DNA of 64,000 bases. It comes from Candidatus Baltobacteraceae bacterium. GTDB lineage: Bacteria > Vulcanimicrobiota > Vulcanimicrobiia > Vulcanimicrobiales > Vulcanimicrobiaceae. The DNA is taken from assembly GCA_036489885.1 (NCBI GenBank), contig DASXEW010000003.1, forward strand, positions 620,001-684,000, written 5' to 3'. The position numbers and the translations under genes are program-made. The notes under the pieces are model-generated. The model ran no database searches and had not been told where the DNA came from. It saw only the letters and a list, made by a program, of their open reading frames with translations. Below, one piece after another: positions 1 to 64,000 of the stretch; the first letter of the stretch is position 1, and every line of letters starts with the position of its first letter.

Positions 1-17
1 CGGGGCCGCGATCTCGA

Positions 18-398
18 TTAGCGAGGCTCCAAGAGTTCGATCGGAATTCCGTTCGGGTCTTCGACGAACGCAATCGTGCGCGTACCGCTCGGAGATTTCT
101 TCGGCTCTTTGACGATGCGCACGCCGGCGCCGCGCAGGCGCTCGATCGTCGCCGGAACGTCGGCGACTTCGAGAGCAAGATGCTCGTAACGACTTCCGAC
201 TTCGTACGGTGGATGATCCTCGAGATCGTATACCAGCTCGATATACGCATCCCAACTATCACCAACGAACGCCATGTCCGCGTTTCCCGGATAGTGCACG
301 GGACCGTCGAGCAGCTTCAATCCGAGCTTTTTCGTATAGAAGTCGATCGATTGCGTCATGTCGTTCACGAAAATCGAAGTGTGCAGATAACGAGCCAC
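18..398 (-). CDS. Glyoxalase I-like metalloenzyme (VOC family)
   Basis: Vicinal-oxygen-chelate family protein of 126 residues, most like lactoylglutathione lyase (glyoxalase I), which isomerises the hemithioacetal of methylglyoxal and a thiol in the cytoplasm. All four metal ligands of the family appear at the expected spacing: His6 (YLHTSIF), Glu54 (YIELVY), His73 (YEHLAL) and Glu121 (PIELLE). I start it at the GTG at 398 because the paired beta-alpha-beta modules begin there and AAGGAG lies just upstream; a longer reading frame upstream has no family similarity. It is the last visible gene of the purH/smc/rnc-side minus-strand run. The thiol cofactor and exact substrate cannot be told from sequence; another VOC activity such as an epimerase is possible. 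Confidence 0.85.
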   Translation of the reverse strand: MARYLHTSIFVNDMTQSIDFYTKKLGLKLLDGPVHYPGNADMAFVGDSWDAYIELVYDLEDHPPYEVGSRYEHLALEVADVPATIERLRGAGVRIVKEPKKSPSGTRTIAFVEDPNGIPIELLEPR

Positions 399-439
399 GC
401 TTTTCTCCTTCTCGTTCGCCGAGACCGCGCTTTCGGGGC

Positions 440-715
440 TTAGCCTCCAAACCTTGCCAATGCGAACGGTGCGGTCACGACGGCTCCGACCAGGTAGAAC
501 AGCACGAATATCGCCACCGGCCGAGCAACGATCGCAACGATCGCCAATACGAGCGGCGCGACCGTAAGAACCGCGATACCCAGCGAGTGGAGCCCCGTGA
601 GCGCATCGTTGAGATCCAGACTCGCGTTCGTCCACTCTGCCTGCGCGATTGCATACGCAACCCAAAGCACCAGACTGTACGCGAGGAAGCGTACGATGAA
701 CGCTGCGAATCGCAT
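440..715 (-). CDS. Small hypothetical membrane protein
   Basis: A 91-residue protein I do not recognise. It has two hydrophobic stretches, about residues 5-25 (FIVRFLAYSLVLWVAYAIA) and about 45-80 (a long Ala/Val/Leu/Ile-rich run), so probably two or three membrane helices, and no cysteine or charged catalytic cluster. The ATG at 715 shares one base with the TGA of purH (TGATG), so it is translationally coupled to purH and probably real despite its size. No function is assigned. Confidence 0.6.
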   Translation of the reverse strand: MRFAAFIVRFLAYSLVLWVAYAIAQAEWTNASLDLNDALTGLHSLGIAVLTVAPLVLAIVAIVARPVAIFVLFYLVGAVVTAPFALARFGG

Positions 716-2298
716 CAGTGCAAGAAGTACCGGTAGTTCGAAAACACGAGTGCCACGCCACGCGCGTTCGCGGCTTCGATGACGAAATTGTCGCGAATCG
801 ACCCGCCGGGTGCGATTACCGCGGTACAGCCTGCGTCGGCGGCCGCGAGCAACCCATCCGGAAACGGAAAGTAGCCGTCACTCGCGCAGGCCGAGCCTTG
901 CGCATTGTCTTCGGCGCGATGCGCAGCGATCTTCACCGCGCTGACGCGGTTCGTTTGTCCTGCGCAAATCCCGCGTGCGGTGCGATCGCGAACGATGACG
1001 ATCCCGTTGCTCTTTACGTGCCGGACGACATCCCACGCGAAAGCAAGATCGAGCCACTCGTCACCGGTCGGTTGACGTTTGCTGACGACTTCCCATCGTT
1101 CGGGGACGGCTTTTGGATCGCGATCCTCCGCAAGGACGCCGCCCAGAGCGCTACGGACTTGAAGCTCGGTCATCAATTGATCCGGCAGCTCTTTGGCATA
1201 ACGCATAACGCGAAGATTTTTTTTTCGCCGAAGCGCCTCGAGCGCGGCAGGCTCGAAATCCGGTGCGGCCACGATTTCCAAGAAGAACTCGCCGAGCGCT
1301 TCTGCTCCCGCGACATCGATCGTCCCATCGCTAGCGATGATACCCCCATATGCAGAAACCGGATCGGTGTCGAGGGCATGCCGGATCGCACCCGCAACAT
1401 GCTCCTGCTCGCTGACGCCGCACGGAATCGTGTGCTTGACGATCGCGACGCGATGAAGCCGTTTTCGCGAAGGCATCGTGCCGGGAGGAAAGGCGATCGG
1501 CGCGCGCGCCAAGAGCCGCAAGCACGCATCGAGATCGAGCAAATTGTTATAGGAAAGCTCCTTGCCGTGCAGCTGCTCGGGGAGCGTCCGTTCGCGCTCG
1601 AGATAGAACGCCGCGCGGTCCTGCGGGTTCTCGCCGTAGCGTAGCGGCTGCGCGACGGGAACCGTCAGGGCGAGCGAACCCGGCAACTCGCTTGCGATCA
1701 TACCCGCTTCGAGATAACGCGCGATCGCCGAATCGTACTCCGCGGTCCGTTCGAAAGCGCGCGTCGCCAGACGTTTACGGTCCGTCGAGTCAACGCCGCC
1801 GGGAAGCGACGTTGCGATCTCTCCGTATTGCGATGGATCGCAGAGGACCGTGACGTTTTCGAAATTCTTGGCTGCGGCCCGAATCAGCGCGACGCCGCCG
1901 ATGTCGATCTGTTCGAGCGCTTCTTCGAGCGATGCGCCCGAACGCGCGACCGTCCTTTCAAACGGATATAAATTTACGACGACGTAGTCGAGCTGTGGAA
2001 TCTCGTATTGCGTGGCTTCCTCGTTGTGTTTGGGATTACGGCGATCCGAAAGAATCGCCCCGAACACTTTCGGGTGCAGCGTCTTGACGCGTCCGTCGAA
2101 CAACGATGGAAAGCCGGTAAGCTCGACGACGTCGCGTGCGTCGATGCCGTTCTCGATCAGATGCGCGCGCGTTCCGCCGGTCGCATAGATCGGAATGCCG
2201 GCCGCGGCTAGGGCGCGGGCAAGCTCCGCTGCGCCGGTGCGGTCGTAGACCGAGAAAAGTGCTGCGCCCTTCTGCACGTGACGATCACGCAATCGCAC
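715..2298 (-). CDS. purH: Bifunctional AICAR formyltransferase / IMP cyclohydrolase
   Basis: PurH catalyses the last two steps of IMP synthesis: formylation of AICAR with 10-formyl-THF, then ring closure. The N-terminal MGS-like cyclohydrolase domain is seen in ALFSVYDRTG, YATGGTRAHL and GRVKTLHPKVFGAIL. The C-terminal AICARFT domain has the Lys-His dyad in VKHTIPCGVS (Ile where Asn is more usual) and the terminal block around SIRDNFVIEAA. Length (527 aa) is normal for the family. The reading frame opens at a GTG at 2298 inside the end of smc. GGGAGA directly abuts that GTG but lies 6 nt before an in-frame TTG at 2292, so TTG 2292 may be the true start. It follows smc with overlap, an unusual pairing, and is coupled to the small membrane gene downstream. 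Confidence 0.96.
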   Translation of the reverse strand: MRLRDRHVQKGAALFSVYDRTGAAELARALAAAGIPIYATGGTRAHLIENGIDARDVVELTGFPSLFDGRVKTLHPKVFGAILSDRRNPKHNEEATQYEIPQLDYVVVNLYPFERTVARSGASLEEALEQIDIGGVALIRAAAKNFENVTVLCDPSQYGEIATSLPGGVDSTDRKRLATRAFERTAEYDSAIARYLEAGMIASELPGSLALTVPVAQPLRYGENPQDRAAFYLERERTLPEQLHGKELSYNNLLDLDACLRLLARAPIAFPPGTMPSRKRLHRVAIVKHTIPCGVSEQEHVAGAIRHALDTDPVSAYGGIIASDGTIDVAGAEALGEFFLEIVAAPDFEPAALEALRRKKNLRVMRYAKELPDQLMTELQVRSALGGVLAEDRDPKAVPERWEVVSKRQPTGDEWLDLAFAWDVVRHVKSNGIVIVRDRTARGICAGQTNRVSAVKIAAHRAEDNAQGSACASDGYFPFPDGLLAAADAGCTAVIAPGGSIRDNFVIEAANARGVALVFSNYRYFLH

Positions 2299-5200
2299 TC
2301 TCCCGGCGTGCTGCCGGGAGTCGTTCGCCCGCGGCCGCCGCCGGAGCTTCGTCGAGCGCGACCGAGACGATCGAGCTGATGCCCGGCTCGGCCATTGTCA
2401 CGCCGTAGAGCCGTTGCGCGAGATCCATCGTGCGTTTGTTGTGCGTGACGATCACGATTTGCGCATGGTGCGCGACGTCGCGAACCATCGCGGAGAAACG
2501 ATCCACATTCGTCTCGTCGAGCGCCGCATCGACTTCGTCGAGCAGATAAAACGGCGACGGGCGCGTTGCGATCAACGCAAAGATCAGTGCGACCGCCGTC
2601 ATGGCGCGTTCGCCTCCCGAGAGCGACTGCAGCGGCGTCATCTTCTTGCCCGGCGGTTGTACCGAGATCTCGATTCCGCTTTCCGAAAGCTTTTCGGGCT
2701 CGGTCTGCCACATACGCGCCTCGCCGCCGGGGAAAAGGCGCTTGAACATCTCCGCGAATGCAGCCGCGACCTTTTCGAACGTCGCATTGAACTCTGATTG
2801 CGTCGAGAGTTCGATTTCACGAATCGTCGCGAGCAAGGTTTCACGCGCGCGGGCCAAATCGTCGATCTGCTCGCGCAGGAACGTCTCGCGCTGCGCAAGC
2901 TCATCGCGTTCCGATTCGGCGTTCAGGTTGACGTTGGCCGAGAGCCGCGCGAGCTCTTCGCGCAAGCGCGGAAGCTCCTCGAGAATCTCGTCCGACTCTT
3001 GAATGTAACGCGACTCGACGTCGCGCAGCTCGTCTTCGGTCGCGGGATTTTGTGCGAACTGCGCGGTCAGCATTCCAAGCTCGGCGTCGATCTGCGCCAA
3101 ACGCGTGCGCGCCTCTTCGCCTTGCGCAGCAATCTCGCGCTCTTCGCTCTCGGCGCCGCGTTGCTCGCCGTCGAGCACCATCCCGCGATCAGAAAGACGT
3201 TCGCGTTCGGTGCGGGCAGCAGCGAATTTGCCATCCGCGTCGACGACCGCGCGCTCGAGCGCCGTGACCTCGCGCTCCTGTGCGTTTTGCTGCTCGACCA
3301 GTGAGGTGATCTCGCGCACCGTCGACGAGCGAGCGTCTGACGCGCGTTGCGCGTTTTGATCCAGCATCGCGAGACGCGCCTGCGCGGCGTCGCGCTCGGC
3401 TTGCGCGGTCGAGGCTTCTTCACGCGCGCGCGACAGCGTTGCCGCGGCTTGTTGCTGCTCGGCCTCGTTGCGGGTTACAAACTCGCGAGCGCCTTCGAGC
3501 TCGGCTTCCAAACGTTTGCGCTCGGCACCCTCATCGAGTCCGCCGGCAGCTTCGAGCGTTCGCTCGATCGCAGTCTTGCGCGCACGCACTTGATCGATTT
3601 GTTCTTGAACGCCGGTTTCGCGTGCAGCCTCGGCCGTGATCTCGCTGTCAAGCCGCTCGATCTCCGCATTCAGAGCTTCGAGGCGCGTGCGGGCATCGGT
3701 AACGGCAACCAGCATGTCGCCATGAGCTTTGCGTGCGGCTTCGCGGCGCTCGGCGCTCGATTCCGCGGCTGCCGTCGCTTCATCGATCTCGCGCTCGAGC
3801 GATTCGAGCCGTGTACGTTGCTGGGGCAGCGTTCGACGAAGCGTTTCGGCTTGCGCCGCACGCGCCAGAATCGAACGCTCGCGCGTGAAGCGCCCGCCGG
3901 TGATCGCGCCGCCGTCCTCGATGCGTTCGCCGGCCAGCGTGACGATCGCATCGCGGAAATTTTCCTCGCGCACGAGCGCGAGCGCCGTTGCAAGCGTCTC
4001 GACGACCAGCGTACGGCCGACTAAGAAAGCCACGATACCGGCGTACTGCGGCTGCGTTTGCACCAAGGTGTGCGCATAGCCGATGACGCCGGCACGTCCC
4101 GCACGAGCTCCCAGCTCGTGTCCTTTGCGTGCGCGTAGCCCGTCGAGCGGCAAGAACGTCGCGCGTCCAAGCTCGCGTTCGGTCAGAAGCGCGATCGCGC
4201 GTTCCGCATCGCCTTCAGTCTCGACGACAATGTGCGAGAGGCCATTACCGAACGCGGCATCGAGCGCTTGCGCGTAGCGTTCGTCGACTTGCAGCAGCTG
4301 CGAAACGACACCGCGCACGCCGTGCAGCTCGCTGCGCGACGAGGCCTCCATGACGGCACGGGTTCCGGGAACATGACCCTCGAGCGAATGCTCGAGCTCT
4401 TCGATCGTGTGCAGACGCGCTTCATCGCTCGCGACCGCGCCGTGCAATTCCGTGAATTGCGTTTGCAGCGTGTCGATGCGGTCGGCATCCGTTTGCACTT
4501 GGACGTCGAGCGTCGCGATCGCGGTCGCGCGGGCCTGGAGATCGCGCTCGAGCGCGGCCAGCTCACGCTCGCCGGTTGCAAAACGCTCGCGCGAAGATGC
4601 GACATTGCTTTCGATGCTGCGGCGTGCGTCACGCAGGCGCCCCAGTTCATCGCCGAAGCGGGTGATCTCACGATCGGCGCTCGCAATCGTCGCCCGGCGT
4701 TCGGCCTCACTTGCGAGCTTCTCGGCGGCAGCAGTTTCGAACGCGCGCAGCGCGTTGAACGCGGCATCGAGCGCCGAGCGCGCTTGCGCCAGCGCCGCAG
4801 TAATGCGAACCTCGATCGCGCGCTCTTCGTCGACGCGAACCATTAGCGGCGCAATTTGCGCCGACAAGGTTCGCAGCGTGTTCTCGAGCTGTCCGCGTTC
4901 GGCTTGGGCGCGCGCTTCGTCGGCAACGGAAGCGCTGCTCTGGGCTTCGAGGGCTTCGCGCCGGGCGTGCGTCGCGGCAAGCGCGGTTTGCAGATCGGCA
5001 AGCTTCGCGCGCGCCTCCTGCGCCGCAACGCGCTGTTCCTCGAGTGCGAGCTCGTGACGATAGAGCGACGTACGCAGGGTTGTGAGATCGGCGGCCAGCG
5101 CCGCGGCACGGGCTGCGGCGCCGGCTTGTCGCTCGTCGAGCTTACCGAGTCCGTTGCGAACGCTATCGCGTTCCTCGCGACGGCTCTTGCTAGCGCGCAT

Positions 5201-5890
5201 GTACGACAGAAGCTCGAGATCGCGCACGCGTGTCGAGACGCGACGGAAGCGCTTGGCGCGTCGAACTTGCGTGTCGAGCTCGGGGATGCGGCGCTCGAGC
5301 TCGGCGATCAGATCGCTGATGCGAATCGCGTTGACTTCCGTGTGCTCGAGACGGCGTAACGCCTCGTTCTTACGCGCAAGAAAGCGCGCGATGCCCGCGG
5401 TTTCTTCGAAAAGCGCGCGCCGTTCGGTGGGCTTTGACGAGAGAATCTCGTCGATGTGTCCTTGCGAAACGATCGAATACGAGCCTGGTCCGAGCCCACT
5501 GCCCATGAGCACGTCCATGACGTCGCGCAAGCGCACGTGCGAACGGTTGAGATAATATTCGATTTCGCCGGCGCGGTAGGCGCGACGAGAAATCTCGACT
5601 TCATTGAAGTCAACCGGCAGATGCCGGTCCTCGTTGTCGAAAACGAGCGAGACTTCGGCCATACCCAGCGGTTTGCGCTTCGTATTGCCGGCGAAGATTA
5701 CGTCGTCGGTGCGATTCGAGCGCAATTGTTTCGTGCTTTGTTCGCCGAGCGCCCAACGAATTGCGTCGACGAGATTCGATTTCCCCGAACCGTTCGGACC
5801 AACGATCGCAGTGATCCCAGGCTCGAAATCGAGCTTGAGTGGTTCTGCGAACGTCTTGAAACCGAAGACTCTAAGCTGTTTGAGTCTCAC
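2285..5890 (-). CDS. smc: Chromosome segregation ATPase SMC
   Basis: Structural maintenance of chromosomes protein, the core of bacterial condensin, which loads at ParB-parS and organises the replicated origin. Length 1201 residues. Walker A is GPNGSGKS at residues 31-38, the ABC signature LSGGERAM begins near 1090, and Walker B with the D-loop (FYLLDEVDAALDE) lies near 1114-1126. Between them are two long Ala/Arg/Glu-rich coiled-coil arms around a hinge with Gly-rich strands. The ATG at 5890 overlaps the rnc TGA by 4 nt (ATGA). The rnc-smc pairing is common in bacteria. scpA and scpB are not in the window. parA/parB and a candidate parS are about 20 kb away, fitting a condensin-loading role near the origin. 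Confidence 0.97.
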   Translation of the reverse strand: MRLKQLRVFGFKTFAEPLKLDFEPGITAIVGPNGSGKSNLVDAIRWALGEQSTKQLRSNRTDDVIFAGNTKRKPLGMAEVSLVFDNEDRHLPVDFNEVEISRRAYRAGEIEYYLNRSHVRLRDVMDVLMGSGLGPGSYSIVSQGHIDEILSSKPTERRALFEETAGIARFLARKNEALRRLEHTEVNAIRISDLIAELERRIPELDTQVRRAKRFRRVSTRVRDLELLSYMRASKSRREERDSVRNGLGKLDERQAGAAARAAALAADLTTLRTSLYRHELALEEQRVAAQEARAKLADLQTALAATHARREALEAQSSASVADEARAQAERGQLENTLRTLSAQIAPLMVRVDEERAIEVRITAALAQARSALDAAFNALRAFETAAAEKLASEAERRATIASADREITRFGDELGRLRDARRSIESNVASSRERFATGERELAALERDLQARATAIATLDVQVQTDADRIDTLQTQFTELHGAVASDEARLHTIEELEHSLEGHVPGTRAVMEASSRSELHGVRGVVSQLLQVDERYAQALDAAFGNGLSHIVVETEGDAERAIALLTERELGRATFLPLDGLRARKGHELGARAGRAGVIGYAHTLVQTQPQYAGIVAFLVGRTLVVETLATALALVREENFRDAIVTLAGERIEDGGAITGGRFTRERSILARAAQAETLRRTLPQQRTRLESLEREIDEATAAAESSAERREAARKAHGDMLVAVTDARTRLEALNAEIERLDSEITAEAARETGVQEQIDQVRARKTAIERTLEAAGGLDEGAERKRLEAELEGAREFVTRNEAEQQQAAATLSRAREEASTAQAERDAAQARLAMLDQNAQRASDARSSTVREITSLVEQQNAQEREVTALERAVVDADGKFAAARTERERLSDRGMVLDGEQRGAESEEREIAAQGEEARTRLAQIDAELGMLTAQFAQNPATEDELRDVESRYIQESDEILEELPRLREELARLSANVNLNAESERDELAQRETFLREQIDDLARARETLLATIREIELSTQSEFNATFEKVAAAFAEMFKRLFPGGEARMWQTEPEKLSESGIEISVQPPGKKMTPLQSLSGGERAMTAVALIFALIATRPSPFYLLDEVDAALDETNVDRFSAMVRDVAHHAQIVIVTHNKRTMDLAQRLYGVTMAEPGISSIVSVALDEAPAAAAGERLPAARRESAIA

Positions 5891-6606
5891 GGATTCGCCT
5901 GGTCCTCGGCCGATAGCACGCTGAGTGCAATTTGCGCGGCCGCGCGTTGCGCCGCCTTCTTGCTGCTGCCGATTCCCTCACCGAGCAACTGACCGCGTAC
6001 GTGCACGCGCGACGTGAAGGTGCGGCTATGCGCCGGACCGCTCGCCGCATCAACGTAGATGGGCATCGTTCCCATCCGCGCCTGCGTCAGCTCTTGCAGC
6101 GCCGTCTTCGGGTCGGCCGACGCCATTTCGGCGTGCTCGACGTTTGTAAGATGCTGGCGCACCACAAAGCGCTCGGCGGTCGCGAGCCCGGCTTCCAAAT
6201 AGAGCGCCCCGATGAATGCCTCGAACGCGCCGGCCAGGATCGACTCGCGCTCGGCGCCGCCGGCCGCGGCCTCTGCTACGCCAAGGACCAGAACGTCACC
6301 GAAGCCGAGGCGCCGCGCGGTGTGTGCGAGCATCGCGTCGTTCACGAGCGCCGCGCGACGGCGGGTGAGCTCACCCTCACGCTCGTCAGGATAGCGCACG
6401 TAAAGCCAGCGCGCGGTGACCAGCGAGAGCACGGCGTCGCCGAGAAATTCCAGCCGCTGATTGCTGGCGTTCGCGTCGACGAGCCGCTCGACGAGGACGG
6501 CGCTATCGTGCACGAAGGCGCGGTCGACCGCCGCGGATTTGATCCGCGTGAGTCCACTCGTTCGAAGCAGCGTACGCAGGCGCCGGCGGCGCGCCTCACC
6601 AGCCAT
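5887..6606 (-). CDS. rnc: Ribonuclease III
   Basis: Double-strand-specific endoribonuclease of rRNA and mRNA processing, 239 aa from the ATG at 6606, which has GAGGGAA a few bases upstream. The signature NQRLEFLGDAVL is at residues 49-60, with catalytic Glu53 and Asp57, and Glu129 lies in AFEAFIGALYLE. The residue matching E. coli Asp114 is Gly126 (LAGAFEA), a departure from the usual acidic residue; the essential D45 and E117 equivalents are kept. A double-stranded RNA-binding domain follows (about 165-232, DPKTALQEL to KKAAQRAAAQIAL). It starts 26 nt after fabF and overlaps smc by 4 nt, giving the frequent fabF-rnc-smc order. acpP, usually before fabF, is absent here. Confidence 0.95.
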   Translation of the reverse strand: MAGEARRRRLRTLLRTSGLTRIKSAAVDRAFVHDSAVLVERLVDANASNQRLEFLGDAVLSLVTARWLYVRYPDEREGELTRRRAALVNDAMLAHTARRLGFGDVLVLGVAEAAAGGAERESILAGAFEAFIGALYLEAGLATAERFVVRQHLTNVEHAEMASADPKTALQELTQARMGTMPIYVDAASGPAHSRTFTSRVHVRGQLLGEGIGSSKKAAQRAAAQIALSVLSAEDQANP

Positions 6607-6632
6607 CAGCGTTCCCTCGCGCGGGTCCAGTG

Positions 6633-7901
6633 CTACGCTGCGTGCTTTCCAAAGATCACGACCGTATTGTGACCGCCGAACCCGAACGCGTTCGACATCG
6701 CAGCCCGCACGCGCGTCTTGCGCGCAACGTTCGGAACGTAATCGAGCCGGCATCTGGGGTCGGGATTCTCGAGGTTGATCGTGGGCGGGATGATATCGCG
6801 CTCGACCGCGAGGATCGCTGCGATCCCCTCGATCGCGCCCGCGGCACCGAGCAAATGCCCGTGCATGCTCTTGGTCGAGGAAACTGCGAGGCGCATGGCG
6901 TCGTCGCCGAAGACTTTCTCGATCGCGGCGCTCTCCGAGGGATCGCCGAGCGGCGTCGAGGTCGCATGCGCGTTGATGTAGTCGATGTCACCGGTAGACA
7001 ACTGCGAGCTTTCGAGGGCGCGTCGCATCGCAAACGTCGCGCCGATCCCGTCGGGATCGGGCTGCACGAGATTGAACGCGTCCGCGGACTGCCCGTAACC
7101 CAGTACTTCAGCGTAAATCTTGGCGCCGCGTTTGATCGCAGCATCGCGCTCCTCGAAGACGAGTATGCCGGCGCCCTCGCCCAGCACGAATCCATCGCGA
7201 TCGCGATCGAACGGACGGCTGGCGCGTTCAGGCTCGTCGTTCCGCGTCGAAAGCGCTTTCATCGAATCGAATCCGCCGACGGCAATCGAGATGACGGTCG
7301 CTTCCGCGCCGCCTGTAATCACCGCATCGGCCGATCCGCGCGCGATCGCATCGAATGCGGACGCCATTGCGTCGTTGGCGCTCGCGCAGGCGCTGGAAAC
7401 GGCGTAAAGCGGACCGCGCAAACGGTACTTCATCGAGATCTGCGCGCCGGCTGCGTTGGACATCAGCATCGGAATGAAGAACGGCGAGACGCGCGAGATA
7501 TCTTTCGACTCGGCGACCTTGAACGTGGTCTCTTGAATCGTGACGATGCCGCCGATCCCGGTACCGACCAGCGACCCGGTGCGATTGCGCAGATCTTGAT
7601 CGTCAGGGAACTTGGCGTCGGCGATCGCTTCGTCGGCTGCGACCATCGCAAATTGCGCGAACCGGTCCATGCGCCGCGCCTCACGTTTGCCGATCATCGC
7701 ATCGGCATCGAAGTCTTTGATCTCGGCTGCAATTCGGGCGCGGAGCTGCGAGGGATCGAACGCCGTGATCGGGCCTACCCCGCTCCGCCCGGCAATCAAA
7801 GCGTCCCAGAACGTCTCGCGGCTGTTCCCGATAGGCGTGATCGCCCCCATCCCGGTAACGACGACGCGGCGTCTCTGCAGAGGCTCGGTGGGTTTGTACA
7901 A
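6633..7901 (-). CDS. fabF: Beta-ketoacyl-ACP synthase II
   Basis: Condensing enzyme of type II fatty-acid elongation (malonyl-ACP plus acyl-ACP), 422 aa. The thiolase-fold triad is visible: Cys172 (SSACASAND), His312 ([11 protein letters not shown]) and His347 ([13 protein letters not shown], with Lys344). The N-terminus [15 protein letters not shown] is typical. Starting at the TTG at 7901 gives about ten residues before that block; no ATG or GTG lies closer. It is divergent from rpmA across 65 nt and heads the fabF-rnc-smc-purH run. KAS I (FabB) shares the fold, but the sequence around the active Cys and the Terrabacteria-like context favour FabF. Confidence 0.95.
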
Positions 7902-7927
7902 AACGCCCGCAAGTTAAGCCGGTGCGG

Positions 7928-7957
7928 TTGCGCCCCCTCCCGGTGCCCTGCTATACT
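7928..7957 (+). promoter_or_regulatory. Candidate sigma-70-type promoter of rpmA-obgE
   Basis: TTGCGC at 7928-7933 and TATACT at 7952-7957 with an 18-nt spacer. Transcription would start near 7963-7966, immediately before the rpmA ATG at 7967. No Shine-Dalgarno sequence lies in the gap, so the rpmA message may be leaderless or nearly so. Confidence 0.5.
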
Positions 7958-7966
7958 CGCTCGGCT

Positions 7967-8239
7967 ATGTTCGTTTTCGACCTCCAGCTATTCGCTTCCA
8001 AGAAGGGTGCGGGCTCGACCCGCAACGGCCGCGATTCCAACTCGCAGCGGTTGGGCGTGAAACGCTTTGGGGGCGAGGCGGTCATCCCGGGAAACATCAT
8101 CGTCCGGCAACGCGGGACGCGGTTCCACCCCGGCAAGGGCGTCGGCATCGGTAAGGACCACACGATTTTCGCGCTCGTCGCGGGTCGTGTCGAGTTCACG
8201 AATGCCCGGAACCGCAAGCACGTCAACGTCCTTCCCTAA
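7967..8239 (+). CDS. rpmA: 50S ribosomal protein L27 with Prp-type N-terminal extension
   Basis: bL27, 90 aa, whose N-terminus reaches the peptidyl-transferase centre. The body ([20 protein letters not shown]-like [27 protein letters not shown]) is typical. The protein begins [14 protein letters not shown]. In Firmicutes and relatives an equivalent extension ending in F/A is removed by the cysteine protease Prp, so this L27 probably needs such processing. I start at the ATG at 7967 rather than upstream because the extension aligns there. The usual rplU (and prp) partners are absent; rpmA is the first gene of this run, 10 nt before obgE. Confidence 0.95.
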
Positions 8240-8249
8240 GGCCGGCTAG

Positions 8250-9521
<1,272 letters not shown>

Positions 9522-9639
9522 TGTTGTTGCGAGCCCCGACGGGGAATGCTTACTTCTTCGCAATGACGACGGGCTCGCGCTTTTGGGGGCGCCATGCGAA
9601 GCATGGGGGGCGCGAAGCCTGGGGCGGAGCGCCGTTCAA
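9522..9639 (+). repeat. Structured intergenic repeat, copy 1 (leader of nadD)
   Basis: Fills the whole gap between the obgE stop and the nadD ATG. Parts: a 7-bp stem CGAGCCC (9530-9536) with GGGCTCG (9571-9577); hairpin CCATGC-GAA-GCATGG (9592-9606); stem GGCGC (9609-9613) with GCGCC (9629-9633), with GGAG (9626-9629) touching its 3' arm; then six bases, GTTCAA, before the ATG. The same architecture recurs at 53562-53674, and its 3' end recurs at 60822-60856. An in-frame TTG lies exactly 57 nt before the ATG, as in copy 2. Confidence 0.8.
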
Positions 9640-10254
9640 ATGAAGATTGGGCTGTTTGGGGGCGCATTTGATCCCGTTCATAATGCGCATCTGTTCGTAG
9701 CCGAGGCGGTGCGAGCTGCGGAGCGTCTCGATCGCGTCGTTTTCCTGCCACTGCGCGCGGGACACCATCGTAACGCGTTGCGCGGAAGCGTCGAAGATCG
9801 GGCGACGATGCTGCGTCTAGCGATCGCCTCGAACCCGGCGTTCGCCCTCGACCTCACCGATACGGACGAAGAGGCAACCGGCTACACCGCGGATTTGCTG
9901 CCACGCATGCGCGCACTCTATCCCGACGACGAGCTTTACTTCATCGCTGGGAGCGATTCGATCGTACGCGGCGGCTGGCAGCGTATCGACGACGTTTTCG
10001 CGCAGCTCGACGGTTTCTTAATCGTGCCGCGTCCCGAAATCGAGCGCAGCGAGCTCGACGTTGCGCTCGCGGCACTTCCGCCGCAACTACGAGCGAAGAT
10101 CCATTTCATCGACTTGCCTCTGCACATGGATTCAGCGACGACGGTGCGCGATCGTCTCGAAGCACTTGAAACGGTGCGGTATTTGGTGCCGGAGGCCGTT
10201 TGGCGCTACATTACCGAGCGCGGTTTGTACACGAACGGCGTGGCGCAGAAATGA
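9640..10254 (+). CDS. nadD: Nicotinate-nucleotide adenylyltransferase
   Basis: Adenylates nicotinate mononucleotide to deamido-NAD in NAD synthesis; 204 aa. The nucleotidyltransferase signature GGAFDPVHNAH is at residues 7-17, and the C-terminal nucleotide-binding motif appears as SATTVRDRL (family ISSTxIR). PDDELYFIAGSDS is the conserved central block. The ATG at 9640 directly follows repeat copy 1 by its six-base tail. A longer frame with 19 extra residues exists through the repeat but is not part of the family. Usual partners rsfS and proA are missing; it overlaps lysA by 4 nt (ATGA). Confidence 0.95.
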   Translation: MKIGLFGGAFDPVHNAHLFVAEAVRAAERLDRVVFLPLRAGHHRNALRGSVEDRATMLRLAIASNPAFALDLTDTDEEATGYTADLLPRMRALYPDDELYFIAGSDSIVRGGWQRIDDVFAQLDGFLIVPRPEIERSELDVALAALPPQLRAKIHFIDLPLHMDSATTVRDRLEALETVRYLVPEAVWRYITERGLYTNGVAQK

Positions 10255-11552
10255 TTACGGGTGACGATCCGCGCGTGCTTTGCGCGAGCGGACACACGCG
10301 CAACGCAAACGGGATGCTCGCAATTTCCGGCGTCGACGCCGGCGAGCTTGCGCAAACGTACGGCACACCGCTCGTCGTATTCGACGCATCGACGTTCGAA
10401 CGAACTCTGGAGCGTTTTCATCGCGCGGCCGAGCCGCACGGTATCTCGATTGCTTATGCTGCCAAAGCGCTGCTGTTCGTTGCGCTGGTACGGCGTATTG
10501 CACGGCATGCGTGGCTCAAGCTCGACGTCTGTTCAAGCGGCGAGATCGCAACTGCGCAGCGCGGCGGTCTCGATCCGGCGCGCATGTATCTGCATGGCTG
10601 CGGCAAGAGTGAGGCCGAGCTCGATGCGGCGATCGAAGGCCGGGTTGCGTTCGTCGTCATCGACGGAATCGACGAGTTGCAAGCGCTTGCGGCGCGCGCG
10701 CGGGGCCGTGCGGTTTCGATCGGATTGCGTTTCAATACCGGCATCGAGATCCAGACCCACGATTTCATTCGAACCGGCGGCGAAAACACAAAGTTCGGAA
10801 TTGCGCCCGGCGATCTCGAGCGGGCCTTCGATGTTCTCGACGCGCACCCGAACATCGCGCTCGGTGCGCTGCACGCGCACATGGGTTCGCAGATTTTCGA
10901 GGAAGCGCCCTACGCCGCGAATCTCGACGTGCTCGCGGAGCTTGCGGCGCGAGCGCATGCGCGCGGACGCACCATTCCCGCGTTGCTGCTCGGCGGCGGC
11001 TTCGGCGTCGACGAAGACGTCGCGGTTTCGGAAGCGTTCGATATCGCGAGCACGCTTACGGACCTAACGCGCCGCACCCGGGAAGCCGCGTCGGGCGCCG
11101 GCATGCCCGTTCCCAAACTTGGAATCGAACCGGGCCGTTCGCTGGTCGCAAGCGCCGGCACGACACTCTACCGGGTCGCGGCAATCAAAGACTCCGGAAC
11201 CCGCCGGTTCGTCGTCATCGACGGCAGCATCGCCGACAACCCCCGGCCCGCGATTTACGGGGCCTTCCACCAACCATTGGTTGCCAGCTCACAAGCACGC
11301 GGGCTGCTAAGACGTGTGACGATCGCCGGCCGATCGTGCGAGAACGACGTCATGATGGACGCCGACCTCCCCGATGACTTGCGGGCCGGTGACTTGCTCG
11401 TGTTCTGTACGACCGGGGCCTATACGTTCGCGATGGCAAGCAACTACAACCGATTTGGCCGTCCAGCCGTCGTTGAAGTCGAATCCGGACGTCATCAATT
11501 GGCCGTTCGGCGTGAAAATTCCGAAGACGTTTTGCGCAACGATGTAGTATGA
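10251..11552 (+). CDS. lysA: Diaminopimelate decarboxylase
   Basis: PLP-dependent decarboxylation of meso-diaminopimelate to lysine, 433 aa. The alanine-racemase-type barrel carries the PLP lysine Lys72 in IAYAAKALLF. Other landmarks are KLDVCSSGEI, HAHMGSQI, the glycine loop LLLGGGFGV, IEPGRSLVASAG, the substrate-cysteine block RSCENDVMM, and the C-terminal GAYTFAMASNYNRF. The ATG at 10251 overlaps the nadD TGA as ATGA. Arginine decarboxylases share the fold, but the length and the AYTFAMASNYN end match LysA. It lies upstream of the mre/PBP2 genes, so DAP metabolism sits beside wall synthesis. The gene ends in an ATGA overlap with maf. Confidence 0.93.
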   Translation: MITGDDPRVLCASGHTRNANGMLAISGVDAGELAQTYGTPLVVFDASTFERTLERFHRAAEPHGISIAYAAKALLFVALVRRIARHAWLKLDVCSSGEIATAQRGGLDPARMYLHGCGKSEAELDAAIEGRVAFVVIDGIDELQALAARARGRAVSIGLRFNTGIEIQTHDFIRTGGENTKFGIAPGDLERAFDVLDAHPNIALGALHAHMGSQIFEEAPYAANLDVLAELAARAHARGRTIPALLLGGGFGVDEDVAVSEAFDIASTLTDLTRRTREAASGAGMPVPKLGIEPGRSLVASAGTTLYRVAAIKDSGTRRFVVIDGSIADNPRPAIYGAFHQPLVASSQARGLLRRVTIAGRSCENDVMMDADLPDDLRAGDLLVFCTTGAYTFAMASNYNRFGRPAVVEVESGRHQLAVRRENSEDVLRNDVV

Positions 11553-12145
11553 TTAAACCACGCGTCATAACGACGCTGGTTTTGGCGAGTATTAGTCCGC
11601 GCCGACGCGAACTTCTCGCCTCCCTCGGCGTCAAAGTCGACGTCGTCCCAAGCAGCTATAACGAAATGAATATGCCGGAGTTGCCGCCCATCGAGCTGGC
11701 GCGCACCCATGCGCGAGGCAAGCTTCAGGGCGTCCTGGGACAGCCGCTCGATGCGCTCGTCGTAGCCGCCGATACGGTCGTCGATCTCGACGGAACGGCC
11801 CTGGGAAAGCCCAAAGACGCGCATGAGGCGGCTGAGATGCTAGGCGCGCTTTCCGGCCGCCGGCATGTGGTGCACACGGCGTTTGCCGTCACGTTTGAAA
11901 ACGATGTGATTGAACGCACCGCCTCGACGGAGGTCCGTTTTGCGCCACTATCGCAGCAAGAAATAGCCGAGTACGTCGCGACGGGTGACTCGATGGACAA
12001 GGCAGGGGCCTACGGAATTCAGGGGCGGGGGGCAGCCCTCGTCGAGCGGATCGACGGTGATTTTTACACCGTGATGGGGTTCCCGCTTGGACTTTTCGTG
12101 CGAACGTTGCGCGACCACGGCGTGATCCTCGGGGGTACACGCTAA
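11549..12145 (+). CDS. maf: Maf-family nucleoside triphosphate pyrophosphatase
   Basis: House-cleaning nucleotide pyrophosphatase (dTTP/UTP or methylated NTPs in characterised members), 198 aa. Family motifs: LASISPRRRELL near residues 12-23, VVAADTVVDLDG with the catalytic Asp, LGKPKD, LSGRRHVVHT, DSMDKAGAYGIQG and VERIDGDFYTVMGFPL. ATGA overlap with lysA and TAATG overlap with mreB. maf next to mreB is a common bacterial arrangement. Confidence 0.94.
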   Translation: MIKPRVITTLVLASISPRRRELLASLGVKVDVVPSSYNEMNMPELPPIELARTHARGKLQGVLGQPLDALVVAADTVVDLDGTALGKPKDAHEAAEMLGALSGRRHVVHTAFAVTFENDVIERTASTEVRFAPLSQQEIAEYVATGDSMDKAGAYGIQGRGAALVERIDGDFYTVMGFPLGLFVRTLRDHGVILGGTR

Positions 12146-13239
12146 TGGGTTTTTTACGAACAGTTCGAACCACGTTGAGTCCGGAATTAGGGATCGATCT
12201 CGGGACGGCCAACACCGTCATCTACGAGCGCGGCAGCGGCATTCTCGTCTCGGAACCGTCGGTCGTCGCGTATGACGTAATGGGCGCTACCGAACGGGTA
12301 ATCGCGGTCGGGTCGGCAGCCAAAGAAATGGAAGGGCGTGCGCCCAGCCGGATCCGCGTCGTTCACCCGCTGCGCGGCGGAACGATCAGTGATTTTCAGG
12401 CTGCTCACGTCTTGATCGAGACGATGGTCAATCGCGCCTCGACCGCGCGCCCGAAGCTCATGCCGCGCGTCGTGGCCTGCGTCCCCGGATGCGCGACCGA
12501 CATCGAATGCAAGGCCGTCGAGGAAGCGGCGGCAGCAGCCGGCGCCCGCGCCACGACGTTTTTACCGCAGGCCGTCGCAGCCGCGCTCGGCGCGGGGCTC
12601 GACATCACGACGACGAGCGGCAGAATGGTCGTCGACATCGGAGGTGGGACGACCGAGATCGCGGTTCTCGCGCTCTCCGGAGTCGTCGCGCTGCACTCGG
12701 TGAAAGTCGGCGGCGATTATCTCGACAATGCGATCATCACGCGGCTCCGTCACGACCGTTTTCATATCGGCGTGCTGACGGCCGAAGCGTTGAAAATCAA
12801 GCTAGGGTATGCCGGCCGGTCACCCGGGCGAGCGGCGATTCGCGTCAGCGGCTTCGATAGTTCGGCGGCGGCACCGCGCGCACGCGAAGTGAGTGAAGCA
12901 TTGGTCGGCGAAGCGATGGCTGAAGGCATCGATCGCATCACCCGTGCAGTGTGGTCGGTTCTCGAGCAAACGCCGCCCGATCTCGCCGCGGATTTACTCG
13001 AAAACGGTATCACGCTGACGGGCGGAGGCGCGCAAATTACGGGACTCGCCGGCGAGCTCAGTTTGCGCACCAATGTCCCCACGATCGTCGCACCCGATCC
13101 ACTCGAGTGCGTTGCGCGTGGAGCGGGTGAAGTGCTCGGAATTCCAACGTTGCTCGAGCGTCTCGGTCCGTCTGCGGATCGTTTGACGAGGTGGTATCAA
13201 TCTTTACGTATCGGGATGAGAGAAAGCTATTCGCCGTAA
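12145..13239 (+). CDS. mreB: Rod-shape actin homologue MreB
   Basis: Membrane-associated bacterial actin that directs lateral wall synthesis, 364 aa. The actin-fold nucleotide motifs are present: phosphate 1 LGIDLGTANT, connect/phosphate 2 MVVDIGGGTTEIAVL, and adenosine LTGGGAQITG. The ATG at 12145 shares a base with the maf TAA. The last 49 nt overlap the start of mreC. Starts a mreB-mreC-mreD-PBP2 series typical of rod-shaped cells; rodA is not seen. Confidence 0.96.
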   Translation: MGFLRTVRTTLSPELGIDLGTANTVIYERGSGILVSEPSVVAYDVMGATERVIAVGSAAKEMEGRAPSRIRVVHPLRGGTISDFQAAHVLIETMVNRASTARPKLMPRVVACVPGCATDIECKAVEEAAAAAGARATTFLPQAVAAALGAGLDITTTSGRMVVDIGGGTTEIAVLALSGVVALHSVKVGGDYLDNAIITRLRHDRFHIGVLTAEALKIKLGYAGRSPGRAAIRVSGFDSSAAAPRAREVSEALVGEAMAEGIDRITRAVWSVLEQTPPDLAADLLENGITLTGGGAQITGLAGELSLRTNVPTIVAPDPLECVARGAGEVLGIPTLLERLGPSADRLTRWYQSLRIGMRESYSP

Positions 13240-14009
13240 TCGGCGCGATCATCGCCGCTGGTCTCATCGCACTCGTTCAACTCGAATTCGCTCGCCAAGG
13301 CCGCCCGAGCCCACTCAGTAACGCAATAACCTCGACGTACGCGTATCTCGAGTTTGCAGTGGGCGCCTCGATTTCGGGGACTCGCGACGCGGCCGGATAC
13401 GTCGTTGCGTTGCCGCAGCTCGAACGCGAAAACGCGCAGCTAAGCACCGAGGCGGACAAGCTTCAAACCGAAAACGCGACGCTGCGAGAGACGCTTGCGC
13501 GCGTACCCTCACGTGAAGCCGTACAGAACGCGGCCGCACTCTACCCGACTGGCATCCCTGCGCTCGTGATCGGCTTCGATCCCGAAAACAAATCGCAAGT
13601 CGTTACGGTGAACAAAGGCACGCGTTCGGGCGTCATGATCGACGACGGGGTCGTGAACGTCGACGGCGTGGTCGGACGTGTGATCGAAGCCGACGCACTC
13701 AGCAGCAAGGTACTTCTGATCACCGACTACACGAGCAACTTGCCGGCGATTCTGCAAAACGGGCGCTGGTGGGGGATCGCAACCGGGACGCTGACTCGCG
13801 TGAACTTACACTACGTTTCGCAGGATGCGCATCTGCACGTCGGCGATTCCGTCGTCACCGGTGAAGGCCGTTCGTTTCACGCCGGTCTCTTGATCGGACA
13901 CGTCATGACGGTCACACAGATGCCCGCCGGTGCGCTAGACCAGCAAGCGATCGTCGAGCCTGCGGTCGCCTTCGGACGTCTCGCTCATGTTGTTATCCTT
14001 CCGAAATAG
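13191..14009 (+). CDS. mreC: Rod-shape-determining protein MreC
   Basis: Periplasmic scaffold linking MreB to PBP2, 272 aa. One N-terminal membrane helix (about residues 13-33, LFAVIGAIIAAGLIALVQL), a coiled coil (about 75-105, LERENAQLSTEADKLQ), then the double beta-barrel domain (PALVIGFDPE to VILPK). The only usable start is the GTG at 13191, which overlaps mreB by 49 nt; no later ATG, GTG or TTG precedes the membrane helix. The overlap with mreD is 23 nt. Confidence 0.92.
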   Translation: MVSIFTYRDERKLFAVIGAIIAAGLIALVQLEFARQGRPSPLSNAITSTYAYLEFAVGASISGTRDAAGYVVALPQLERENAQLSTEADKLQTENATLRETLARVPSREAVQNAAALYPTGIPALVIGFDPENKSQVVTVNKGTRSGVMIDDGVVNVDGVVGRVIEADALSSKVLLITDYTSNLPAILQNGRWWGIATGTLTRVNLHYVSQDAHLHVGDSVVTGEGRSFHAGLLIGHVMTVTQMPAGALDQQAIVEPAVAFGRLAHVVILPK

Positions 14010-14517
14010 CGCGGCGCAAGCACACGCCGTCCGCGTTCCGACGCACTGGCGTGCGGCCGCGATTTGGCTGCTGGCGGCCGGCTTTTTTCAAGCCACGCTG
14101 GTACACTACATCGCATTCCGGGGGGTCGTGCCCAGCCTGATCTTTTTGGTCGTGGCAACGTACGCGCTGCGTGCCGGAGCCGCCGGCGCAATCATTCTCG
14201 GCGCGGCCGGCGGATTGCTTGAAGACGCGCTGTGCGGAAACACCGGCGCGGCGTGGACGATTGCGACGACAATTTCGGCGCTCGCCATTTCGGGCGCGGC
14301 ACGCTTGACGTTCGCGGAATCACCCTCGATATTCGCTGCGATGGTCGTCGTCGCGGCACTCGTTCGCGAAGGATTGTACTGGGCCGTGCTTTCACTCGAA
14401 GGTTTCCAAGTCGGCCTCGGCATGCACTACACGAAGATCGCGATCGCCTCAGCCCTCTACACCGCGGTCATCGCGATGATCGTCATATGGGCGCGCTGGC
14501 GTTTCGTGTCGCGGTGA
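13987..14517 (+). CDS. mreD: Rod-shape-determining protein MreD
   Basis: Polytopic membrane partner of MreC, 176 aa with five or so hydrophobic helices (from AAAIWLLAAGFF to YTAVIAMIVIWA). The family is weakly conserved; I assign it mainly by position between mreC and PBP2, length, topology and the GLLEDALCGNTGAAWTI block resembling the MreD substrate-like pocket. The ATG at 13987 is inside mreC. Confidence 0.85.
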   Translation: MLLSFRNSAAQAHAVRVPTHWRAAAIWLLAAGFFQATLVHYIAFRGVVPSLIFLVVATYALRAGAAGAIILGAAGGLLEDALCGNTGAAWTIATTISALAISGAARLTFAESPSIFAAMVVVAALVREGLYWAVLSLEGFQVGLGMHYTKIAIASALYTAVIAMIVIWARWRFVSR

Positions 14518-14521
14518 GCAC

Positions 14522-16354
14522 TTGATCTACCGCGGCATCTCGCGCATGGGCGGATTCTTCTTCATCGTGACGTTCGCGATCGCGGCGATCATCGGCCGCT
14601 TGACGTACGTGCAACTGATCGACGGCAAGGTCTACGCTGCCGCCGCGCGTGCGAACCAAGTCCGCTTGATTCCCGTAGCCGCGCCGCGTGGATTGATCTT
14701 GGACCGCGACGACCGGATCATGGTGCGCAGCCGTCCGTCGTTCGTGGTTGCGCTCATACCCTCACAGGTCAAAGACATCAAGTCGACGATCGCCGATCTT
14801 TCCTCGACGCTGCAAATTCCGCAAAGCGAGCTTTTGCATCGGCTCTATCATCATCACGACGTCAACTACGAAAATTTCGCACAAGTCCAAACATACGAAC
14901 CGTATGGTCCCGTGATCCTGGCGAGCGATCTGCACACCTCACAAATGGCACGCCTCGCCGAGCGGCAGCCGGATCTTGCCGGCGTCGATCTCGAAGAGCA
15001 GCCTGTTCGCAATTACCCGTACGGCAAGATGGCCGCCGACGTGTTTGGTTACGTCGGTCAGATTTCCGAAGAAGAATACGAAAAACGCAAGAGCGAACAC
15101 TACACGCCGAACGACGTCGTCGGCAAGGACGGACTCGAGTACACCTACGACGCGTATCTGAAGGGCACGCCGGGCGGCCAGCAAGTCATGGTCAATGCCT
15201 GGGGCGCAGTCGTAGGCGACGAAAAGTTCGTCAAATCCAAGCCGGGCGACGTCCTTGTAACGACGATCGATCTGCGTTTACAACAGATCGCGCAACGCGC
15301 GCTCGCCGACGGACTGAAGTCGTGGGCCAAGACGCGTGGCGTCAAACGGCTTTCCGGGGCACTCGTGATCCTCGACCCGTACAGCGGCGGCGTTCTTGCA
15401 ATGGCTTCGCTGCCGACCTTCGATCCGAACGACTTCGCAACGCCGATCTCATCGAACGAGTACGCACACTACATCCTCGACCCGCTGCGCCCGCTTTACA
15501 ACCGCGCCATCGGCGCCGCGACACCGACGGGGTCGACATTCAAGATGGTCACCGGCTCCGGCGCCATCTCGAGCGGCGCCATCAAACCGCACCAAGTGCT
15601 CTATGACTCGGGGGCCTGGGATTGCCACGGCGTGCATTTCGTCGATCTTGCCGCCGGCGGTCTCGGAAATGCGGAGTTTACGGAGGCGCTCGCGGCGTCG
15701 AGCGACGGCTACTTCTACCAGCTCGGCGACCGCCTCGGTCACGCGCGCCTGCGCTACTACGCGCTCCAGTTCGGACTCGGCGCCATCAGCGGTATCGACT
15801 TACCCGGCGAGTACGCGGGAAATTGGCCGACCGACGAATGGACGCGCAAGGTGTACGGCGTCCCGCTGGAGCCAAGCGATGTCTGCCAGCTGGCAATCGG
15901 ACAGGGCGCGATGCAAGCCACGCCGCTGCAGATGGCCAACGTCACCGCGACCGTCGCCAACGGCGGGACGCTCTACCGCCCGCACGTCGTCCAAGAGATT
16001 CGCACGCCGACCGGTTCCATCGTCAAGCGCTTCGATAATCAGGTCATTCGCGAAGTTCCGGTCACCAAAGAATCGCTCAAAGAGGTGCGGACCGGAATGG
16101 ACCGCGTCACGAGCAACATCGGGACGGCGTACGGACTCGCGATTCCCGGCCTGCCCTATGGCGGCAAGACCGGAACGGTTCAAACCGACGGCGGCAATGG
16201 ACCGAACACGACGTGGTTCGTTTGCTTCGCGCCCGCGAACCATCCGAAGCTCGCAATGGCGATCTTCGTCGAGCGTTCCGGCGGCTACGGCGCGAACGTC
16301 GCGGGGCCGATCGCCCAAAAAATCCTCGCGGAATACTTCCGCAAGAAGATCTAG
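14522..16354 (+). CDS. mrdA: Penicillin-binding protein 2 (elongasome transpeptidase)
   Basis: Class B PBP cross-linking lateral-wall peptidoglycan, 610 aa. N-terminal membrane helix at about residues 10-30, non-catalytic dimerisation domain (RGLILDRD at 57-63), then the transpeptidase: Ser338-T-F-Lys341 (GSTFK), SSD at 393-395, and KTG in YGGKTGTVQ. The first in-frame start is a TTG at 14522 with GGTGAG just upstream; an ATG at 14546 is an alternative but lacks an obvious ribosome-binding site. Follows mreD by 4 nt and meets the unknown gene 16365-17474 convergently 10 nt after its stop, so it ends the run; rodA is elsewhere. Confidence 0.95.
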   Translation: MIYRGISRMGGFFFIVTFAIAAIIGRLTYVQLIDGKVYAAAARANQVRLIPVAAPRGLILDRDDRIMVRSRPSFVVALIPSQVKDIKSTIADLSSTLQIPQSELLHRLYHHHDVNYENFAQVQTYEPYGPVILASDLHTSQMARLAERQPDLAGVDLEEQPVRNYPYGKMAADVFGYVGQISEEEYEKRKSEHYTPNDVVGKDGLEYTYDAYLKGTPGGQQVMVNAWGAVVGDEKFVKSKPGDVLVTTIDLRLQQIAQRALADGLKSWAKTRGVKRLSGALVILDPYSGGVLAMASLPTFDPNDFATPISSNEYAHYILDPLRPLYNRAIGAATPTGSTFKMVTGSGAISSGAIKPHQVLYDSGAWDCHGVHFVDLAAGGLGNAEFTEALAASSDGYFYQLGDRLGHARLRYYALQFGLGAISGIDLPGEYAGNWPTDEWTRKVYGVPLEPSDVCQLAIGQGAMQATPLQMANVTATVANGGTLYRPHVVQEIRTPTGSIVKRFDNQVIREVPVTKESLKEVRTGMDRVTSNIGTAYGLAIPGLPYGGKTGTVQTDGGNGPNTTWFVCFAPANHPKLAMAIFVERSGGYGANVAGPIAQKILAEYFRKKI

Positions 16355-16364
16355 CCCGTAGCGG

Positions 16365-17474
16365 CTACTGGCCTGTTTCTTGCGGGCTGGTGGCAGCCAG
16401 CGACGCGAGCAGATCGAGGACTTTCTTGTCCTCAGGCTCGTCGATGGGTGAATCGCGTGCGACGTCTTTTTGCGAGCGCAGATTCGTCGTGCGCTTACGC
16501 CACTCGACACGCGCGTCGGTCTCGTCGCGCAGGCGGCGCAGATAGTGATCGAGGGGCGTGAAGCGGCGTCCGTCATCCGAACGATTGAACTTCGCTTTCA
16601 GATCGTCTACGAGACGATACGTGTCGAACACGGAATCGATCAGGTTTTCCAAGCGCCGGTCGTACGGCAGCCAAAAGCGATTCGTTTGCAGATCTTGGAA
16701 CACCCAGACGGAGATGTCCCCGAAGTTCATGATGTCGTCGATCATCATGCCGTCGAACGGCGGCCGCAGCTGAACGATCTTGTTCTCGCCGATAAAGCGG
16801 TCGCGCTGTTCGATCGGTGAGACGTCGCCGCTCGCCAGACGCTGTCCGTAGGCTTCGCGATCCTCACGAATGTTTTGTACGCGCCGCCACAAATCGCCGA
16901 CGTCGGGACGCGAGTGAAACTTGTCGAGCCACTCCTGTGAGCCCGCACGTTCCTTTAACTCAACGGTTACGCGATGAATCGAACGGCGCAGCCAGTTCTC
17001 GAGCTCTTCTTCCCAGCGTTGACGCCGGCGGTACGTTGCTTGCGCGTTGACGACGTCTTGCGACGAACGCGCTGCAGCGTTATACAACCGGGATGCACGC
17101 CCGAAGCTGAACAGCCATTCAAAGAAACCGGGACGCTCGATTTGATTTCCGCGAACGTGACGCGGATACGACTCGGCGTAACCCTTGAGATTGCGCTCCG
17201 CAATCTTCTTGCGCTCCTCGAGCGCGTTCGCGGCAGCGGCGATCTCGGCGAGCACGCCCGCGCGCTTGCGCGTGTACGAAGCGCGTACCGCGCTTTCGGC
17301 GTGCGAAATCTCCGACCGTTCAAAGCGCGCCTTTGCAGCGTCATACTCTGCGATCGTGGCGGCGTCTTTTGCGAAGTCTGGTATGCCACCCGCGGCTCTT
17401 GGCTTTTCGCCTGAATCGACCGCGGTCGGTTCGACGCTTTCCACGGTGCGGCGCTTCCCTTCAGTGGGCGTCAT
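16365..17474 (-). CDS. Uncharacterised charged helical protein
   Basis: I do not recognise this 369-residue protein. It is rich in Arg, Glu, Lys and Asp, lacks a signal peptide or membrane segment, and appears mostly helical: about residues 40-115 is a coiled-coil-like stretch (AEIAAAANALEERKKIAERN) and there is a long basic helix around RRRQRWEEELENWLRRSIHR. A less charged central part (PPFDGMMIDDIMNFGDISVWVFQD) may be a small folded domain. Start at the ATG at 17474, preceded by TTGGAGG; the open frame upstream overlaps the two neighbours and looks like shadow. It is the last of three minus-strand genes (19410 to 16365). Confidence 0.7.
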   Translation of the reverse strand: MTPTEGKRRTVESVEPTAVDSGEKPRAAGGIPDFAKDAATIAEYDAAKARFERSEISHAESAVRASYTRKRAGVLAEIAAAANALEERKKIAERNLKGYAESYPRHVRGNQIERPGFFEWLFSFGRASRLYNAAARSSQDVVNAQATYRRRQRWEEELENWLRRSIHRVTVELKERAGSQEWLDKFHSRPDVGDLWRRVQNIREDREAYGQRLASGDVSPIEQRDRFIGENKIVQLRPPFDGMMIDDIMNFGDISVWVFQDLQTNRFWLPYDRRLENLIDSVFDTYRLVDDLKAKFNRSDDGRRFTPLDHYLRRLRDETDARVEWRKRTTNLRSQKDVARDSPIDEPEDKKVLDLLASLAATSPQETGQ

Positions 17475-17500
17475 CGCCTCCAAGCGGGGACCCGCTTGTG

Positions 17501-17758
17501 CTACGTCTCGCAATCCCGTAATAGGATTGCCGCAACCGCCGAAACCCGTGGGTCTGGGTCGGTGAGCGCGCCGCGTAGTGCATGCACCGCTGCGGGTCCG
17601 CGCGCGAGTCGCTCGAGCTCGCGAATCCTTTCGAACGGCGCGGTCCGCCTGCTTACCTGCTTCGATTCGTCGCGAACCGGGCTCAGCATCGCGATACCGA
17701 GCAACACCAAACCAATGATGACGAAGAACGAGGGGACGAATACGAGCTTCACGATCAT
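17501..17758 (-). CDS. Small membrane-anchored protein with HEAT-like helices
   Basis: An 85-residue protein with one N-terminal membrane helix (residues 3-26, VKLVFVPSFFVIIGLVLLGI) and a soluble tail of two helices (ALRGALTDPDPRVSAVAAIL) resembling one HEAT/PBS-lyase repeat. The ATG at 17758 overlaps the stop of the 551-residue gene upstream (ATGA), so the two are coupled. Not recognised otherwise. A single HEAT-like repeat on a membrane anchor suggests a partner-binding role; that is inference. Confidence 0.65.
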   Translation of the reverse strand: MIVKLVFVPSFFVIIGLVLLGIAMLSPVRDESKQVSRRTAPFERIRELERLARGPAAVHALRGALTDPDPRVSAVAAILLRDCET

Positions 17759-19410
17759 ACGCGCACTCCGGTCTCGCGTTCCATGACGGCGTCCAGTCGC
17801 GCATCGAGCGCGGGCTGCGCGGCAACGAGGGCATCGATGAGCGCAGCATCGTCGCGCAGACCCTCCAGGGTCGCACGCAGCACATTGCGATAGGCTACGA
17901 ATTCCGGGTACTCTTCACGTTCGGACGCAAGCAGCTGCGTCGCGTGCGCCAACCGCGTCCCGAGCGTGCCGGGGACGATTCCGCACGCCTCCAGCGCATC
18001 CTCGGCGGCCGGATCGAGAACGTCGTCGGGAAGTACCGGATAGTGCGGCATTCGCAATTTGATCGCCAGGCGATCGAAGACGCTGCGGAGCGCTATCCGG
18101 CTCGCCGTCAAGTGCGAATCGAGCGCCGGATCCTCGCACGCGTCGGCGCACAGAACGGCCAGCGCCCAAAGATGGCGCATCAGACCCTCGAGGCCGCAGA
18201 GATAACTCACCATCGCCGTCTCGAGGCTCGCAGCCGACGTACGCCGCACGCGCGAGGTCGACGCGGCGAAAGCCGGCGGCGGTGCTAGCGACGGAATTGG
18301 GACCGCACGCAAGCCGACGCCCTCGACCGTGAACGGAAGTGTCGGCACCTCGCCGCAATCCGCGAGCCGCATCGACGGCGACTCGAAGAGCGATTCGCGT
18401 CCCTCACAGCACGCGCGGGCCAAAACGCTCATCGACGCGCCTTGCGCGTCCGCGACGGTCGCAAACTCGAGCCTCAATCCCGCGCCGCGGCGCAAGCCTT
18501 CGATCCGCATTCCGTCGCGCAACCAGAGCGGCGACGTACCGCCGCGTTCGAGAAGGCGCGCACCTTCGATGCGCGTGCTCCCCGGAAGATAGACGCCGCC
18601 GGCAACATGCAACGCGATCGTGAAATCCGCGTGTGAACCGCCGGCGTTTACTAAACGCAAGCACCAATCGATGCGCTGGCCAGGCTCGACGGCGAGGTCG
18701 GCGTAGTCGAGCGGCTCGATCGAGCCTTCGAGACGCGGATGGTTGCGTGCCGTGACGTGCGCCTCGCCGAGCTCGACGCCGGCGGTTGCGGTGCGGCACG
18801 CAATACGCAGAGACTGCGGCGTGCCGTCCAACGCCGATTCCGGAACGCGCGCGCAAATTCCGACTATCTTTCGCATCCCCGGATCGAGTGCAACCGGAAA
18901 CTGAGCATCGAACGCAACCTCGCACAGCTCACCGCCCGCCTGTAGCGCAAGAATACTCTCTGATGCGCTTCCCGTGTTCGTGAGGATTGCGCGTCCGCGC
19001 ACGACTTCGCCGGCGGCGGCTTCCGTATCGAAGAGCTCGATGCGATTCGCGTTCGGTGCAAACGCTGCAGCGCCGAAGACCGCGCAACGTGCGATCAGCT
19101 CGCGGCGTTCGCCATCGCAGTCGACCGATACGACGATCTCCACCTCACCTGGTTGCGACGTGTATACGTCGACGGAACGATCGTGGGTTTCATCGCGTAG
19201 CGACGCCGGCAATGAGAAATCGAGCTCGTTGCGGCGTTCGTTCCGAACATTCGTCCCGCCGTAAGCGAGCGTGACGGGTGCCGTCGTGCGAACCGCAAGG
19301 CTCGCGAGCTTGCTGCAATCATCGCCGTCGTTGTGAACGCGAATCCTCAGCGTTGTGCGCTGGCCGGCTTCGACCGTCGGTTGTTCGAGCACGACGTCCA
19401 ATTCGAGCAT
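17755..19410 (-). CDS. Uncharacterised protein with Ig-like/CARDB-type repeats, no signal peptide
   Basis: A 551-residue protein of unknown function. Residues 1-370 read as at least three beta-sandwich repeats of the DUF11/CARDB type, each opening with a valine/glycine turn: VEAGQRTTLRIRVHNDG, AAGEVVRGRAILTNTGSAS, VEPGQRIDWCLRLVNAGGS. Residues 400-551 are helical (LETAMVSYLCGLEGLMRHLW and later). Such repeats are normally extracytoplasmic, yet no signal peptide or membrane helix is visible. The ATG at 19410 has a strong GAGGAGG ribosome-binding site. It leads a coupled three-gene unit, divergent from the aminotransferase gene. Roles in envelope or assembly scaffolding are only guesses. Confidence 0.7.
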   Translation of the reverse strand: MLELDVVLEQPTVEAGQRTTLRIRVHNDGDDCSKLASLAVRTTAPVTLAYGGTNVRNERRNELDFSLPASLRDETHDRSVDVYTSQPGEVEIVVSVDCDGERRELIARCAVFGAAAFAPNANRIELFDTEAAAGEVVRGRAILTNTGSASESILALQAGGELCEVAFDAQFPVALDPGMRKIVGICARVPESALDGTPQSLRIACRTATAGVELGEAHVTARNHPRLEGSIEPLDYADLAVEPGQRIDWCLRLVNAGGSHADFTIALHVAGGVYLPGSTRIEGARLLERGGTSPLWLRDGMRIEGLRRGAGLRLEFATVADAQGASMSVLARACCEGRESLFESPSMRLADCGEVPTLPFTVEGVGLRAVPIPSLAPPPAFAASTSRVRRTSAASLETAMVSYLCGLEGLMRHLWALAVLCADACEDPALDSHLTASRIALRSVFDRLAIKLRMPHYPVLPDDVLDPAAEDALEACGIVPGTLGTRLAHATQLLASEREEYPEFVAYRNVLRATLEGLRDDAALIDALVAAQPALDARLDAVMERETGVRV

Positions 19411-19528
19411 ACGCCCTCCTCATCTCGCAGGCGGCCGGTTCGGTCGCAGAGGCGCGCACCCTTCGATCAAAATTGCACGTCGCAGCGCGGCAAAGGCGGG
19501 GTACTTTCATTCGGAGAATTCGGCCATT

Positions 19529-20728
19529 ATGACGACACTTGCTGCGTATCATGCCGGACTGCTGTGTGAAGCAGTCGATCGACTTGGAAGTGAAGCCGCG
19601 TTTGAAGTTCTCGCACGCGCGCGCGAGCTCGAAGCACAAGGACGCAGCGTCGTGCACCTCGAGATCGGCGAACCCGATTTCGACACACCGGAGCATATCA
19701 AGCGAGCCGGCATCCAAGCGATCGAACAAAACTATTCGCACTACACGCCGTCGGCCGGTATCCCCGAGCTGCGCGATGCGATCGCAACATTCGCTGCAAA
19801 GCTGCGCGGCATCGAGCCGTGGAAGCGCGAGAACGTCGTCGTTGGTCCCGGCGCAAAGCCGATCATTTGGAACACGCTCTCCGCGTTGCTCGATCCGGGC
19901 GACGAAATGGTGGCCGCCGATCCAAGTTATCCGGCGTACGCGTCATGCGCGTCCTATCTGCAGGCAAACCTCGTCCCGGTCAAGCTGCTCGAATCTAAAG
20001 ATTGGCGGCTCGATCTCGACGAGCTTTCCGCAAAGGTGAGCAACCGGACCAAAGTCGTCGTGTTGAACTCACCGCACAATCCAACCGGCGGCGTCCTCGG
20101 TCTGGAAGATTTTCAAGTCGTCGCGGACCTCGCTCAGAAGTGGGGCTTCATCGTCATCTCCGATGAGATCTATTGCCGGACACTGTACGGCGGCACGTTT
20201 GTCTCGCTCGCGCAACTCGATGGGATGCGCGAACGCAGCGTGATCATCGACGGCTTCTCAAAAGCCTATGCGATGACGGGCTGGCGTCTCGGTTATGGAA
20301 TCATGCCCGAAGAGCTTGCGCGCACGGTCTCGCTGTTCAACAACAACACGTTCTCATGCGTCGCCACGTTCGTGCAACGAGCCGGCATCGCGGCGCTGGG
20401 CGGACCCGACGAGCCGGTTCTCGAGATGACGGAGACGTTCCGAAAACGGCGCGACGAGATCATCGGCGGGATCAATTCGATTCCGGGCCTGCGCTGCAAA
20501 TCACCCGAAGGCGCGTTCTACGCGTTCGTCAACGTGCAAGACATCACGCACGACGATCGTAAGCTTGCGACGTTCTTGCTCGAGGAAGGCGGCGTCGCGG
20601 GTCTGGGCGGTTCGTGCTTCGGTGAGGGAGGACGCGGTTACGTCCGCTTCTCCTATGCGAATTCGATCGAGAACATTCGCATCGCGCTCGACCGCATTCG
20701 CGAAGCACTCCCGAAATTTAACGGGTAG
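19529..20728 (+). CDS. Class I/II PLP-dependent aminotransferase
   Basis: Fold-type I aminotransferase of the aspartate aminotransferase subgroup, 399 aa. Family landmarks: IGEPDFDTPEHI, HYTPSAGIPELRDAI, NSPHNPTGG (substrate/PLP Asn), SDEIY with the PLP-ring Asp, and GFSKAYAMTGWRLGYG with the Schiff-base Lys and phosphate Arg. The ATG at 19529 has GGAGAA 11 nt upstream, slightly far. Residues before this ATG in the same frame have no similarity. Substrate (aspartate, aromatic or alanine) cannot be decided. Convergent with trpS, 4 nt apart; no adjacent pathway gene. Confidence 0.9.
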   Translation: MTTLAAYHAGLLCEAVDRLGSEAAFEVLARARELEAQGRSVVHLEIGEPDFDTPEHIKRAGIQAIEQNYSHYTPSAGIPELRDAIATFAAKLRGIEPWKRENVVVGPGAKPIIWNTLSALLDPGDEMVAADPSYPAYASCASYLQANLVPVKLLESKDWRLDLDELSAKVSNRTKVVVLNSPHNPTGGVLGLEDFQVVADLAQKWGFIVISDEIYCRTLYGGTFVSLAQLDGMRERSVIIDGFSKAYAMTGWRLGYGIMPEELARTVSLFNNNTFSCVATFVQRAGIAALGGPDEPVLEMTETFRKRRDEIIGGINSIPGLRCKSPEGAFYAFVNVQDITHDDRKLATFLLEEGGVAGLGGSCFGEGGRGYVRFSYANSIENIRIALDRIREALPKFNG

Positions 20729-20732
20729 TTCG

Positions 20733-21698
20733 CTAGAGCAGCTTCATCGCGCGCTGCACGTCCGCAAGCGTTTGGCTTGCGACGATGCGCGCCTTTTCCG
20801 TGCCTTCCTTGATGATCTTCGCGATCGTCGCGTCGTCGATCGAGGCCCGCCGTTCGCGTATCGGCCGCAGGTACGCGTTGAGCTTTTCGGCGAGCTCGCT
20901 CTTGCAATCGACGCACCCGAGTGCACCGGAGCGGCAATTTTCCGCGATCCAGGCCGTGCGCGCTTCGTTAACGATTTGATGTAACGCGTAAACCGGACAG
21001 ACTTCCGGCCGCCCGGGATCGTTGCGGCGAACTTTCTGCGGGTCCGTGAACATCGAGCGGACTTTTTTGGTCGTGGTCTCTTCATCGTCGGCGATGTCGA
21101 TCGTGTTGCCGTAGGACTTGGACATCTTTCGTCCGTCCGTACCCGGGACCGCCGGAAACTCGGTCAGGAGCGCTTGCGGTTCGACCAGCGTATCGCCGTA
21201 GAGGCGATTGAAACGGCGCACGATCTCGCGTGCCAACTCGAGATGCGCGACTTGATCGCGTCCGACGGGAACTTTTTCGCCGCGAAAGATGGCGATATCG
21301 CACAGTTGCAAGAGCGGATAACCGAGGAACCCATAGGTTGCGATGTCGCCGCCGAGAGCTTCGATCTGTTCCTTATATGTCGGCGTTCGCTCGAGCCACG
21401 AGACCGGCGTAACCATTGAAAGCAGCACGTGCAGCTCGCTGATCTCGGGGACGCCGGACTGCAGATAGATCGTCGATTTGTCGGGATCGACGCCGGCTGC
21501 GATCCAATCGCGCACCATGTCCTCGCGCGCCGCACGAATCTCGTCGGGATGCTGGAAAAGCGTTGTGTACGCGTGCAAGTCCGCGATCTCAAAATACGCA
21601 TCCGCGGTTCGCGACAGCTGCGCCCAATTCGTAAGCGCTCCGACTAAGTGACCGAGATGCAATCGGCCCGTCGAGCGCATTCCTGACATGACCCTCAT
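20733..21698 (-). CDS. trpS: Tryptophanyl-tRNA synthetase
   Basis: Class I aminoacyl-tRNA synthetase charging tRNA-Trp, 321 aa. The HIGH-type motif is RLHLGHLVG near residues 9-17; the KMSKS loop appears as GRKMSKSYGN. The C-terminal part FTDPQKVRRNDPGRPEVC follows the usual order. The start is chosen among four closely spaced ATGs (21713, 21698, 21689, 21680). MRVMSGMRSTG from 21698 best matches the family N-terminus. Last gene of the long origin-proximal minus-strand run, 37 nt after thiD. Confidence 0.95.
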   Translation of the reverse strand: MRVMSGMRSTGRLHLGHLVGALTNWAQLSRTADAYFEIADLHAYTTLFQHPDEIRAAREDMVRDWIAAGVDPDKSTIYLQSGVPEISELHVLLSMVTPVSWLERTPTYKEQIEALGGDIATYGFLGYPLLQLCDIAIFRGEKVPVGRDQVAHLELAREIVRRFNRLYGDTLVEPQALLTEFPAVPGTDGRKMSKSYGNTIDIADDEETTTKKVRSMFTDPQKVRRNDPGRPEVCPVYALHQIVNEARTAWIAENCRSGALGCVDCKSELAEKLNAYLRPIRERRASIDDATIAKIIKEGTEKARIVASQTLADVQRAMKLL

Positions 21699-21735
21699 TG
21701 ATATCGCGCTCATTGATTTCGCGCCCGTTCGCGCA

Positions 21736-22497
21736 TCACCACGGCCATACCCGTTCACCGTTCCACTGCGCGCTATTCGCAATCGCATCTCGGACGAGTG
21801 CGCGCGCGGCCGTGATCGCGTCAATCGTATTCTCACCACGCGCGAGATAGATCGCAATCGCAGCTGCGAGAACGCAGCCTGTGCCGCGCATTCCGCCGGG
21901 AAGTTGCGTCCCCGCAAACGTCGACGTCGTGCCGCCTGCATAGAGGACGTCGCTCGAATCTCCCTCGAGATGACCTCCGGTAACGAGCGCTGCGTGCGCG
22001 CGATCGCGTTCGACCAGCGTGTGGGCCGCGCCGGCCATCGTCGCGCGATCGTTGACCGGAAAGCCGCACAGACGCGAAGCCTCGGCGAGATTCGGCGTGA
22101 CGAGCGTGCACAACGGGAAAAGCCGCTTGCGCAGCGCGTGGAGCGTTGCATCATCGGCGAAGACGAGACCTTCGCTGCTGGCGATGACCGGATCGCAAAC
22201 GATCGGAACGCTCACGTCTTCGAGCTCCGAGGCAACGGCCTGGACGCTTTCCGGCGAAAGCAGCGCACCGACGCGGTACGCATCCGGTTTCGCAGCTCGA
22301 GTCGCGCGGATTTGCGCAGCGATAATTGCCGGATCGAGCGCCTCGGCTCGCCGTTCGCCCTCTCCTTGAGCGGAGATGCCCGCAATGACCATCACGTGAC
22401 GCGTCTCGAGCCGCTGCGCTACTCGCGCGTCGAGACCGATGCCCGCGATGTTCCACGGATGCGTGGTTCCGATCGAAGCGAGCGTTAGCGCGCCCAT
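21736..22497 (-). CDS. thiD: ThiD-like hydroxymethylpyrimidine (phosphate) kinase
   Basis: Ribokinase-fold kinase of thiamine synthesis, 253 aa. The C-terminal two thirds match well: IVCDPVIASSEG, LVTPNLAEASRLCG, ALVTGGHLEGD, and the anion-hole motif RGTGCVLAAAIA. The N-terminal substrate loop, usually SGGAGIQAD, is replaced by a different sequence (THPWNIAGIGLDA), so substrate preference could differ. It overlaps the thiE stop by 13 nt, and thiE-thiD pairing supports a thiamine role. thiC and thiG are not present. Confidence 0.82.
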   Translation of the reverse strand: MGALTLASIGTTHPWNIAGIGLDARVAQRLETRHVMVIAGISAQGEGERRAEALDPAIIAAQIRATRAAKPDAYRVGALLSPESVQAVASELEDVSVPIVCDPVIASSEGLVFADDATLHALRKRLFPLCTLVTPNLAEASRLCGFPVNDRATMAGAAHTLVERDRAHAALVTGGHLEGDSSDVLYAGGTTSTFAGTQLPGGMRGTGCVLAAAIAIYLARGENTIDAITAARALVRDAIANSAQWNGERVWPW

Positions 22498-23084
22498 GCA
22501 TCAACCAAAGCCCGCGCGGCGGCAATGCGATCCGGCGCGCGCGATATTGCGGTGATCACGGCGGCCATCGCCGCACCGGTCGCGCGAACTTCAGGAATGC
22601 GTGCGAGCGTGATCCCGCCGATCGCTGCGACGGGAAGCCTGACGGCTTGCACGGCCGCGCGGATTCCGGCAGCTCCGATCGGCTCACCCGCGTCCTCCTT
22701 CGTCCGGGTCGCATACATCGCGCCGACGCCGATGTAGTCGGCGCCGAGCGCAAGTGCCGCGTAGGCGCTCGGCACGTCCGGACACGAGATGCCGACGATC
22801 TTCCCTTGCGTGGCCGCACGCAGCGCGGACACATCCAGCAGCGCCAGATCTTCTTGCCCGAGATGGACGCCGTCCGCGGAATCGAGGCCTCCTGCGTCGT
22901 CGTTGACGATCAGGAGCGCGCCCGCCGCGCGCGTCCGCTCCCACGCACGAGCGAGAGCGTGGCGATCGATCGCGCGCTTGCTGCGATACTGCACGACACG
23001 AATGCCGGCCGAGAGGACGTCCTCGACCTGCGTGATGACGTCGCCTTCAGCTGCATCGACAATCGCGTAGATGCCGCGCAGCAG
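22485..23084 (-). CDS. thiE: Thiamine-phosphate synthase, no canonical start
   Basis: Couples HMP pyrophosphate with thiazole phosphate. TIM-barrel motifs: LRGIYAIVDAAEGD at the N-terminus, VVQYRSKRAI, IVNDDAGGLDSADGVHLGQ, YIGVGAMYATRTKEDAGEPIG, and VAAIGGI. The conserved N-terminus extends about 30 residues upstream of the first GTG (22994), with no ATG, GTG or TTG back to an in-frame TGA at 23115-23117. CTG at 23084 (then CTG 23081) gives a 199-residue protein of normal size and lies 10 nt after the upstream stop. An ATT at 23099, overlapping that TAG as ATTAG, is another candidate. I use CTG 23084. Confidence 0.88.
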   Translation of the reverse strand: MLRGIYAIVDAAEGDVITQVEDVLSAGIRVVQYRSKRAIDRHALARAWERTRAAGALLIVNDDAGGLDSADGVHLGQEDLALLDVSALRAATQGKIVGISCPDVPSAYAALALGADYIGVGAMYATRTKEDAGEPIGAAGIRAAVQAVRLPVAAIGGITLARIPEVRATGAAMAAVITAISRAPDRIAAARALVDAWAR

Positions 23085-23094
23085 CGCAGTCCGG

Positions 23095-23637
23095 CTAATT
23101 GCTGACGAGAACGGTCACCGGTGCGCTGACATTGTTGCTGGCGGTCGCCGTCAGCACCAAACAGAAAACCGGAGAGGCCGCGGTCCCGGAGCCGGCGGGC
23201 GCCGTCGCGGCCGGTGAGGCGAGGGCTGAGGGCAGGACGCCGACCGTCGCCGCGGTCGCACCCGACATCACGAGCGCGCTCGCCGGCAGGTTCGTACCCG
23301 CTGCGACGGCCGGACAAGATGGATAGGTGATCAAGCCCGTCGCCGTGTTGACGAGCTGATAGGTGTCGGTCGGCGTACCGTAGCGAATCGACCATGTGAA
23401 CGTCGTCTGCGGCTGCACGATCGCGGAGCCGCCTCTCGTGCCGGTTGCCGTTACGCTCAGAGGTGTCGCCGAATTCGGCGCGACTTCGAAAAAGCTAACG
23501 TCCGAACCCGACGAGTTCGTGAAAACGATTGACGTCGGTTGGTTACTGTTGCCGAGAACCGAACCGCCGTATCCGTTGGCGCACGCCGACAACGCAGCGA
23601 TCGTCGCGGCGCACAGCGTCAAAACACGACGACGCAT
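23095..23637 (-). CDS. Putative lipoprotein of unknown function
   Basis: A 180-residue exported protein. Positively charged start MRRRVLTLC, a hydrophobic core, and a lipobox LSAC at about residues 15-18 predict lipidation at the Cys. The mature part is Ser/Thr/Ala-rich with beta-type sequence (PTSIVFTNSSGSDVSFFEV, TTFTWSIRYGTPTD) and two further Cys, and may be a single Ig-like domain. I start at the ATG at 23637 because the signal peptide begins there. It lies between a secreted-protein gene and thiE on the same strand. No function recognised. Confidence 0.75.
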   Translation of the reverse strand: MRRRVLTLCAATIAALSACANGYGGSVLGNSNQPTSIVFTNSSGSDVSFFEVAPNSATPLSVTATGTRGGSAIVQPQTTFTWSIRYGTPTDTYQLVNTATGLITYPSCPAVAAGTNLPASALVMSGATAATVGVLPSALASPAATAPAGSGTAASPVFCLVLTATASNNVSAPVTVLVSN

Positions 23638-23674
23638 GGAAAATCCGCGTTGCACGCATTTGGGAATGGTTCCT

Positions 23675-24493
23675 TTAGGGAGCGGGCACAGTAATCGGCG
23701 GCATGACGAATTCAACTGGTTGGTCTGCGCCCTCAGGCAACGCAGGGGCAATCGTGAGATCGTAGGTACGCGCGCGATCGTCGAGCCGGCCGGGTGTAAG
23801 AAAGTCGATTTGACCCGTGTAACGTGCGTTCGGCGCCAAACGTAAGCCGAGAAAGAGCTGGCGGTCCGTCAGCAACCAATTGCGGGTGTCGAGCGGATGA
23901 TAGACGTTGGAACCATCGCGCAAAAGCGTGCGGCCGTATGGTAAGAACGTGATGAAAGCATTGCCGTCGTTCTCGAACGTCAACGCAAGCTCGATGCGGC
24001 GCGGGTAAAACGCGAGCTCGCGGACGACGACCTTCGCACCACTGCGACCGAAGAGCACGTTACTGCCTGGAACGTATGACCGATACGGATGACCCTGGTC
24101 ATCGACGCGATAGGTGTTGCTCTCACGGACGATACGATAACGAAGTTGGAGACGCCCGTGCCCGAGCTGTTGGGTTCCGTGATTGAGATACGTGATCGCT
24201 TCGCGCAGCGTCACGATCTGCGCATCCTTCGCGCGTTCGGCACGTAGCGCTTTCGGCTCGCTGGCCCGGAAGCGTTCGGCCGTGAACACCGACTGATAGT
24301 TGCGCAGATTGCCGAAATAGCGCTGCATTCCGACCGTCAGCATCGCATACGCTTTTCCATAGTCGCCGCTGCCCACAGCGCGCGCATACGCAAGCGCAAC
24401 GTCGACGCCCGGACCGCTCGGGGCAGCGGCGGAAGCCGCCGGGGTAGACAGTGCGAGCATCGCGAGTAGCGCCGCGAGCGCGCGGCGGATCAT
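23675..24493 (-). CDS. Secreted protein of unknown function
   Basis: A 272-residue protein with a clear Sec signal peptide (MIRRALAALLAMLALSTPAA, cleavage probably in ASAAA). The mature N-terminal part (VALAYARAVGSGDYGKAYAMLT) looks like an NTF2/SnoaL-type helical segment; the rest is beta-rich (LQLRYRIVRESNTYRV, RRIELALTFENDGNAFITF) with a DUF4352-like pattern. The ATG at 24493 overlaps the parB stop (ATGA), so it is cotranscribed with parAB, an unusual partner. No catalytic motif is visible. Confidence 0.75.
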   Translation of the reverse strand: MIRRALAALLAMLALSTPAASAAAPSGPGVDVALAYARAVGSGDYGKAYAMLTVGMQRYFGNLRNYQSVFTAERFRASEPKALRAERAKDAQIVTLREAITYLNHGTQQLGHGRLQLRYRIVRESNTYRVDDQGHPYRSYVPGSNVLFGRSGAKVVVRELAFYPRRIELALTFENDGNAFITFLPYGRTLLRDGSNVYHPLDTRNWLLTDRQLFLGLRLAPNARYTGQIDFLTPGRLDDRARTYDLTIAPALPEGADQPVEFVMPPITVPAP

Positions 24494-25335
24494 CCCTGGC
24501 CTAAGAGAATATCGACGATTCGAATCAGATCGGATTCGTCGGTGAAACGAATCTCGATGCGCCCGCCCTTCTTCGCGCGGACGAACGTGATGCGCGAGCC
24601 CAGGCGGTGGCGCAATTGGTCGGCGACGTCGTTCAGGTCGTCGACGCCGGCAGCGGCGGGCTTCTTCGGCGGCATCGTAAGCCGCTGCGCCAAGCGCTCG
24701 AGAACGCGAACCGAGGTGCCTTCGCGCGCCGCCCGCTCGGCGATCGCAACGCGGTCTTTCTCGGGGAATGCGAGCAGTGCTTTGGCGTGGCCCGGCGAGA
24801 GCTGCCGGGCGCGGATCAGCGCCTGAATCGGTGCGGCGAGCGCCAGCAAGCGCAATGCGTTGGCAACCGAAGGACGCGCGCGCCCGACGCGTTCGGCGAC
24901 ACGCTCTTGCGTGAAGCCATAGTCGTCGATCAGATGCTGATAACCCATCGCTTCTTCGAGCGCATCCAGATCCTCGCGCTGCAAATTCTCGACCATCGCA
25001 ATCTCAAGACTCTGCTGATCTTCTGCGTCCCGAACGATCGCCGGCATCGTGCGTAGCCCGGCCGCGGCGGCGGCGCGCCAACGGCGTTCGCCTGCAATCA
25101 ATTCGTAGCGATCGCCGCGCTTCCGCACCAGAATCGGAACGAGCACCCCGAACGACGCGATCGAGCTCCGCAATCCTTCGAGCGCGTCGGCTTCGAATGT
25201 GGTGCGCGGTTGATGCGGATTCGGAACGATCGCATCGATCGGAATTTCGCTTGCGCCTTGCGGTTTTTCGCGTGCGAGGGGCTGCGCATCGCCGAGCAGC
25301 GCACCGAGTCCGCGGCCAAGTCCGCGCTTTGCCAT
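24490..25335 (-). CDS. parB: Chromosome-partitioning protein ParB (Spo0J)
   Basis: CTPase and DNA-binding clamp that loads at parS and recruits SMC, 281 aa. N-terminal ParA-activating stretch KRGLGRGLGALLGD, CTP-binding domain (NPHQPRTTFE, box II ELIAGERRWRAA), helix-turn-helix (GYTQ-like DYGFTQERVAERVGRARPS), and a C-terminal dimerisation part with basic RITFVRAKKGGRIEIRF. The ATG at 25335 shares a base with the parA stop. Together with smc it forms the origin-segregation module. Confidence 0.96.
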   Translation of the reverse strand: MAKRGLGRGLGALLGDAQPLAREKPQGASEIPIDAIVPNPHQPRTTFEADALEGLRSSIASFGVLVPILVRKRGDRYELIAGERRWRAAAAAGLRTMPAIVRDAEDQQSLEIAMVENLQREDLDALEEAMGYQHLIDDYGFTQERVAERVGRARPSVANALRLLALAAPIQALIRARQLSPGHAKALLAFPEKDRVAIAERAAREGTSVRVLERLAQRLTMPPKKPAAAGVDDLNDVADQLRHRLGSRITFVRAKKGGRIEIRFTDESDLIRIVDILLGQG

Positions 25336-26105
25336 TACGATACGGTCTCGAGCGCGGCGACTTCGCGCGCTAGATCGAGATAGGCTTGTGCGCCGCGGCT
25401 GCGCACGTCGAAGAGCACGACGGGTTTTCCGAACGACGGCGCTTCGGAAAGACGAATGTTGCGCGGAATCTGCGTTTTGAAAACGTGATCGGGAAAGTAA
25501 CGCACGACTTCGTCGACGACTTCGACGGCGAGCCGCGTTCGGCCATCGTACATCGTGACCAGCACGCCGAGAATCTCCAAACGTGGATTGAGCGCTTCTT
25601 TGACGCGCTGCATGATCGCGGTCAGCTGCGAGAGACCTTCGAGCGCATAGAACTCGGCTTGAATCGGGATGATCATTTGATCCGCCGCGACGAGCGCGTT
25701 GATCGTCAGCAGACCCAGCGAAGGGGGACAGTCGACAAAAACGTAATCGTATTGATCAACGACCTCAGCAAGCGCTTGCCGTAACCGGTTCTCGCGCGCC
25801 AAAGCCGAGACCAATTCGACCTCGGCACCAGCCAAATTCGGGGTCGCCGGGATGATCGAGAGGTTCTCGACGTCGGTCGAGATGATCGCGGAGGCTGCAC
25901 TGATCTCGCCGAGCAGTAGCGCGTAAGAATCATTCTCAATACCGCGTTTGTCGATTCCGAGACCGGTCGTCGCGTTGCCTTGCGGATCGATATCGACCAG
26001 TAAAATCCGCTTACCAAGCAGCGCAAGGCAAGCGCCCAAATTGACCGCGGTGGTACTCTTACCGACCCCGCCTTTTTGATTGACAACCGCGACCGTGCGA
26101 CCCAT
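25335..26105 (-). CDS. parA: Chromosome-partitioning ATPase ParA (Soj)
   Basis: Deviant Walker-type ATPase, 256 aa. The P-loop KGGVGKST is at residues 11-18, followed by VDIDPQGNATTGLG and DCPPSLGLLTINAL. Starting at the ATG at 26105 gives the standard Soj N-terminus GRTVAVVNQKGG; the frame extends upstream but without similarity. TAATG junction with parB. A parS-like palindrome lies 33 nt upstream. Confidence 0.96.
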   Translation of the reverse strand: MGRTVAVVNQKGGVGKSTTAVNLGACLALLGKRILLVDIDPQGNATTGLGIDKRGIENDSYALLLGEISAASAIISTDVENLSIIPATPNLAGAEVELVSALARENRLRQALAEVVDQYDYVFVDCPPSLGLLTINALVAADQMIIPIQAEFYALEGLSQLTAIMQRVKEALNPRLEILGVLVTMYDGRTRLAVEVVDEVVRYFPDHVFKTQIPRNIRLSEAPSFGKPVVLFDVRSRGAQAYLDLAREVAALETVS

Positions 26106-26137
26106 TCCTCGGTGGCGGCGTTCGTTCCGGGGGCGAA

Positions 26138-26153
26138 TGTTCCCCGGGGAACA
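26138..26153. promoter_or_regulatory. Candidate parS site upstream of parA
   Basis: A perfect 16-bp palindrome TGTTCCCCGGGGAACA. It matches 14 of 16 positions of the parS variant TGTTCCACGTGGAACA, differing only at the two symmetric central positions (A to C, T to G). Its place between cca and parA, close to the origin, is where parS is expected. Confidence 0.6.
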
Positions 26154-26163
26154 CTGCAAGGAT

Positions 26164-27537
26164 TCAGCGCGTCAAAATGTCAGCGATTGCGTTGCGCGCC
26201 ATATCCAGAAGAAGTTCGCGCTTATTACGTTCGGGATATTCCGTAACCGCTTCCAAGAGCCGCTGGAGCACGTCCCCAACCTCGGGGCCACCGCCGGAAT
26301 CCGGCGGCAACACGTTCTCGGCGACCAATACCTCGATCACGTCATTGCCGGAGATCGCAAGGTCCTTGACGGTCATGGGCGGCCGCTCCGCGAGGACGCC
26401 CCAAACTCGCGATTCAAAGACATCGTTCCCGCCTCGATCCGGGAGACCGCTGCCGACGACATCAGCCTGGCGCAACGCAAAAAGCCCGGCCAAATGATCG
26501 GAACCGACGCGACGAATGAATCGCCGGACCGTCGCAGGCGACAGACCCGGGTCGGCGACATACATGTGGTGACGGACAAGGGTCGCGACCGTTTCCGTCG
26601 TTTGCGCCGGAAAGCGGAGCCGCTCGAGCATCGCACGGCTCATGTCCTCGCCCGTCATCTCGTGGCGATAGAAGTGCGGCCCGTCTTTGGTCCGTGGCTT
26701 TGCGACGTCGTGCAGCAGTGCTGCAAGACGCAGGACCGGATCACCCGGGGGGACGGCGTCGAGCGTCGCGAGCGAGTGGCGCCAGACGTCAAAGCGATGC
26801 CAGCGGTTCTGCATGACCCCATCGCCTTCGAGCAGCTCCGGCCATACGTGTTCCAGAACCCCCGTCTCTGCCAGCAGGGCTAAGCCGATCGATGGACGCT
26901 CGGCGCCGAGCAGTTTAAGGAGCTCATCCGAGATGCGCTCGGCCGAGACCGACCCGGCCAGATGCGCCGAAGCGCGCATTGCCTTGATCGCGGCGGGGGA
27001 TAGTGCGTAGCGGAATCGCGCTGCAAATTGCGCCGCCCGGAACATCCGCAGCGGATCTTCCTCAAACGTCTCGTCGCGGACGATGTCGATGCGGCGGGCG
27101 CGGATGTCCTCGGCGCCGCCGTACGGATCGACGAGCTCGCCTCCCGGCAGCGCGCGCGCCACCATATTTATGCGGAAATCACGTCGCGCCAGATCGTCTT
27201 CGAGCGAAATTTCCGGCAAGGACACGACCTTGAAATCACGATGTCCGCTTCCCGTCGAGACCTCGCGCCGCGGAAGCGCTAGGTCGGCGTTCCCTCGATC
27301 CGACGAGAATTTGATGACGGAGAAGGCTGCGCCGACGAGATCGACCTTGCCGTGCTCCGCCAGGCGCGCAATCAGTTCGTCCTGCGGCACTCCCACGACA
27401 ATGTAGTCGAAGTCTTTCGACCGGTCCGGGATGCCCTCGATCTCGGCGCGCAGCTCATCGCGGACGCGACCCCCGACCGAATACAGCGAGCCCGGCGGGA
27501 GCCAGGCTGCGAGTGAGTCGTCGAGAGCGTTCTTCAC
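26164..27537 (-). CDS. cca: tRNA nucleotidyltransferase (CCA-adding / poly(A) polymerase family) with HD domain
   Basis: Class II nucleotidyltransferase of 457 aa that adds or repairs the tRNA 3' CCA. Head domain: YSVGGRVRD near residues 19-27 and the metal motif DFDYIVVG near 42-49. Neck: ARRDFRINMVA (RRDxxxN), VDPYGGAEDI, EDPLRMFRAAQFAARF. An HD-type domain follows (LAALLHDVAKP, HDxxK), as in CCA enzymes with a phosphohydrolase tail. The ATG at 27537 overlaps the rsmG stop (ATGA). Whether it adds the full CCA or only part cannot be told. Its position between rsmG and parA interrupts the usual rsmG-parA order. Confidence 0.92.
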   Translation of the reverse strand: MKNALDDSLAAWLPPGSLYSVGGRVRDELRAEIEGIPDRSKDFDYIVVGVPQDELIARLAEHGKVDLVGAAFSVIKFSSDRGNADLALPRREVSTGSGHRDFKVVSLPEISLEDDLARRDFRINMVARALPGGELVDPYGGAEDIRARRIDIVRDETFEEDPLRMFRAAQFAARFRYALSPAAIKAMRASAHLAGSVSAERISDELLKLLGAERPSIGLALLAETGVLEHVWPELLEGDGVMQNRWHRFDVWRHSLATLDAVPPGDPVLRLAALLHDVAKPRTKDGPHFYRHEMTGEDMSRAMLERLRFPAQTTETVATLVRHHMYVADPGLSPATVRRFIRRVGSDHLAGLFALRQADVVGSGLPDRGGNDVFESRVWGVLAERPPMTVKDLAISGNDVIEVLVAENVLPPDSGGGPEVGDVLQRLLEAVTEYPERNKRELLLDMARNAIADILTR

Positions 27538-28211
27538 GAAGATAAAGGCCGGCGTTGCGCGATCCCGACGCGGCGCGGAAAGCGCAGCGGGGTTGGAAAT
27601 CGCTTGGTGACAACCAGAATACGACGTTCCCCTTCGAGCGGCAACTCGTCGCTTATCTCGCCTCCTAAAGCAAGCGCAACTTCCCGCGCCGCGCTGCGCT
27701 CCGAATCGGAGAGCGTTCCACGCTGCAACAGTGCGCGTCCGCGGATTGCAAGAAACGGCAACGTCAACTCCACGACGGCGGCTGCCGAAGCCAGCGCGCG
27801 CGCCGTAGCGTACATGAATTTTTCGCGAAAACGCTGTTCCTGTGCGAGATTTTCCGCACGTGCGGCGATTGCTTCGCCGCTGATTTCAAGTTGCACCATT
27901 GCATCCGAGATGAACGCGACTTTCTTGGCGGTCGCGTCGATCGCGCATAGCGAAATTCCACTCACGATCGCAAGCGGGATCCCGGGAAGGCCGCCGCCGG
28001 ACCCGACGTCGATCAGCTCGCCGTCCGCCGCGATAAACGGAAGAAGCGTCAGCGCATCGGCGATGTGTTCTGCGACGGCGTTCGCGTTGCGCGCGCCGGT
28101 GAGATTGAATTCCCGGTTGCGCTCAAGGAGAAGCTCGCCGTAACGCGCCAGCCGCTCGAGCGCTTCCGGCGGTGCGCCGTGACGCGCGAGCGCGCTTGCT
28201 ACGTCACTCAC
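27534..28211 (-). CDS. rsmG: 16S rRNA (guanine-N7) methyltransferase
   Basis: RsmG (GidB) methylates G527 of 16S rRNA with SAM, 225 aa. Motifs: ERNREFNLTGARN near residue 31, the SAM loop DVGSGGGLPGIPLA, DATAKKVAFI, and ATARALASAAAVVELTLPFL. The ATG at 28211 overlaps the mnmG stop (ATGA), and its stop overlaps cca. The gidA-gidB-parAB order around the origin is conserved in many bacteria. Confidence 0.95.
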   Translation of the reverse strand: MSDVASALARHGAPPEALERLARYGELLLERNREFNLTGARNANAVAEHIADALTLLPFIAADGELIDVGSGGGLPGIPLAIVSGISLCAIDATAKKVAFISDAMVQLEISGEAIAARAENLAQEQRFREKFMYATARALASAAAVVELTLPFLAIRGRALLQRGTLSDSERSAAREVALALGGEISDELPLEGERRILVVTKRFPTPLRFPRRVGIAQRRPLSS

Positions 28212-30079
28212 GGAGCCGCGGCGTGTTCCTTCCGGTGACGGTGAACGAACAGCGAAAGAATCGCAACGTCGGCCGGCGTTACGCCGGGGATGCGCGCCGC
28301 GGCGCCGAGCGTTTCGGGCTTATGGCGTATGAGTTTTTCGCGTGCCTCGTGTGAAAGAGCGCGAATCGAATCGTAGATGAAATCACCGGGAATCGGATCG
28401 CCGTGCGTGCGCTGGGCGCGTTCGATCGCAAGCTCTTGACGCCGCACGTATCCGGCCAGCTTGATCTCGATTGCGGCACGTTCCACGACGTCATCTGCGC
28501 CCAAGAACGGTGCGATGTCGGCCGCCTCGATCTCGGGACGGCGCAATGCATCCGCGAGCGTCGCTCCGCGTTCGAAGCTCGCCTCGCCGATGCGATCCGT
28601 TTCGAGGCGGGTGCGCTCCGCACGCGCGATCGTTGTTTCGAGCCGGTCGCGCCGCGACACGAACGATTCCCACGTGACATCGTCGATGAGACCGATCTCG
28701 CGGCCACGCGGTGTAAGCCGCAGATCGGCGTTGTCGTGCCGTAAAAGGACGCGGTGCTCCGCGCGTGACGTGAGCATCCGATAGGGTTCATCCACGCCCT
28801 TGGTCGTCAGATCGTCGATCATCGTTCCGATGTACGAATCGGTGCGCGTCAAGATGACGGGCGCTTCTCCGCGCACGCTCCGCGCCGCATTGATGCCGGC
28901 GATCAGGCCTTGTGCGGCGGCCTCTTCGTAGCCCGACGTGCCGTTGAGCTGTCCGCAATGGAAGAGGCCGCTGATGCGGCGCGTCTCGAGCGACGCGAGC
29001 AACTCGGTCGGCTGCACGAAATCATATTCGACGGCATAACCGCCGCGCAGCATCACGCAATCTTCGAGTCCCGGCAAGGTGTGCAGCATTTCGATTTGTA
29101 CGTCGGCCGGAAGCGACGTCGAAAAACCGCCGACGTAGTACGTCGGTTCGTCCCAACCTTCGGGTTCGATGAAGATCTGGTGCGACGGATTCTGCGCGAA
29201 TTTAATGACTTTGTCTTCAATCGACGGACAATAGCGCGGCCCAATTCCGCGGATCAAATCCAAACCATACAGCGGCGAACGATGCAGATTTTCGCGCACC
29301 AGCGCGTGCGTCGTCTCGTTCGTCGTCGTGATCCAACATGGCAGCTGCGGACCGGCGAATTTCGGTTCGCTGCGATAGCTGAACGGCAGCGGGACCGCAC
29401 TCGGCTCCTGCGCCGTCATTGCGGCCGTATCGACGGTCGTCTTGTCGATGCGCGGCGGCGTCCCGGTCTTAAGGCGCCGCAGCGGAAATCCGAGCGCCGC
29501 CAAACTCGCCGAAAGCCCGATTGCGGGCTCTTCCCCGAAGCGCCCCTCGGCCTTCACGTCCTCGCCGCGGAACGTCTTGCCGCCTAGGAACGTCCCGGTC
29601 GCGAGCACGACGGCCCCGGCGCGGAGTATCCGGCCGTCTGTGGTCCGGACACCCGTGACCCGATCGCCCTCGGTGACTACGCCTTCGACCATCGCGGGGA
29701 CGATCGTTAAATTCGGCTGCTGCTGGAGATGCTCGCGCGCGCGGCGCGCATAGGCGGGTTTGTCGGCTTGTGCTCGCAGCGCGCGGACCGCGGCGCCTTT
29801 GCTCTCGTTCAGCCAACGAACGTGCAGCGAGGTTGCGTCGATCTGGACCCCCATCTCGCCGCCTAGCGCGTCGATCTCCCGAACGAGCTGGCCCTTTGCA
29901 CTTCCACCCACGCTCGGATTGCACGGCAGCGTGCAGATCTTCGAGGGATCGCCGGTGATGAGAAGCGTTTCGACGCCAAGGCGAGCGCTTGCAAGAGCTG
30001 CCTCCAGCCCTGCATGCCCGCCGCCAACGACGATTACGCCGCTACGATCGTGTACCGCCACCTGCGGATTGTACCGCAT
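28208..30079 (-). CDS. mnmG: tRNA uridine-34 carboxymethylaminomethyl modification enzyme MnmG
   Basis: FAD-dependent partner of MnmE (GidA), 623 aa. The Rossmann motif VIVVGGGHAGLEAALA opens the protein; GTFLGGKTFRGED, GRFGEEPAIGLS and RLKTGTPPRID are the GidA signatures, and the C-terminal helical domain ends after SHEARE. I start at the ATG at 30079, which overlaps the PH-domain gene by 38 nt; an in-frame GTG at 30061 is an alternative and would cut the overlap to 20 nt. Confidence 0.95.
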   Translation of the reverse strand: MRYNPQVAVHDRSGVIVVGGGHAGLEAALASARLGVETLLITGDPSKICTLPCNPSVGGSAKGQLVREIDALGGEMGVQIDATSLHVRWLNESKGAAVRALRAQADKPAYARRAREHLQQQPNLTIVPAMVEGVVTEGDRVTGVRTTDGRILRAGAVVLATGTFLGGKTFRGEDVKAEGRFGEEPAIGLSASLAALGFPLRRLKTGTPPRIDKTTVDTAAMTAQEPSAVPLPFSYRSEPKFAGPQLPCWITTTNETTHALVRENLHRSPLYGLDLIRGIGPRYCPSIEDKVIKFAQNPSHQIFIEPEGWDEPTYYVGGFSTSLPADVQIEMLHTLPGLEDCVMLRGGYAVEYDFVQPTELLASLETRRISGLFHCGQLNGTSGYEEAAAQGLIAGINAARSVRGEAPVILTRTDSYIGTMIDDLTTKGVDEPYRMLTSRAEHRVLLRHDNADLRLTPRGREIGLIDDVTWESFVSRRDRLETTIARAERTRLETDRIGEASFERGATLADALRRPEIEAADIAPFLGADDVVERAAIEIKLAGYVRRQELAIERAQRTHGDPIPGDFIYDSIRALSHEAREKLIRHKPETLGAAARIPGVTPADVAILSLFVHRHRKEHAAAP

Positions 30080-30500
30080 CGATGACAGCCTGTGGCTCGG
30101 GCGTACCGACAGCAAAGCGCGTGCCGCTGTGTAACGTGATTTGCACGGCGTTGAAGCCGGAGACGTTCCAAACCCATCCGTGCCAGGTTAGATGAATGCC
30201 CCAACCTTCCAAAATGTTCGTCTTGATCGCACGGATCGACGTGATCTGGCTTATCGGAACGCTGCGGCCGATGCCTGGCACGCCGAAAAACCACATCATG
30301 TGGCGTTCGGTAACGCGCACGGTCAACGTCGAAAAAAGCGCGGCCACGACAAGCAAAATCGGCACGAGACTGTACGAGAGCGTCCGTTCCGAGGGCGCCG
30401 AGATGGCGGCGGCAATGCAAATCAAGACCGCGATCGCGAACAGCACGATCACCGTCAGCCAACCCGTTTGCCGATGTTCGTAGAGGACGCGTTCGTTCAT
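30042..30500 (-). CDS. Two-helix membrane protein with bacterial PH-like domain
   Basis: A 152-residue protein with two hydrophobic helices (about residues 14-36 and 43-61) followed by a compact beta-rich domain (VRVTERHMMWFFGVPGIGRS, ISQITSIRAIKT, FNAVQITLHSGTRFAVGTPEP) like bacterial PH (bPH) domains. It overlaps both neighbours (ATGA upstream, about 38 nt into mnmG), so it is part of the mnmE-mnmG operon. Function unknown. Confidence 0.72.
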   Translation of the reverse strand: MNERVLYEHRQTGWLTVIVLFAIAVLICIAAAISAPSERTLSYSLVPILLVVAALFSTLTVRVTERHMMWFFGVPGIGRSVPISQITSIRAIKTNILEGWGIHLTWHGWVWNVSGFNAVQITLHSGTRFAVGTPEPQAVIDAVQSAGGGTRS

Positions 30501-30985
30501 CCGGCGGCCAGCTCGCGGAAGCGTTGCGCGATCACGAAGCGCGCGCCGACGATCGAGCCGAGTGCGAACGCGATCAAACCGTCGGTCGACGCGAGCGCTA
30601 CGGAGCCCGCATGCGGCAAGAAATAGCGCACCGCGAAACGCGCGACGAACGCGATGCCCCAGATCGCAAGCGGGATGAGCGCAGGCTGCACGATCAGTAC
30701 GCCACGTTCGCCCGTGGGCTGCACTTTCGTATGCTTCCCGCGCAACAGTCCGAGCGGAAACCCGAGGACGAATCCGAGCACGACCGCGCCGATGATGATC
30801 GGAATCGAGACGTGCCCTTCAAACGATTCCCACACCAAGAATGCCGTGAAGAACACGAGCAACAGCGGGCCGGTCCATAATCGCGATGCACGCAACCGTA
30901 CCGGCCGCAGCAAGCGGAAGTACACGACCGCGCCGATGACCAGAAAATAAATGAGAGCGCTGGTCGCGCCGCTGCTATGTTCCAC
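30497..30985 (-). CDS. Polytopic membrane protein, CcdC/DUF1453-like
   Basis: A 162-residue protein with four or five predicted membrane helices. The stretch IIIGAVVLGFVLGFPLGLLR followed by GKHTKV, then a helix-turn-helix pair, resembles DUF1453/CcdC proteins; the match is from pattern memory and tentative. GTG start at 30985, 14 nt after mnmE, with an ATGA overlap into the PH-domain gene. Cotranscription with tRNA-modification genes gives no functional hint. Confidence 0.65.
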   Translation of the reverse strand: MEHSSGATSALIYFLVIGAVVYFRLLRPVRLRASRLWTGPLLLVFFTAFLVWESFEGHVSIPIIIGAVVLGFVLGFPLGLLRGKHTKVQPTGERGVLIVQPALIPLAIWGIAFVARFAVRYFLPHAGSVALASTDGLIAFALGSIVGARFVIAQRFRELAAG

Positions 30986-30999
30986 GTGCTATCTCCAGT

Positions 31000-32343
31000 C
31001 TATTTGCCGATGCAAAAGCGCGCGAAGATCCCATCCAGAATCGCTTCGGTGACGGCGTCGCCGGTCAATTCACCGAGCGCACCGTAGGCTTCGACGAGAT
31101 CCGGTGTGATCAGGTCGATCGGTTCGCCGGCCTCGAGTGTCTGCACGGCGCTCATCAAAGCGCGTTGCGCTGCGAGTGCACAATCGGCCTGACGTGCGGT
31201 CGCAAGATGCGGGCGTTCCAAATCGACGTCTTCAACGTCGAACGCGCGCCGGATCGCTTCGCGAATGCGGGCAACGTCGCCGGGATCGAGCACGCTAACC
31301 AGCAAGGCGTCATCTTCCTCGGGTTCGCGCGCGTCATATCCGGCTGTACCGGCGTCGCGCTTGTTGAAGATGACGATCCGCCGCCGGCCGCGTGTCCGTC
31401 CCAGCAGCACGAGCTCGCCGGCCTCAAGCCGCCGCGAACCGTCGACAACCACCAGCGCGAGGCGCGCGTCTTGCAAGGCCCGCTCGGTGCGAGCGATTCC
31501 GGCTGCTTCGAGCTGATCGGCATGCTCGCGAATCCCGGCCGTGTCGATCAAGCGAACGCGAAGGCCATCCAGGCCGAAGGACTCCTCGATCGTATCGCGC
31601 GTCGTTCCGGCCTGCTCCGAGACGAGCGCACGCTCATCGCCGAGCATCGCATTGAGGAGCGACGATTTACCGGCGTTCGGCGGCCCGACGATCGCGACGC
31701 TCGGACCCTCGCGCACGAGCCGCCCGATCTCCCAGCTGCGTGCCATCGCATAGAGATGACCCCAAATACCTTCGATCTCGCCGCGGAGCCGCTCGCGGGG
31801 CGGCTCGATGACTTCATCCGGAAAGTCGAGCGTCGCCGCAAGCTCTTCCAATATCGTTCCAACATGCGCACGTACCGATGCCACCTCGGTTTGCAAGCCG
31901 CCCGCAAGCTGCGCACGTGCGGCGCGCGCAGCACCGCGTGTCTCTGCTTCGATCAAGTCTGCAACGGCTTCGGCCGCCGACAAATCGATTTTGCCGCGCA
32001 AGAATGCGCGGCGCGTGAATTCACCCGGGGTGGCAAGGCGCGCACCGCACGCGAGCACCGACGTTAACGTCTCACGCGCAACGACCGGTGAACCGTGCAC
32101 GTGTAGCTCGAGCACGTCCTCGCCCGTATACGAATGCGGCGCCGGAAAGAAGAGTGCCAGACCTCGATCGAGCGGCGAACCGCGTTCATCGAGAATATCA
32201 CCGAGCGTCGCAAGGCGCGCTTGGAGTTCTTGTTCCGAACGAAAAACACGCGCGGCAATATCACGGGTCCCTTCGCCGCTGATGCGAATGATCGCGACCG
32301 CGCCGCGCCCCGGCGGCGTCGCGATCGCAGCAATCGTCTCTAT
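31000..32343 (-). CDS. mnmE: tRNA modification GTPase MnmE, apparent ATA start
   Basis: GTPase that with MnmG builds cmnm5U34, 447 aa. The N-terminal tetrahydrofolate-binding domain (ETIAAIATPPGRGAVAIIRI, HSYTGEDVLELHVHG) is complete, the G domain has GPPNAGKSSLLN, DTAGIRE and NKRD, and the C-terminus ends FARFCIGK with the conserved Cys. The first ATG/GTG/TTG in frame is GTG 32115, which would delete 76 conserved residues. Instead the N-terminus begins at ATA (32343-32341), overlapping the khpB TAG as ATAG, exactly like the ATGA overlaps nearby. Residues from the ATA align with MDTIAAIxTP of other MnmE proteins. An in-frame TAG lies further upstream, so no other start exists. Confidence 0.93.
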   Translation of the reverse strand: METIAAIATPPGRGAVAIIRISGEGTRDIAARVFRSEQELQARLATLGDILDERGSPLDRGLALFFPAPHSYTGEDVLELHVHGSPVVARETLTSVLACGARLATPGEFTRRAFLRGKIDLSAAEAVADLIEAETRGAARAARAQLAGGLQTEVASVRAHVGTILEELAATLDFPDEVIEPPRERLRGEIEGIWGHLYAMARSWEIGRLVREGPSVAIVGPPNAGKSSLLNAMLGDERALVSEQAGTTRDTIEESFGLDGLRVRLIDTAGIREHADQLEAAGIARTERALQDARLALVVVDGSRRLEAGELVLLGRTRGRRRIVIFNKRDAGTAGYDAREPEEDDALLVSVLDPGDVARIREAIRRAFDVEDVDLERPHLATARQADCALAAQRALMSAVQTLEAGEPIDLITPDLVEAYGALGELTGDAVTEAILDGIFARFCIGK

Positions 32344-32954
32344 TTGGGAGAGACGACGACCCGCCGTTCCGGTTCGACGCCCTCGGATTCCGTTTGCACA
32401 AACGGACTATCCGCAAGCGCAAGATGGATGATCTTTCGCTCGGACGGGAGCATCGGCTCCAACTTGATCGGACGCTTTTCGCGAATCGTGCGCTCGAGCG
32501 TCTGCAACGCAATCGTCTTGAGCTGATCGGCACGACGCGCGCGATAGCCCTCGGCATCGATCGTGTAGTAGTGCCGCGCGTTACGCACGCCCACGTTCAA
32601 AATGTTGTTGAAGATGAGGTTCAGCGCTTCGAGCGTGTTGCCGTGGCGGCCGATCAGATTTGCGAGGTCGGCGCCGCGCACTTCGAGATATTCGCCCTCG
32701 GTCCGTGGGATGTACGCGACCTCAGCGCTCTCGATCCCCATCTTCTCGAGAATCTGCTCGAGCAGCACCCGCGCAGGCTTGACTTCCTCGGGCTCGGGGA
32801 CGGCTTGGTCACGCTGGGGCGGCGCCGCCGGGCGTGGGGCATCCCCGTTGTTCTCGCGGGGTCCATGGGGGCGGCGGCCACGATGGCGCCGGCCGTACGG
32901 CCGTGCCCCAGGGGCTTCTTCGCGATTGGAATCGTCTTGCAGATCTTCGTCCAT
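32340..32954 (-). CDS. khpB: KhpB/Jag RNA-binding protein (KH-R3H)
   Basis: RNA-binding protein, partner of KhpA, acting on envelope and cell-division mRNAs, 204 aa. N-terminal basic, Pro-rich tail (residues 1-60), then a KH-type domain with IGRHGNTLEAL and an R3H domain (SERKIIHLALAD with the R..H spacing). The Jag_N domain of Firmicutes is absent. ATG at 32954, 8 nt after yidC; its TAG overlaps the ATA of mnmE. The yidC-jag-mnmE order is the classical one. Confidence 0.93.
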   Translation of the reverse strand: MDEDLQDDSNREEAPGARPYGRRHRGRRPHGPRENNGDAPRPAAPPQRDQAVPEPEEVKPARVLLEQILEKMGIESAEVAYIPRTEGEYLEVRGADLANLIGRHGNTLEALNLIFNNILNVGVRNARHYYTIDAEGYRARRADQLKTIALQTLERTIREKRPIKLEPMLPSERKIIHLALADSPFVQTESEGVEPERRVVVSPK

Positions 32955-32962
32955 TCTTGTCC

Positions 32963-33805
32963 TTAACGCCGCGAGCGCTTCTTGCGAGGAGCGGTCGCGC
33001 TTTCGCTTTTTGAGCCGGTCAGCTTCCCGTTGGGGCGGCTCGCACCCTCACCAGGGGTTACATCTTTTGCACTACCGTCCGCACCCGCGGCTGATGCCGC
33101 CGCACGACTGTACATGCCGTATTTGCGCAGGAGATAGAACGATTGTCCCATCGAAAACGCATTGAAGAAGAACCAATACAGAATCAGCGCCGAGTACCAT
33201 GTGCGTCCGACCCAAGCGATGATGACAGGTGAAACGAACGCCATGATCTTTTGCTGTTGCGCTTGAGCCGGATCGGCGGCCGGCGCCGTCCCGTAGCGTA
33301 CGCTGAAATACATTGAAACGACATACAGCGCAAGCAAAATCATGTCGGGCGCAGCCAAGCTCGTGCCGAGGATTTTCGGATACGCGTGCGAGATCGGGGT
33401 TCCGATCCACAACCAGCCTTGTTGCGCAAACTGATCGTGCAACGCGTTGATCGCCCGATACAAACTAAACAGAATCGGCAGCTGAATGAGCAGCGGCAAG
33501 CAACCGGCCATCGGATTGACGCCGTGTTCTTTGTACAGCGCCATTACTTCCGTGTTCATCTTCTGCGGATCGCCTTTAAATTGCGCTTGCAGTTTTTTTA
33601 CTTGCGGCGCAATTTTCTGCATCTCGGCCATCGACTTGAACTGCATCTGCGATAGCGGCCACAATACGAGTTTGACCAGCAACGCGAAGATGACCAGGCT
33701 CCAGCCCAAGCTGTGCGTCGTCCCGTTGAGGTAAATGAGAACATCCGAGAGGGCGTTCACAATCGGATCGAGCGGATTTGCAAACGCCAGCAAGAGCAGC
33801 AACAA
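32963..33805 (-). CDS. yidC: Membrane protein insertase YidC
   Basis: Insertase of inner-membrane proteins, working with or without SecYEG, 280 aa. Short, monoderm-like form without the large periplasmic P1 domain of proteobacterial YidC, although the cell is a diderm. Core: GWSLVIFALLVKLVLWPLS, the cytoplasmic hairpin (MQFKSMAEMQKIAPQVKKLQ), HGVNPMAGCLPLLIQLPI, and a basic C-terminal tail (APRKKRSRR). The TTG at 33805 is the first usable start; 17 nt after yidD. Confidence 0.93.
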   Translation of the reverse strand: MLLLLLAFANPLDPIVNALSDVLIYLNGTTHSLGWSLVIFALLVKLVLWPLSQMQFKSMAEMQKIAPQVKKLQAQFKGDPQKMNTEVMALYKEHGVNPMAGCLPLLIQLPILFSLYRAINALHDQFAQQGWLWIGTPISHAYPKILGTSLAAPDMILLALYVVSMYFSVRYGTAPAADPAQAQQQKIMAFVSPVIIAWVGRTWYSALILYWFFFNAFSMGQSFYLLRKYGMYSRAAASAAGADGSAKDVTPGEGASRPNGKLTGSKSESATAPRKKRSRR

Positions 33806-33822
33806 ACGGCCTTTCGGTGGGG

Positions 33823-34032
33823 CTAGGGAACGGGATCGACCCCGCCGGGGTGTCCGGGATGACAGCGGAGGAGTCGCAGCGCGGCGAGGCGCGTTCCCCG
33901 CAACACGCCGTGCTTCTCTATAGCCTCATACGCGTACTGCGAGCAACTCGGAAAGTAGCGGCACGCGCCCGGCAAGAACGGCGAAACGACCGTCTTATAG
34001 CCTCGTAAGAGCAGCAAGACCGCCGATTTCAC
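33823..34032 (-). CDS. yidD: Membrane protein insertion efficiency factor YidD
   Basis: Small membrane-associated protein, 69 aa from a GTG at 34032 that overlaps the rnpA TGA as GTGA. Signature [29 protein letters not shown] with the conserved Cys pair, then [16 protein letters not shown] longer frame from 34065 would add eleven atypical residues. Confidence 0.93.
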
Positions 34033-34331
34033 AGCCGTCCGAGCGTCGCGCGCAGATCCTCGCACAACAACGTATACGCTATAGACCGCGCCGAGATTCG
34101 CGCGGTGAGGATCAGATCGAGTCCCGTGGGCGGCTCCTCGAGTCCGGCGAAAGCCGCCCGAAGCCGGCGCCGGGCGCGATTGCGCTCAACGGCATTGGCG
34201 AAGCCTTTGGTCGTGACGACGGCCAGCCGCGCCCGTTCGCCTGGGGGGCTCGGCGCAGCTACGACGGTCACGTGGGTACCTTGCGCACGGCGTCCGCGCC
34301 GCCGAAGACGGGCGAACTCACTACCGCGCAG
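34029..34331 (-). CDS. rnpA: RNase P protein component, start uncertain
   Basis: Protein subunit of RNase P. The core [20 protein letters not shown] carries the RNR motif; [10 protein letters not shown] and [12 protein letters not shown] flank it. No ATG, GTG or TTG lies near the expected N-terminus. CTG at 34331, 14 nt after the rpmH stop, gives 100 aa. The frame however stays open through all of rpmH to 34688, and a TTG at 34505 just below the rpmH promoter would give 158 aa with rpmH wholly inside, as described for Thermus. I list the short form. Confidence 0.88.
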
Positions 34332-34345
34332 GCTCTCGTATAAGC

Positions 34346-34480
34346 CTAGGCGGAGAGGCGCTTGCGGCCTTTTTTCCGGCGGGCAGCGATAACGCGCCGG
34401 CCGTTCTTGGTCGCCATGCGAGACAAGAAGCCGTGTACTCGCTTGCGCCGCCGATTGTGGGGCTGGAACGTCCGCTTCAC
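34346..34480 (-). CDS. rpmH: 50S ribosomal protein L34
   Basis: 44 residues, [20 protein letters not shown] then RMATKNGRR and KKGRKRLSA, the standard bL34 sequence. GTG start at 34480 with a strong GAGGAGTG a few bases upstream, and a near-consensus promoter. First gene of the rpmH-rnpA-yidD-yidC-khpB run leading away from the origin. Confidence 0.97.
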
Positions 34481-34514
34481 GATCACTCCTCGGGTTGGGG
34501 GACAACAGCGTGCG

Positions 34515-34544
34515 ATTATACCGGCCGAGCGTCGCCCCGGTCAA
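34515..34544 (-). promoter_or_regulatory. Strong sigma-70-type promoter of rpmH
   Basis: On the minus strand, TTGACC (34544-34539), an 18-nt spacer, and TATAAT (34520-34515). Start expected near 34508, 28 nt before the rpmH GTG. It would serve rpmH and probably the long downstream run. Confidence 0.8.
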
Positions 34545-34576
34545 GTTCCGGCCCGGAAATGAGAGCTTTTCGCCGC

Positions 34577-34752
34577 CTGTCCACACCTGTGGACAACGCT
34601 GTGGAGAACGTGGGCGCGCATTTCCCGCAAAGCCCCGCGAGAGCGAGGATTTTCGCCCCATCGGGCCACCCGGACATGGCGTCCACAACTTGCAAAAAAG
34701 CCCGAATTATAAGGGAATTTCGCGCAGATTAAGGCTGTGGATAAGTGGATAA
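34577..34752. other. DnaA-box cluster upstream of dnaA (origin part 1)
   Basis: Gene-free stretch between rpmH and dnaA. Boxes related to TTATCCACA: CTGTCCACA 34577-34585; TGTGGACAA 34588-34596 (8/9); TGTGGAGAA 34600-34608 (8/9); TGTGGATAA 34736-34744 (perfect, reverse orientation); AGTGGATAA 34744-34752 (8/9). The first two form an inverted repeat TGTCCACA-cc-TGTGGACA. AT-rich sequence lies around 34693-34730. Together with the cluster after dnaA this resembles a bipartite oriC. Confidence 0.75.
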
Positions 34753-34771
34753 GATTTTCCCGTTTTTGCGC

Positions 34772-34819
34772 AGGAGTCACTCCTAGGGCCGCTAACGCTA
34801 CCGCCTACTCCGAGCGGCC
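34772..34819 (+). promoter_or_regulatory. Inverted repeats in the dnaA leader
   Basis: AGGAGT-C-ACTCCT at 34772-34784 and a 7-bp stem GGCCGCT (34787-34793) with AGCGGCC (34813-34819) around a 19-nt loop, followed by TAATTTAG. They lie between the DnaA boxes and dnaA; they could be an operator or a leader hairpin. TTGACC at 34832-34837 may be a -35, but I see no convincing -10. The rest of 34820-34896 shows nothing I can name. Confidence 0.4.
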
Positions 34820-34896
34820 TAATTTAGTGGATTGACCTCTTCGCATTGCCGGCAGCACGGATGCACCATTTCAAAACGGCGGTTGAGATATTTCGG

Positions 34897-36273
34897 ATGA
34901 GTTCACTCGTCGATCGCGGCATCACCGGTGCCGAGCTCTGGTCTTCGGTGCTTTCGGCGCTGGAGCCGAGATATTCCAAGCCGGTCTACGAGACGTGGCT
35001 GCGCCCGATGCGCCCGATGCATATCACCGGGAGCGAGATTACGCTGGCGGTCGCGACGCCGTTTGCACGCGATTGGGTCGAAGGGCGTCTGCGCGCGCCG
35101 ATCGTTGAGGCATTACGTGATTTGCTGGGCTATGAGATTGAGGTGAAATTCGTGGTCGCAAACGAGCCGGAACCGCAGGAGCAACCACAGGCGCCTGCCG
35201 TCCCCGCCGTTGCGACGCCGCGAGCCCCCGGACCCGACGAAATCCGGCCGGGAAACCTCAATCCGCGCTATACGTTCGAAGAATTCGTGGTCGGAAATAG
35301 CAACCGCTTTGCGCACGCCGCGGCGCAAGCCGTTGCCGAATCTCCGGCGCGTGCCTACAATCCGCTCTTTTTATATGGCGGCGTTGGCCTCGGCAAGACG
35401 CATCTCATGCACGCAATCGGGCATCGCGTTCTTCTCGCAAATCCGAATGCGAACGTCGTGTACGTTTCGAGCGAGAAGTTCACCAACGAGTTCATCATCG
35501 CGATCAAAAACAATCAGACGGTCGAGTTCCGGAACCGTTATCGTCACGTCGACGTGCTCTTGATCGACGACATTCAATTTCTGGAAGGCAAAGAACAAAC
35601 CCAAGAGGAGTTCTTTCACACGTTCAACTCGTTGCACGAAGCCTTACGTCAGCTCGTGATCTCGAGCGATCGCCCGCCCAAAGAGATTCAAACGCTCGAG
35701 AGCCGGCTGCGTTCACGTTTCGAATGGGGACTGCTTACCGACATCCAGCCTCCGGATCTCGAGACGCGCGAAGCGATCTTACGCAAGAAAGCCGAGAGCG
35801 AAAAAGTGCCTGTCCCTAATGAGGTCTCGATGTTCATCGCGAAAGTGATTCCGTCGAACATCCGCGAGCTCGAAGGTGCGCTGATCCGCGTCGTTGCCTT
35901 TGCGTCGCTCACGAAATCGCCGATCACGGTCGACTTGGCGTCTGAAGTCCTTAAGAATCAGATCGCACAGGCACCGCTGCGCCGGATAACGATCAGCTTG
36001 ATCAAGGAACGTGTTGCACGCGCACACGGGCTGACCGTCAAGGAGATGGACAACCAGCGGCGCGACCAACGCCTTACGGTTCCCCGTCAGATCGCGATGT
36101 ATCTCGCCTGCGAGCTTACCGATTGCAGTCTGCCGCACATCGCCCGCGAGTTCGGTAAGAAAGATCACACCACGATCATGTACGCCCGCGACAAGGTCAA
36201 AGAGCTCATGCAGCGGGACGAGGTCTATCGCAACAAGGTTCGCAGCCTGATGGCGCTGGTCCAAAGCGAGTAA
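34897..36273 (+). CDS. dnaA: Chromosomal replication initiator DnaA
   Basis: AAA+ initiator that unwinds oriC, 458 aa. Domain I about residues 12-85 (LWSSVLSALE, TWLRPMRP), a short Pro/Ala-rich linker 90-118, then AAA+: Walker A GGVGLGKTH at 161-169 and Walker B LLIDDIQF at 221-228, and a C-terminal DNA-binding domain with DHTTIMYARDKV. I start at the ATG at 34897 because it places domain I as usual; ATG 34861 and TTG 34846 are in-frame alternatives. Flanked on both sides by DnaA boxes, suggesting autoregulation. Confidence 0.96.
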   Translation: MSSLVDRGITGAELWSSVLSALEPRYSKPVYETWLRPMRPMHITGSEITLAVATPFARDWVEGRLRAPIVEALRDLLGYEIEVKFVVANEPEPQEQPQAPAVPAVATPRAPGPDEIRPGNLNPRYTFEEFVVGNSNRFAHAAAQAVAESPARAYNPLFLYGGVGLGKTHLMHAIGHRVLLANPNANVVYVSSEKFTNEFIIAIKNNQTVEFRNRYRHVDVLLIDDIQFLEGKEQTQEEFFHTFNSLHEALRQLVISSDRPPKEIQTLESRLRSRFEWGLLTDIQPPDLETREAILRKKAESEKVPVPNEVSMFIAKVIPSNIRELEGALIRVVAFASLTKSPITVDLASEVLKNQIAQAPLRRITISLIKERVARAHGLTVKEMDNQRRDQRLTVPRQIAMYLACELTDCSLPHIAREFGKKDHTTIMYARDKVKELMQRDEVYRNKVRSLMALVQSE

Positions 36274-36288
36274 AAGGGTCCCTTTTTA
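36272..36288. terminator. Possible terminator after dnaA
   Basis: AAAAGGG (36272-36278) and the complementary CCTTTT part of a T-run (to 36287) overlap the dnaA stop. The A-stem-T layout could terminate in either direction, but the loop is only 1-3 nt, so it is weak. Confidence 0.4.
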
Positions 36289-36323
36289 CATCCACCGTTG
36301 CCTACACAGGGTGGGCCATTCGG

Positions 36324-36505
36324 GGTGGATAACACTTTCGCGCACGTAACAACGTTGAAACTGTGGAGGCTCGGGCTTCCTCGTCCACAACCATCCGCGC
36401 ACGCAAACCCGCATTCTTACAAGCGCGGCGGCGTTCTCCACCGGTTTCACCGTATTACTGCTGATACTTCGACTCTTATATATATCTACTATAATAAACG
36501 TAAGA
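36324..36505. other. DnaA boxes and AT-rich unwinding candidate (origin part 2)
   Basis: Gene-free dnaA-dnaN spacer (249 nt). GGTGGATAA at 36324-36332 is one mismatch from a DnaA box; weaker box-like sequences (TGTGGAGGC, TCGTCCACA, TTCTCCACC) follow. From about 36474 to 36505 comes the most A+T-rich run of this region (tatatatat, ctataataaa), a good candidate for the unwinding element. This matches the B. subtilis-style arrangement with boxes both before and after dnaA. Confidence 0.65.
36468..36495 (+). promoter_or_regulatory. Candidate promoter of dnaN
   Basis: TTCGAC at 36468-36473, 16-nt spacer, TATAAT at 36490-36495; start expected near 36502, about 20 nt before the dnaN GTG. The -10 lies inside the AT-rich unwinding candidate, so transcription and origin opening may interact. 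Confidence 0.5.
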
Positions 36506-36522
36506 CGCGCTGACGGTGGATA

Positions 36523-37641
36523 GTGAAGTTTACTTGTAGCACTAAGGACATCGCCTCCGCGGTCGGCGCGGCGAGCAAGATCGTGAACGCGCATACGACG
36601 GTGCCGATACTCTCGAACGTCTTGCTGACCAGCGACGAAGGGCAGATTCGGGTACGGGCCACCGATCTCGAGCTCACGCTCGAGCACGCATTTCCGGCCG
36701 AAGTGCAAGAGGCCGGCGCGGTAACGATTCCGGCCAAGCTCTTCAGCGGTTACCTCGGTAATCTGCCGGCGGGGATGCTGGAACTGAGCGGCTCACCAAC
36801 GCGCGCAAGCGTCAAGGTAGAGCGTTCGAATTACGATTTTCACGCTCTGCCTGCGGACGAGTACCCCCCGTTGCCGCCCTCCCAAAAAGGCGCGACGTTC
36901 ACGCTTCCTGCCAAACGATTCCGGGAAGGCGTCAGCTCGACGATCTTCGCGGCATCCAGCGAGGAAGCACGCGGCGCCGTTTTAATGGGGACGCTGCTGG
37001 AGCTCGAAGGCTCGGCCCTCACGATGGTCGCGACCGACGGTTACCGTCTCGCGAAGTGGCAGACGACCCTTGAGGAACCGCACAAGGGAACTGCGCTCAA
37101 ATTCATCGTACCATCACGTGCGCTTGCCGAAGCCGCGCGCAATCTCGGCAGTGCCGAAAGCGTCACGCTCACGGCGTTGGGCACGCAGGGGAATCAGCTC
37201 TCGCTCACTGCGGGCGAAGTCACGATCGTCGTTCGGCTCGTCGACGGACAGTATCCGAACTACCAGCAAGTAATCCCGGCCAAGTTCGACCGCTCGACGA
37301 CCGTCAACACGAGCGCCCTCATCGGAGCCCTCCGTCGCGCCGAGCTCGTCGCGGGCGACCGCGCCAGCATGGTGAAGATGCAGGTGACCAATCAGAACCT
37401 AATCATCACCGCCAATTCCGATGTCGCAGGCAACGCTTTCGAGGAGCTCGAGGTCGAGCAAACCGGCGAGGATCTCACGATTGCGTTCAATGCACGGTAC
37501 CTGGTCGAGATACTGACCCACGTCGACTCGCCGCAATCAGTCATGGAGTTCTTGGGGCCGCTCTCACCGGCAGCGATCCGTCCGCTGGAACCGGTCTCGG
37601 GTAGCATGCTCCTGTACGTCTTGATGCCTCTGCGGCAATAA
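36523..37641 (+). CDS. dnaN: DNA polymerase III beta subunit (sliding clamp)
   Basis: Ring clamp tethering the replicative polymerase, 372 aa, built of three similar domains (first KFTCSTKDIASAVGAASKIV, VPILSNVLL; last ending SMLLYVLMPLRQ with the usual MPLR-type C-terminus that binds partners). GTG start at 36523. dnaA-dnaN-recF-gyrB order is retained. The stop at 37639-37641 is immediately followed by recF. Confidence 0.97.
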   Translation: MKFTCSTKDIASAVGAASKIVNAHTTVPILSNVLLTSDEGQIRVRATDLELTLEHAFPAEVQEAGAVTIPAKLFSGYLGNLPAGMLELSGSPTRASVKVERSNYDFHALPADEYPPLPPSQKGATFTLPAKRFREGVSSTIFAASSEEARGAVLMGTLLELEGSALTMVATDGYRLAKWQTTLEEPHKGTALKFIVPSRALAEAARNLGSAESVTLTALGTQGNQLSLTAGEVTIVVRLVDGQYPNYQQVIPAKFDRSTTVNTSALIGALRRAELVAGDRASMVKMQVTNQNLIITANSDVAGNAFEELEVEQTGEDLTIAFNARYLVEILTHVDSPQSVMEFLGPLSPAAIRPLEPVSGSMLLYVLMPLRQ

Positions 37642-37642
37642 G

Positions 37643-38739
37643 CTGCAGCTCGAGCACCTCGCTCTCGCGAACCTGCGCAACTACGCGTCGCTGGAATGGA
37701 CGCCGGCGCCGGGTCTAAATTTGCTCGTCGGCACGAACGCGCAAGGCAAGAGTAATCTGCTCGAATCGATCGCGATGCTCGCAACGGGGAAGTCTTTTCG
37801 GACTGCGCGGGAAAGCGAACTCATCCGTTTCGGTCAAGCACTCGGCAGCGTCGTCGGAGCTGCTCGCGTCGCCGCCGGCAAGCTGAATCTCGCGTGCACG
37901 ATTGCCGCAAGCGCGGGCGGCACGCGAAAAACCTACACGCTCAACGGCGAAAGTGTCCGATACGCCCGGTTTCTCGGCAGCGTCAAAGTCGTCGCGTTCG
38001 TTCCCTCCGATCTCGGTCTCGTTTCCGGTGCGCCATCACAGCGTCGTGCAATGCTGAACGAAGCACTCTCGCAAGCCGATCGCCGCTACTATCACGCGCT
38101 CGCACGCTACCGCAAAGCAATACTGCAAAAAAATGCGCTCTTGCGTGCGGCCGGCCCGGGTGCCGATTCGGAGTTGTTGGCAATTTACGACGGGGTGATG
38201 GGCGACAGCGGGACCGAGATCGTCTTGGCGCGGCGTCATTACTTGGTTGCGCTCGGTGAGGCCGCGGCGAGCGTCTACGGGCACTGGATTCCGAGTGAAC
38301 GCTTTGCGCTGCGTTATGTCCCGGACGTGAGCGTCGATACGCCGACGTCTGACGGCGTTCGCAACGCGTTCGAGACGCGGCTCCGCGAGCAGCGTCCGGC
38401 CGAGCTTTCTCGAAGAAGAAGTCTTGTGGGCCCGCACCGCGACGAGATCGAGCTCTTACTGGACGGCGAAGCACTCGCGCGTTTCGGCTCGCAGGGGCAA
38501 CAGCGTACCGCCGTTCTGGCGCTCAAACTGGGTGAATACGCGGTCTTGCGCGATATCGCGGGTGAAGCGCCGGTTCTCTTGCTCGACGACGTTCTCTCCG
38601 AGCTCGACACCCAGCGGTCTGCGGCTTTCCTTGCCGGTTTGGAAGGCCTCGAACAAGTCTTCGTGTCCGCGACGCATCTGCCCGAGCGTACGGCCTCCGG
38701 TGCAACGACGTGGCGGATCGAAGCTGCGAGCGTCGTGCA

Positions 38740-38746
<7 letters not shown>
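37643..38746 (+). CDS. recF: DNA replication/repair protein RecF, apparent CTG start
   Basis: SMC-like ATPase loading RecA at gaps, 367 aa. Walker A GTNAQGKSNLLE, signature GSQGQQRTAVLALKLGE, Walker B VLLLDDVLSELD. The conserved N-terminus QLEHLALANLRNYASLEW is open from CTG at 37643, 1 nt after the dnaN stop; back to an in-frame TGA at 37622-37624 there is no ATG, GTG or TTG, and the first canonical codon is TTG 37721, only just before Walker A, which would remove the first beta strands. I therefore use CTG. No clear ribosome-binding site; coupling to dnaN termination is likely. Confidence 0.92.
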
Positions 38747-41498
<2,752 letters not shown>

Positions 41499-41570
41499 AT
41501 TCCCTTAGAATCTCAGCGTTTTCCCAGGGCTTTCAAAGTCTTTCGGGGCTCGCTGCTGAAGAGCAGCAGC

Positions 41571-44500
41571 ATGCGCAACCGCTGGCGCAAAGCCGCAATA
41601 TGGGTGGCGGCGATCGTGCTACTCGCGACTACTGGCTGGTTTGCACGTTTCACATTGCTGCGCGCCGCGCTCGAAGGCGGCGTGGCGCTCGCGACTGGTT
41701 ACCATTTGCGGATCGGAAGCTTACATGCTGCCGGCGGTCACCTCATCTTGCACGACGTGCATCTCTCGCGCCGCAGCGATCGTGTTCTGGACGTCGACCT
41801 CGTCGACGTCGGTTATGTTCTTCGTGATCTCTTGCCCGGAGGCAAACGCCGTTATGGTCTGACCGGCGTTGCCTTGCAACGGCCACGCCTCTACGTCATT
41901 CGCAGGACGGATGGCTCGTTCAACATCTCGCTCCCTCACTCGCAGACGCAACCCGGTGGTCCCGCAGTGCCGCTCATCATGCTGGCGCGTGCAACAAACG
42001 GAAGCATCGATATGATCGACGACAACAACCTCGATCCGTCGGCGCACCATCTACAAGTGCAGAACATTAATTTTTGGGCGCGCGTCGATTCCGGCGCACT
42101 GACGCGCTATCGCGTCGACGGAGCGCTCGCAGTCGAAGGTCATACTTACCCCGTGCACGCTCAAGCGACGATCGACGTCGACCGCGGCTATGCGATGCAG
42201 CGCGTGCGCGCGGCGGACATCCCGATTCGCGGCCTCGGAAACTTCTTGATCAACTCCGGCGTCGCGTTGATTCAACGCGGCGATCTCCGCAATCTCGACC
42301 TTCGCGTCTATGCGCTCAACGTGCGCCCGAACGTTCCGTTCGCGTACCATCTCGCCGGTGGCGCGCGTCTGACCGGTATCGGCGTGAAGCTCGACGTGCT
42401 GACGCAGACCGTGGAGGATCTGCATGGTGGGCTGTTGTTCGACGACGACACGATCGTCTCACCGAAGATGACCGGACGCATCGGTGCAACGCCGCTCGTG
42501 CTCGCAGGCGGAATGTATGATTTCTCGGTGCCGAAATTCCGATTGGCGGTGCTCACGCACGAAGACCTGCGCATCTTGCACCGCGACTTCAACTTCTTGC
42601 GCACCGAGCCGCTCTCGGGCCAACTCGCCGCCGCGTGCATGCTCGAGGGTGAGATCGGCGATCCGTTGATTCTCGCCGACGCAACGGCCAAGCAGGTCTA
42701 CTACAAAGCGATCCCCGTGCGCAATTTTCGCGCGACGATCGCCTATCACCGCGGGATGGTTTTCGCGGGGAACGTGCGCGCACGTGTGGGTGATGTTCAA
42801 ACGCGTGTCGCCGGGCGTTTTCTTGTCGGAGGGAAAGACGTCGATTCCGAGCTGGCGCTGAGCGCCGATGCACCGCCCGGCCGCATGCCGTATCTCGATC
42901 GCATCGCGCCGCGGGCGCGTACCCACGTCACGATCACCGGCGCGGGACTCAACCTGCTTCTCGATACGCACGCGGTTTTGAACGCAACCGGCCCAGGTGA
43001 AAACGTCAGCGGTACCTTTTCGCTCAACCCGCAAGGCGTGGGAGAGCTGTCGGCCTTTCACGTGCGGCAGGCCCAAGGCGGCGTCGACGGTGCGTTCATG
43101 ATGGACCGCGAGCACGGCTCGAGCGCGCTATGGTTGAACGCAGCCGGTCTGCGCATCTACCCGGCAATTCCGGCGGCCGCGCTCGAAGGGGTCGAGCTGC
43201 CGGGCTTTCCGCCGATCACCGGACTCTTCGACGGACAAGTTGCGGGCGTCGATGTTAATGGACACGTGATCTTGATCGGCAAAGGCCTTGCGATGCACGC
43301 GAACTTTCAAGGCGTTCCAATTGCACGAGCGCGCGCCGAGTTCGGCGGACCGATCGATCGTCTCGCGCTCGGAGGCATCGACGCGTACGGTGAGTTCGGA
43401 CATTTCGTCGGACGCGGTGCATTGCGGTCACCGGGATTCGCGTTTGCGGGTAATTTAGACGGAACGCTTCAGGGAATGCAGCGCTGGACCGGTAATCTCG
43501 GCGCCTTCGGCGGCGTGCACGGACCGGTCGCGGTGTTGTCGGATGGAACCAACACGCTGGTTCAGACGCCGGGCGTGGGATTGCAAAACGGCCGCATTCA
43601 TGGCGTGCCGATGCAGCGCATTGAAGGAACGTTTGCGGTCAAACCGTCCGGTATCGTCGTGTACGCCGCTGCCGCCGACGTCGCCGGCGGGCGGGCCGTC
43701 GCGCGCGGAAACAGCCGCGACGGCATTGCGCTCGCCACCGCAGGCCTCAGCGCAAGTAACTTACGCTCCGCGGGCTTGCCGGTATCGCGCGGCGTGATCA
43801 TCGGGACGGGCGAGTTGAAGTTGACGGGGCCGCACGAGGACACTCTAGCGTTTGACGGGAGCCTTGCACTCGACGATGGACGCGTGCTCGGACGCCGCAT
43901 CAACGGCAGCGCCAACATTGCGCTTTTCGACAACTCACTCGCCATCACTTCAGGTTCGGTCGCGCTCGCGCACGCGCTGACATTCGTCGACGGTCGCATC
44001 AGCGATCTTGGATCGCTTCCGCACTACGACGTGCATGCGAACTTGGGTTACGCAGATCTCGGCACGCTTGCACACGAGTTCCGGTTCCCCGTTCCCTATC
44101 TGCAGGGTTTCGCCACGGGCGACGTTCAGCTGCGCGGCTCGGGCAACTCGCCGACGGTGAGCGGTGCTATGCAGATCCCGATCGGCTCGCTCAACGGCCT
44201 CGCGTTTGAAGACATGCGCGCGCTCGTCGACGTTCGAGGCGACGCGATCAAAGCCGACGGCAAGGTGAGAGTCGGTTCGACGCGAGCGAACTTCGGCGTC
44301 TTTTCCGGAAGCGGTCTTGGCGCACGCATCGATTCCGACGATGCCGATCTCGCGGACTTCAACGATTTCTTTCCACGCGCGGGCACATTCTCCGGACGCG
44401 GCAGCGTGCACGCGCATTTCGCGCGCAATAAAGATATCGTAGCCAGCGACGGCAACGTCGATCTTCGTGACTTTCATTATCTCGCGTTTCCGTTCGGCGA

Positions 44501-46790
44501 TACAAAAGCAACCTGGAGCGGCGTCAACGGGGACATCGCGGGGAACGTGCACGTCGCCGGCCTCGGCGGCTCGCTGGACGCCGGCGGCAGTATCGTCGTG
44601 CCGAAGGCAACCAAGCTCGCGAATATTGCAAGCGCAACGAGCGTCGACATCCACGGGACGGCGCGCAACATCGACTTGGACGTTTGGCTTCCCGCGGCCG
44701 GTTACACGCCGCCGGTCTTCGGCCACGTGAATGCATCCGGCGCGATACGCGGACGCTACCCGGCGCTCGCGCTCGATCTCGACGGCGAGATGGACGATGC
44801 GCGCATCGGTCGCGTGCCGATCGATCGAATCCGCATCTCTGCCGCCGCGCAAGGCGGCCCCGGTCAGGCGATGCGCACGGAGATTCGCTCGGCAGACATT
44901 TCACTAGCGGGCATCGAGTTGCACGGTAAAGGTTCGATCGGATTTCGTTCGCAGGATCCGCTCTCGCTCGACCTGGATGCGCACGCCGCGAGCTTAGGCG
45001 ATGTGATCGCCCGATTGACCGGTAAACCGTATGACTTGGACGGTGTCGGCGACGTTCACGTCGCGCTGCGCGGAACACCGGCAAATCCGAACGCGCAGGC
45101 TACGTTGACGATCGCTCCGCTTCGCATTTCGCGCTTGCAGATTCCGAGTATCAGCGGCACGGCAGTGATCGACCGTGAGCGGGTTTCGCTGCGCGACACG
45201 ACCGTGAATCTGCCGTCCGGTAAGATCTCGCTTAGTGGCGGCGCGCCGCTGATTGCCGGACCAAACGGGATCCCGCCGACGCTTCCGCTGTCCTTCGATC
45301 TCGCATTTGACGGCATCGGGATGGATCAATTCGCGATCCTCGGCCCGCCGCGCACAAAGCTCGAGGGCGTCCTGGACGGCGACGTTAAGGTACGGGGCAC
45401 CGTCAGTGCGCCGCGCCTCTCGGGCGCCATGCAGCTGAGCGGCGGCGGCTACAGCGGACCGATTGAGACGATGCCGATCAAAGGCGTCGACGCCGCGCTG
45501 GCCTTCAATGAAACGTCGGCGACGCTCTCACGCTTCGTAGCCTCGATCGGCGGCGGGACCCTGAGCGGCACCGGGTCTCTCGAGCTGCCGAGCGTGAGCG
45601 GCCCGCCCCACTATTCGGTGTCCTTCATCGCGAACGCCATCCGCATGGCTTTCCCGCGGTACGGATCGTTCCGTGCTGACGGATCCGTCGCGCTCGAGAG
45701 AGGTCCGACCCATGGCGGAGCGCTGACCGGCGACGTGCGGATTTCGGACGCCTCGATCCCTCTGAACGACTTTTTGCGCGCCGGTGCCGCGGCTCCCGCG
45801 AACGGGGCATTCACGCTGATCAGCCCCACCGCGAAGCCCGCCGCCGCCAGTCCTCAGTCCATCCTGGCGGCTCTCTCGGTCCCGGACTGGCTGGGCGATC
45901 TTGGCCTGAATCTGCGACTCGAGGCCGGCGACCACGTGCGAATCCGCTCGCCGATCCTTGATATCGGGGGCAAGGGCGCGGTGCAGATCGCCGGGCGCCT
46001 CGGCGATCCGACCATGGCCGGCGAGCTCGACGCGACGCCCGGAGGCTCGCTCTTCCTGAACCGGGCCTTCAAGTTGCAGGAGGCATCCGTCCGTTTCTCG
46101 CCCACAAACGGTATTGCGCCCGCTCTCTACGCGCGGGCAACGACGCAGATACAGCCGGTCGGCGGCTTTCAACCGATCGACGTTACCGTTACCGCGCAGG
46201 GTTTGATTCCGGACATCAAACTCTCGTACGCCTCGAATCCGCCCTACGACGAGGGCACAATCGTCGGATTGCTCTTCAATGCAACCGCACTCGGCGCATC
46301 AGTAGGATCGCTCAATGCATTTGCGCCGACGACAAATATTCTCTTGCCGCCAAACGCATTTGAACAAACACCCGGCGGAACGTTCGCGCTCTCTCAGGAA
46401 GCTTCAACCTTGATCAACGCACAATTCACTGCGCGCCTGCTGGCGCCGATCGAACAGGGCCTCGGCTCCGCGTTCGGCCTCTCTGATCTTTCCATTAACG
46501 TCGCACCGACGGGAAGCGTCGGCGTTCAGGCGCGTCGTCTGCTCGGGAACAATATTTCGGCGCTTTACGGCACGTCATTGCAGTATCCGTATCGCATGAC
46601 ATTCGGATTAGAATCGCGCCCGACACCTGAGACGTCGGTGGTGTTCACCGCTTTCTCGCAGCAGGGACTATATGCGTTCGGCGAGGTAAAGCCGGACTCG
46701 TATCTTAGCGCAAACCCTCTGCTAGGATCGGCCGCAGACGTTGGGGGGACATACGGCTTCACCGTGAATATCCAGCGTCGTTCCCACTGA
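41571..46790 (+). CDS. tamB: TamB-like AsmA-family envelope protein
   Basis: 1739-residue protein with one N-terminal helix (about 8-27, AAIWVAAIVLLATTGWFARF) and a very long run of beta strands, expected to form a hydrophobic groove bridging the two membranes for phospholipid transport and OMP assembly. The C-terminal DUF490 domain is clear: GGSLFLNRAFKLQEASVRF, VTAQGLIPDIKLSY, GLLFNATALG, ALYGTSLQYPYRMTFGLE. ATG at 41571; a hairpin CTGCTG-aaga-GCAGCAG sits right before it with GAAGAG in the loop. Immediately upstream of bamA, as in other diderms outside Proteobacteria. Confidence 0.92.
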   Translation: MRNRWRKAAIWVAAIVLLATTGWFARFTLLRAALEGGVALATGYHLRIGSLHAAGGHLILHDVHLSRRSDRVLDVDLVDVGYVLRDLLPGGKRRYGLTGVALQRPRLYVIRRTDGSFNISLPHSQTQPGGPAVPLIMLARATNGSIDMIDDNNLDPSAHHLQVQNINFWARVDSGALTRYRVDGALAVEGHTYPVHAQATIDVDRGYAMQRVRAADIPIRGLGNFLINSGVALIQRGDLRNLDLRVYALNVRPNVPFAYHLAGGARLTGIGVKLDVLTQTVEDLHGGLLFDDDTIVSPKMTGRIGATPLVLAGGMYDFSVPKFRLAVLTHEDLRILHRDFNFLRTEPLSGQLAAACMLEGEIGDPLILADATAKQVYYKAIPVRNFRATIAYHRGMVFAGNVRARVGDVQTRVAGRFLVGGKDVDSELALSADAPPGRMPYLDRIAPRARTHVTITGAGLNLLLDTHAVLNATGPGENVSGTFSLNPQGVGELSAFHVRQAQGGVDGAFMMDREHGSSALWLNAAGLRIYPAIPAAALEGVELPGFPPITGLFDGQVAGVDVNGHVILIGKGLAMHANFQGVPIARARAEFGGPIDRLALGGIDAYGEFGHFVGRGALRSPGFAFAGNLDGTLQGMQRWTGNLGAFGGVHGPVAVLSDGTNTLVQTPGVGLQNGRIHGVPMQRIEGTFAVKPSGIVVYAAAADVAGGRAVARGNSRDGIALATAGLSASNLRSAGLPVSRGVIIGTGELKLTGPHEDTLAFDGSLALDDGRVLGRRINGSANIALFDNSLAITSGSVALAHALTFVDGRISDLGSLPHYDVHANLGYADLGTLAHEFRFPVPYLQGFATGDVQLRGSGNSPTVSGAMQIPIGSLNGLAFEDMRALVDVRGDAIKADGKVRVGSTRANFGVFSGSGLGARIDSDDADLADFNDFFPRAGTFSGRGSVHAHFARNKDIVASDGNVDLRDFHYLAFPFGDTKATWSGVNGDIAGNVHVAGLGGSLDAGGSIVVPKATKLANIASATSVDIHGTARNIDLDVWLPAAGYTPPVFGHVNASGAIRGRYPALALDLDGEMDDARIGRVPIDRIRISAAAQGGPGQAMRTEIRSADISLAGIELHGKGSIGFRSQDPLSLDLDAHAASLGDVIARLTGKPYDLDGVGDVHVALRGTPANPNAQATLTIAPLRISRLQIPSISGTAVIDRERVSLRDTTVNLPSGKISLSGGAPLIAGPNGIPPTLPLSFDLAFDGIGMDQFAILGPPRTKLEGVLDGDVKVRGTVSAPRLSGAMQLSGGGYSGPIETMPIKGVDAALAFNETSATLSRFVASIGGGTLSGTGSLELPSVSGPPHYSVSFIANAIRMAFPRYGSFRADGSVALERGPTHGGALTGDVRISDASIPLNDFLRAGAAAPANGAFTLISPTAKPAAASPQSILAALSVPDWLGDLGLNLRLEAGDHVRIRSPILDIGGKGAVQIAGRLGDPTMAGELDATPGGSLFLNRAFKLQEASVRFSPTNGIAPALYARATTQIQPVGGFQPIDVTVTAQGLIPDIKLSYASNPPYDEGTIVGLLFNATALGASVGSLNAFAPTTNILLPPNAFEQTPGGTFALSQEASTLINAQFTARLLAPIEQGLGSAFGLSDLSINVAPTGSVGVQARRLLGNNISALYGTSLQYPYRMTFGLESRPTPETSVVFTAFSQQGLYAFGEVKPDSYLSANPLLGSAADVGGTYGFTVNIQRRSH

Positions 46791-46801
46791 AATGATCCGT
46801 A

Positions 46802-49111
46802 TTGATTGATCGTATAGTGCGCGTGCACGCGCTTCGCGTCATCTTCTCCTTGGTCGCTTTGGTCGCGATGCTCGCGCCGGCGACTGTCGTCGTTGACGCG
46901 CAAACGCCGAACGCTCCCAAGGTCGTAGCGGTCTCCGTGACCGGAAACGTGCACGTCCCCACGGATCGCATTCTTTCGGTCGTCAAGACCAAAGTCGGAG
47001 AACCGTTCGACGAGCGTACCGTGCAAGAAGATCTTGCAAATATTTTTGCGCTCGGTTATTTCACGGATCAAGTTCCGCCGGTGATTCAACAACGTCCCGA
47101 CGGCATCGCAATCACGTTCCGCGTCATTGAGAATCCCGTCGTGACGAAAGTTCTCTTTGACGGAAACGCGCACGTGCCGGCCGACACCTTGCTGGCGTTG
47201 ATGGACACTGCCGTCGGACAAGTCTTCAACAGCAACACTTTCCATCAAGACGTCTTGAAGATCAATTCGTATTACAACAAGATCGGGTACGGCGGCCAGC
47301 TCGCGACGCACGTGCCGGATCTTTCGATCACGCCGGCCGGCATCCTGACGCTGAAGATTCAAGAAGGTCTCATCGTTCGCAACGTCATCATCGTCGAACC
47401 GCCGAACGCCGATCCGCTCTTGAAGCCGAGCATCATTTTACCGGTACTCTCGGTGAAGCGCGGGCAACCGTATTCGGAAGACTTGCGCGACAAAGACTTC
47501 GCGAGCCTGAAGAGCTTGTACGAGAAGTTCGATCTCCAGATCGGCGATTTGGAAGCGGGCATCGATCCATCGACGGTCGACACGAAGGCGGGCACGGCGG
47601 ACGTCCGTTACAGCATCTCGGTCGCGCGCGTCGGTGCAATCGAGATCACCGGAAATACGAAGACGCATGACGACGTCGTTCGCCGCGAGCTGCGCATGCA
47701 TGTCGGCGACGTCATCACGCAGTCCGCGCTCAAGCGCGACTACCAGCGCTTGAACAACTTGGGCTTTTTCGAGAAGGTCGATTTTGCGGCCAAGCCCGGT
47801 CCCGATCCGAAGAAGCCCGCATACATCACGGTCGATTGGAACGTCAAGGAACAGCGCACCGGCACGGCCACGGTCGGCGCGGGTTATTCCGGCGGCCTGA
47901 CCGGTACCGGTTTGACCGGCAACGTTTCGTATTCTGAAAACAACATCAACGGAACGGGCGACGGCGCCAGCATCCGTGTCGAGAAAGGTGCGCGTTACGG
48001 CGACGCGCAGCTCTCGTTCTCGATTCCGTATTTCGGTAAGACCGAAAAATCGCAGCGTTACTCGGTTGGCGGCACCATCTTCACGAACGCGCAGACCAAC
48101 TACTACCCGGTCTATTCGATTCCGAACGGCTCGGGCTCGAACGTCATCGGCAGCGGCGGTGGCGGCTCGTTGATCGGCGGCGGCGGCATTCTGGGCGCAA
48201 TTCCGGTGACGCTCGTCCCGCTGGATGCGAACAATCCGGCGTTCGTCAACGGTGTCGTCTCGACGTACAAGGCTGCATCTGCGGGCGTGACGTTCAACGT
48301 AGGGCGCCGCTTCTCGGACTACTTCCGTGTTAGCGGCGGACTCAACATCGAGCAGGTCAGCTCGAGCGTCACCGTGCCTGCACCGTATTTCTTCTCGAAC
48401 GGCACATCGACGTTTGCTCCCGGCATAACGACGCCGATCAACGAGCTGTTCGGCGGCTCGGTTTCCGGTTCGGAAGCGCTCGGCGTCAACGCGCCGTCGA
48501 TTGCCAATCTTAGCTCGACCAAGCCCTACAATCTGCGCAGCGTCGTACTCGGCATGAGTGAAGATACGCGCGATGACGTGTTCAATCCGCGAACCGGAGT
48601 CAACGCGTCGTTCAGCGAGGAGGTGAGCGCCTCGATCTTCACGTCGCAGTTCAACTACACGAAGACGACGCTCGATGTCGCGAAGTTCCTCCCGGTGTTC
48701 AGCAATTGGACGTTCGGTCTGCACGGCGTCTTCGGCGGGAGCACGGGTGCGATACCCCCGAACGGCCTCTACACGTTCTCCGACCAGCAACTGCGCGGGT
48801 ACAATACGGTCTTCTACGGGACCGATGAGGCCTTGTTTCAAGCCGAGCTACGCATCCCGGTCAGCAAGGACCGCAAGTTCACGATCGCCCTCTTCACCGA
48901 CGACGGCGGCGTGTTGATCCGCGGAGCTCAGCCGATATACAACGCCTTCGGAACCCTGATCGTGGACCCGGGTCGCTTCACGTTCTATCCGGATGCCGGT
49001 GTCGGGTTGCGCTTTGACGTCCCACAGCTTGGGCTGCGGACGCTCCGCCTCGACTTTGCCCGCGGCAACCAGGGCTTCCACACTGCTTTTGGAATCGGAC
49101 AGAGCTTTTGA
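46802..49111 (+). CDS. bamA: Outer-membrane assembly factor BamA (Omp85)
   Basis: 769 aa. Signal peptide (LRVIFSLVALVAMLAPATVV), POTRA repeats (VVAVSVTGNVHVPTDRI, VVTKVLFDGNAHVPADTL, VGAIEITGNTKTHDDVV and two less clear), then a 16-strand barrel with TATVGAGYSGGLTGTGL and the lid-locking LRGYN (VRGF equivalent). Ends GIGQSF with the terminal Phe typical of outer-membrane proteins. TTG start at 46802 (GTG 46817 is an alternative). Inserts beta-barrels; lies between tamB and three Skp-like genes. Confidence 0.95.
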   Translation: MIDRIVRVHALRVIFSLVALVAMLAPATVVVDAQTPNAPKVVAVSVTGNVHVPTDRILSVVKTKVGEPFDERTVQEDLANIFALGYFTDQVPPVIQQRPDGIAITFRVIENPVVTKVLFDGNAHVPADTLLALMDTAVGQVFNSNTFHQDVLKINSYYNKIGYGGQLATHVPDLSITPAGILTLKIQEGLIVRNVIIVEPPNADPLLKPSIILPVLSVKRGQPYSEDLRDKDFASLKSLYEKFDLQIGDLEAGIDPSTVDTKAGTADVRYSISVARVGAIEITGNTKTHDDVVRRELRMHVGDVITQSALKRDYQRLNNLGFFEKVDFAAKPGPDPKKPAYITVDWNVKEQRTGTATVGAGYSGGLTGTGLTGNVSYSENNINGTGDGASIRVEKGARYGDAQLSFSIPYFGKTEKSQRYSVGGTIFTNAQTNYYPVYSIPNGSGSNVIGSGGGGSLIGGGGILGAIPVTLVPLDANNPAFVNGVVSTYKAASAGVTFNVGRRFSDYFRVSGGLNIEQVSSSVTVPAPYFFSNGTSTFAPGITTPINELFGGSVSGSEALGVNAPSIANLSSTKPYNLRSVVLGMSEDTRDDVFNPRTGVNASFSEEVSASIFTSQFNYTKTTLDVAKFLPVFSNWTFGLHGVFGGSTGAIPPNGLYTFSDQQLRGYNTVFYGTDEALFQAELRIPVSKDRKFTIALFTDDGGVLIRGAQPIYNAFGTLIVDPGRFTFYPDAGVGLRFDVPQLGLRTLRLDFARGNQGFHTAFGIGQSF

Positions 49112-49926
49112 GAATACGAATGCCTCGAGCCTACAAGCTCGCCCTCGCCGTCCTCCTTGCCGTTGTGACGTTCGGTGCGCCAGCGGTGCTGGCTGCCGAC
49201 GTCAACGACATCGGTTTTCTCGACCAAGGCGCGCTTGCGAACTTGCAGTCATTCCAAAATGCCAACAAGCAGATGGCGTCATTTCGCGCCAATCTGCAAA
49301 AGCAATTCGTGGGCCGCGCGCGCAAGGCGCGCTCGCAACAAGATCAGGCAAACCTCGCAAATGAATTCCAAAGCCGGCTGGCCGACGAGCAGAAGCGCTT
49401 GTTCGGACCGCTCTTCGCGGCCGCGCAAACGGCTGTCGCATCGGTCGCATCGAGCAAAGGCCTCTCCGTCGTCGTCGACAAGCGCATCATGATCATCGGC
49501 GGGCAAGATATCACCAAGAACGTGATGGATCTCCTGAGCAGCCCGGGTGCGCCGGTGCCGCCGGTTAGCACGCCGCCGCCCTCAACCGTCGGATGGGTCG
49601 ATCAAACGCAGATCGATCAGCTCGATCAGTTCAAGAACGCGCAACAGCAGTTCCTCAAATTCGGTCAGGACGAGCGCGGAAGCATTCAAGACAAGCTCAA
49701 AGGCGTGAAAACCGACGCCGACCGCAACAAGATCTACGCCGACTATCAAAAAGCGATCGACGATGAACGCGCCAAGATTGTAACGCCGCTCGTCGATCAG
49801 ACGCGAGCTGCCATCGAGCAGGTCGCCAAGAAGAAAGGTTTGCTGCTCGTCATCGATCGCAGCAATCTGATCTTCGGAGGGACCGACGTCACCTCTGACG
49901 TCCTCGCCGTCCTCAAAAAGAGCTAA
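49108..49926 (+). CDS. Periplasmic OmpH/Skp-like chaperone, duplicated domain
   Basis: 272 aa with a signal peptide (KLALAVLLAVVTFGAPAVLA). Two tandem Skp-like units: each has a helical arm (FRANLQKQFVGRARKARSQQ; FLKFGQDERGSIQDKLKGV) and ends in the OmpH strand motif with GLSVVVDKRIMIIGGQDITK or GLLLVIDRSNLIFGGTDVT. In Skp one such unit per chain trimerises; here one chain carries two. The TTG at 49108 overlaps the bamA TGA; an ATG at 49120 is equally possible. Position after bamA supports OMP chaperoning. Confidence 0.85.
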   Translation: MRIRMPRAYKLALAVLLAVVTFGAPAVLAADVNDIGFLDQGALANLQSFQNANKQMASFRANLQKQFVGRARKARSQQDQANLANEFQSRLADEQKRLFGPLFAAAQTAVASVASSKGLSVVVDKRIMIIGGQDITKNVMDLLSSPGAPVPPVSTPPPSTVGWVDQTQIDQLDQFKNAQQQFLKFGQDERGSIQDKLKGVKTDADRNKIYADYQKAIDDERAKIVTPLVDQTRAAIEQVAKKKGLLLVIDRSNLIFGGTDVTSDVLAVLKKS

Positions 49927-49932
49927 CCTGCC

Positions 49933-51216
49933 CTGAGGGAACGCTTCGCGCCCATCGCGCTCGTCCTCGTATTGCTCGCCGGATGCACGAAGCCGGGGCA
50001 GCAAACGGCGGCGCCTGCCGGCGGCGGAGGCAAAGTCGGCTACGTCGACATCGATGCGCTCGTGCACGTGCATCCGCTGTATACGCAACTGGCGCAAACC
50101 GAACGCAGCATCGATGCGCTCAATCTTCGTTCGCTCGGCCCCGGCGTCGGCTCGACGGGCTCGAGCTTGGCTTCGGAAGATGCAGAGCTCAACAAAGAGC
50201 TGACCGACGCGAGCAACCGCACGCGCGATATTCTGAATCAAAAGCAGACCGAGTACCAGCGTGAAGAAAATGCGGCGATCTCTGCTGCGCTTGCAGCCGG
50301 CGGGCACGCGGCCGCTTCGAGCAATGTCGGCGCCAACGTCAATGCGACGACCGGAAAGCAAGTTGGCAGCATCAACGCCGAGATGAACCGTGACGTCAAC
50401 GCGTACCGCCGCACGCTCTCCTCGCAAGAAGTGCAACAAGAAAAAGATTACACGCGCGCCGTCTCGGATCGTGTCAATCGCCAACTCCAAGCCAAGGCCA
50501 ACGAGCTACAAAATAAGGAAGCGAATTTAGAGCTGCAGCTTCAAACCAAAGACGCGCCGCAGCGTCTCGACCTTCGCACGCGGCTTGCGAATCTCGCACT
50601 CGATCAATCCTCACGCGAACAAGTCAAAGCGCAGATCGATGCGCTCGACAAAGGCGAATCCGATCAAGTCGCCGCGATGCGCAATCGCGACCAGCAAACC
50701 CTCGCCCAGCTCCGCTCGCAGCTGCACACCGAAGCGCAAAACGACGTCAATACCGGCATCTCAAAGATCCGGTCGCAGAGTGGCGCAAAGCAAGGCTCGA
50801 CGGCCGGGGGAAGCACGGGAGCCGTACCGGGCGGCGTTGTCGCCTCGACGCATTTGCCCCCCGATCTCAAAGCCAAGATCGACGCGCTGCACAAAGAATA
50901 TCAGGAACGCTACATGCTCGACGCCAAAGCGACCATTGCCCAGTTCACGAAGACGCGCGACGACCTCCAGAAGCGCTACAACGAGATTCACGCCCTCGAT
51001 TCGGGAGCCAACTCGAGCCTGAGCAAGGAGCTAGCCGCGTTGCGCGCGCAACACGATCAGCTGTACTCGGAGATCGTCGAACAGATCGAACGTGAAGTTC
51101 GGATCGTGGCCCAGACCGAGGGCGTCTCGACCGTTGTCTCCGATGTGCTCGGAAATGGTTCCGGCGTCGATCTGACGCAAGCCGCGAAGAAAGAGATCGA
51201 AAGCCTGCATGAATAG
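49933..51216 (+). CDS. OmpH/Skp-like lipoprotein with long coiled coil, apparent CTG start
   Basis: 427 aa. From CTG at 49933 the N-terminus is a perfect lipoprotein signal: charged RER, a hydrophobic core, and lipobox LAGC near residues 15-18. The first ATG/GTG/TTG is TTG 49972, four residues before the Cys, too short for export. The previous stop (49924-49926) is in the same frame, so nothing starts earlier. The mature protein begins GKVGYVDIDALVHVHP (OmpH-like), continues with a long Gln/Glu/Lys coiled coil, and ends EGVSTVVSDVLGNGSGVDLTQ, a Skp-type end. Probably anchored in a membrane facing the periplasm. Confidence 0.82.
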   Translation: MRERFAPIALVLVLLAGCTKPGQQTAAPAGGGGKVGYVDIDALVHVHPLYTQLAQTERSIDALNLRSLGPGVGSTGSSLASEDAELNKELTDASNRTRDILNQKQTEYQREENAAISAALAAGGHAAASSNVGANVNATTGKQVGSINAEMNRDVNAYRRTLSSQEVQQEKDYTRAVSDRVNRQLQAKANELQNKEANLELQLQTKDAPQRLDLRTRLANLALDQSSREQVKAQIDALDKGESDQVAAMRNRDQQTLAQLRSQLHTEAQNDVNTGISKIRSQSGAKQGSTAGGSTGAVPGGVVASTHLPPDLKAKIDALHKEYQERYMLDAKATIAQFTKTRDDLQKRYNEIHALDSGANSSLSKELAALRAQHDQLYSEIVEQIEREVRIVAQTEGVSTVVSDVLGNGSGVDLTQAAKKEIESLHE

Positions 51217-51628
51217 GCGTTGCATAAAACATGGGATAGCGCTCGCGATCGTCGCCCTGACGCTCTACGGTTGCGGCATTGGAAAGCCGAAGAGCGACAT
51301 CGGCATCATCGACTTGACGCGTATCATGGCGAACTGGCCGAAGTTCGAGAATTACAACAACCAGATTCAGGCTGACGCCTTCGCGATTGAACAATCCAAA
51401 GAACCGGAATCCCAAAAAGCCAGGCAGCGTGCCGAGCTGCAGCAGCGCTTTGCGCAGTATCAAACGGAGATCACCGGAAATATTCGCGACGCCGCACAAA
51501 CGGTTGCGACGCAAAAGAACTACAAGATGATCTTCACGCGACAGGGCGTCGGTTACGGCGGCGTCGACATCACTGCCGACGTCGAGAAAGTGTTGAACAT
51601 TACAGAGAAGGCGACGCCGAAGCCGTGA
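51209..51628 (+). CDS. Short OmpH/Skp-like lipoprotein
   Basis: 139 aa with lipobox LYGC at about residues 19-22. Single Skp-like unit: IGIIDLTRIMANWPKFENYN, helical arm, then YKMIFTRQGVGYGGVDITADV. Start ATG at 51209 overlaps the previous gene by 8 nt; its TGA overlaps lpxD as GTGA. Third OmpH-like gene in a row. Confidence 0.85.
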   Translation: MNRRCIKHGIALAIVALTLYGCGIGKPKSDIGIIDLTRIMANWPKFENYNNQIQADAFAIEQSKEPESQKARQRAELQQRFAQYQTEITGNIRDAAQTVATQKNYKMIFTRQGVGYGGVDITADVEKVLNITEKATPKP

Positions 51629-52680
51629 GCTCGAGCGAACCCGACGTCGCTGCGCGCGATCTAGGGACGCTCGGAGAGATTGCGACGCGGCTAGGCGGAC
51701 GCGTCATTGGCGACGCGAACCTGCGGGTTCTAGGCGTGGCTGCAATCGATGAAGCTCACGCGGGCCTTCTGACGTTCGCGACCGATGCGCGCTACCTGCG
51801 TATCGCGTTTAAATCAAAAGCCGGTGCAGTCTTGACGGAGTCGCGCGTGCTCGACGAGCTCGGCGAAGAACCGCGCAAGCCCGTGATCGTCGTTGGATCA
51901 ACGCGCGAGGCGCTCGCCGCTTTGCTGCGCGCATATTCACCGCCGCGTCCACCCGGAACGCATATCGATCCGACTGCGGTCATCGATCCGTCTGCAACGC
52001 TGGGACCCGATGCGATTGTCGGTCCGCACGCTGTCGTGGGCGCGCGTTCGAAGATCGGCGCACGCGCGATGTTGGGTGCAGGCTCCGTCGTCGGCGCGGA
52101 TGCGCGTATCGGTGAGGATGCGGTCCTGGCGCCGCACGCTGCATTCCTGGATCGCTGCGTTGCCGGCGATCGTATGATGCTGCACTCGGGTGCCGTCGTC
52201 GGTAGCGATGGCTTTGGTTACGTCTTCGGCGATGAGGGCTGGGTGAAAATTCCTCAAGTCGGAACGGTCGTGCTCGGCAACGACGTCGAAATCGGCGCCA
52301 ACAGCTGTGTCGATCGTGCGCAAACCGGTGCAACGCGAATCGGTGACGGCACGAAGATCGACAATCTCGTGCAGATTGGTCACAATTGCCGCATCGGGCG
52401 TGCGGTCGCAATCGCGGGCCACACGGGCGTTGCCGGTTCAACGGTCATCGGCGACGGGACGCGCGTCGGCGGCATGTCCGCGTTTCGCGGACATATTACG
52501 GTCGGCTCACGCGTGACGATCGCGGGTCATTCGATGGTATGGGGCGACATACCGGACGGGGCGTTCATCAGCGGCGATCCTGCGCAGAACCATCGTGACG
52601 AGCTGCGGTGGCAGGCCAGTCTGCGCAAGGTACCAAAGCTGATCGAGCGAGTGGACGCATTGGAGCGAAAGCCTTCGTGA
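51625..52680 (+). CDS. lpxD: UDP-3-O-acylglucosamine N-acyltransferase
   Basis: Third step of lipid A synthesis, 351 aa. N-terminal uridine-binding domain (LGTLGEIATRLGG, LTFATDARY) and a left-handed beta-helix of hexapeptide repeats (VIDPSATLGPDAIVGPHAVV). Catalytic His in LVQIGHNCRIG, about residue 250; YVFGDEGWVKIPQVG is typical LpxD. GTG at 51625, GTGA overlaps on both sides. Confidence 0.96.
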   Translation: MSSSEPDVAARDLGTLGEIATRLGGRVIGDANLRVLGVAAIDEAHAGLLTFATDARYLRIAFKSKAGAVLTESRVLDELGEEPRKPVIVVGSTREALAALLRAYSPPRPPGTHIDPTAVIDPSATLGPDAIVGPHAVVGARSKIGARAMLGAGSVVGADARIGEDAVLAPHAAFLDRCVAGDRMMLHSGAVVGSDGFGYVFGDEGWVKIPQVGTVVLGNDVEIGANSCVDRAQTGATRIGDGTKIDNLVQIGHNCRIGRAVAIAGHTGVAGSTVIGDGTRVGGMSAFRGHITVGSRVTIAGHSMVWGDIPDGAFISGDPAQNHRDELRWQASLRKVPKLIERVDALERKPS

Positions 52681-53561
52681 ACGCGCGCGCTTCGAGCGGA
52701 CAACGGTCGGGCCTGCAGCGCACGTTGCGCGAGCCGCTGCGTTTCTCAGGCGTCGGGCTGCACACCGGGAACGACGCACGCGCTACGATCGAGCCGGCGG
52801 AACCGGACACGGGTCTCGTGTTCGTGCTCGAAGGGGGCGTGACGATTCCGGCGCTGGCAGAATACGTCGTGGACACGAGCCGCGCCACTGTTTTGGGTCG
52901 CGACAGTGCACGCGTCTCGACGGTCGAGCACTTGCTTTCCGCGCTGCGCGGCATGGGGATCGACAACGCGCGCATCGAGGTTACCGGCGGTGAAGTCCCC
53001 GCGATGGAAGGCAGCGCGAAAACGTTTGCGGATGCCATACACGCAGCGGGCACGTTCACGTCTGATGTTTCGCGCCGAACGTTCCGTCCGGATCGCGCGA
53101 TGGGCTTTCGCGACGACGACAAGACGGTTGCTATCATTCCATCGATCGCGTGGCGTATAAAGTTTACGGTCGTGTATCCGGCGCCGATCGGTACGCAGTA
53201 TTTCGAAGCCGAGATCACGCCGGAACTGTATCGCGAACAGATCGCTCCGGCGCGCACGTTCGGGTATCTTCACGAGGTCGAAGCCTTGCTAGCGCGCGGA
53301 CTCGCGCGCGGCGGCTCGCTCGACAACGCAATCGTCTTCGCTCCGGACGGACCGATGCAACCGTTGCAGTGGCCGGATGAACCCGTGCGTCACAAAGTCC
53401 TCGACATGATCGGCGATTTTGCGTTACTCGGAATGTATCCGCAGTGCGAAGTCGTTGCGCTCAAGAGCGGCCACAAACTCCACGCCGCCGTCATGGCAGA
53501 ATTACGCACCTCGTCAAAGGTCGGCGATCACATTGTCGAGTCGGGACAGAACCGACAATGA
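52677..53561 (+). CDS. lpxC: UDP-3-O-acyl-GlcNAc deacetylase
   Basis: Zn-dependent committed step of lipid A synthesis, 294 aa from GTG 52677, which overlaps the lpxD stop (GTGA). Zn ligands His85 (STVEHLL), His239 and Asp243 (HKVLDMIGD), general base Glu111 (AMEGSA), and His266 (SGHKLHA). FSGVGLHTG opens the family domain. Followed by repeat copy 2 and fabZ; in Bacteroidota LpxC and FabZ are fused, here they are adjacent. Confidence 0.96.
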   Translation: MNARASSGQRSGLQRTLREPLRFSGVGLHTGNDARATIEPAEPDTGLVFVLEGGVTIPALAEYVVDTSRATVLGRDSARVSTVEHLLSALRGMGIDNARIEVTGGEVPAMEGSAKTFADAIHAAGTFTSDVSRRTFRPDRAMGFRDDDKTVAIIPSIAWRIKFTVVYPAPIGTQYFEAEITPELYREQIAPARTFGYLHEVEALLARGLARGGSLDNAIVFAPDGPMQPLQWPDEPVRHKVLDMIGDFALLGMYPQCEVVALKSGHKLHAAVMAELRTSSKVGDHIVESGQNRQ

Positions 53562-53674
53562 TGTTACGAGCCCCCGCGGGGGATGCAGATGTTTCGAAAT
53601 ACTGACGGGCTCGACGGTTGGGGGCCCCATGCAAAGCATGGGGGGCGCGGAGCTTGGAGCGAAGCGCCTTAAGA
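53562..53674 (+). repeat. Structured intergenic repeat, copy 2 (leader of fabZ)
   Basis: Same element as at 9522-9639, filling the lpxC-fabZ gap. Stem CGAGCCC (53567-53573) with GGGCTCG (53607-53613); hairpin CCCCATGC-AAA-GCATGGGG (53625-53643), two base pairs longer than in copy 1; stem GGCGC (53644-53648) with GCGCC (53664-53668); then TTAAGA and the ATG at 53675. An in-frame TTG is again exactly 57 nt before the ATG. Confidence 0.8.
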
Positions 53675-54148
53675 ATGCGAGAGCTTAATATCCGTGAGAT
53701 CATGGAGATACTGCCGCATCGATACCCGATGGTGCTCATCGATCGCATTCTCGAGCTCGAGCCGCTCAAGCGCGCCGTAGGCTATAAGAATCTCACGATG
53801 AACGAAGAGTTCTTTCAAGGACATTTTCCCGGGAATCCGGTCATGCCGGGCGTGCTGATGATCGAAGCGATGGCGCAGCTCGGTGGGACCATGATTCTAG
53901 CGGCCGGCGATTTTTCGCATCTCACGCCCTATCTGACGGGAATCGACAAACTGAAATTCCGGCGCCCCGTCATTCCCGGCGATCGCTTGATGATGACCGT
54001 CAATATGCTGCGTGCGAAGCGCAACATGGGGTGGGTCGAAGCCGAGGCTCGTATAGAAGATACCCTCGTGTGCAGCGGCGAGCTGATGTTTTCGATCGTC
54101 GCGGGCGCAGGAGGCTTTGCGCTGGACGCTTCGATTTTGCATTTATGA
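53675..54148 (+). CDS. fabZ: 3-hydroxyacyl-ACP dehydratase FabZ
   Basis: Hot-dog-fold dehydratase of fatty-acid elongation, 157 aa. Catalytic His15 (LPHRYPMVLID) and Glu64 (GVLMIEAMAQLGG); FFQGHFPGNPVMPG is the family core. Start ATG 53675, six bases after the repeat's final stem; the nineteen residues possible upstream belong to the repeat. Competes with LpxA for hydroxyacyl-ACP; ATGA overlap with lpxA. Confidence 0.96.
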   Translation: MRELNIREIMEILPHRYPMVLIDRILELEPLKRAVGYKNLTMNEEFFQGHFPGNPVMPGVLMIEAMAQLGGTMILAAGDFSHLTPYLTGIDKLKFRRPVIPGDRLMMTVNMLRAKRNMGWVEAEARIEDTLVCSGELMFSIVAGAGGFALDASILHL

Positions 54149-54954
54149 AACGACTGCTCGACGCCACCTCGCGAACGCGGCCGCTCTCGATCCATCCAAC
54201 TTCGATCGTCCATCCGGGCGCGCAGGTCGCAGAAGACGCGGAGATCGGTCCCTATTGCCTGATCGGCGAGCATGTCGTGATCGGTGCACGTAGCAAGCTG
54301 CTCTCGCATGTCGTCGTCAACGGGCACACGACGATCGGCGAAGACACGACGTTCTATCCGTTCTGTACCGTCGGGCTTCCGTCGCAAGACCGCAAAGCCA
54401 GCGAAGAGCTTGCCTATACGACGATTGGGAATCGCACGACGATCCGCGAATACGTCTCGATTCATCGCGCAACCGGTGAGGGAGAGGTCACGAGCGTCGG
54501 CGATGACTGCTTGCTGCTTGCGTACGTGCACATCGCCCACAACTGCCGCGTCGGCAACGGTGTGACGATGTCGAACCTGGCGCAGCTCGCCGGACATGTT
54601 ATCGTCGAAGACAACGCGAGCTTCGGCGGCGTTTCCGGGGCGCATCAATTCATTCGGGTGGGGCGCTACGCGTTCGTCGGCGGGCTCACTAAGCTCACGC
54701 GGGACGTTCCGCCGTTCTTTCTCGTCGAAGGAAACCCGGCGCGCGTGTACGGCCTGAATTCGGTCGGTCTACGGCGGGCCGGTTTTTCGGCCGAAGAGCT
54801 TTCCGAGCTCAAAGAGTGCTACAAGATCATGTATCACTCGGACAAGAACACGTCGCAGGCTTTGGCTGCGCTCAAGGACGTCGTGAAGACCGACGCGGGC
54901 CGGCACCTCGTCTCATTCGTCGAAGCCGAGTCGGCGCGCGGTATCCTGAAGTAG
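54145..54954 (+). CDS. lpxA: UDP-GlcNAc acyltransferase
   Basis: First step of lipid A synthesis, 269 aa from ATG 54145. Left-handed beta-helix (IHPTSIVHPGAQVAEDAEIG and on), with the catalytic His132 and its partner His129 in YVHIAHNC, GGVSGAHQFIRVG, and the C-terminal helices (RRAGFSAEELSELKECYKIM). Length normal. Confidence 0.96.
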   Translation: MKRLLDATSRTRPLSIHPTSIVHPGAQVAEDAEIGPYCLIGEHVVIGARSKLLSHVVVNGHTTIGEDTTFYPFCTVGLPSQDRKASEELAYTTIGNRTTIREYVSIHRATGEGEVTSVGDDCLLLAYVHIAHNCRVGNGVTMSNLAQLAGHVIVEDNASFGGVSGAHQFIRVGRYAFVGGLTKLTRDVPPFFLVEGNPARVYGLNSVGLRRAGFSAEELSELKECYKIMYHSDKNTSQALAALKDVVKTDAGRHLVSFVEAESARGILK

Positions 54955-54962
54955 ACGCGCGC

Positions 54963-56081
54963 ATGCGCGTCTTCTTTTCGACCGGCGAGCCGTCCGGCGA
55001 ATATCACGCGGTCGAGCTTGCGAGTGCGATGCGCCGCCAATTCGAAGCTGGGATTGAGTGCGAAGGAATTGGTTCGCAGCGAATGCGCGAAGCCGGATTC
55101 AACGTCCGCGTCGATACGCGCGGTTGGGCCTCACTTGGCTGGGTCGAAGCGCTTGCAAAGATCCCGCCCCTGCTTGCGATCATGCTAACGACCGCGTTAC
55201 GGTTGCGGCTGCATCCGCCGGATCTGATCGTGCTCGTCGATTTTGGTGCATTCAATCTTCGTCTGGCGCGGCAGCTGCGCCGAACCGGATATCACGGCCC
55301 AATCGTCTATTACATTCCACCCGGCGCGTGGCTCGATCGTAAGAAAGCGGCCTACATGGTCGCGAAAGCGACGACGCCGTTGACCGTGTTCACGCACCAG
55401 CGCGATTTTTATGCCGGGCTCGGACTGCACGCGAACTTCTTCGGTCATCCGCTCGTCTCGTTGATCCCGCAGCGCGCGCCGCGTCCTGCACCAGCGCACG
55501 ACGCCGGAACCGTCGCGATCTTGCCGGGAAGCCGGCGCGCGGAGATCGAGCGGCACATGGGTCCGCTGCTCGATGCCGCGCGCGGACTCGCAATCGAACG
55601 GCGGCACTTGGAGTTCGTGATCGGCGCCGCAAATGCCGAGGCGCATGCCTTGATCGAAGAACACATCGCGCAGTCGCCGGGTATCAAGCTTCGTGTCGTC
55701 GACGGTGCGCGAACTGCGCTCGCGGAATCCGACGCCGCCTGGATAGCATCGGGCACCGCGGTGTTGGAAGCGGCACTGTTGGGCGTTCCGTCCGTCCTGT
55801 TCTACGTGACCTCGGATACGCAGGCGCGCATGGCGCGCCGAATGTACGCGAAGATGGGCGGAAAGTGGATCGGTCTTCCTAATCTGGTGCTGCAGCGCGG
55901 CGTCATTCCGGAACTGTGGCAAGAAAACGTCACCGCCTCCGCGCTCGTCGAGGAGCTGCGTAAGATTCTGCTCGATCCGTCGCAGCAGCTCGCACAGCTG
56001 GCTGGATTGCACGCCGCACTCGGACCCGCTGATGCGCTCGACCAGATCGCAGCCTTCGTGCTGGCGCAGGTGCGGACGTAG
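54963..56081 (+). CDS. lpxB: Lipid-A-disaccharide synthase
   Basis: GT19 glycosyltransferase joining lipid X and UDP-diacylglucosamine, 372 aa. N-terminus FFSTGEPSGEYHA, DLIVLVDFGAFNLRLARQL, VYYIPPGAW, NFFGHPLV, ILPGSRRAEIERH, and the late FYVTSDTQARMARRM. ATG at 54963. TAGTG overlap with the metallophosphoesterase. LpxH or LpxI, needed between LpxD and LpxB, is not otherwise seen. Confidence 0.95.
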   Translation: MRVFFSTGEPSGEYHAVELASAMRRQFEAGIECEGIGSQRMREAGFNVRVDTRGWASLGWVEALAKIPPLLAIMLTTALRLRLHPPDLIVLVDFGAFNLRLARQLRRTGYHGPIVYYIPPGAWLDRKKAAYMVAKATTPLTVFTHQRDFYAGLGLHANFFGHPLVSLIPQRAPRPAPAHDAGTVAILPGSRRAEIERHMGPLLDAARGLAIERRHLEFVIGAANAEAHALIEEHIAQSPGIKLRVVDGARTALAESDAAWIASGTAVLEAALLGVPSVLFYVTSDTQARMARRMYAKMGGKWIGLPNLVLQRGVIPELWQENVTASALVEELRKILLDPSQQLAQLAGLHAALGPADALDQIAAFVLAQVRT

Positions 56082-56803
56082 TGCGCATCTATCATACGTC
56101 GGATCTGCACGACCATCGCGGGATCGCGCCGAAGGTTCGTGCTCTTCGCGAACGGGAGCCCGGCCTATACGTCGACTGCGGCGATTCGCTGCGCGGAAGT
56201 CAAACAATGTTCTTTCCGCGCGAACCGATCATCGCCGAGCTGGATGCAGCAGGCTGCGATCTGCAAGCTATGGGAAATCGTGAGTTCAACTACGCTTTCG
56301 CGGCGGTTCGTGCGCGTGTCGCGCAAATGCATCATCCTCTCGTTTGCTCGAATCTCATCGATATGAAAGGCCGTGCACTTCCGTTCGCGCGCGATTATGC
56401 GCTGGCGGTGGACGGCTGGCGCGTCCGATTCTGCGCGCTGCTCGTCCCGCAGTATCCGGTCGGAAGCGGTTGGGAGCGCCTCTTTGGCTGGCGCTTTCTC
56501 AGCCCCCACGAAGTCGTAGAAGCTGCGGCCAAGATGATTCCGAACGACGAGCTGTTCGTGGTGATGTCGCATCTTGGGTTACCCGCCGATCGCGCGCTTG
56601 CGCAGCGCGTTCCGCGCATCGACTTGTTGCTGGGTGGTCACAGTCACGACACCTTGCGGGAGGCCGAATACGTGGGGAACGTTCCGATCGTCCACGCCGG
56701 ACCCTACGGAAAGTTTATCTCGCGCAGCACCTTGACGCGCGATGCCTCGACCGGGCGTGGGCGCTTGGAGAGCTTTGCGTTGCTGCCGCTCCTGGAGCAA
56801 TGA
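56081..56803 (+). CDS. Calcineurin-like metallophosphoesterase, 5'-nucleotidase/UshA-like
   Basis: 240 aa, no signal peptide. Motifs of the superfamily in order: DLHDH (residues 8-12), VDCGDSLRGSQ, MGNREFNYAF (usual GNHE, with Arg in place of the His), MSHLGLPADRALAQ, and GGHSHD. Closest in pattern to the N-terminal domain of UshA-type UDP-sugar hydrolases. Coupled to lpxB (TAGTG), and no LpxH/LpxI is visible, so it could supply the UDP-diacylglucosamine hydrolysis step; this is inference. Nucleotidase is the alternative. Confidence 0.8.
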   Translation: MRIYHTSDLHDHRGIAPKVRALREREPGLYVDCGDSLRGSQTMFFPREPIIAELDAAGCDLQAMGNREFNYAFAAVRARVAQMHHPLVCSNLIDMKGRALPFARDYALAVDGWRVRFCALLVPQYPVGSGWERLFGWRFLSPHEVVEAAAKMIPNDELFVVMSHLGLPADRALAQRVPRIDLLLGGHSHDTLREAEYVGNVPIVHAGPYGKFISRSTLTRDASTGRGRLESFALLPLLEQ

Positions 56804-56804
56804 C

Positions 56805-57872
56805 GTGGCGAACCGGCGCGTCTTGTTCGTCACCAACGGCCACGGCGAGATTGCAATTGCTGCGCGTATCGCGGCGGACGTCCATCGTGCGGACGGCGTT
56901 GCGACCGAGCATCTTGCGCTCGTCGGCGCGGACTTTGCCGAAAGTGATTTGGTGCCGGTCGGACCGCGGCGCAGCATGCCCAGCGGTGGACTCGTCGCGA
57001 TGGGCAACGTCGGCGCATTCGCACGGGACGTCGTCGCCGGATTCATTCCCTTTTGGTTGGAAGGCATGCGCTTCTTGCAGCGCGCGCACGGCCGCTACGA
57101 CAAAGTCGTCGCCGTCGGCGACGTCTACTGTTTATGGATGGCCCTACACGCGCGGACGCCGACGCTCTTCGTCGGGACGGCGAAAAGCGCGTACGTTGCA
57201 CCGTACGGCCGCGGCGAATGCCGCATCATGCGTCGCGCCACGCGTGTTTTCGTGCGTGATGCCGCTACGCAACGCGTCGTACAAGCCTGCGGCGTCACGG
57301 CCGAAGCGCCTGGAAACGTGATTACCGATCTGGCCCAAACTACGGAGCGCTTTCCATGGGCCGGCGACGTGCGCATCGTGGTTCTTCCCGGCAGCCGTAC
57401 GAGCGCGTATGCTAACGCCGCAATCATCGGGAACGCGTTACGCGAGGTTGCCGCGCAGCGGCGAATTGATGTTGCGATCTCGATTGCACCCGGTATCGAT
57501 CAAGCGCGCTTGCTCTTAGAACTCGGTGTCGAGGCGCGCGCCTGGATGGGCAACCTAGGTGCGCTATTCGCCGGTGCGACGCTCGCAATCGGGCAAGCCG
57601 GGACGGCGAATGAAGCCGCGGCGGCCGCCGGCATCCCCGTCGTAGCGCTCGCCGACTCCGCGCGCAAAGAAGATTGGTATCGCATGCGTCAGCGCAAGCT
57701 GCTGGACGGCGCGCTCGCAATCGTTCCGTCGGTTCCAAGGTTGGCGGCGCGCGAGATTTTGGCGCTCATCGACGATCCGGCGCGCCGAGCGGAGATGTCG
57801 TCGACCGGCCGCGAGCGCATGGGTGATCCCGGCGGCGCCGCGGCAATCGCGCGGGCCATTCTGCGCGCATGA
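56805..57872 (+). CDS. Lipid-A-disaccharide-synthase-related protein
   Basis: 355-residue GT-B-type protein from GTG 56805. The N-terminus VLFVTNGHGEIAIAARIAAD resembles a family annotated as LpxB-related in Cyanobacteria and Deinococcota (TIGR03492, from memory). Later VVLPGSRTSAYANAA and IGQAGTANEAAAAAGIPVV match the nucleotide-sugar binding half of GT-B enzymes. The acceptor is unknown; a role in envelope glycolipids is suggested by neighbours. ATGA overlap with the O-antigen-ligase-like gene. Confidence 0.78.
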   Translation: MANRRVLFVTNGHGEIAIAARIAADVHRADGVATEHLALVGADFAESDLVPVGPRRSMPSGGLVAMGNVGAFARDVVAGFIPFWLEGMRFLQRAHGRYDKVVAVGDVYCLWMALHARTPTLFVGTAKSAYVAPYGRGECRIMRRATRVFVRDAATQRVVQACGVTAEAPGNVITDLAQTTERFPWAGDVRIVVLPGSRTSAYANAAIIGNALREVAAQRRIDVAISIAPGIDQARLLLELGVEARAWMGNLGALFAGATLAIGQAGTANEAAAAAGIPVVALADSARKEDWYRMRQRKLLDGALAIVPSVPRLAAREILALIDDPARRAEMSSTGRERMGDPGGAAAIARAILRA

Positions 57873-59056
57873 AGGCCGCACTTGCAATGGTTATCGCAGC
57901 GCCTTTCGTTACGTGGTTGATCACCTCGCTTGCGGCGCATCCAACGCTCGTCACGCTCGTTCCATTTTCAATCGAGCGCATCGGCGCTGCGATCTTCGTC
58001 CTCGTCGCAGGCTATCTCGCGCTCGGCGAGATCGTAAAGCGGCGCCCGCTCTCACCTTCATACCGTGGTGGCCTCATCTTTGCCATCGCCGCAATCGCGG
58101 CTTCAGCCGTCGGGTTCGTCCCGCTTTCCGGAGTTGCGGCCGGCGTTTTTCTGGGTGCGATTTGCCTTGCGGGTAGCGCGATTTACCGCTATGTGCGCGA
58201 AGGCGCATGGACACCGATGCTTGCCGCGTGGTTGTGGACGGGTTCGGTGTTGTGCGCGCTCGCGCTCGTCGCGCTCGTGCTGCGCATACCCGCTGGTCTC
58301 TACGCGTTCACGCACGGACGGGCAGTCGGCATCTTTGAGAATCCAAACGAGCTTGCACTCTACGCGCTCGGCGTTTGTACGATTGCGGCCGCGGCGTTGC
58401 TCGCGCGCTACCGTGCGCGCCGGCTTGCAATCGTGGCCTTCGTTCTCGGCTTCCTCGCGCTGATCGCGACCGGCTCGCGTTCGGGCGAGGCCGCCTTCGC
58501 GATCGGCGTCGTTGCGCTTGCGATCATGCTGCGCGGGCGCCGGAGGGAATTGCAGCTTGCCGCGCTCGTCGTGGTCGTTGCGCTTGGGATTGGTCTCAGT
58601 TTGGCGTTCGATAGCCGCCACAATCCGGGCGAGAACGACACACGACTCGCAGCCTGGAGTGCCGGCGTGCGAACCGTCGCGCTCTTTCCGCTGACGGGCG
58701 TCGGCATCGGCGCATTCTACTGCGTCTACCCGTTCGTGCGTAGTCCGGACGCGCCGGGTCCGACCGATCCGATTGCGTTCGACCCGCACAACTTCTATCT
58801 CAGCGTCGCAGCCGAAACGGGATTGGTGGGTCTCGGAGCGTTCATCTGGACGATCGTGGCATTCGTGCGTGAATCGCGCGAGGTTCTGGCGCTTGCTTCG
58901 GAAGACGGACGAAGGTTCGGTATCGTCACGCTCGCAGGATTGCTCGCGATTGCCTGCCACCTTGTGTTCAATGGGTTTGTGCTGGCGATCGTTCTATGGG
59001 TGGTCATGGCTGCCTTGATGCTCGGGATCGCACGGTCGGAATATGGCCGCGCCTAA
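57869..59056 (+). CDS. O-antigen ligase-like (Wzy/WaaL) membrane protein
   Basis: 395 aa with about ten to twelve membrane helices. Family block: IFENPNELALYALGV, ATGSRSGEAAF, the extracytoplasmic loop with GIGAFYCVYPFVRS and PHNFYLSVAAETGLVGLGAF. Such proteins join or polymerise lipid-linked glycans in the periplasm. Ligase and polymerase cannot be separated by sequence. Overlaps the LptC-like gene by 14 nt. Confidence 0.85.
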   Translation: MKAALAMVIAAPFVTWLITSLAAHPTLVTLVPFSIERIGAAIFVLVAGYLALGEIVKRRPLSPSYRGGLIFAIAAIAASAVGFVPLSGVAAGVFLGAICLAGSAIYRYVREGAWTPMLAAWLWTGSVLCALALVALVLRIPAGLYAFTHGRAVGIFENPNELALYALGVCTIAAAALLARYRARRLAIVAFVLGFLALIATGSRSGEAAFAIGVVALAIMLRGRRRELQLAALVVVVALGIGLSLAFDSRHNPGENDTRLAAWSAGVRTVALFPLTGVGIGAFYCVYPFVRSPDAPGPTDPIAFDPHNFYLSVAAETGLVGLGAFIWTIVAFVRESREVLALASEDGRRFGIVTLAGLLAIACHLVFNGFVLAIVLWVVMAALMLGIARSEYGRA

Positions 59057-59672
59057 GCTCGCACGCGTGGCGTGCGCGGGCCTGATCTGCGCGTTCGTCA
59101 CAGCCTGCGCTCCCAAACCGCCGCCCCAGACGGCATCCTCGCCTTCGGTCGGACCCTCACCCTCGCCGACGAGTGTAACGACGCCCGCGCCCACGGCCTC
59201 ACCGACACCCCTTGCAAGCGTCAGCAACGACGAGCCGGTACGCGCGATCAGCCGTGGAACCTCGCGCGAACCCGCGCGCTACATCGTGCGCAATCCGCAC
59301 GGTCAAGTAATGTACGACGTGCGCTCCTCGACGGTGGTCTACGACCGGGCGAGCGACGGGACCGCCGTCGCAACGTTCACGACGCCGCACGTCACGTTTG
59401 CGTCGCCCGACGGCCGCGTCGTGATCGCGGACTCGCCGAAGGCCGTCGCCCACGACAGGGATAAAAGCGTTGTAATGACCGGTGGCGTCCACGCCAAGAC
59501 CAGCGACAGCAAGGTCCTGACGTGCACGACGCTTACCTACGACGAGCTGCACGCGCAGATTCTGTGCGTCGGAAACGTCGTCTTGACCGATACGAAGACC
59601 AACCAAAGTGCGACAGGGGAGACGCTGCAAACCGATCCGGGGTTCGAGCACGTCACGCTGTCGGGAAGCTGA
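59043..59672 (+). CDS. LptC/LptA-like lipoprotein
   Basis: 209 aa. Signal and lipobox VTAC at about residues 18-21, a Pro/Ser/Thr linker (22-60), then a beta-jellyroll-like region with repeated strands (DVRSSTVVYDRA, VTFASPDGRVVIADSPKAV, VVMTGGVHAKTSD, ILCVGNVVLTDTKTN), the LptA/LptC pattern of the LPS bridge. TGATG coupling to an LptF/G permease supports LPS export. Confidence 0.8.
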   Translation: MAAPKLARVACAGLICAFVTACAPKPPPQTASSPSVGPSPSPTSVTTPAPTASPTPLASVSNDEPVRAISRGTSREPARYIVRNPHGQVMYDVRSSTVVYDRASDGTAVATFTTPHVTFASPDGRVVIADSPKAVAHDRDKSVVMTGGVHAKTSDSKVLTCTTLTYDELHAQILCVGNVVLTDTKTNQSATGETLQTDPGFEHVTLSGS

Positions 59673-60820
59673 TGATCGCTAGAACAATCACGAGAGAAAG
59701 AGTTCGCGTCGACGCATTGCGCATGACCACCCTCGATCGTTATATGATCGCGGAGCTGGCCGGCCCGTTCGCATTCGGTTTCTCCGCGTTTATGTTGATC
59801 TTCGTAGCGACCAACTTGCTCGCGCTCAGCCGCTTGATTACGGAAGAGCACGCGCAGCTGTTGGCGGTCATCGAGTATTTCCTCTGGGGCCTGCCGCAGG
59901 TCATTCCTTACGTCGTTCCCATGGCAGTGCTTTTGGGTGTGTTGCTCGCGATGCAGCGTCTCTCGGGCGAGAGCGAGATCACGGCCATGAAAGCCGGCGG
60001 TCTGTCGCTCGAGCGGATTGCGGTACCGCTGCTGTTGGTCGGCTTCGTGCTATCGGTCTTCACGTTTTTCATCGAGCAGACGTTCGTTCCGTTTGCGAAC
60101 GATCGCGCGACCGAGATCCTTCAGGTAACAATTCGGCATGCGCCGGCTCTGGGGACCAATCTCACCGTCTACACGCCGCTTCCCGGCGGCGGACGGCAGC
60201 TGACGGCCGCGACAGGGTATGACGCGTCGACTCAGTCGTTGCTCAACGTGACCGTTATTCAGTACGATAAGAGCGGTGCGCCGCAAACCATCATCTTCGG
60301 CGACCGGGCGACCGCGCAGACGAGTACTTCATGGACCTTCGACGGCGCGCGTACGTACCGGTTCGATACCGACGGTTCCACTCTAGAAAGCACGCAGCGT
60401 ACGTTGATTATCGACATCGGAGAGGGTCCGACGAGCTTGCTCAAGCGCGCCAAGGGAGCGCCGCAAGAGATGAGCCGCAGCGAGATCGCACAAGTGATCC
60501 GCACCGGACAATTGACGTCAACCCAGCTCGGACAGTATGTGGCTGAATATCAATCGCAGCTCGCACGTCCGTTCGCGTGCTTGGTCTTCGCACTTCTCGC
60601 CGTTCCGTTTGGGATTCGACGCGTGCGGGGCGGGGGAACGAGCGTCGGATTCGGTCTCGCGGTTGCGATCGTCTTCATCTATTACGTGGTGATGACGATC
60701 TCGAATTCGCTGGGGACGTTCAACGACTTCATGGCGTTTATCATGGCGTGGTTCCCGAACGTACTCTTCTTCGCGATCGGCATGGTGCTCTTACGCCGCG
60801 CGTCCTATGGAGCCGGGTGA
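59672..60820 (+). CDS. LptF/LptG-family LPS export permease
   Basis: 382 aa. Membrane helices before and after a periplasmic domain, as in YjgP/YjgQ: LDRYMIAELAGPFAFGFSAF, PYVVPMAVLLGVLLAMQRLS, SEITAMKAGG, and at the end ARPFACLVFALLAVPFGIR. Start ATG 59672 overlaps the LptC-like stop (TGATG); an ATG at 59723 is possible. Only one permease is seen, so it may act as a homodimer or pair with a copy elsewhere; lptB is not present. Confidence 0.9.
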   Translation: MIARTITRERVRVDALRMTTLDRYMIAELAGPFAFGFSAFMLIFVATNLLALSRLITEEHAQLLAVIEYFLWGLPQVIPYVVPMAVLLGVLLAMQRLSGESEITAMKAGGLSLERIAVPLLLVGFVLSVFTFFIEQTFVPFANDRATEILQVTIRHAPALGTNLTVYTPLPGGGRQLTAATGYDASTQSLLNVTVIQYDKSGAPQTIIFGDRATAQTSTSWTFDGARTYRFDTDGSTLESTQRTLIIDIGEGPTSLLKRAKGAPQEMSRSEIAQVIRTGQLTSTQLGQYVAEYQSQLARPFACLVFALLAVPFGIRRVRGGGTSVGFGLAVAIVFIYYVVMTISNSLGTFNDFMAFIMAWFPNVLFFAIGMVLLRRASYGAG

Positions 60821-60821
60821 T

Positions 60822-60856
60822 GCGCTCCAACTTTCTTAGGGCGGAGCGCCTTTAAA
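60822..60856 (+). repeat. Partial third copy of the intergenic repeat (3' end)
   Basis: The stop-to-start gap before the DUF3084 gene. GCGCTCC (60822-60828) pairs with GGAGCGC (60843-60849), then C and TTTAAA, then the TTG start at 60857. The 3' end GGGCGGAGCGCC plus six bases plus start codon equals the end of copies 1 and 2; the 5' parts are missing. Confidence 0.6.
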
Positions 60857-61807
60857 TTGGAGATTTTTAGAGGCGCCGTAACGGTCATCATCATCATGAT
60901 CGTCGCCGGCTTGATCGCGTACATCGGCGATCGTGTTGGGCATCAGGTCGGGCGGCGGCGGCTTACGATGTTCGGTTTGCGGCCGCGCTACACGTCGACG
61001 ATCGTCGCGGTCGGAACCGGAATGTTGATCGCGCTCGGTGTCACCGGCATTGCAATCGGCTTCTCGCATCAAGTGCAAGACGCGTTCTTCCGCATCGATT
61101 CACTGACCACGCGCATTCAGCAACTGCAGGCGCAATCCGATGCGCTCGAAAACAAAACGCGCAACGGCGAGCTCGTCATTCCCAAAGATACGCCGCTGCA
61201 ATACCGTTATCTGGTGCTGCACCCCAGCGAAACGCCGGCCTTTCAGCTCAAAGAGATGAGCGCATACTTCGACGACACCGTTAGCGTCGCGAATCAAGTC
61301 TTCACACAGAACCCGTACAATCTGCGTCCCCTTCCGTTTCGCTCGAGCGATCGCGAAGTTGCGAACAAGCTGCGCCAGCAGCTCGATGATTCGGCGATTC
61401 AACGCAATCTGCGAACCGGCAACTCGATCTTGGTGCTGGCCGTCTTCCCCGAAAATCTCTATCGCGGCGACCGCATCAGCTTTGAATTCGTCACCTGGCA
61501 AGACCGTTTTATCTTCGCGAAAGATCAGATCGTCGCGGCGCTCGACTATTTGGGCGGCAACGTCCCGGATCTCGGCCGTCTGATCACGCTCGGTCAGCTC
61601 AAGGCCATCCAGCTCGGAATGCCCGGGCCGTTCACGCAATTTCCGCAGATCGTGCCGGCCGGCAGCGTTCAAAAGGCCGAGACGGCGGTGCTCCATGGTA
61701 ACGGAGTCTACCGCGTGACGCTGCTCGCAGCTCGCGAATCCTACGCCCACGACGGAACCGCCGGAATGGCTTTTCATTTGGCCGTCGCCAAAGTGGGAGC
61801 AAGGTGA
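60857..61807 (+). CDS. DUF3084 membrane protein
   Basis: 316 aa. Two N-terminal helices around YIGDRVGHQVGRRRLTMFGLRPRYT, the DUF3084 hallmark known mostly from Cyanobacteria, a coiled coil (about 75-95, LTTRIQQLQAQSDALENKTR), and a soluble domain (LVLHPSETPAFQL, NSILVLAVFPENLYRGD). TTG start 60857 is fixed by the repeat tail. Function unknown. GTGA overlap with a YqgF-like gene, the same partnership as in Cyanobacteria. Confidence 0.85.
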   Translation: MEIFRGAVTVIIIMIVAGLIAYIGDRVGHQVGRRRLTMFGLRPRYTSTIVAVGTGMLIALGVTGIAIGFSHQVQDAFFRIDSLTTRIQQLQAQSDALENKTRNGELVIPKDTPLQYRYLVLHPSETPAFQLKEMSAYFDDTVSVANQVFTQNPYNLRPLPFRSSDREVANKLRQQLDDSAIQRNLRTGNSILVLAVFPENLYRGDRISFEFVTWQDRFIFAKDQIVAALDYLGGNVPDLGRLITLGQLKAIQLGMPGPFTQFPQIVPAGSVQKAETAVLHGNGVYRVTLLAARESYAHDGTAGMAFHLAVAKVGAR

Positions 61808-62205
61808 TTTTAGGGATCGATCCCGGAACGCGAAAGTGCGGCTACGCCGTCCTGACCAAATCGGGTGAACCGCCAGCGATAATTGGGATCGTCGAAACAG
61901 GCTCGCTTGCCGGGACGGTGAGCGACCTACTGCGGCAATATCCTATCCAGGTGATAGCCCTCGGCAGCGGGACGCACGCGGCCCTCGTCGCGGCCCAGCT
62001 TGCGCGCTGCGGCGTCCCGGTGCACGTCGTCAACGAATACGAAACCACGCTGCGTGCGCGAGCACGCTATTTCGACGATCATCCGCCGCGCGGTTGGAAG
62101 AGATGGATTCCTCGCGGGATGCTGCTCCCGCCGAGGCCGATCGACGATTACGCCGCACTGCTGATCGCCGAGCGATTCGTGGCGGCAGCAACACCGGCGG
62201 GCTGA
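61804..62205 (+). CDS. RNase H-fold YqgF/RuvC-like protein
   Basis: 133 aa. Opens ILGIDPGTRKCGYAVL with the first catalytic Asp; GSGTHAALVAAQL, then VNEYETTLRARARYFDD with an acidic residue, and PIDDYAALLIAERF near the end with the final Asp. Length and motifs fit the YqgF group paired with DUF3084 proteins rather than canonical RuvX. GTG start at 61804. Substrate unknown. Confidence 0.82.
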   Translation: MILGIDPGTRKCGYAVLTKSGEPPAIIGIVETGSLAGTVSDLLRQYPIQVIALGSGTHAALVAAQLARCGVPVHVVNEYETTLRARARYFDDHPPRGWKRWIPRGMLLPPRPIDDYAALLIAERFVAAATPAG

Positions 62206-62212
62206 AGCTTGC

Positions 62213-62232
62213 CCTGCCCCGCAGAGGGCAGG
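62213..62232 (+). terminator. Hairpin after the YqgF-like gene, possible terminator
   Basis: CCTGCCC (62213-62219), 6-nt loop, GGGCAGG (62226-62232); no T-run follows (ATACCCGTCTTT). It separates the outer-membrane operon from the SLH porin gene and could be a terminator or processing hairpin. Confidence 0.5.
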
Positions 62233-62282
62233 ATACCCGTCTTTGCGACGAATACGAGCAGCCTGTCGCTCGTGGGGTTCTC

Positions 62283-64000
62283 ATGAATCGTCTCGGTGCT
62301 CTGATCCTCGCGGCGGGCTTCGCTATCAGCGCGCTCGCACTCGATGCTCAGAGCGGGGCTGCTACTCCGTTTTCGGACGTCCCCGCGAACCATTGGGCAT
62401 ATCAAGCGATTCAGAGTCTGGCCGCCGACGGACTCATCGAGGGTTATCCGGACGGCCGCTTGCGTGGCGATCGTCCGCTGACGCGTTACGAGATGGCCGT
62501 TTTGATCGCGCGCGTTATCGCCAAAGTGCAGACCATGACGCCGACCGGGTACGCGACGCGCGCCGATCTCGACAAGCTGCAAAAGCTGATCGATGCGTTC
62601 AAGGACGAGCTCGACGCGCTCGGCGTGCGCGTCACCAACCTCGAAGACTCGCTCGAAGCGCTCGACAAGCGCACGCGTTTTGCACAGTCGCTCGAATTTC
62701 ACGGCTTCATGCAGCCGGACGTCACGCTGCGACAGCGAGAAACGCTTCCGCAAACCGTCTCCGGCGGCAATGCGGGTACCGGTATCTTCAATGCGTTCGT
62801 CTCGACCGATTTCACGAACGCCGTGTACACGCAGCAAGAAACGCTGGATCAATTCCGCTACGACGACAAGTTCACGTTCGTCTATCACGTCACCGACAAT
62901 CTGACCGTCTCGATTCCGCTCCGTATCACGACGTACGACGCCGGCGGAAGTGAGTTCACGGGGACGCTCGGCAGCAGCGGCAGCTCCTACTCGGGCAACG
63001 GAACGGAAATCGGTGTCGATCCGGGCGTTGATATCACGATTGCGCGAACCGGAAATATCTCGAACCTATGGATCAAGTACGGAATTCAAGACGACATCAA
63101 ATCATCGCGTACGGGTCTGACGTATAAAGCACCTGACGTCTCGGACCAATACACGTTTGGTGAAGGTCCGCAAGATTACGAGCACGGCTTCAGCATTTCG
63201 GGGACGCTGAACGGGCTAACCGATTTCCAAGGCTACTTCACGCGCGAAGACGACTTGATGCTGACGACGCAGTCGACGTATCCGGAAGGCTACAACCTTA
63301 CGGGCGGCGGCAACAACTACCTGACGCTCGTCGTTCCGAATCAGACCGGCTACAGCCAAAACGGTTATCCCGGTCCCGGCGGCACGGCGACGCAGACACT
63401 CACCTTCGGCGCGGGCTCGGCTCCGCTCTCAATGGTCTACCTCGGGACAAAGGCGCTGATCGGAACGGTCTTCGTTTCCAGCTACAACGGCACGCTCTAC
63501 AATAGCTCGGGACAAATTATCGGCGGCGGCGCGAATCCGGCGCCGGCATTCGTGTACGATGACGCGCTGAACGCGGTGACGTTTACGAACCCGCTGCCCG
63601 CGGGCTCGACCGTATCGATCACGTTCGTGGGATTGACCTCGCAGAACTACACGCTTCCGCAGCGCTTCCACGTCGGCGGCCGCGTCAACCAGAAGATCAA
63701 AGGACTCCCGGGAGCGGAAATCGGCGCGTCGTTCAGCCGGATCTTCGACGTCAACGATCTGCAATGTTCGTCGAATAGCGGGGTACCGACGCTGTGTCTC
63801 GCGCAAACGGCTGCGCCCGGTTGGGGATTCGGCCTCGTGAGCGATACGGTCTTCGGCGTCGATGCGCAGCTTCCGATCCCAATCGATCTCGCCGGACCCG
63901 GAACGCAACCCGTGCTGTTCGGTGAAGTTTCGAATAGCAAATATTCGCCCAGCTATCAGACCGTCGCGCCGGTTAGCGACAACGCCTATGTGGCCGGCGC
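62283..64000 (+). CDS. SLH-domain outer-membrane porin (partial, runs off the window)
   Basis: At least 572 residues; frame still open at 64000. ATG at 62283, signal peptide (RLGALILAAGFAISALAL), then one SLH domain, FSDVPANHWAYQAIQSLAAD to RYEMAVLIARVIA (about residues 30-80), a short coiled coil (LDKLQKLIDAFKDELDALGV), and a beta-rich barrel (FHGFMQPDVTLRQR, FTFVYHVTDNLTVSIPLRIT). This SLH-coiled coil-barrel layout is that of OmpM-type proteins of Negativicutes, cyanobacterial porins and Deinococcus SlpA, which tie the outer membrane to peptidoglycan-linked polymers. Confidence 0.9.
   Translation, partial: MNRLGALILAAGFAISALALDAQSGAATPFSDVPANHWAYQAIQSLAADGLIEGYPDGRLRGDRPLTRYEMAVLIARVIAKVQTMTPTGYATRADLDKLQKLIDAFKDELDALGVRVTNLEDSLEALDKRTRFAQSLEFHGFMQPDVTLRQRETLPQTVSGGNAGTGIFNAFVSTDFTNAVYTQQETLDQFRYDDKFTFVYHVTDNLTVSIPLRITTYDAGGSEFTGTLGSSGSSYSGNGTEIGVDPGVDITIARTGNISNLWIKYGIQDDIKSSRTGLTYKAPDVSDQYTFGEGPQDYEHGFSISGTLNGLTDFQGYFTREDDLMLTTQSTYPEGYNLTGGGNNYLTLVVPNQTGYSQNGYPGPGGTATQTLTFGAGSAPLSMVYLGTKALIGTVFVSSYNGTLYNSSGQIIGGGANPAPAFVYDDALNAVTFTNPLPAGSTVSITFVGLTSQNYTLPQRFHVGGRVNQKIKGLPGAEIGASFSRIFDVNDLQCSSNSGVPTLCLAQTAAPGWGFGLVSDTVFGVDAQLPIPIDLAGPGTQPVLFGEVSNSKYSPSYQTVAPVSDNAYVAG

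Follow-up and report, generated by a model that had tools for sequence, protein, structure and literature searches.

A dispersed, structured repeat with the layout of a leader cistron ahead of start codons in one family of Candidatus Eremiobacterota

In the genome of a Candidatus Baltobacteraceae bacterium, obgE and nadD are separated by a structured sequence that reappears, in the same window, ahead of fabZ, and that raises the question of what kind of element is carried, at so regular a distance, to the start codons of unrelated genes. The window is the whole stretch of DNA that was analyzed, 64,000 nucleotides in length; positions given below are counted from its first base, and all of the features described in it lie on the forward strand. 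A preliminary description of the locus had regarded the gap as a portable structured leader, belonging to a new repeat family and acting as a translational control or mRNA-processing element, and had named further copies, a fixed distance to start codons and covariation in the stems as the points to be checked; each of these three checks turned out in its favor. The explanation favored here, to which a probability of roughly 0.6 is assigned, is that the sequence is a dispersed, structure-forming, non-autonomous repeat, the retained copies of which serve as a translated leader cistron that couples into the host gene.

The first copy, of the form termed type I below, extends from the obgE stop to the nadD start (9521 to 9639). 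Alignment with other copies places its left boundary at a conserved ATGTTGTT and its right boundary at the start codon; the span first proposed (9522 to 9639) was correct at the right end, and at the left end fell one base short of the conserved ATG (9521 to 9523). Within this copy, the two strands of a stem termed P1 (CGAGCCC, 9530 to 9536, and GGGCTCG, 9571 to 9577) are assigned from covariation across 83 type I copies. They are followed by a CCCC-hairpin (9590 to 9608) that differs in length among copies, displays changes on both sides in its pair counts, and in this copy contains one mismatch and the hairpin CCATGC-GAA-GCATGG (9592 to 9606). A further hairpin with an internal loop, GGCGC-GAA-GCC-TGG-GGC-GGA-GCGCC (9609 to 9633; GGCGC and GCGCC strands at 9609 to 9613 and 9629 to 9633), has 97-98% of its cells paired across 19 copies. 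The GGAG proposed as the nadD Shine-Dalgarno sequence (9626 to 9629) lies within the element and shares one base with the GCGCC strand, and a six-base linker, GTTCAA (9634 to 9639), leads to the nadD start codon (9640 to 9642), which is supported by NCBIfam TIGR00482 and by homologues that start at the same residue.

The second copy, also of type I (53558 to 53674), lies between the stop codon of an lpxC-like gene (TGA, 53559 to 53561) and the start at 53675 of a gene assigned by NCBIfam as fabZ. The two copies are present as the preliminary description reported them, the first with P1, both hairpins, the GGAG and six bases to the ATG; the fabZ copy has GAAG in place of GGAG. The window contains two occurrences of a P1-like pattern, and 100 shuffles contain none. 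The two copies, folded singly, are only weakly more stable than their shuffled counterparts (z of -1.7 and -1.2), in a comparison from which one further sequence, L175, was excluded for its wrong coordinates.

The repeat family itself is real, and proved to be far larger than the two copies from which it was proposed. In the whole genome (3.48 Mb in 4 contigs; Candidatus Eremiobacterota), blastn returned 41 matches, and a covariance model (R1) built on the 3' domain returned 46 at E<=1, 41 of them at E<=0.01. Of 99 genomes from the family, 46 match the model at E<=1e-7; they represent 22 of 38 genera, with copy numbers ranging from 0 to 35 inside a single genus. Outside the family, 16 genomes from its order and class yielded one weak match. 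A search for the sequence pattern across about 85,000 species genomes produced 103 stretches, and among the 80 of these that were listed, one came from a Streptomyces and the rest carried the titles of Candidatus Eremiobacterota, WPS-2 or unnamed bacterium MAGs. The element thus appears to be essentially confined to one Candidatus Eremiobacterota family, and virtually missing outside it. Rfam covariance models did not match the window at the gathering threshold, nor the element at eight loci at a permissive E<=1, and a search of viral contigs for the 3' end of the element returned no exact match. Literature searches found no report of riboswitches in Eremiobacterota and, among the papers listed, nothing relevant on structured RNAs or intergenic repeats in WPS-2 or on MITEs tied to start codons, and a narrow query on repeats and ribosome-binding sites was likewise empty. 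Two weak model matches (L239; G000:C3:1806842-1806916 and 1807990-1808065) are tRNA-like sequences with a 5' half, GGGGGCGCGTAGCTCAGGGGGAGAGCGCC, that resembles the 3' domain, perhaps by chance; a tRNA-derived (SINE-like) origin of that domain, considered from these two matches at chance-level E values, is not claimed.

Copies of the element are about 110-125 nt in length and share a common 3' domain, consisting of GGGGG, the variable-length hairpin with its CCCC/GGGG base, the sequence GGCGC-GNA-GCC-TGG-GGC-GGA-GCGCC, a linker of six bases rich in A and T, and the start codon, in that order. The 5' domain takes two main forms: in type I, the P1 stem encloses CC-NN-GGGGAAU, while type II contains the pairs GGACCGAG/CGAGGTC or GGAGCGAG/CGAGCTC, with the strands found in either order. 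The stems covary strongly. In type I, 38 distinct P1 5' strands occur among 83 copies, and pairing with a copy's own partner scores 6.30 of 7, against 5.07 (sd 0.08, maximum 5.30) when partners are swapped; in the 3' domain hairpins of 19 copies, 13 cells display changes on both sides, compared with 3.0 after shuffling, and the covariation score exceeds that of all 500 shuffles. GGAG, a putative Shine-Dalgarno element, is present in 89 of 93 start-adjacent copies, at a spacing of 10 nt from the start as read from the sequence, and in 54 of 65 others. Decayed copies with internal deletions retain their right-hand end. Five copies that are not at start codons (L135, L159, L166, L172 and L141, from the CP_BE_BS_R1_9 and palsa_1529 MAGs) share an extension of about 40 nt after TTTTAAAC (ACG..TC.AAGCC..ACC.CGTTAGAGC), which may represent a longer version of the element.

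Across 169 distinct copies of the element, a start codon (ATG, GTG and TTG are all found) lies 5-8 nt past GCGCC in 95, and exactly 6 nt past it in 68; the corresponding numbers in this genome are 29 and 23 of 41. Three species of another genus supplied a hold-out set of 43 copies; 32 of these are start-adjacent, 29 of them at exactly +6, and nadD is preceded by a copy in one of the three species. About 40% of copies across genomes fall outside the range of +5 to +8 from a start. Copies are often found at the tight stop-start junctions of operons. In this genome, the genes behind them include, by NCBIfam, valS, alaS, atpA, nadD, fabZ, sucC, idi (type 2), the methylmalonyl-CoA mutase C domain, trxB and ureC, and, by Pfam, rpmJ, a GNAT acetyltransferase (rimI-like) and a yebC-type gene.

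Several exceptional loci were noted in the course of this comparison. In genome G001, ATC (trxB, L093) and ATT (rimI, L086:2426-2485) stand six bases past the element, in the place of the start codon, and represent either rare start codons or MAG errors. In genome G110, the copies upstream of ruvA (L248) and livH (L244) are antisense, and another species of that genus has sense copies there. In distant genera of the family (L040, L041, L042, L044, L039, L066 and L043), the 3' domain is repeated between genes, at times in tandem, with GGGGTCCCC and another hairpin after it, and is unlinked to starts.

That different genera share target genes (atpA and rpmJ in three genera; glmS, ruvA, purC-like, rfbA-like and mcm in two; and rbfA preceded by a copy in three genomes) is, together with the strong P1 covariation around a conserved CCNNGGGGAAUC core and a hairpin containing the Shine-Dalgarno sequence next to the start, what would be expected of a regulatory RNA regulon, in which binding of a protein or ligand to a cis-acting switch controls the translation of many housekeeping genes and the open frame described below is incidental. 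The purC-, rfbA-, rbfA-, glmS- and ruvA-like names were presumptively assigned from N-terminal sequence. This explanation is nonetheless improbable: the type of 5' domain at one and the same gene often differs between genera, copies with large internal deletions survive, and the number of copies varies, as noted above, from none to 35 within one genus. A switch would also leave unexplained the manner in which stop codons are matched to reading frame.

Those stop codons belong to an open reading frame that the preliminary description, in recognizing the structure of the obgE-nadD gap, had missed: a translated-looking mini-cistron of 40 codons with a start of its own (9521 to 9643), delineated from the pattern across copies. 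Its ATG (9521 to 9523) overlaps the obgE stop codon (TAA, 9519 to 9521) as TAATG, and its TGA (9641 to 9643) overlaps the nadD start as ATGA. The fabZ copy is an exception to this pattern, its frame being broken by a stop at 53603 to 53605. Among the 43 start-adjacent copies that have an ATG at the left end, the frame of this ATG ends at positions -6 to +2 of the downstream start in 36, as against 12 of 86 for the other two frames (p 7e-15) and 12 of 31 for the ATG frame of non-adjacent copies at the junction position (p 1.5e-4); in the hold-out set, the leader frame ends at the junction in 15 of 19 cases and the other frames in 11 of 38 (p 6e-4), although these p-values count the copies as independent and, given their shared ancestry, overstate that independence. 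The open frame and its terminal stop could be inherited in part from one ancestral element. Common descent accounts least well for the fit of the stop to the frame of the individual copy.

Because the hairpins vary in length, the leaders arrive at the junction in mostly two frames. Those in frame 1 end mostly with TAA or TAG at -4, and those in frame 2 end with ATGA or, if the base past the start codon is not A, with a substitute TAR at -2 or -5; such a substitute is found in 5 of the 6 frame-2 leaders that do not have ATGA and in 4 of 37 copies where it is not needed (p 7e-4, with copies again counted as independent). The third frame, which would join leader and host protein into one product, is used by few copies (5 of 43). 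The frame in which the 3' half of the element is read differs from copy to copy, and a conserved small protein is ruled out on that ground; since different frames pass through the same RNA, what is conserved is not the peptide as such. The adaptation of stops both to the frame and to the base after the start codon argues that translating through the element is of consequence for the host gene.

Comparison with relatives established how such copies came to occupy their positions. Three genomes (G001, G008 and G009) have nadD without the element: the junction reads TCATAATGCGC in G009 and CAGCTAATG[TTGTT...TTCAA]ATGAAG in this genome. Element-free orthologous junctions display the same pattern at atpA and mcm, and are found as well at metK, livH, rarA and gcvPA; at metK, the filled junction of G104 (GGTACTTAA[GGTGATGG...GTTAAA]ATGGCG) corresponds to GGCACCTAGC-ATGGCG in G113, and at livH an AGGAGG remains upstream of the inserted element. 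From these pairs of filled and empty junctions it follows that the element enters immediately upstream of the start codon. A target duplication of that codon is plausible at nadD and atpA, where the ATG is ambiguous, and is contradicted by metK and livH, where there is none, such that no general duplication can be claimed; the left ATG is retained, including at sites with no ATG on the right side.

The agent of mobility was sought in one transposase family, Y1 (PF01797), which was absent from all 19 same-family genomes searched (G000 included) and present in 5 of 14 control genomes; an origin from RAYT/IS200-605 elements was rejected on this result, and a mobilizing enzyme was not found. As there is neither a consistent target duplication nor a mobilizing enzyme, the term 'mobile' is used here on the basis of presence and absence, and not of mechanism. 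Terminal inverted repeats were not observed, the left and right ends being unrelated in the copies compared. At one locus (L096:1-171 in G001:C75, where the element occupies 109-171 on the minus strand), a type I copy, itself complete, has TTTTAAACTGCGT after it and, beyond this, 27 nt of its own left end in inverted orientation (ATTCCCCGAGGGGGCTCGTAACAACAT), an arrangement that hints at possible terminal inverted repeats. An autonomous parent with the same ends was sought, and the 5' end without the 3' domain was found in decayed copies only. Integron attC sites were considered and dismissed: right ends sometimes read GTTAAAC or GTTAGAC, left ends contain no RYYYAAC (by eye), and copies are scattered singly across the genome.

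Differences in presence between relatives, the existence of decayed copies, and the copies that are antisense or not at a start would all be accounted for by a purely selfish repeat, similar to MITE or REP sequences, that prefers the vicinity of start codons and whose leader frame and Shine-Dalgarno sequence merely render insertion harmless, without coupling. The exact spacing and mostly sense orientation of the copies, and stops that fit each copy's own frame and the base after the start codon, speak against such a repeat, which we consider unlikely. What would separate it from a leader cistron is tolerance by the host as opposed to benefit, a distinction that lies beyond the reach of sequence alone.

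The favored explanation, that of a mobile leader cistron, envisions the following series of events. The start codon at the left end, within ATGTTGTT (type I) or GGTGATGG (type II), would capture ribosomes from the old junction or from the native ribosome-binding site; a leader of 36-40 codons would then be translated across the hairpins; ribosomes would halt at a TAA, TAG or TGA located between -5 and +1 relative to the authentic start; and the GGAG within the element would permit the same ribosomes, or new ones arriving on the opened RNA, to initiate the host gene. If the leader were not translated, the GGCGC/GCGCC hairpin at the Shine-Dalgarno sequence should weaken initiation, and the host gene would therefore remain coupled to upstream translation. 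The covarying structure may have a role in mobility, or in closing the Shine-Dalgarno sequence when the leader is untranslated. The earlier suggestion of a translational control element fits the copies, their position and the leader frame. Its companion suggestion of mRNA processing is favored by no observation in particular. The corresponding rival, a hairpin for RNA processing or stability between cistrons (in the style of REP, ERIC or NEMIS sequences, with an RNase III or RNase E site), agrees with the location of hairpins between operon genes, and such roles are known for other intergenic repeats; it would need neither a fixed distance of six bases nor a left-end start codon nor a frame-matched stop, and is very improbable. 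More speculatively, the element may home to translation start sites by a route guided by mRNA or ribosomes, as a portable bicistronic leader that spreads and rewires the coupling of core genes, a proposal that we regard as doubtful.

Several known systems share individual features with this element. REP/BIME, ERIC, BOX and NEMIS repeats are, as is the element, short, structured, non-autonomous and present in tens of copies; to our knowledge, none is anchored at a fixed distance from start codons, and the Y1 (RAYT) transposase associated with the REP/BIME comparison was not found in the 19 family genomes searched. Leader peptides of attenuators likewise place a short open frame ahead of a gene, whereas the peptide of the element varies, even shifting frame, and unrelated genes lie behind it. 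The nearest mobile relatives in kind are the Rickettsia palindromic elements, small (~150 bp) palindromic mobile repeats that also carry an open frame and whose translation is tolerated (PMC10969869, a review of MITEs); those elements lie in-frame inside open reading frames and encode a conserved peptide, whereas the present element lies ahead of the start codon, where its frame ends, and is read in several frames. In layout, the element corresponds to bicistronic design leaders, in which a short leader cistron carries an embedded Shine-Dalgarno sequence (a use that is putative for the element) and a stop-start overlap (PMC5995908), and which, together with natural translational coupling, operate by unfolding or reinitiation (PMC12548453, PMC5995908). 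The leader stop overlaps or abuts the downstream start in the 36 of 43 copies, and 15 of 19 in the hold-out set, described above, and fails to do so in the fabZ copy. Bicistronic designs are synthetic and natural coupling makes use of resident neighbors, whereas the element is a dispersed mobile repeat at many loci. With the defining features of the MITE, REP and Rickettsia families that were examined either lacking or not clearly present, it is best described not as a member of those families but as a new form among the short, dispersed, structured repeats, one that would act like a bicistronic leader.

The element would thus constitute a natural, repeated and genome-wide counterpart of a part that synthetic biologists have built by hand, with a leader cistron, an internal Shine-Dalgarno sequence and a stop-start overlap. 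It illustrates how a repeat can enter an operon at its tightest spot, between stop and start codon, in a manner that would leave translation unbroken. The dozens of replicate insertions, and the relatives that are free of them, provide material with which the effect of the leader could be measured, ahead of core genes such as nadD, atpA and those of tRNA synthetases, in a family of uncultured soil bacteria.
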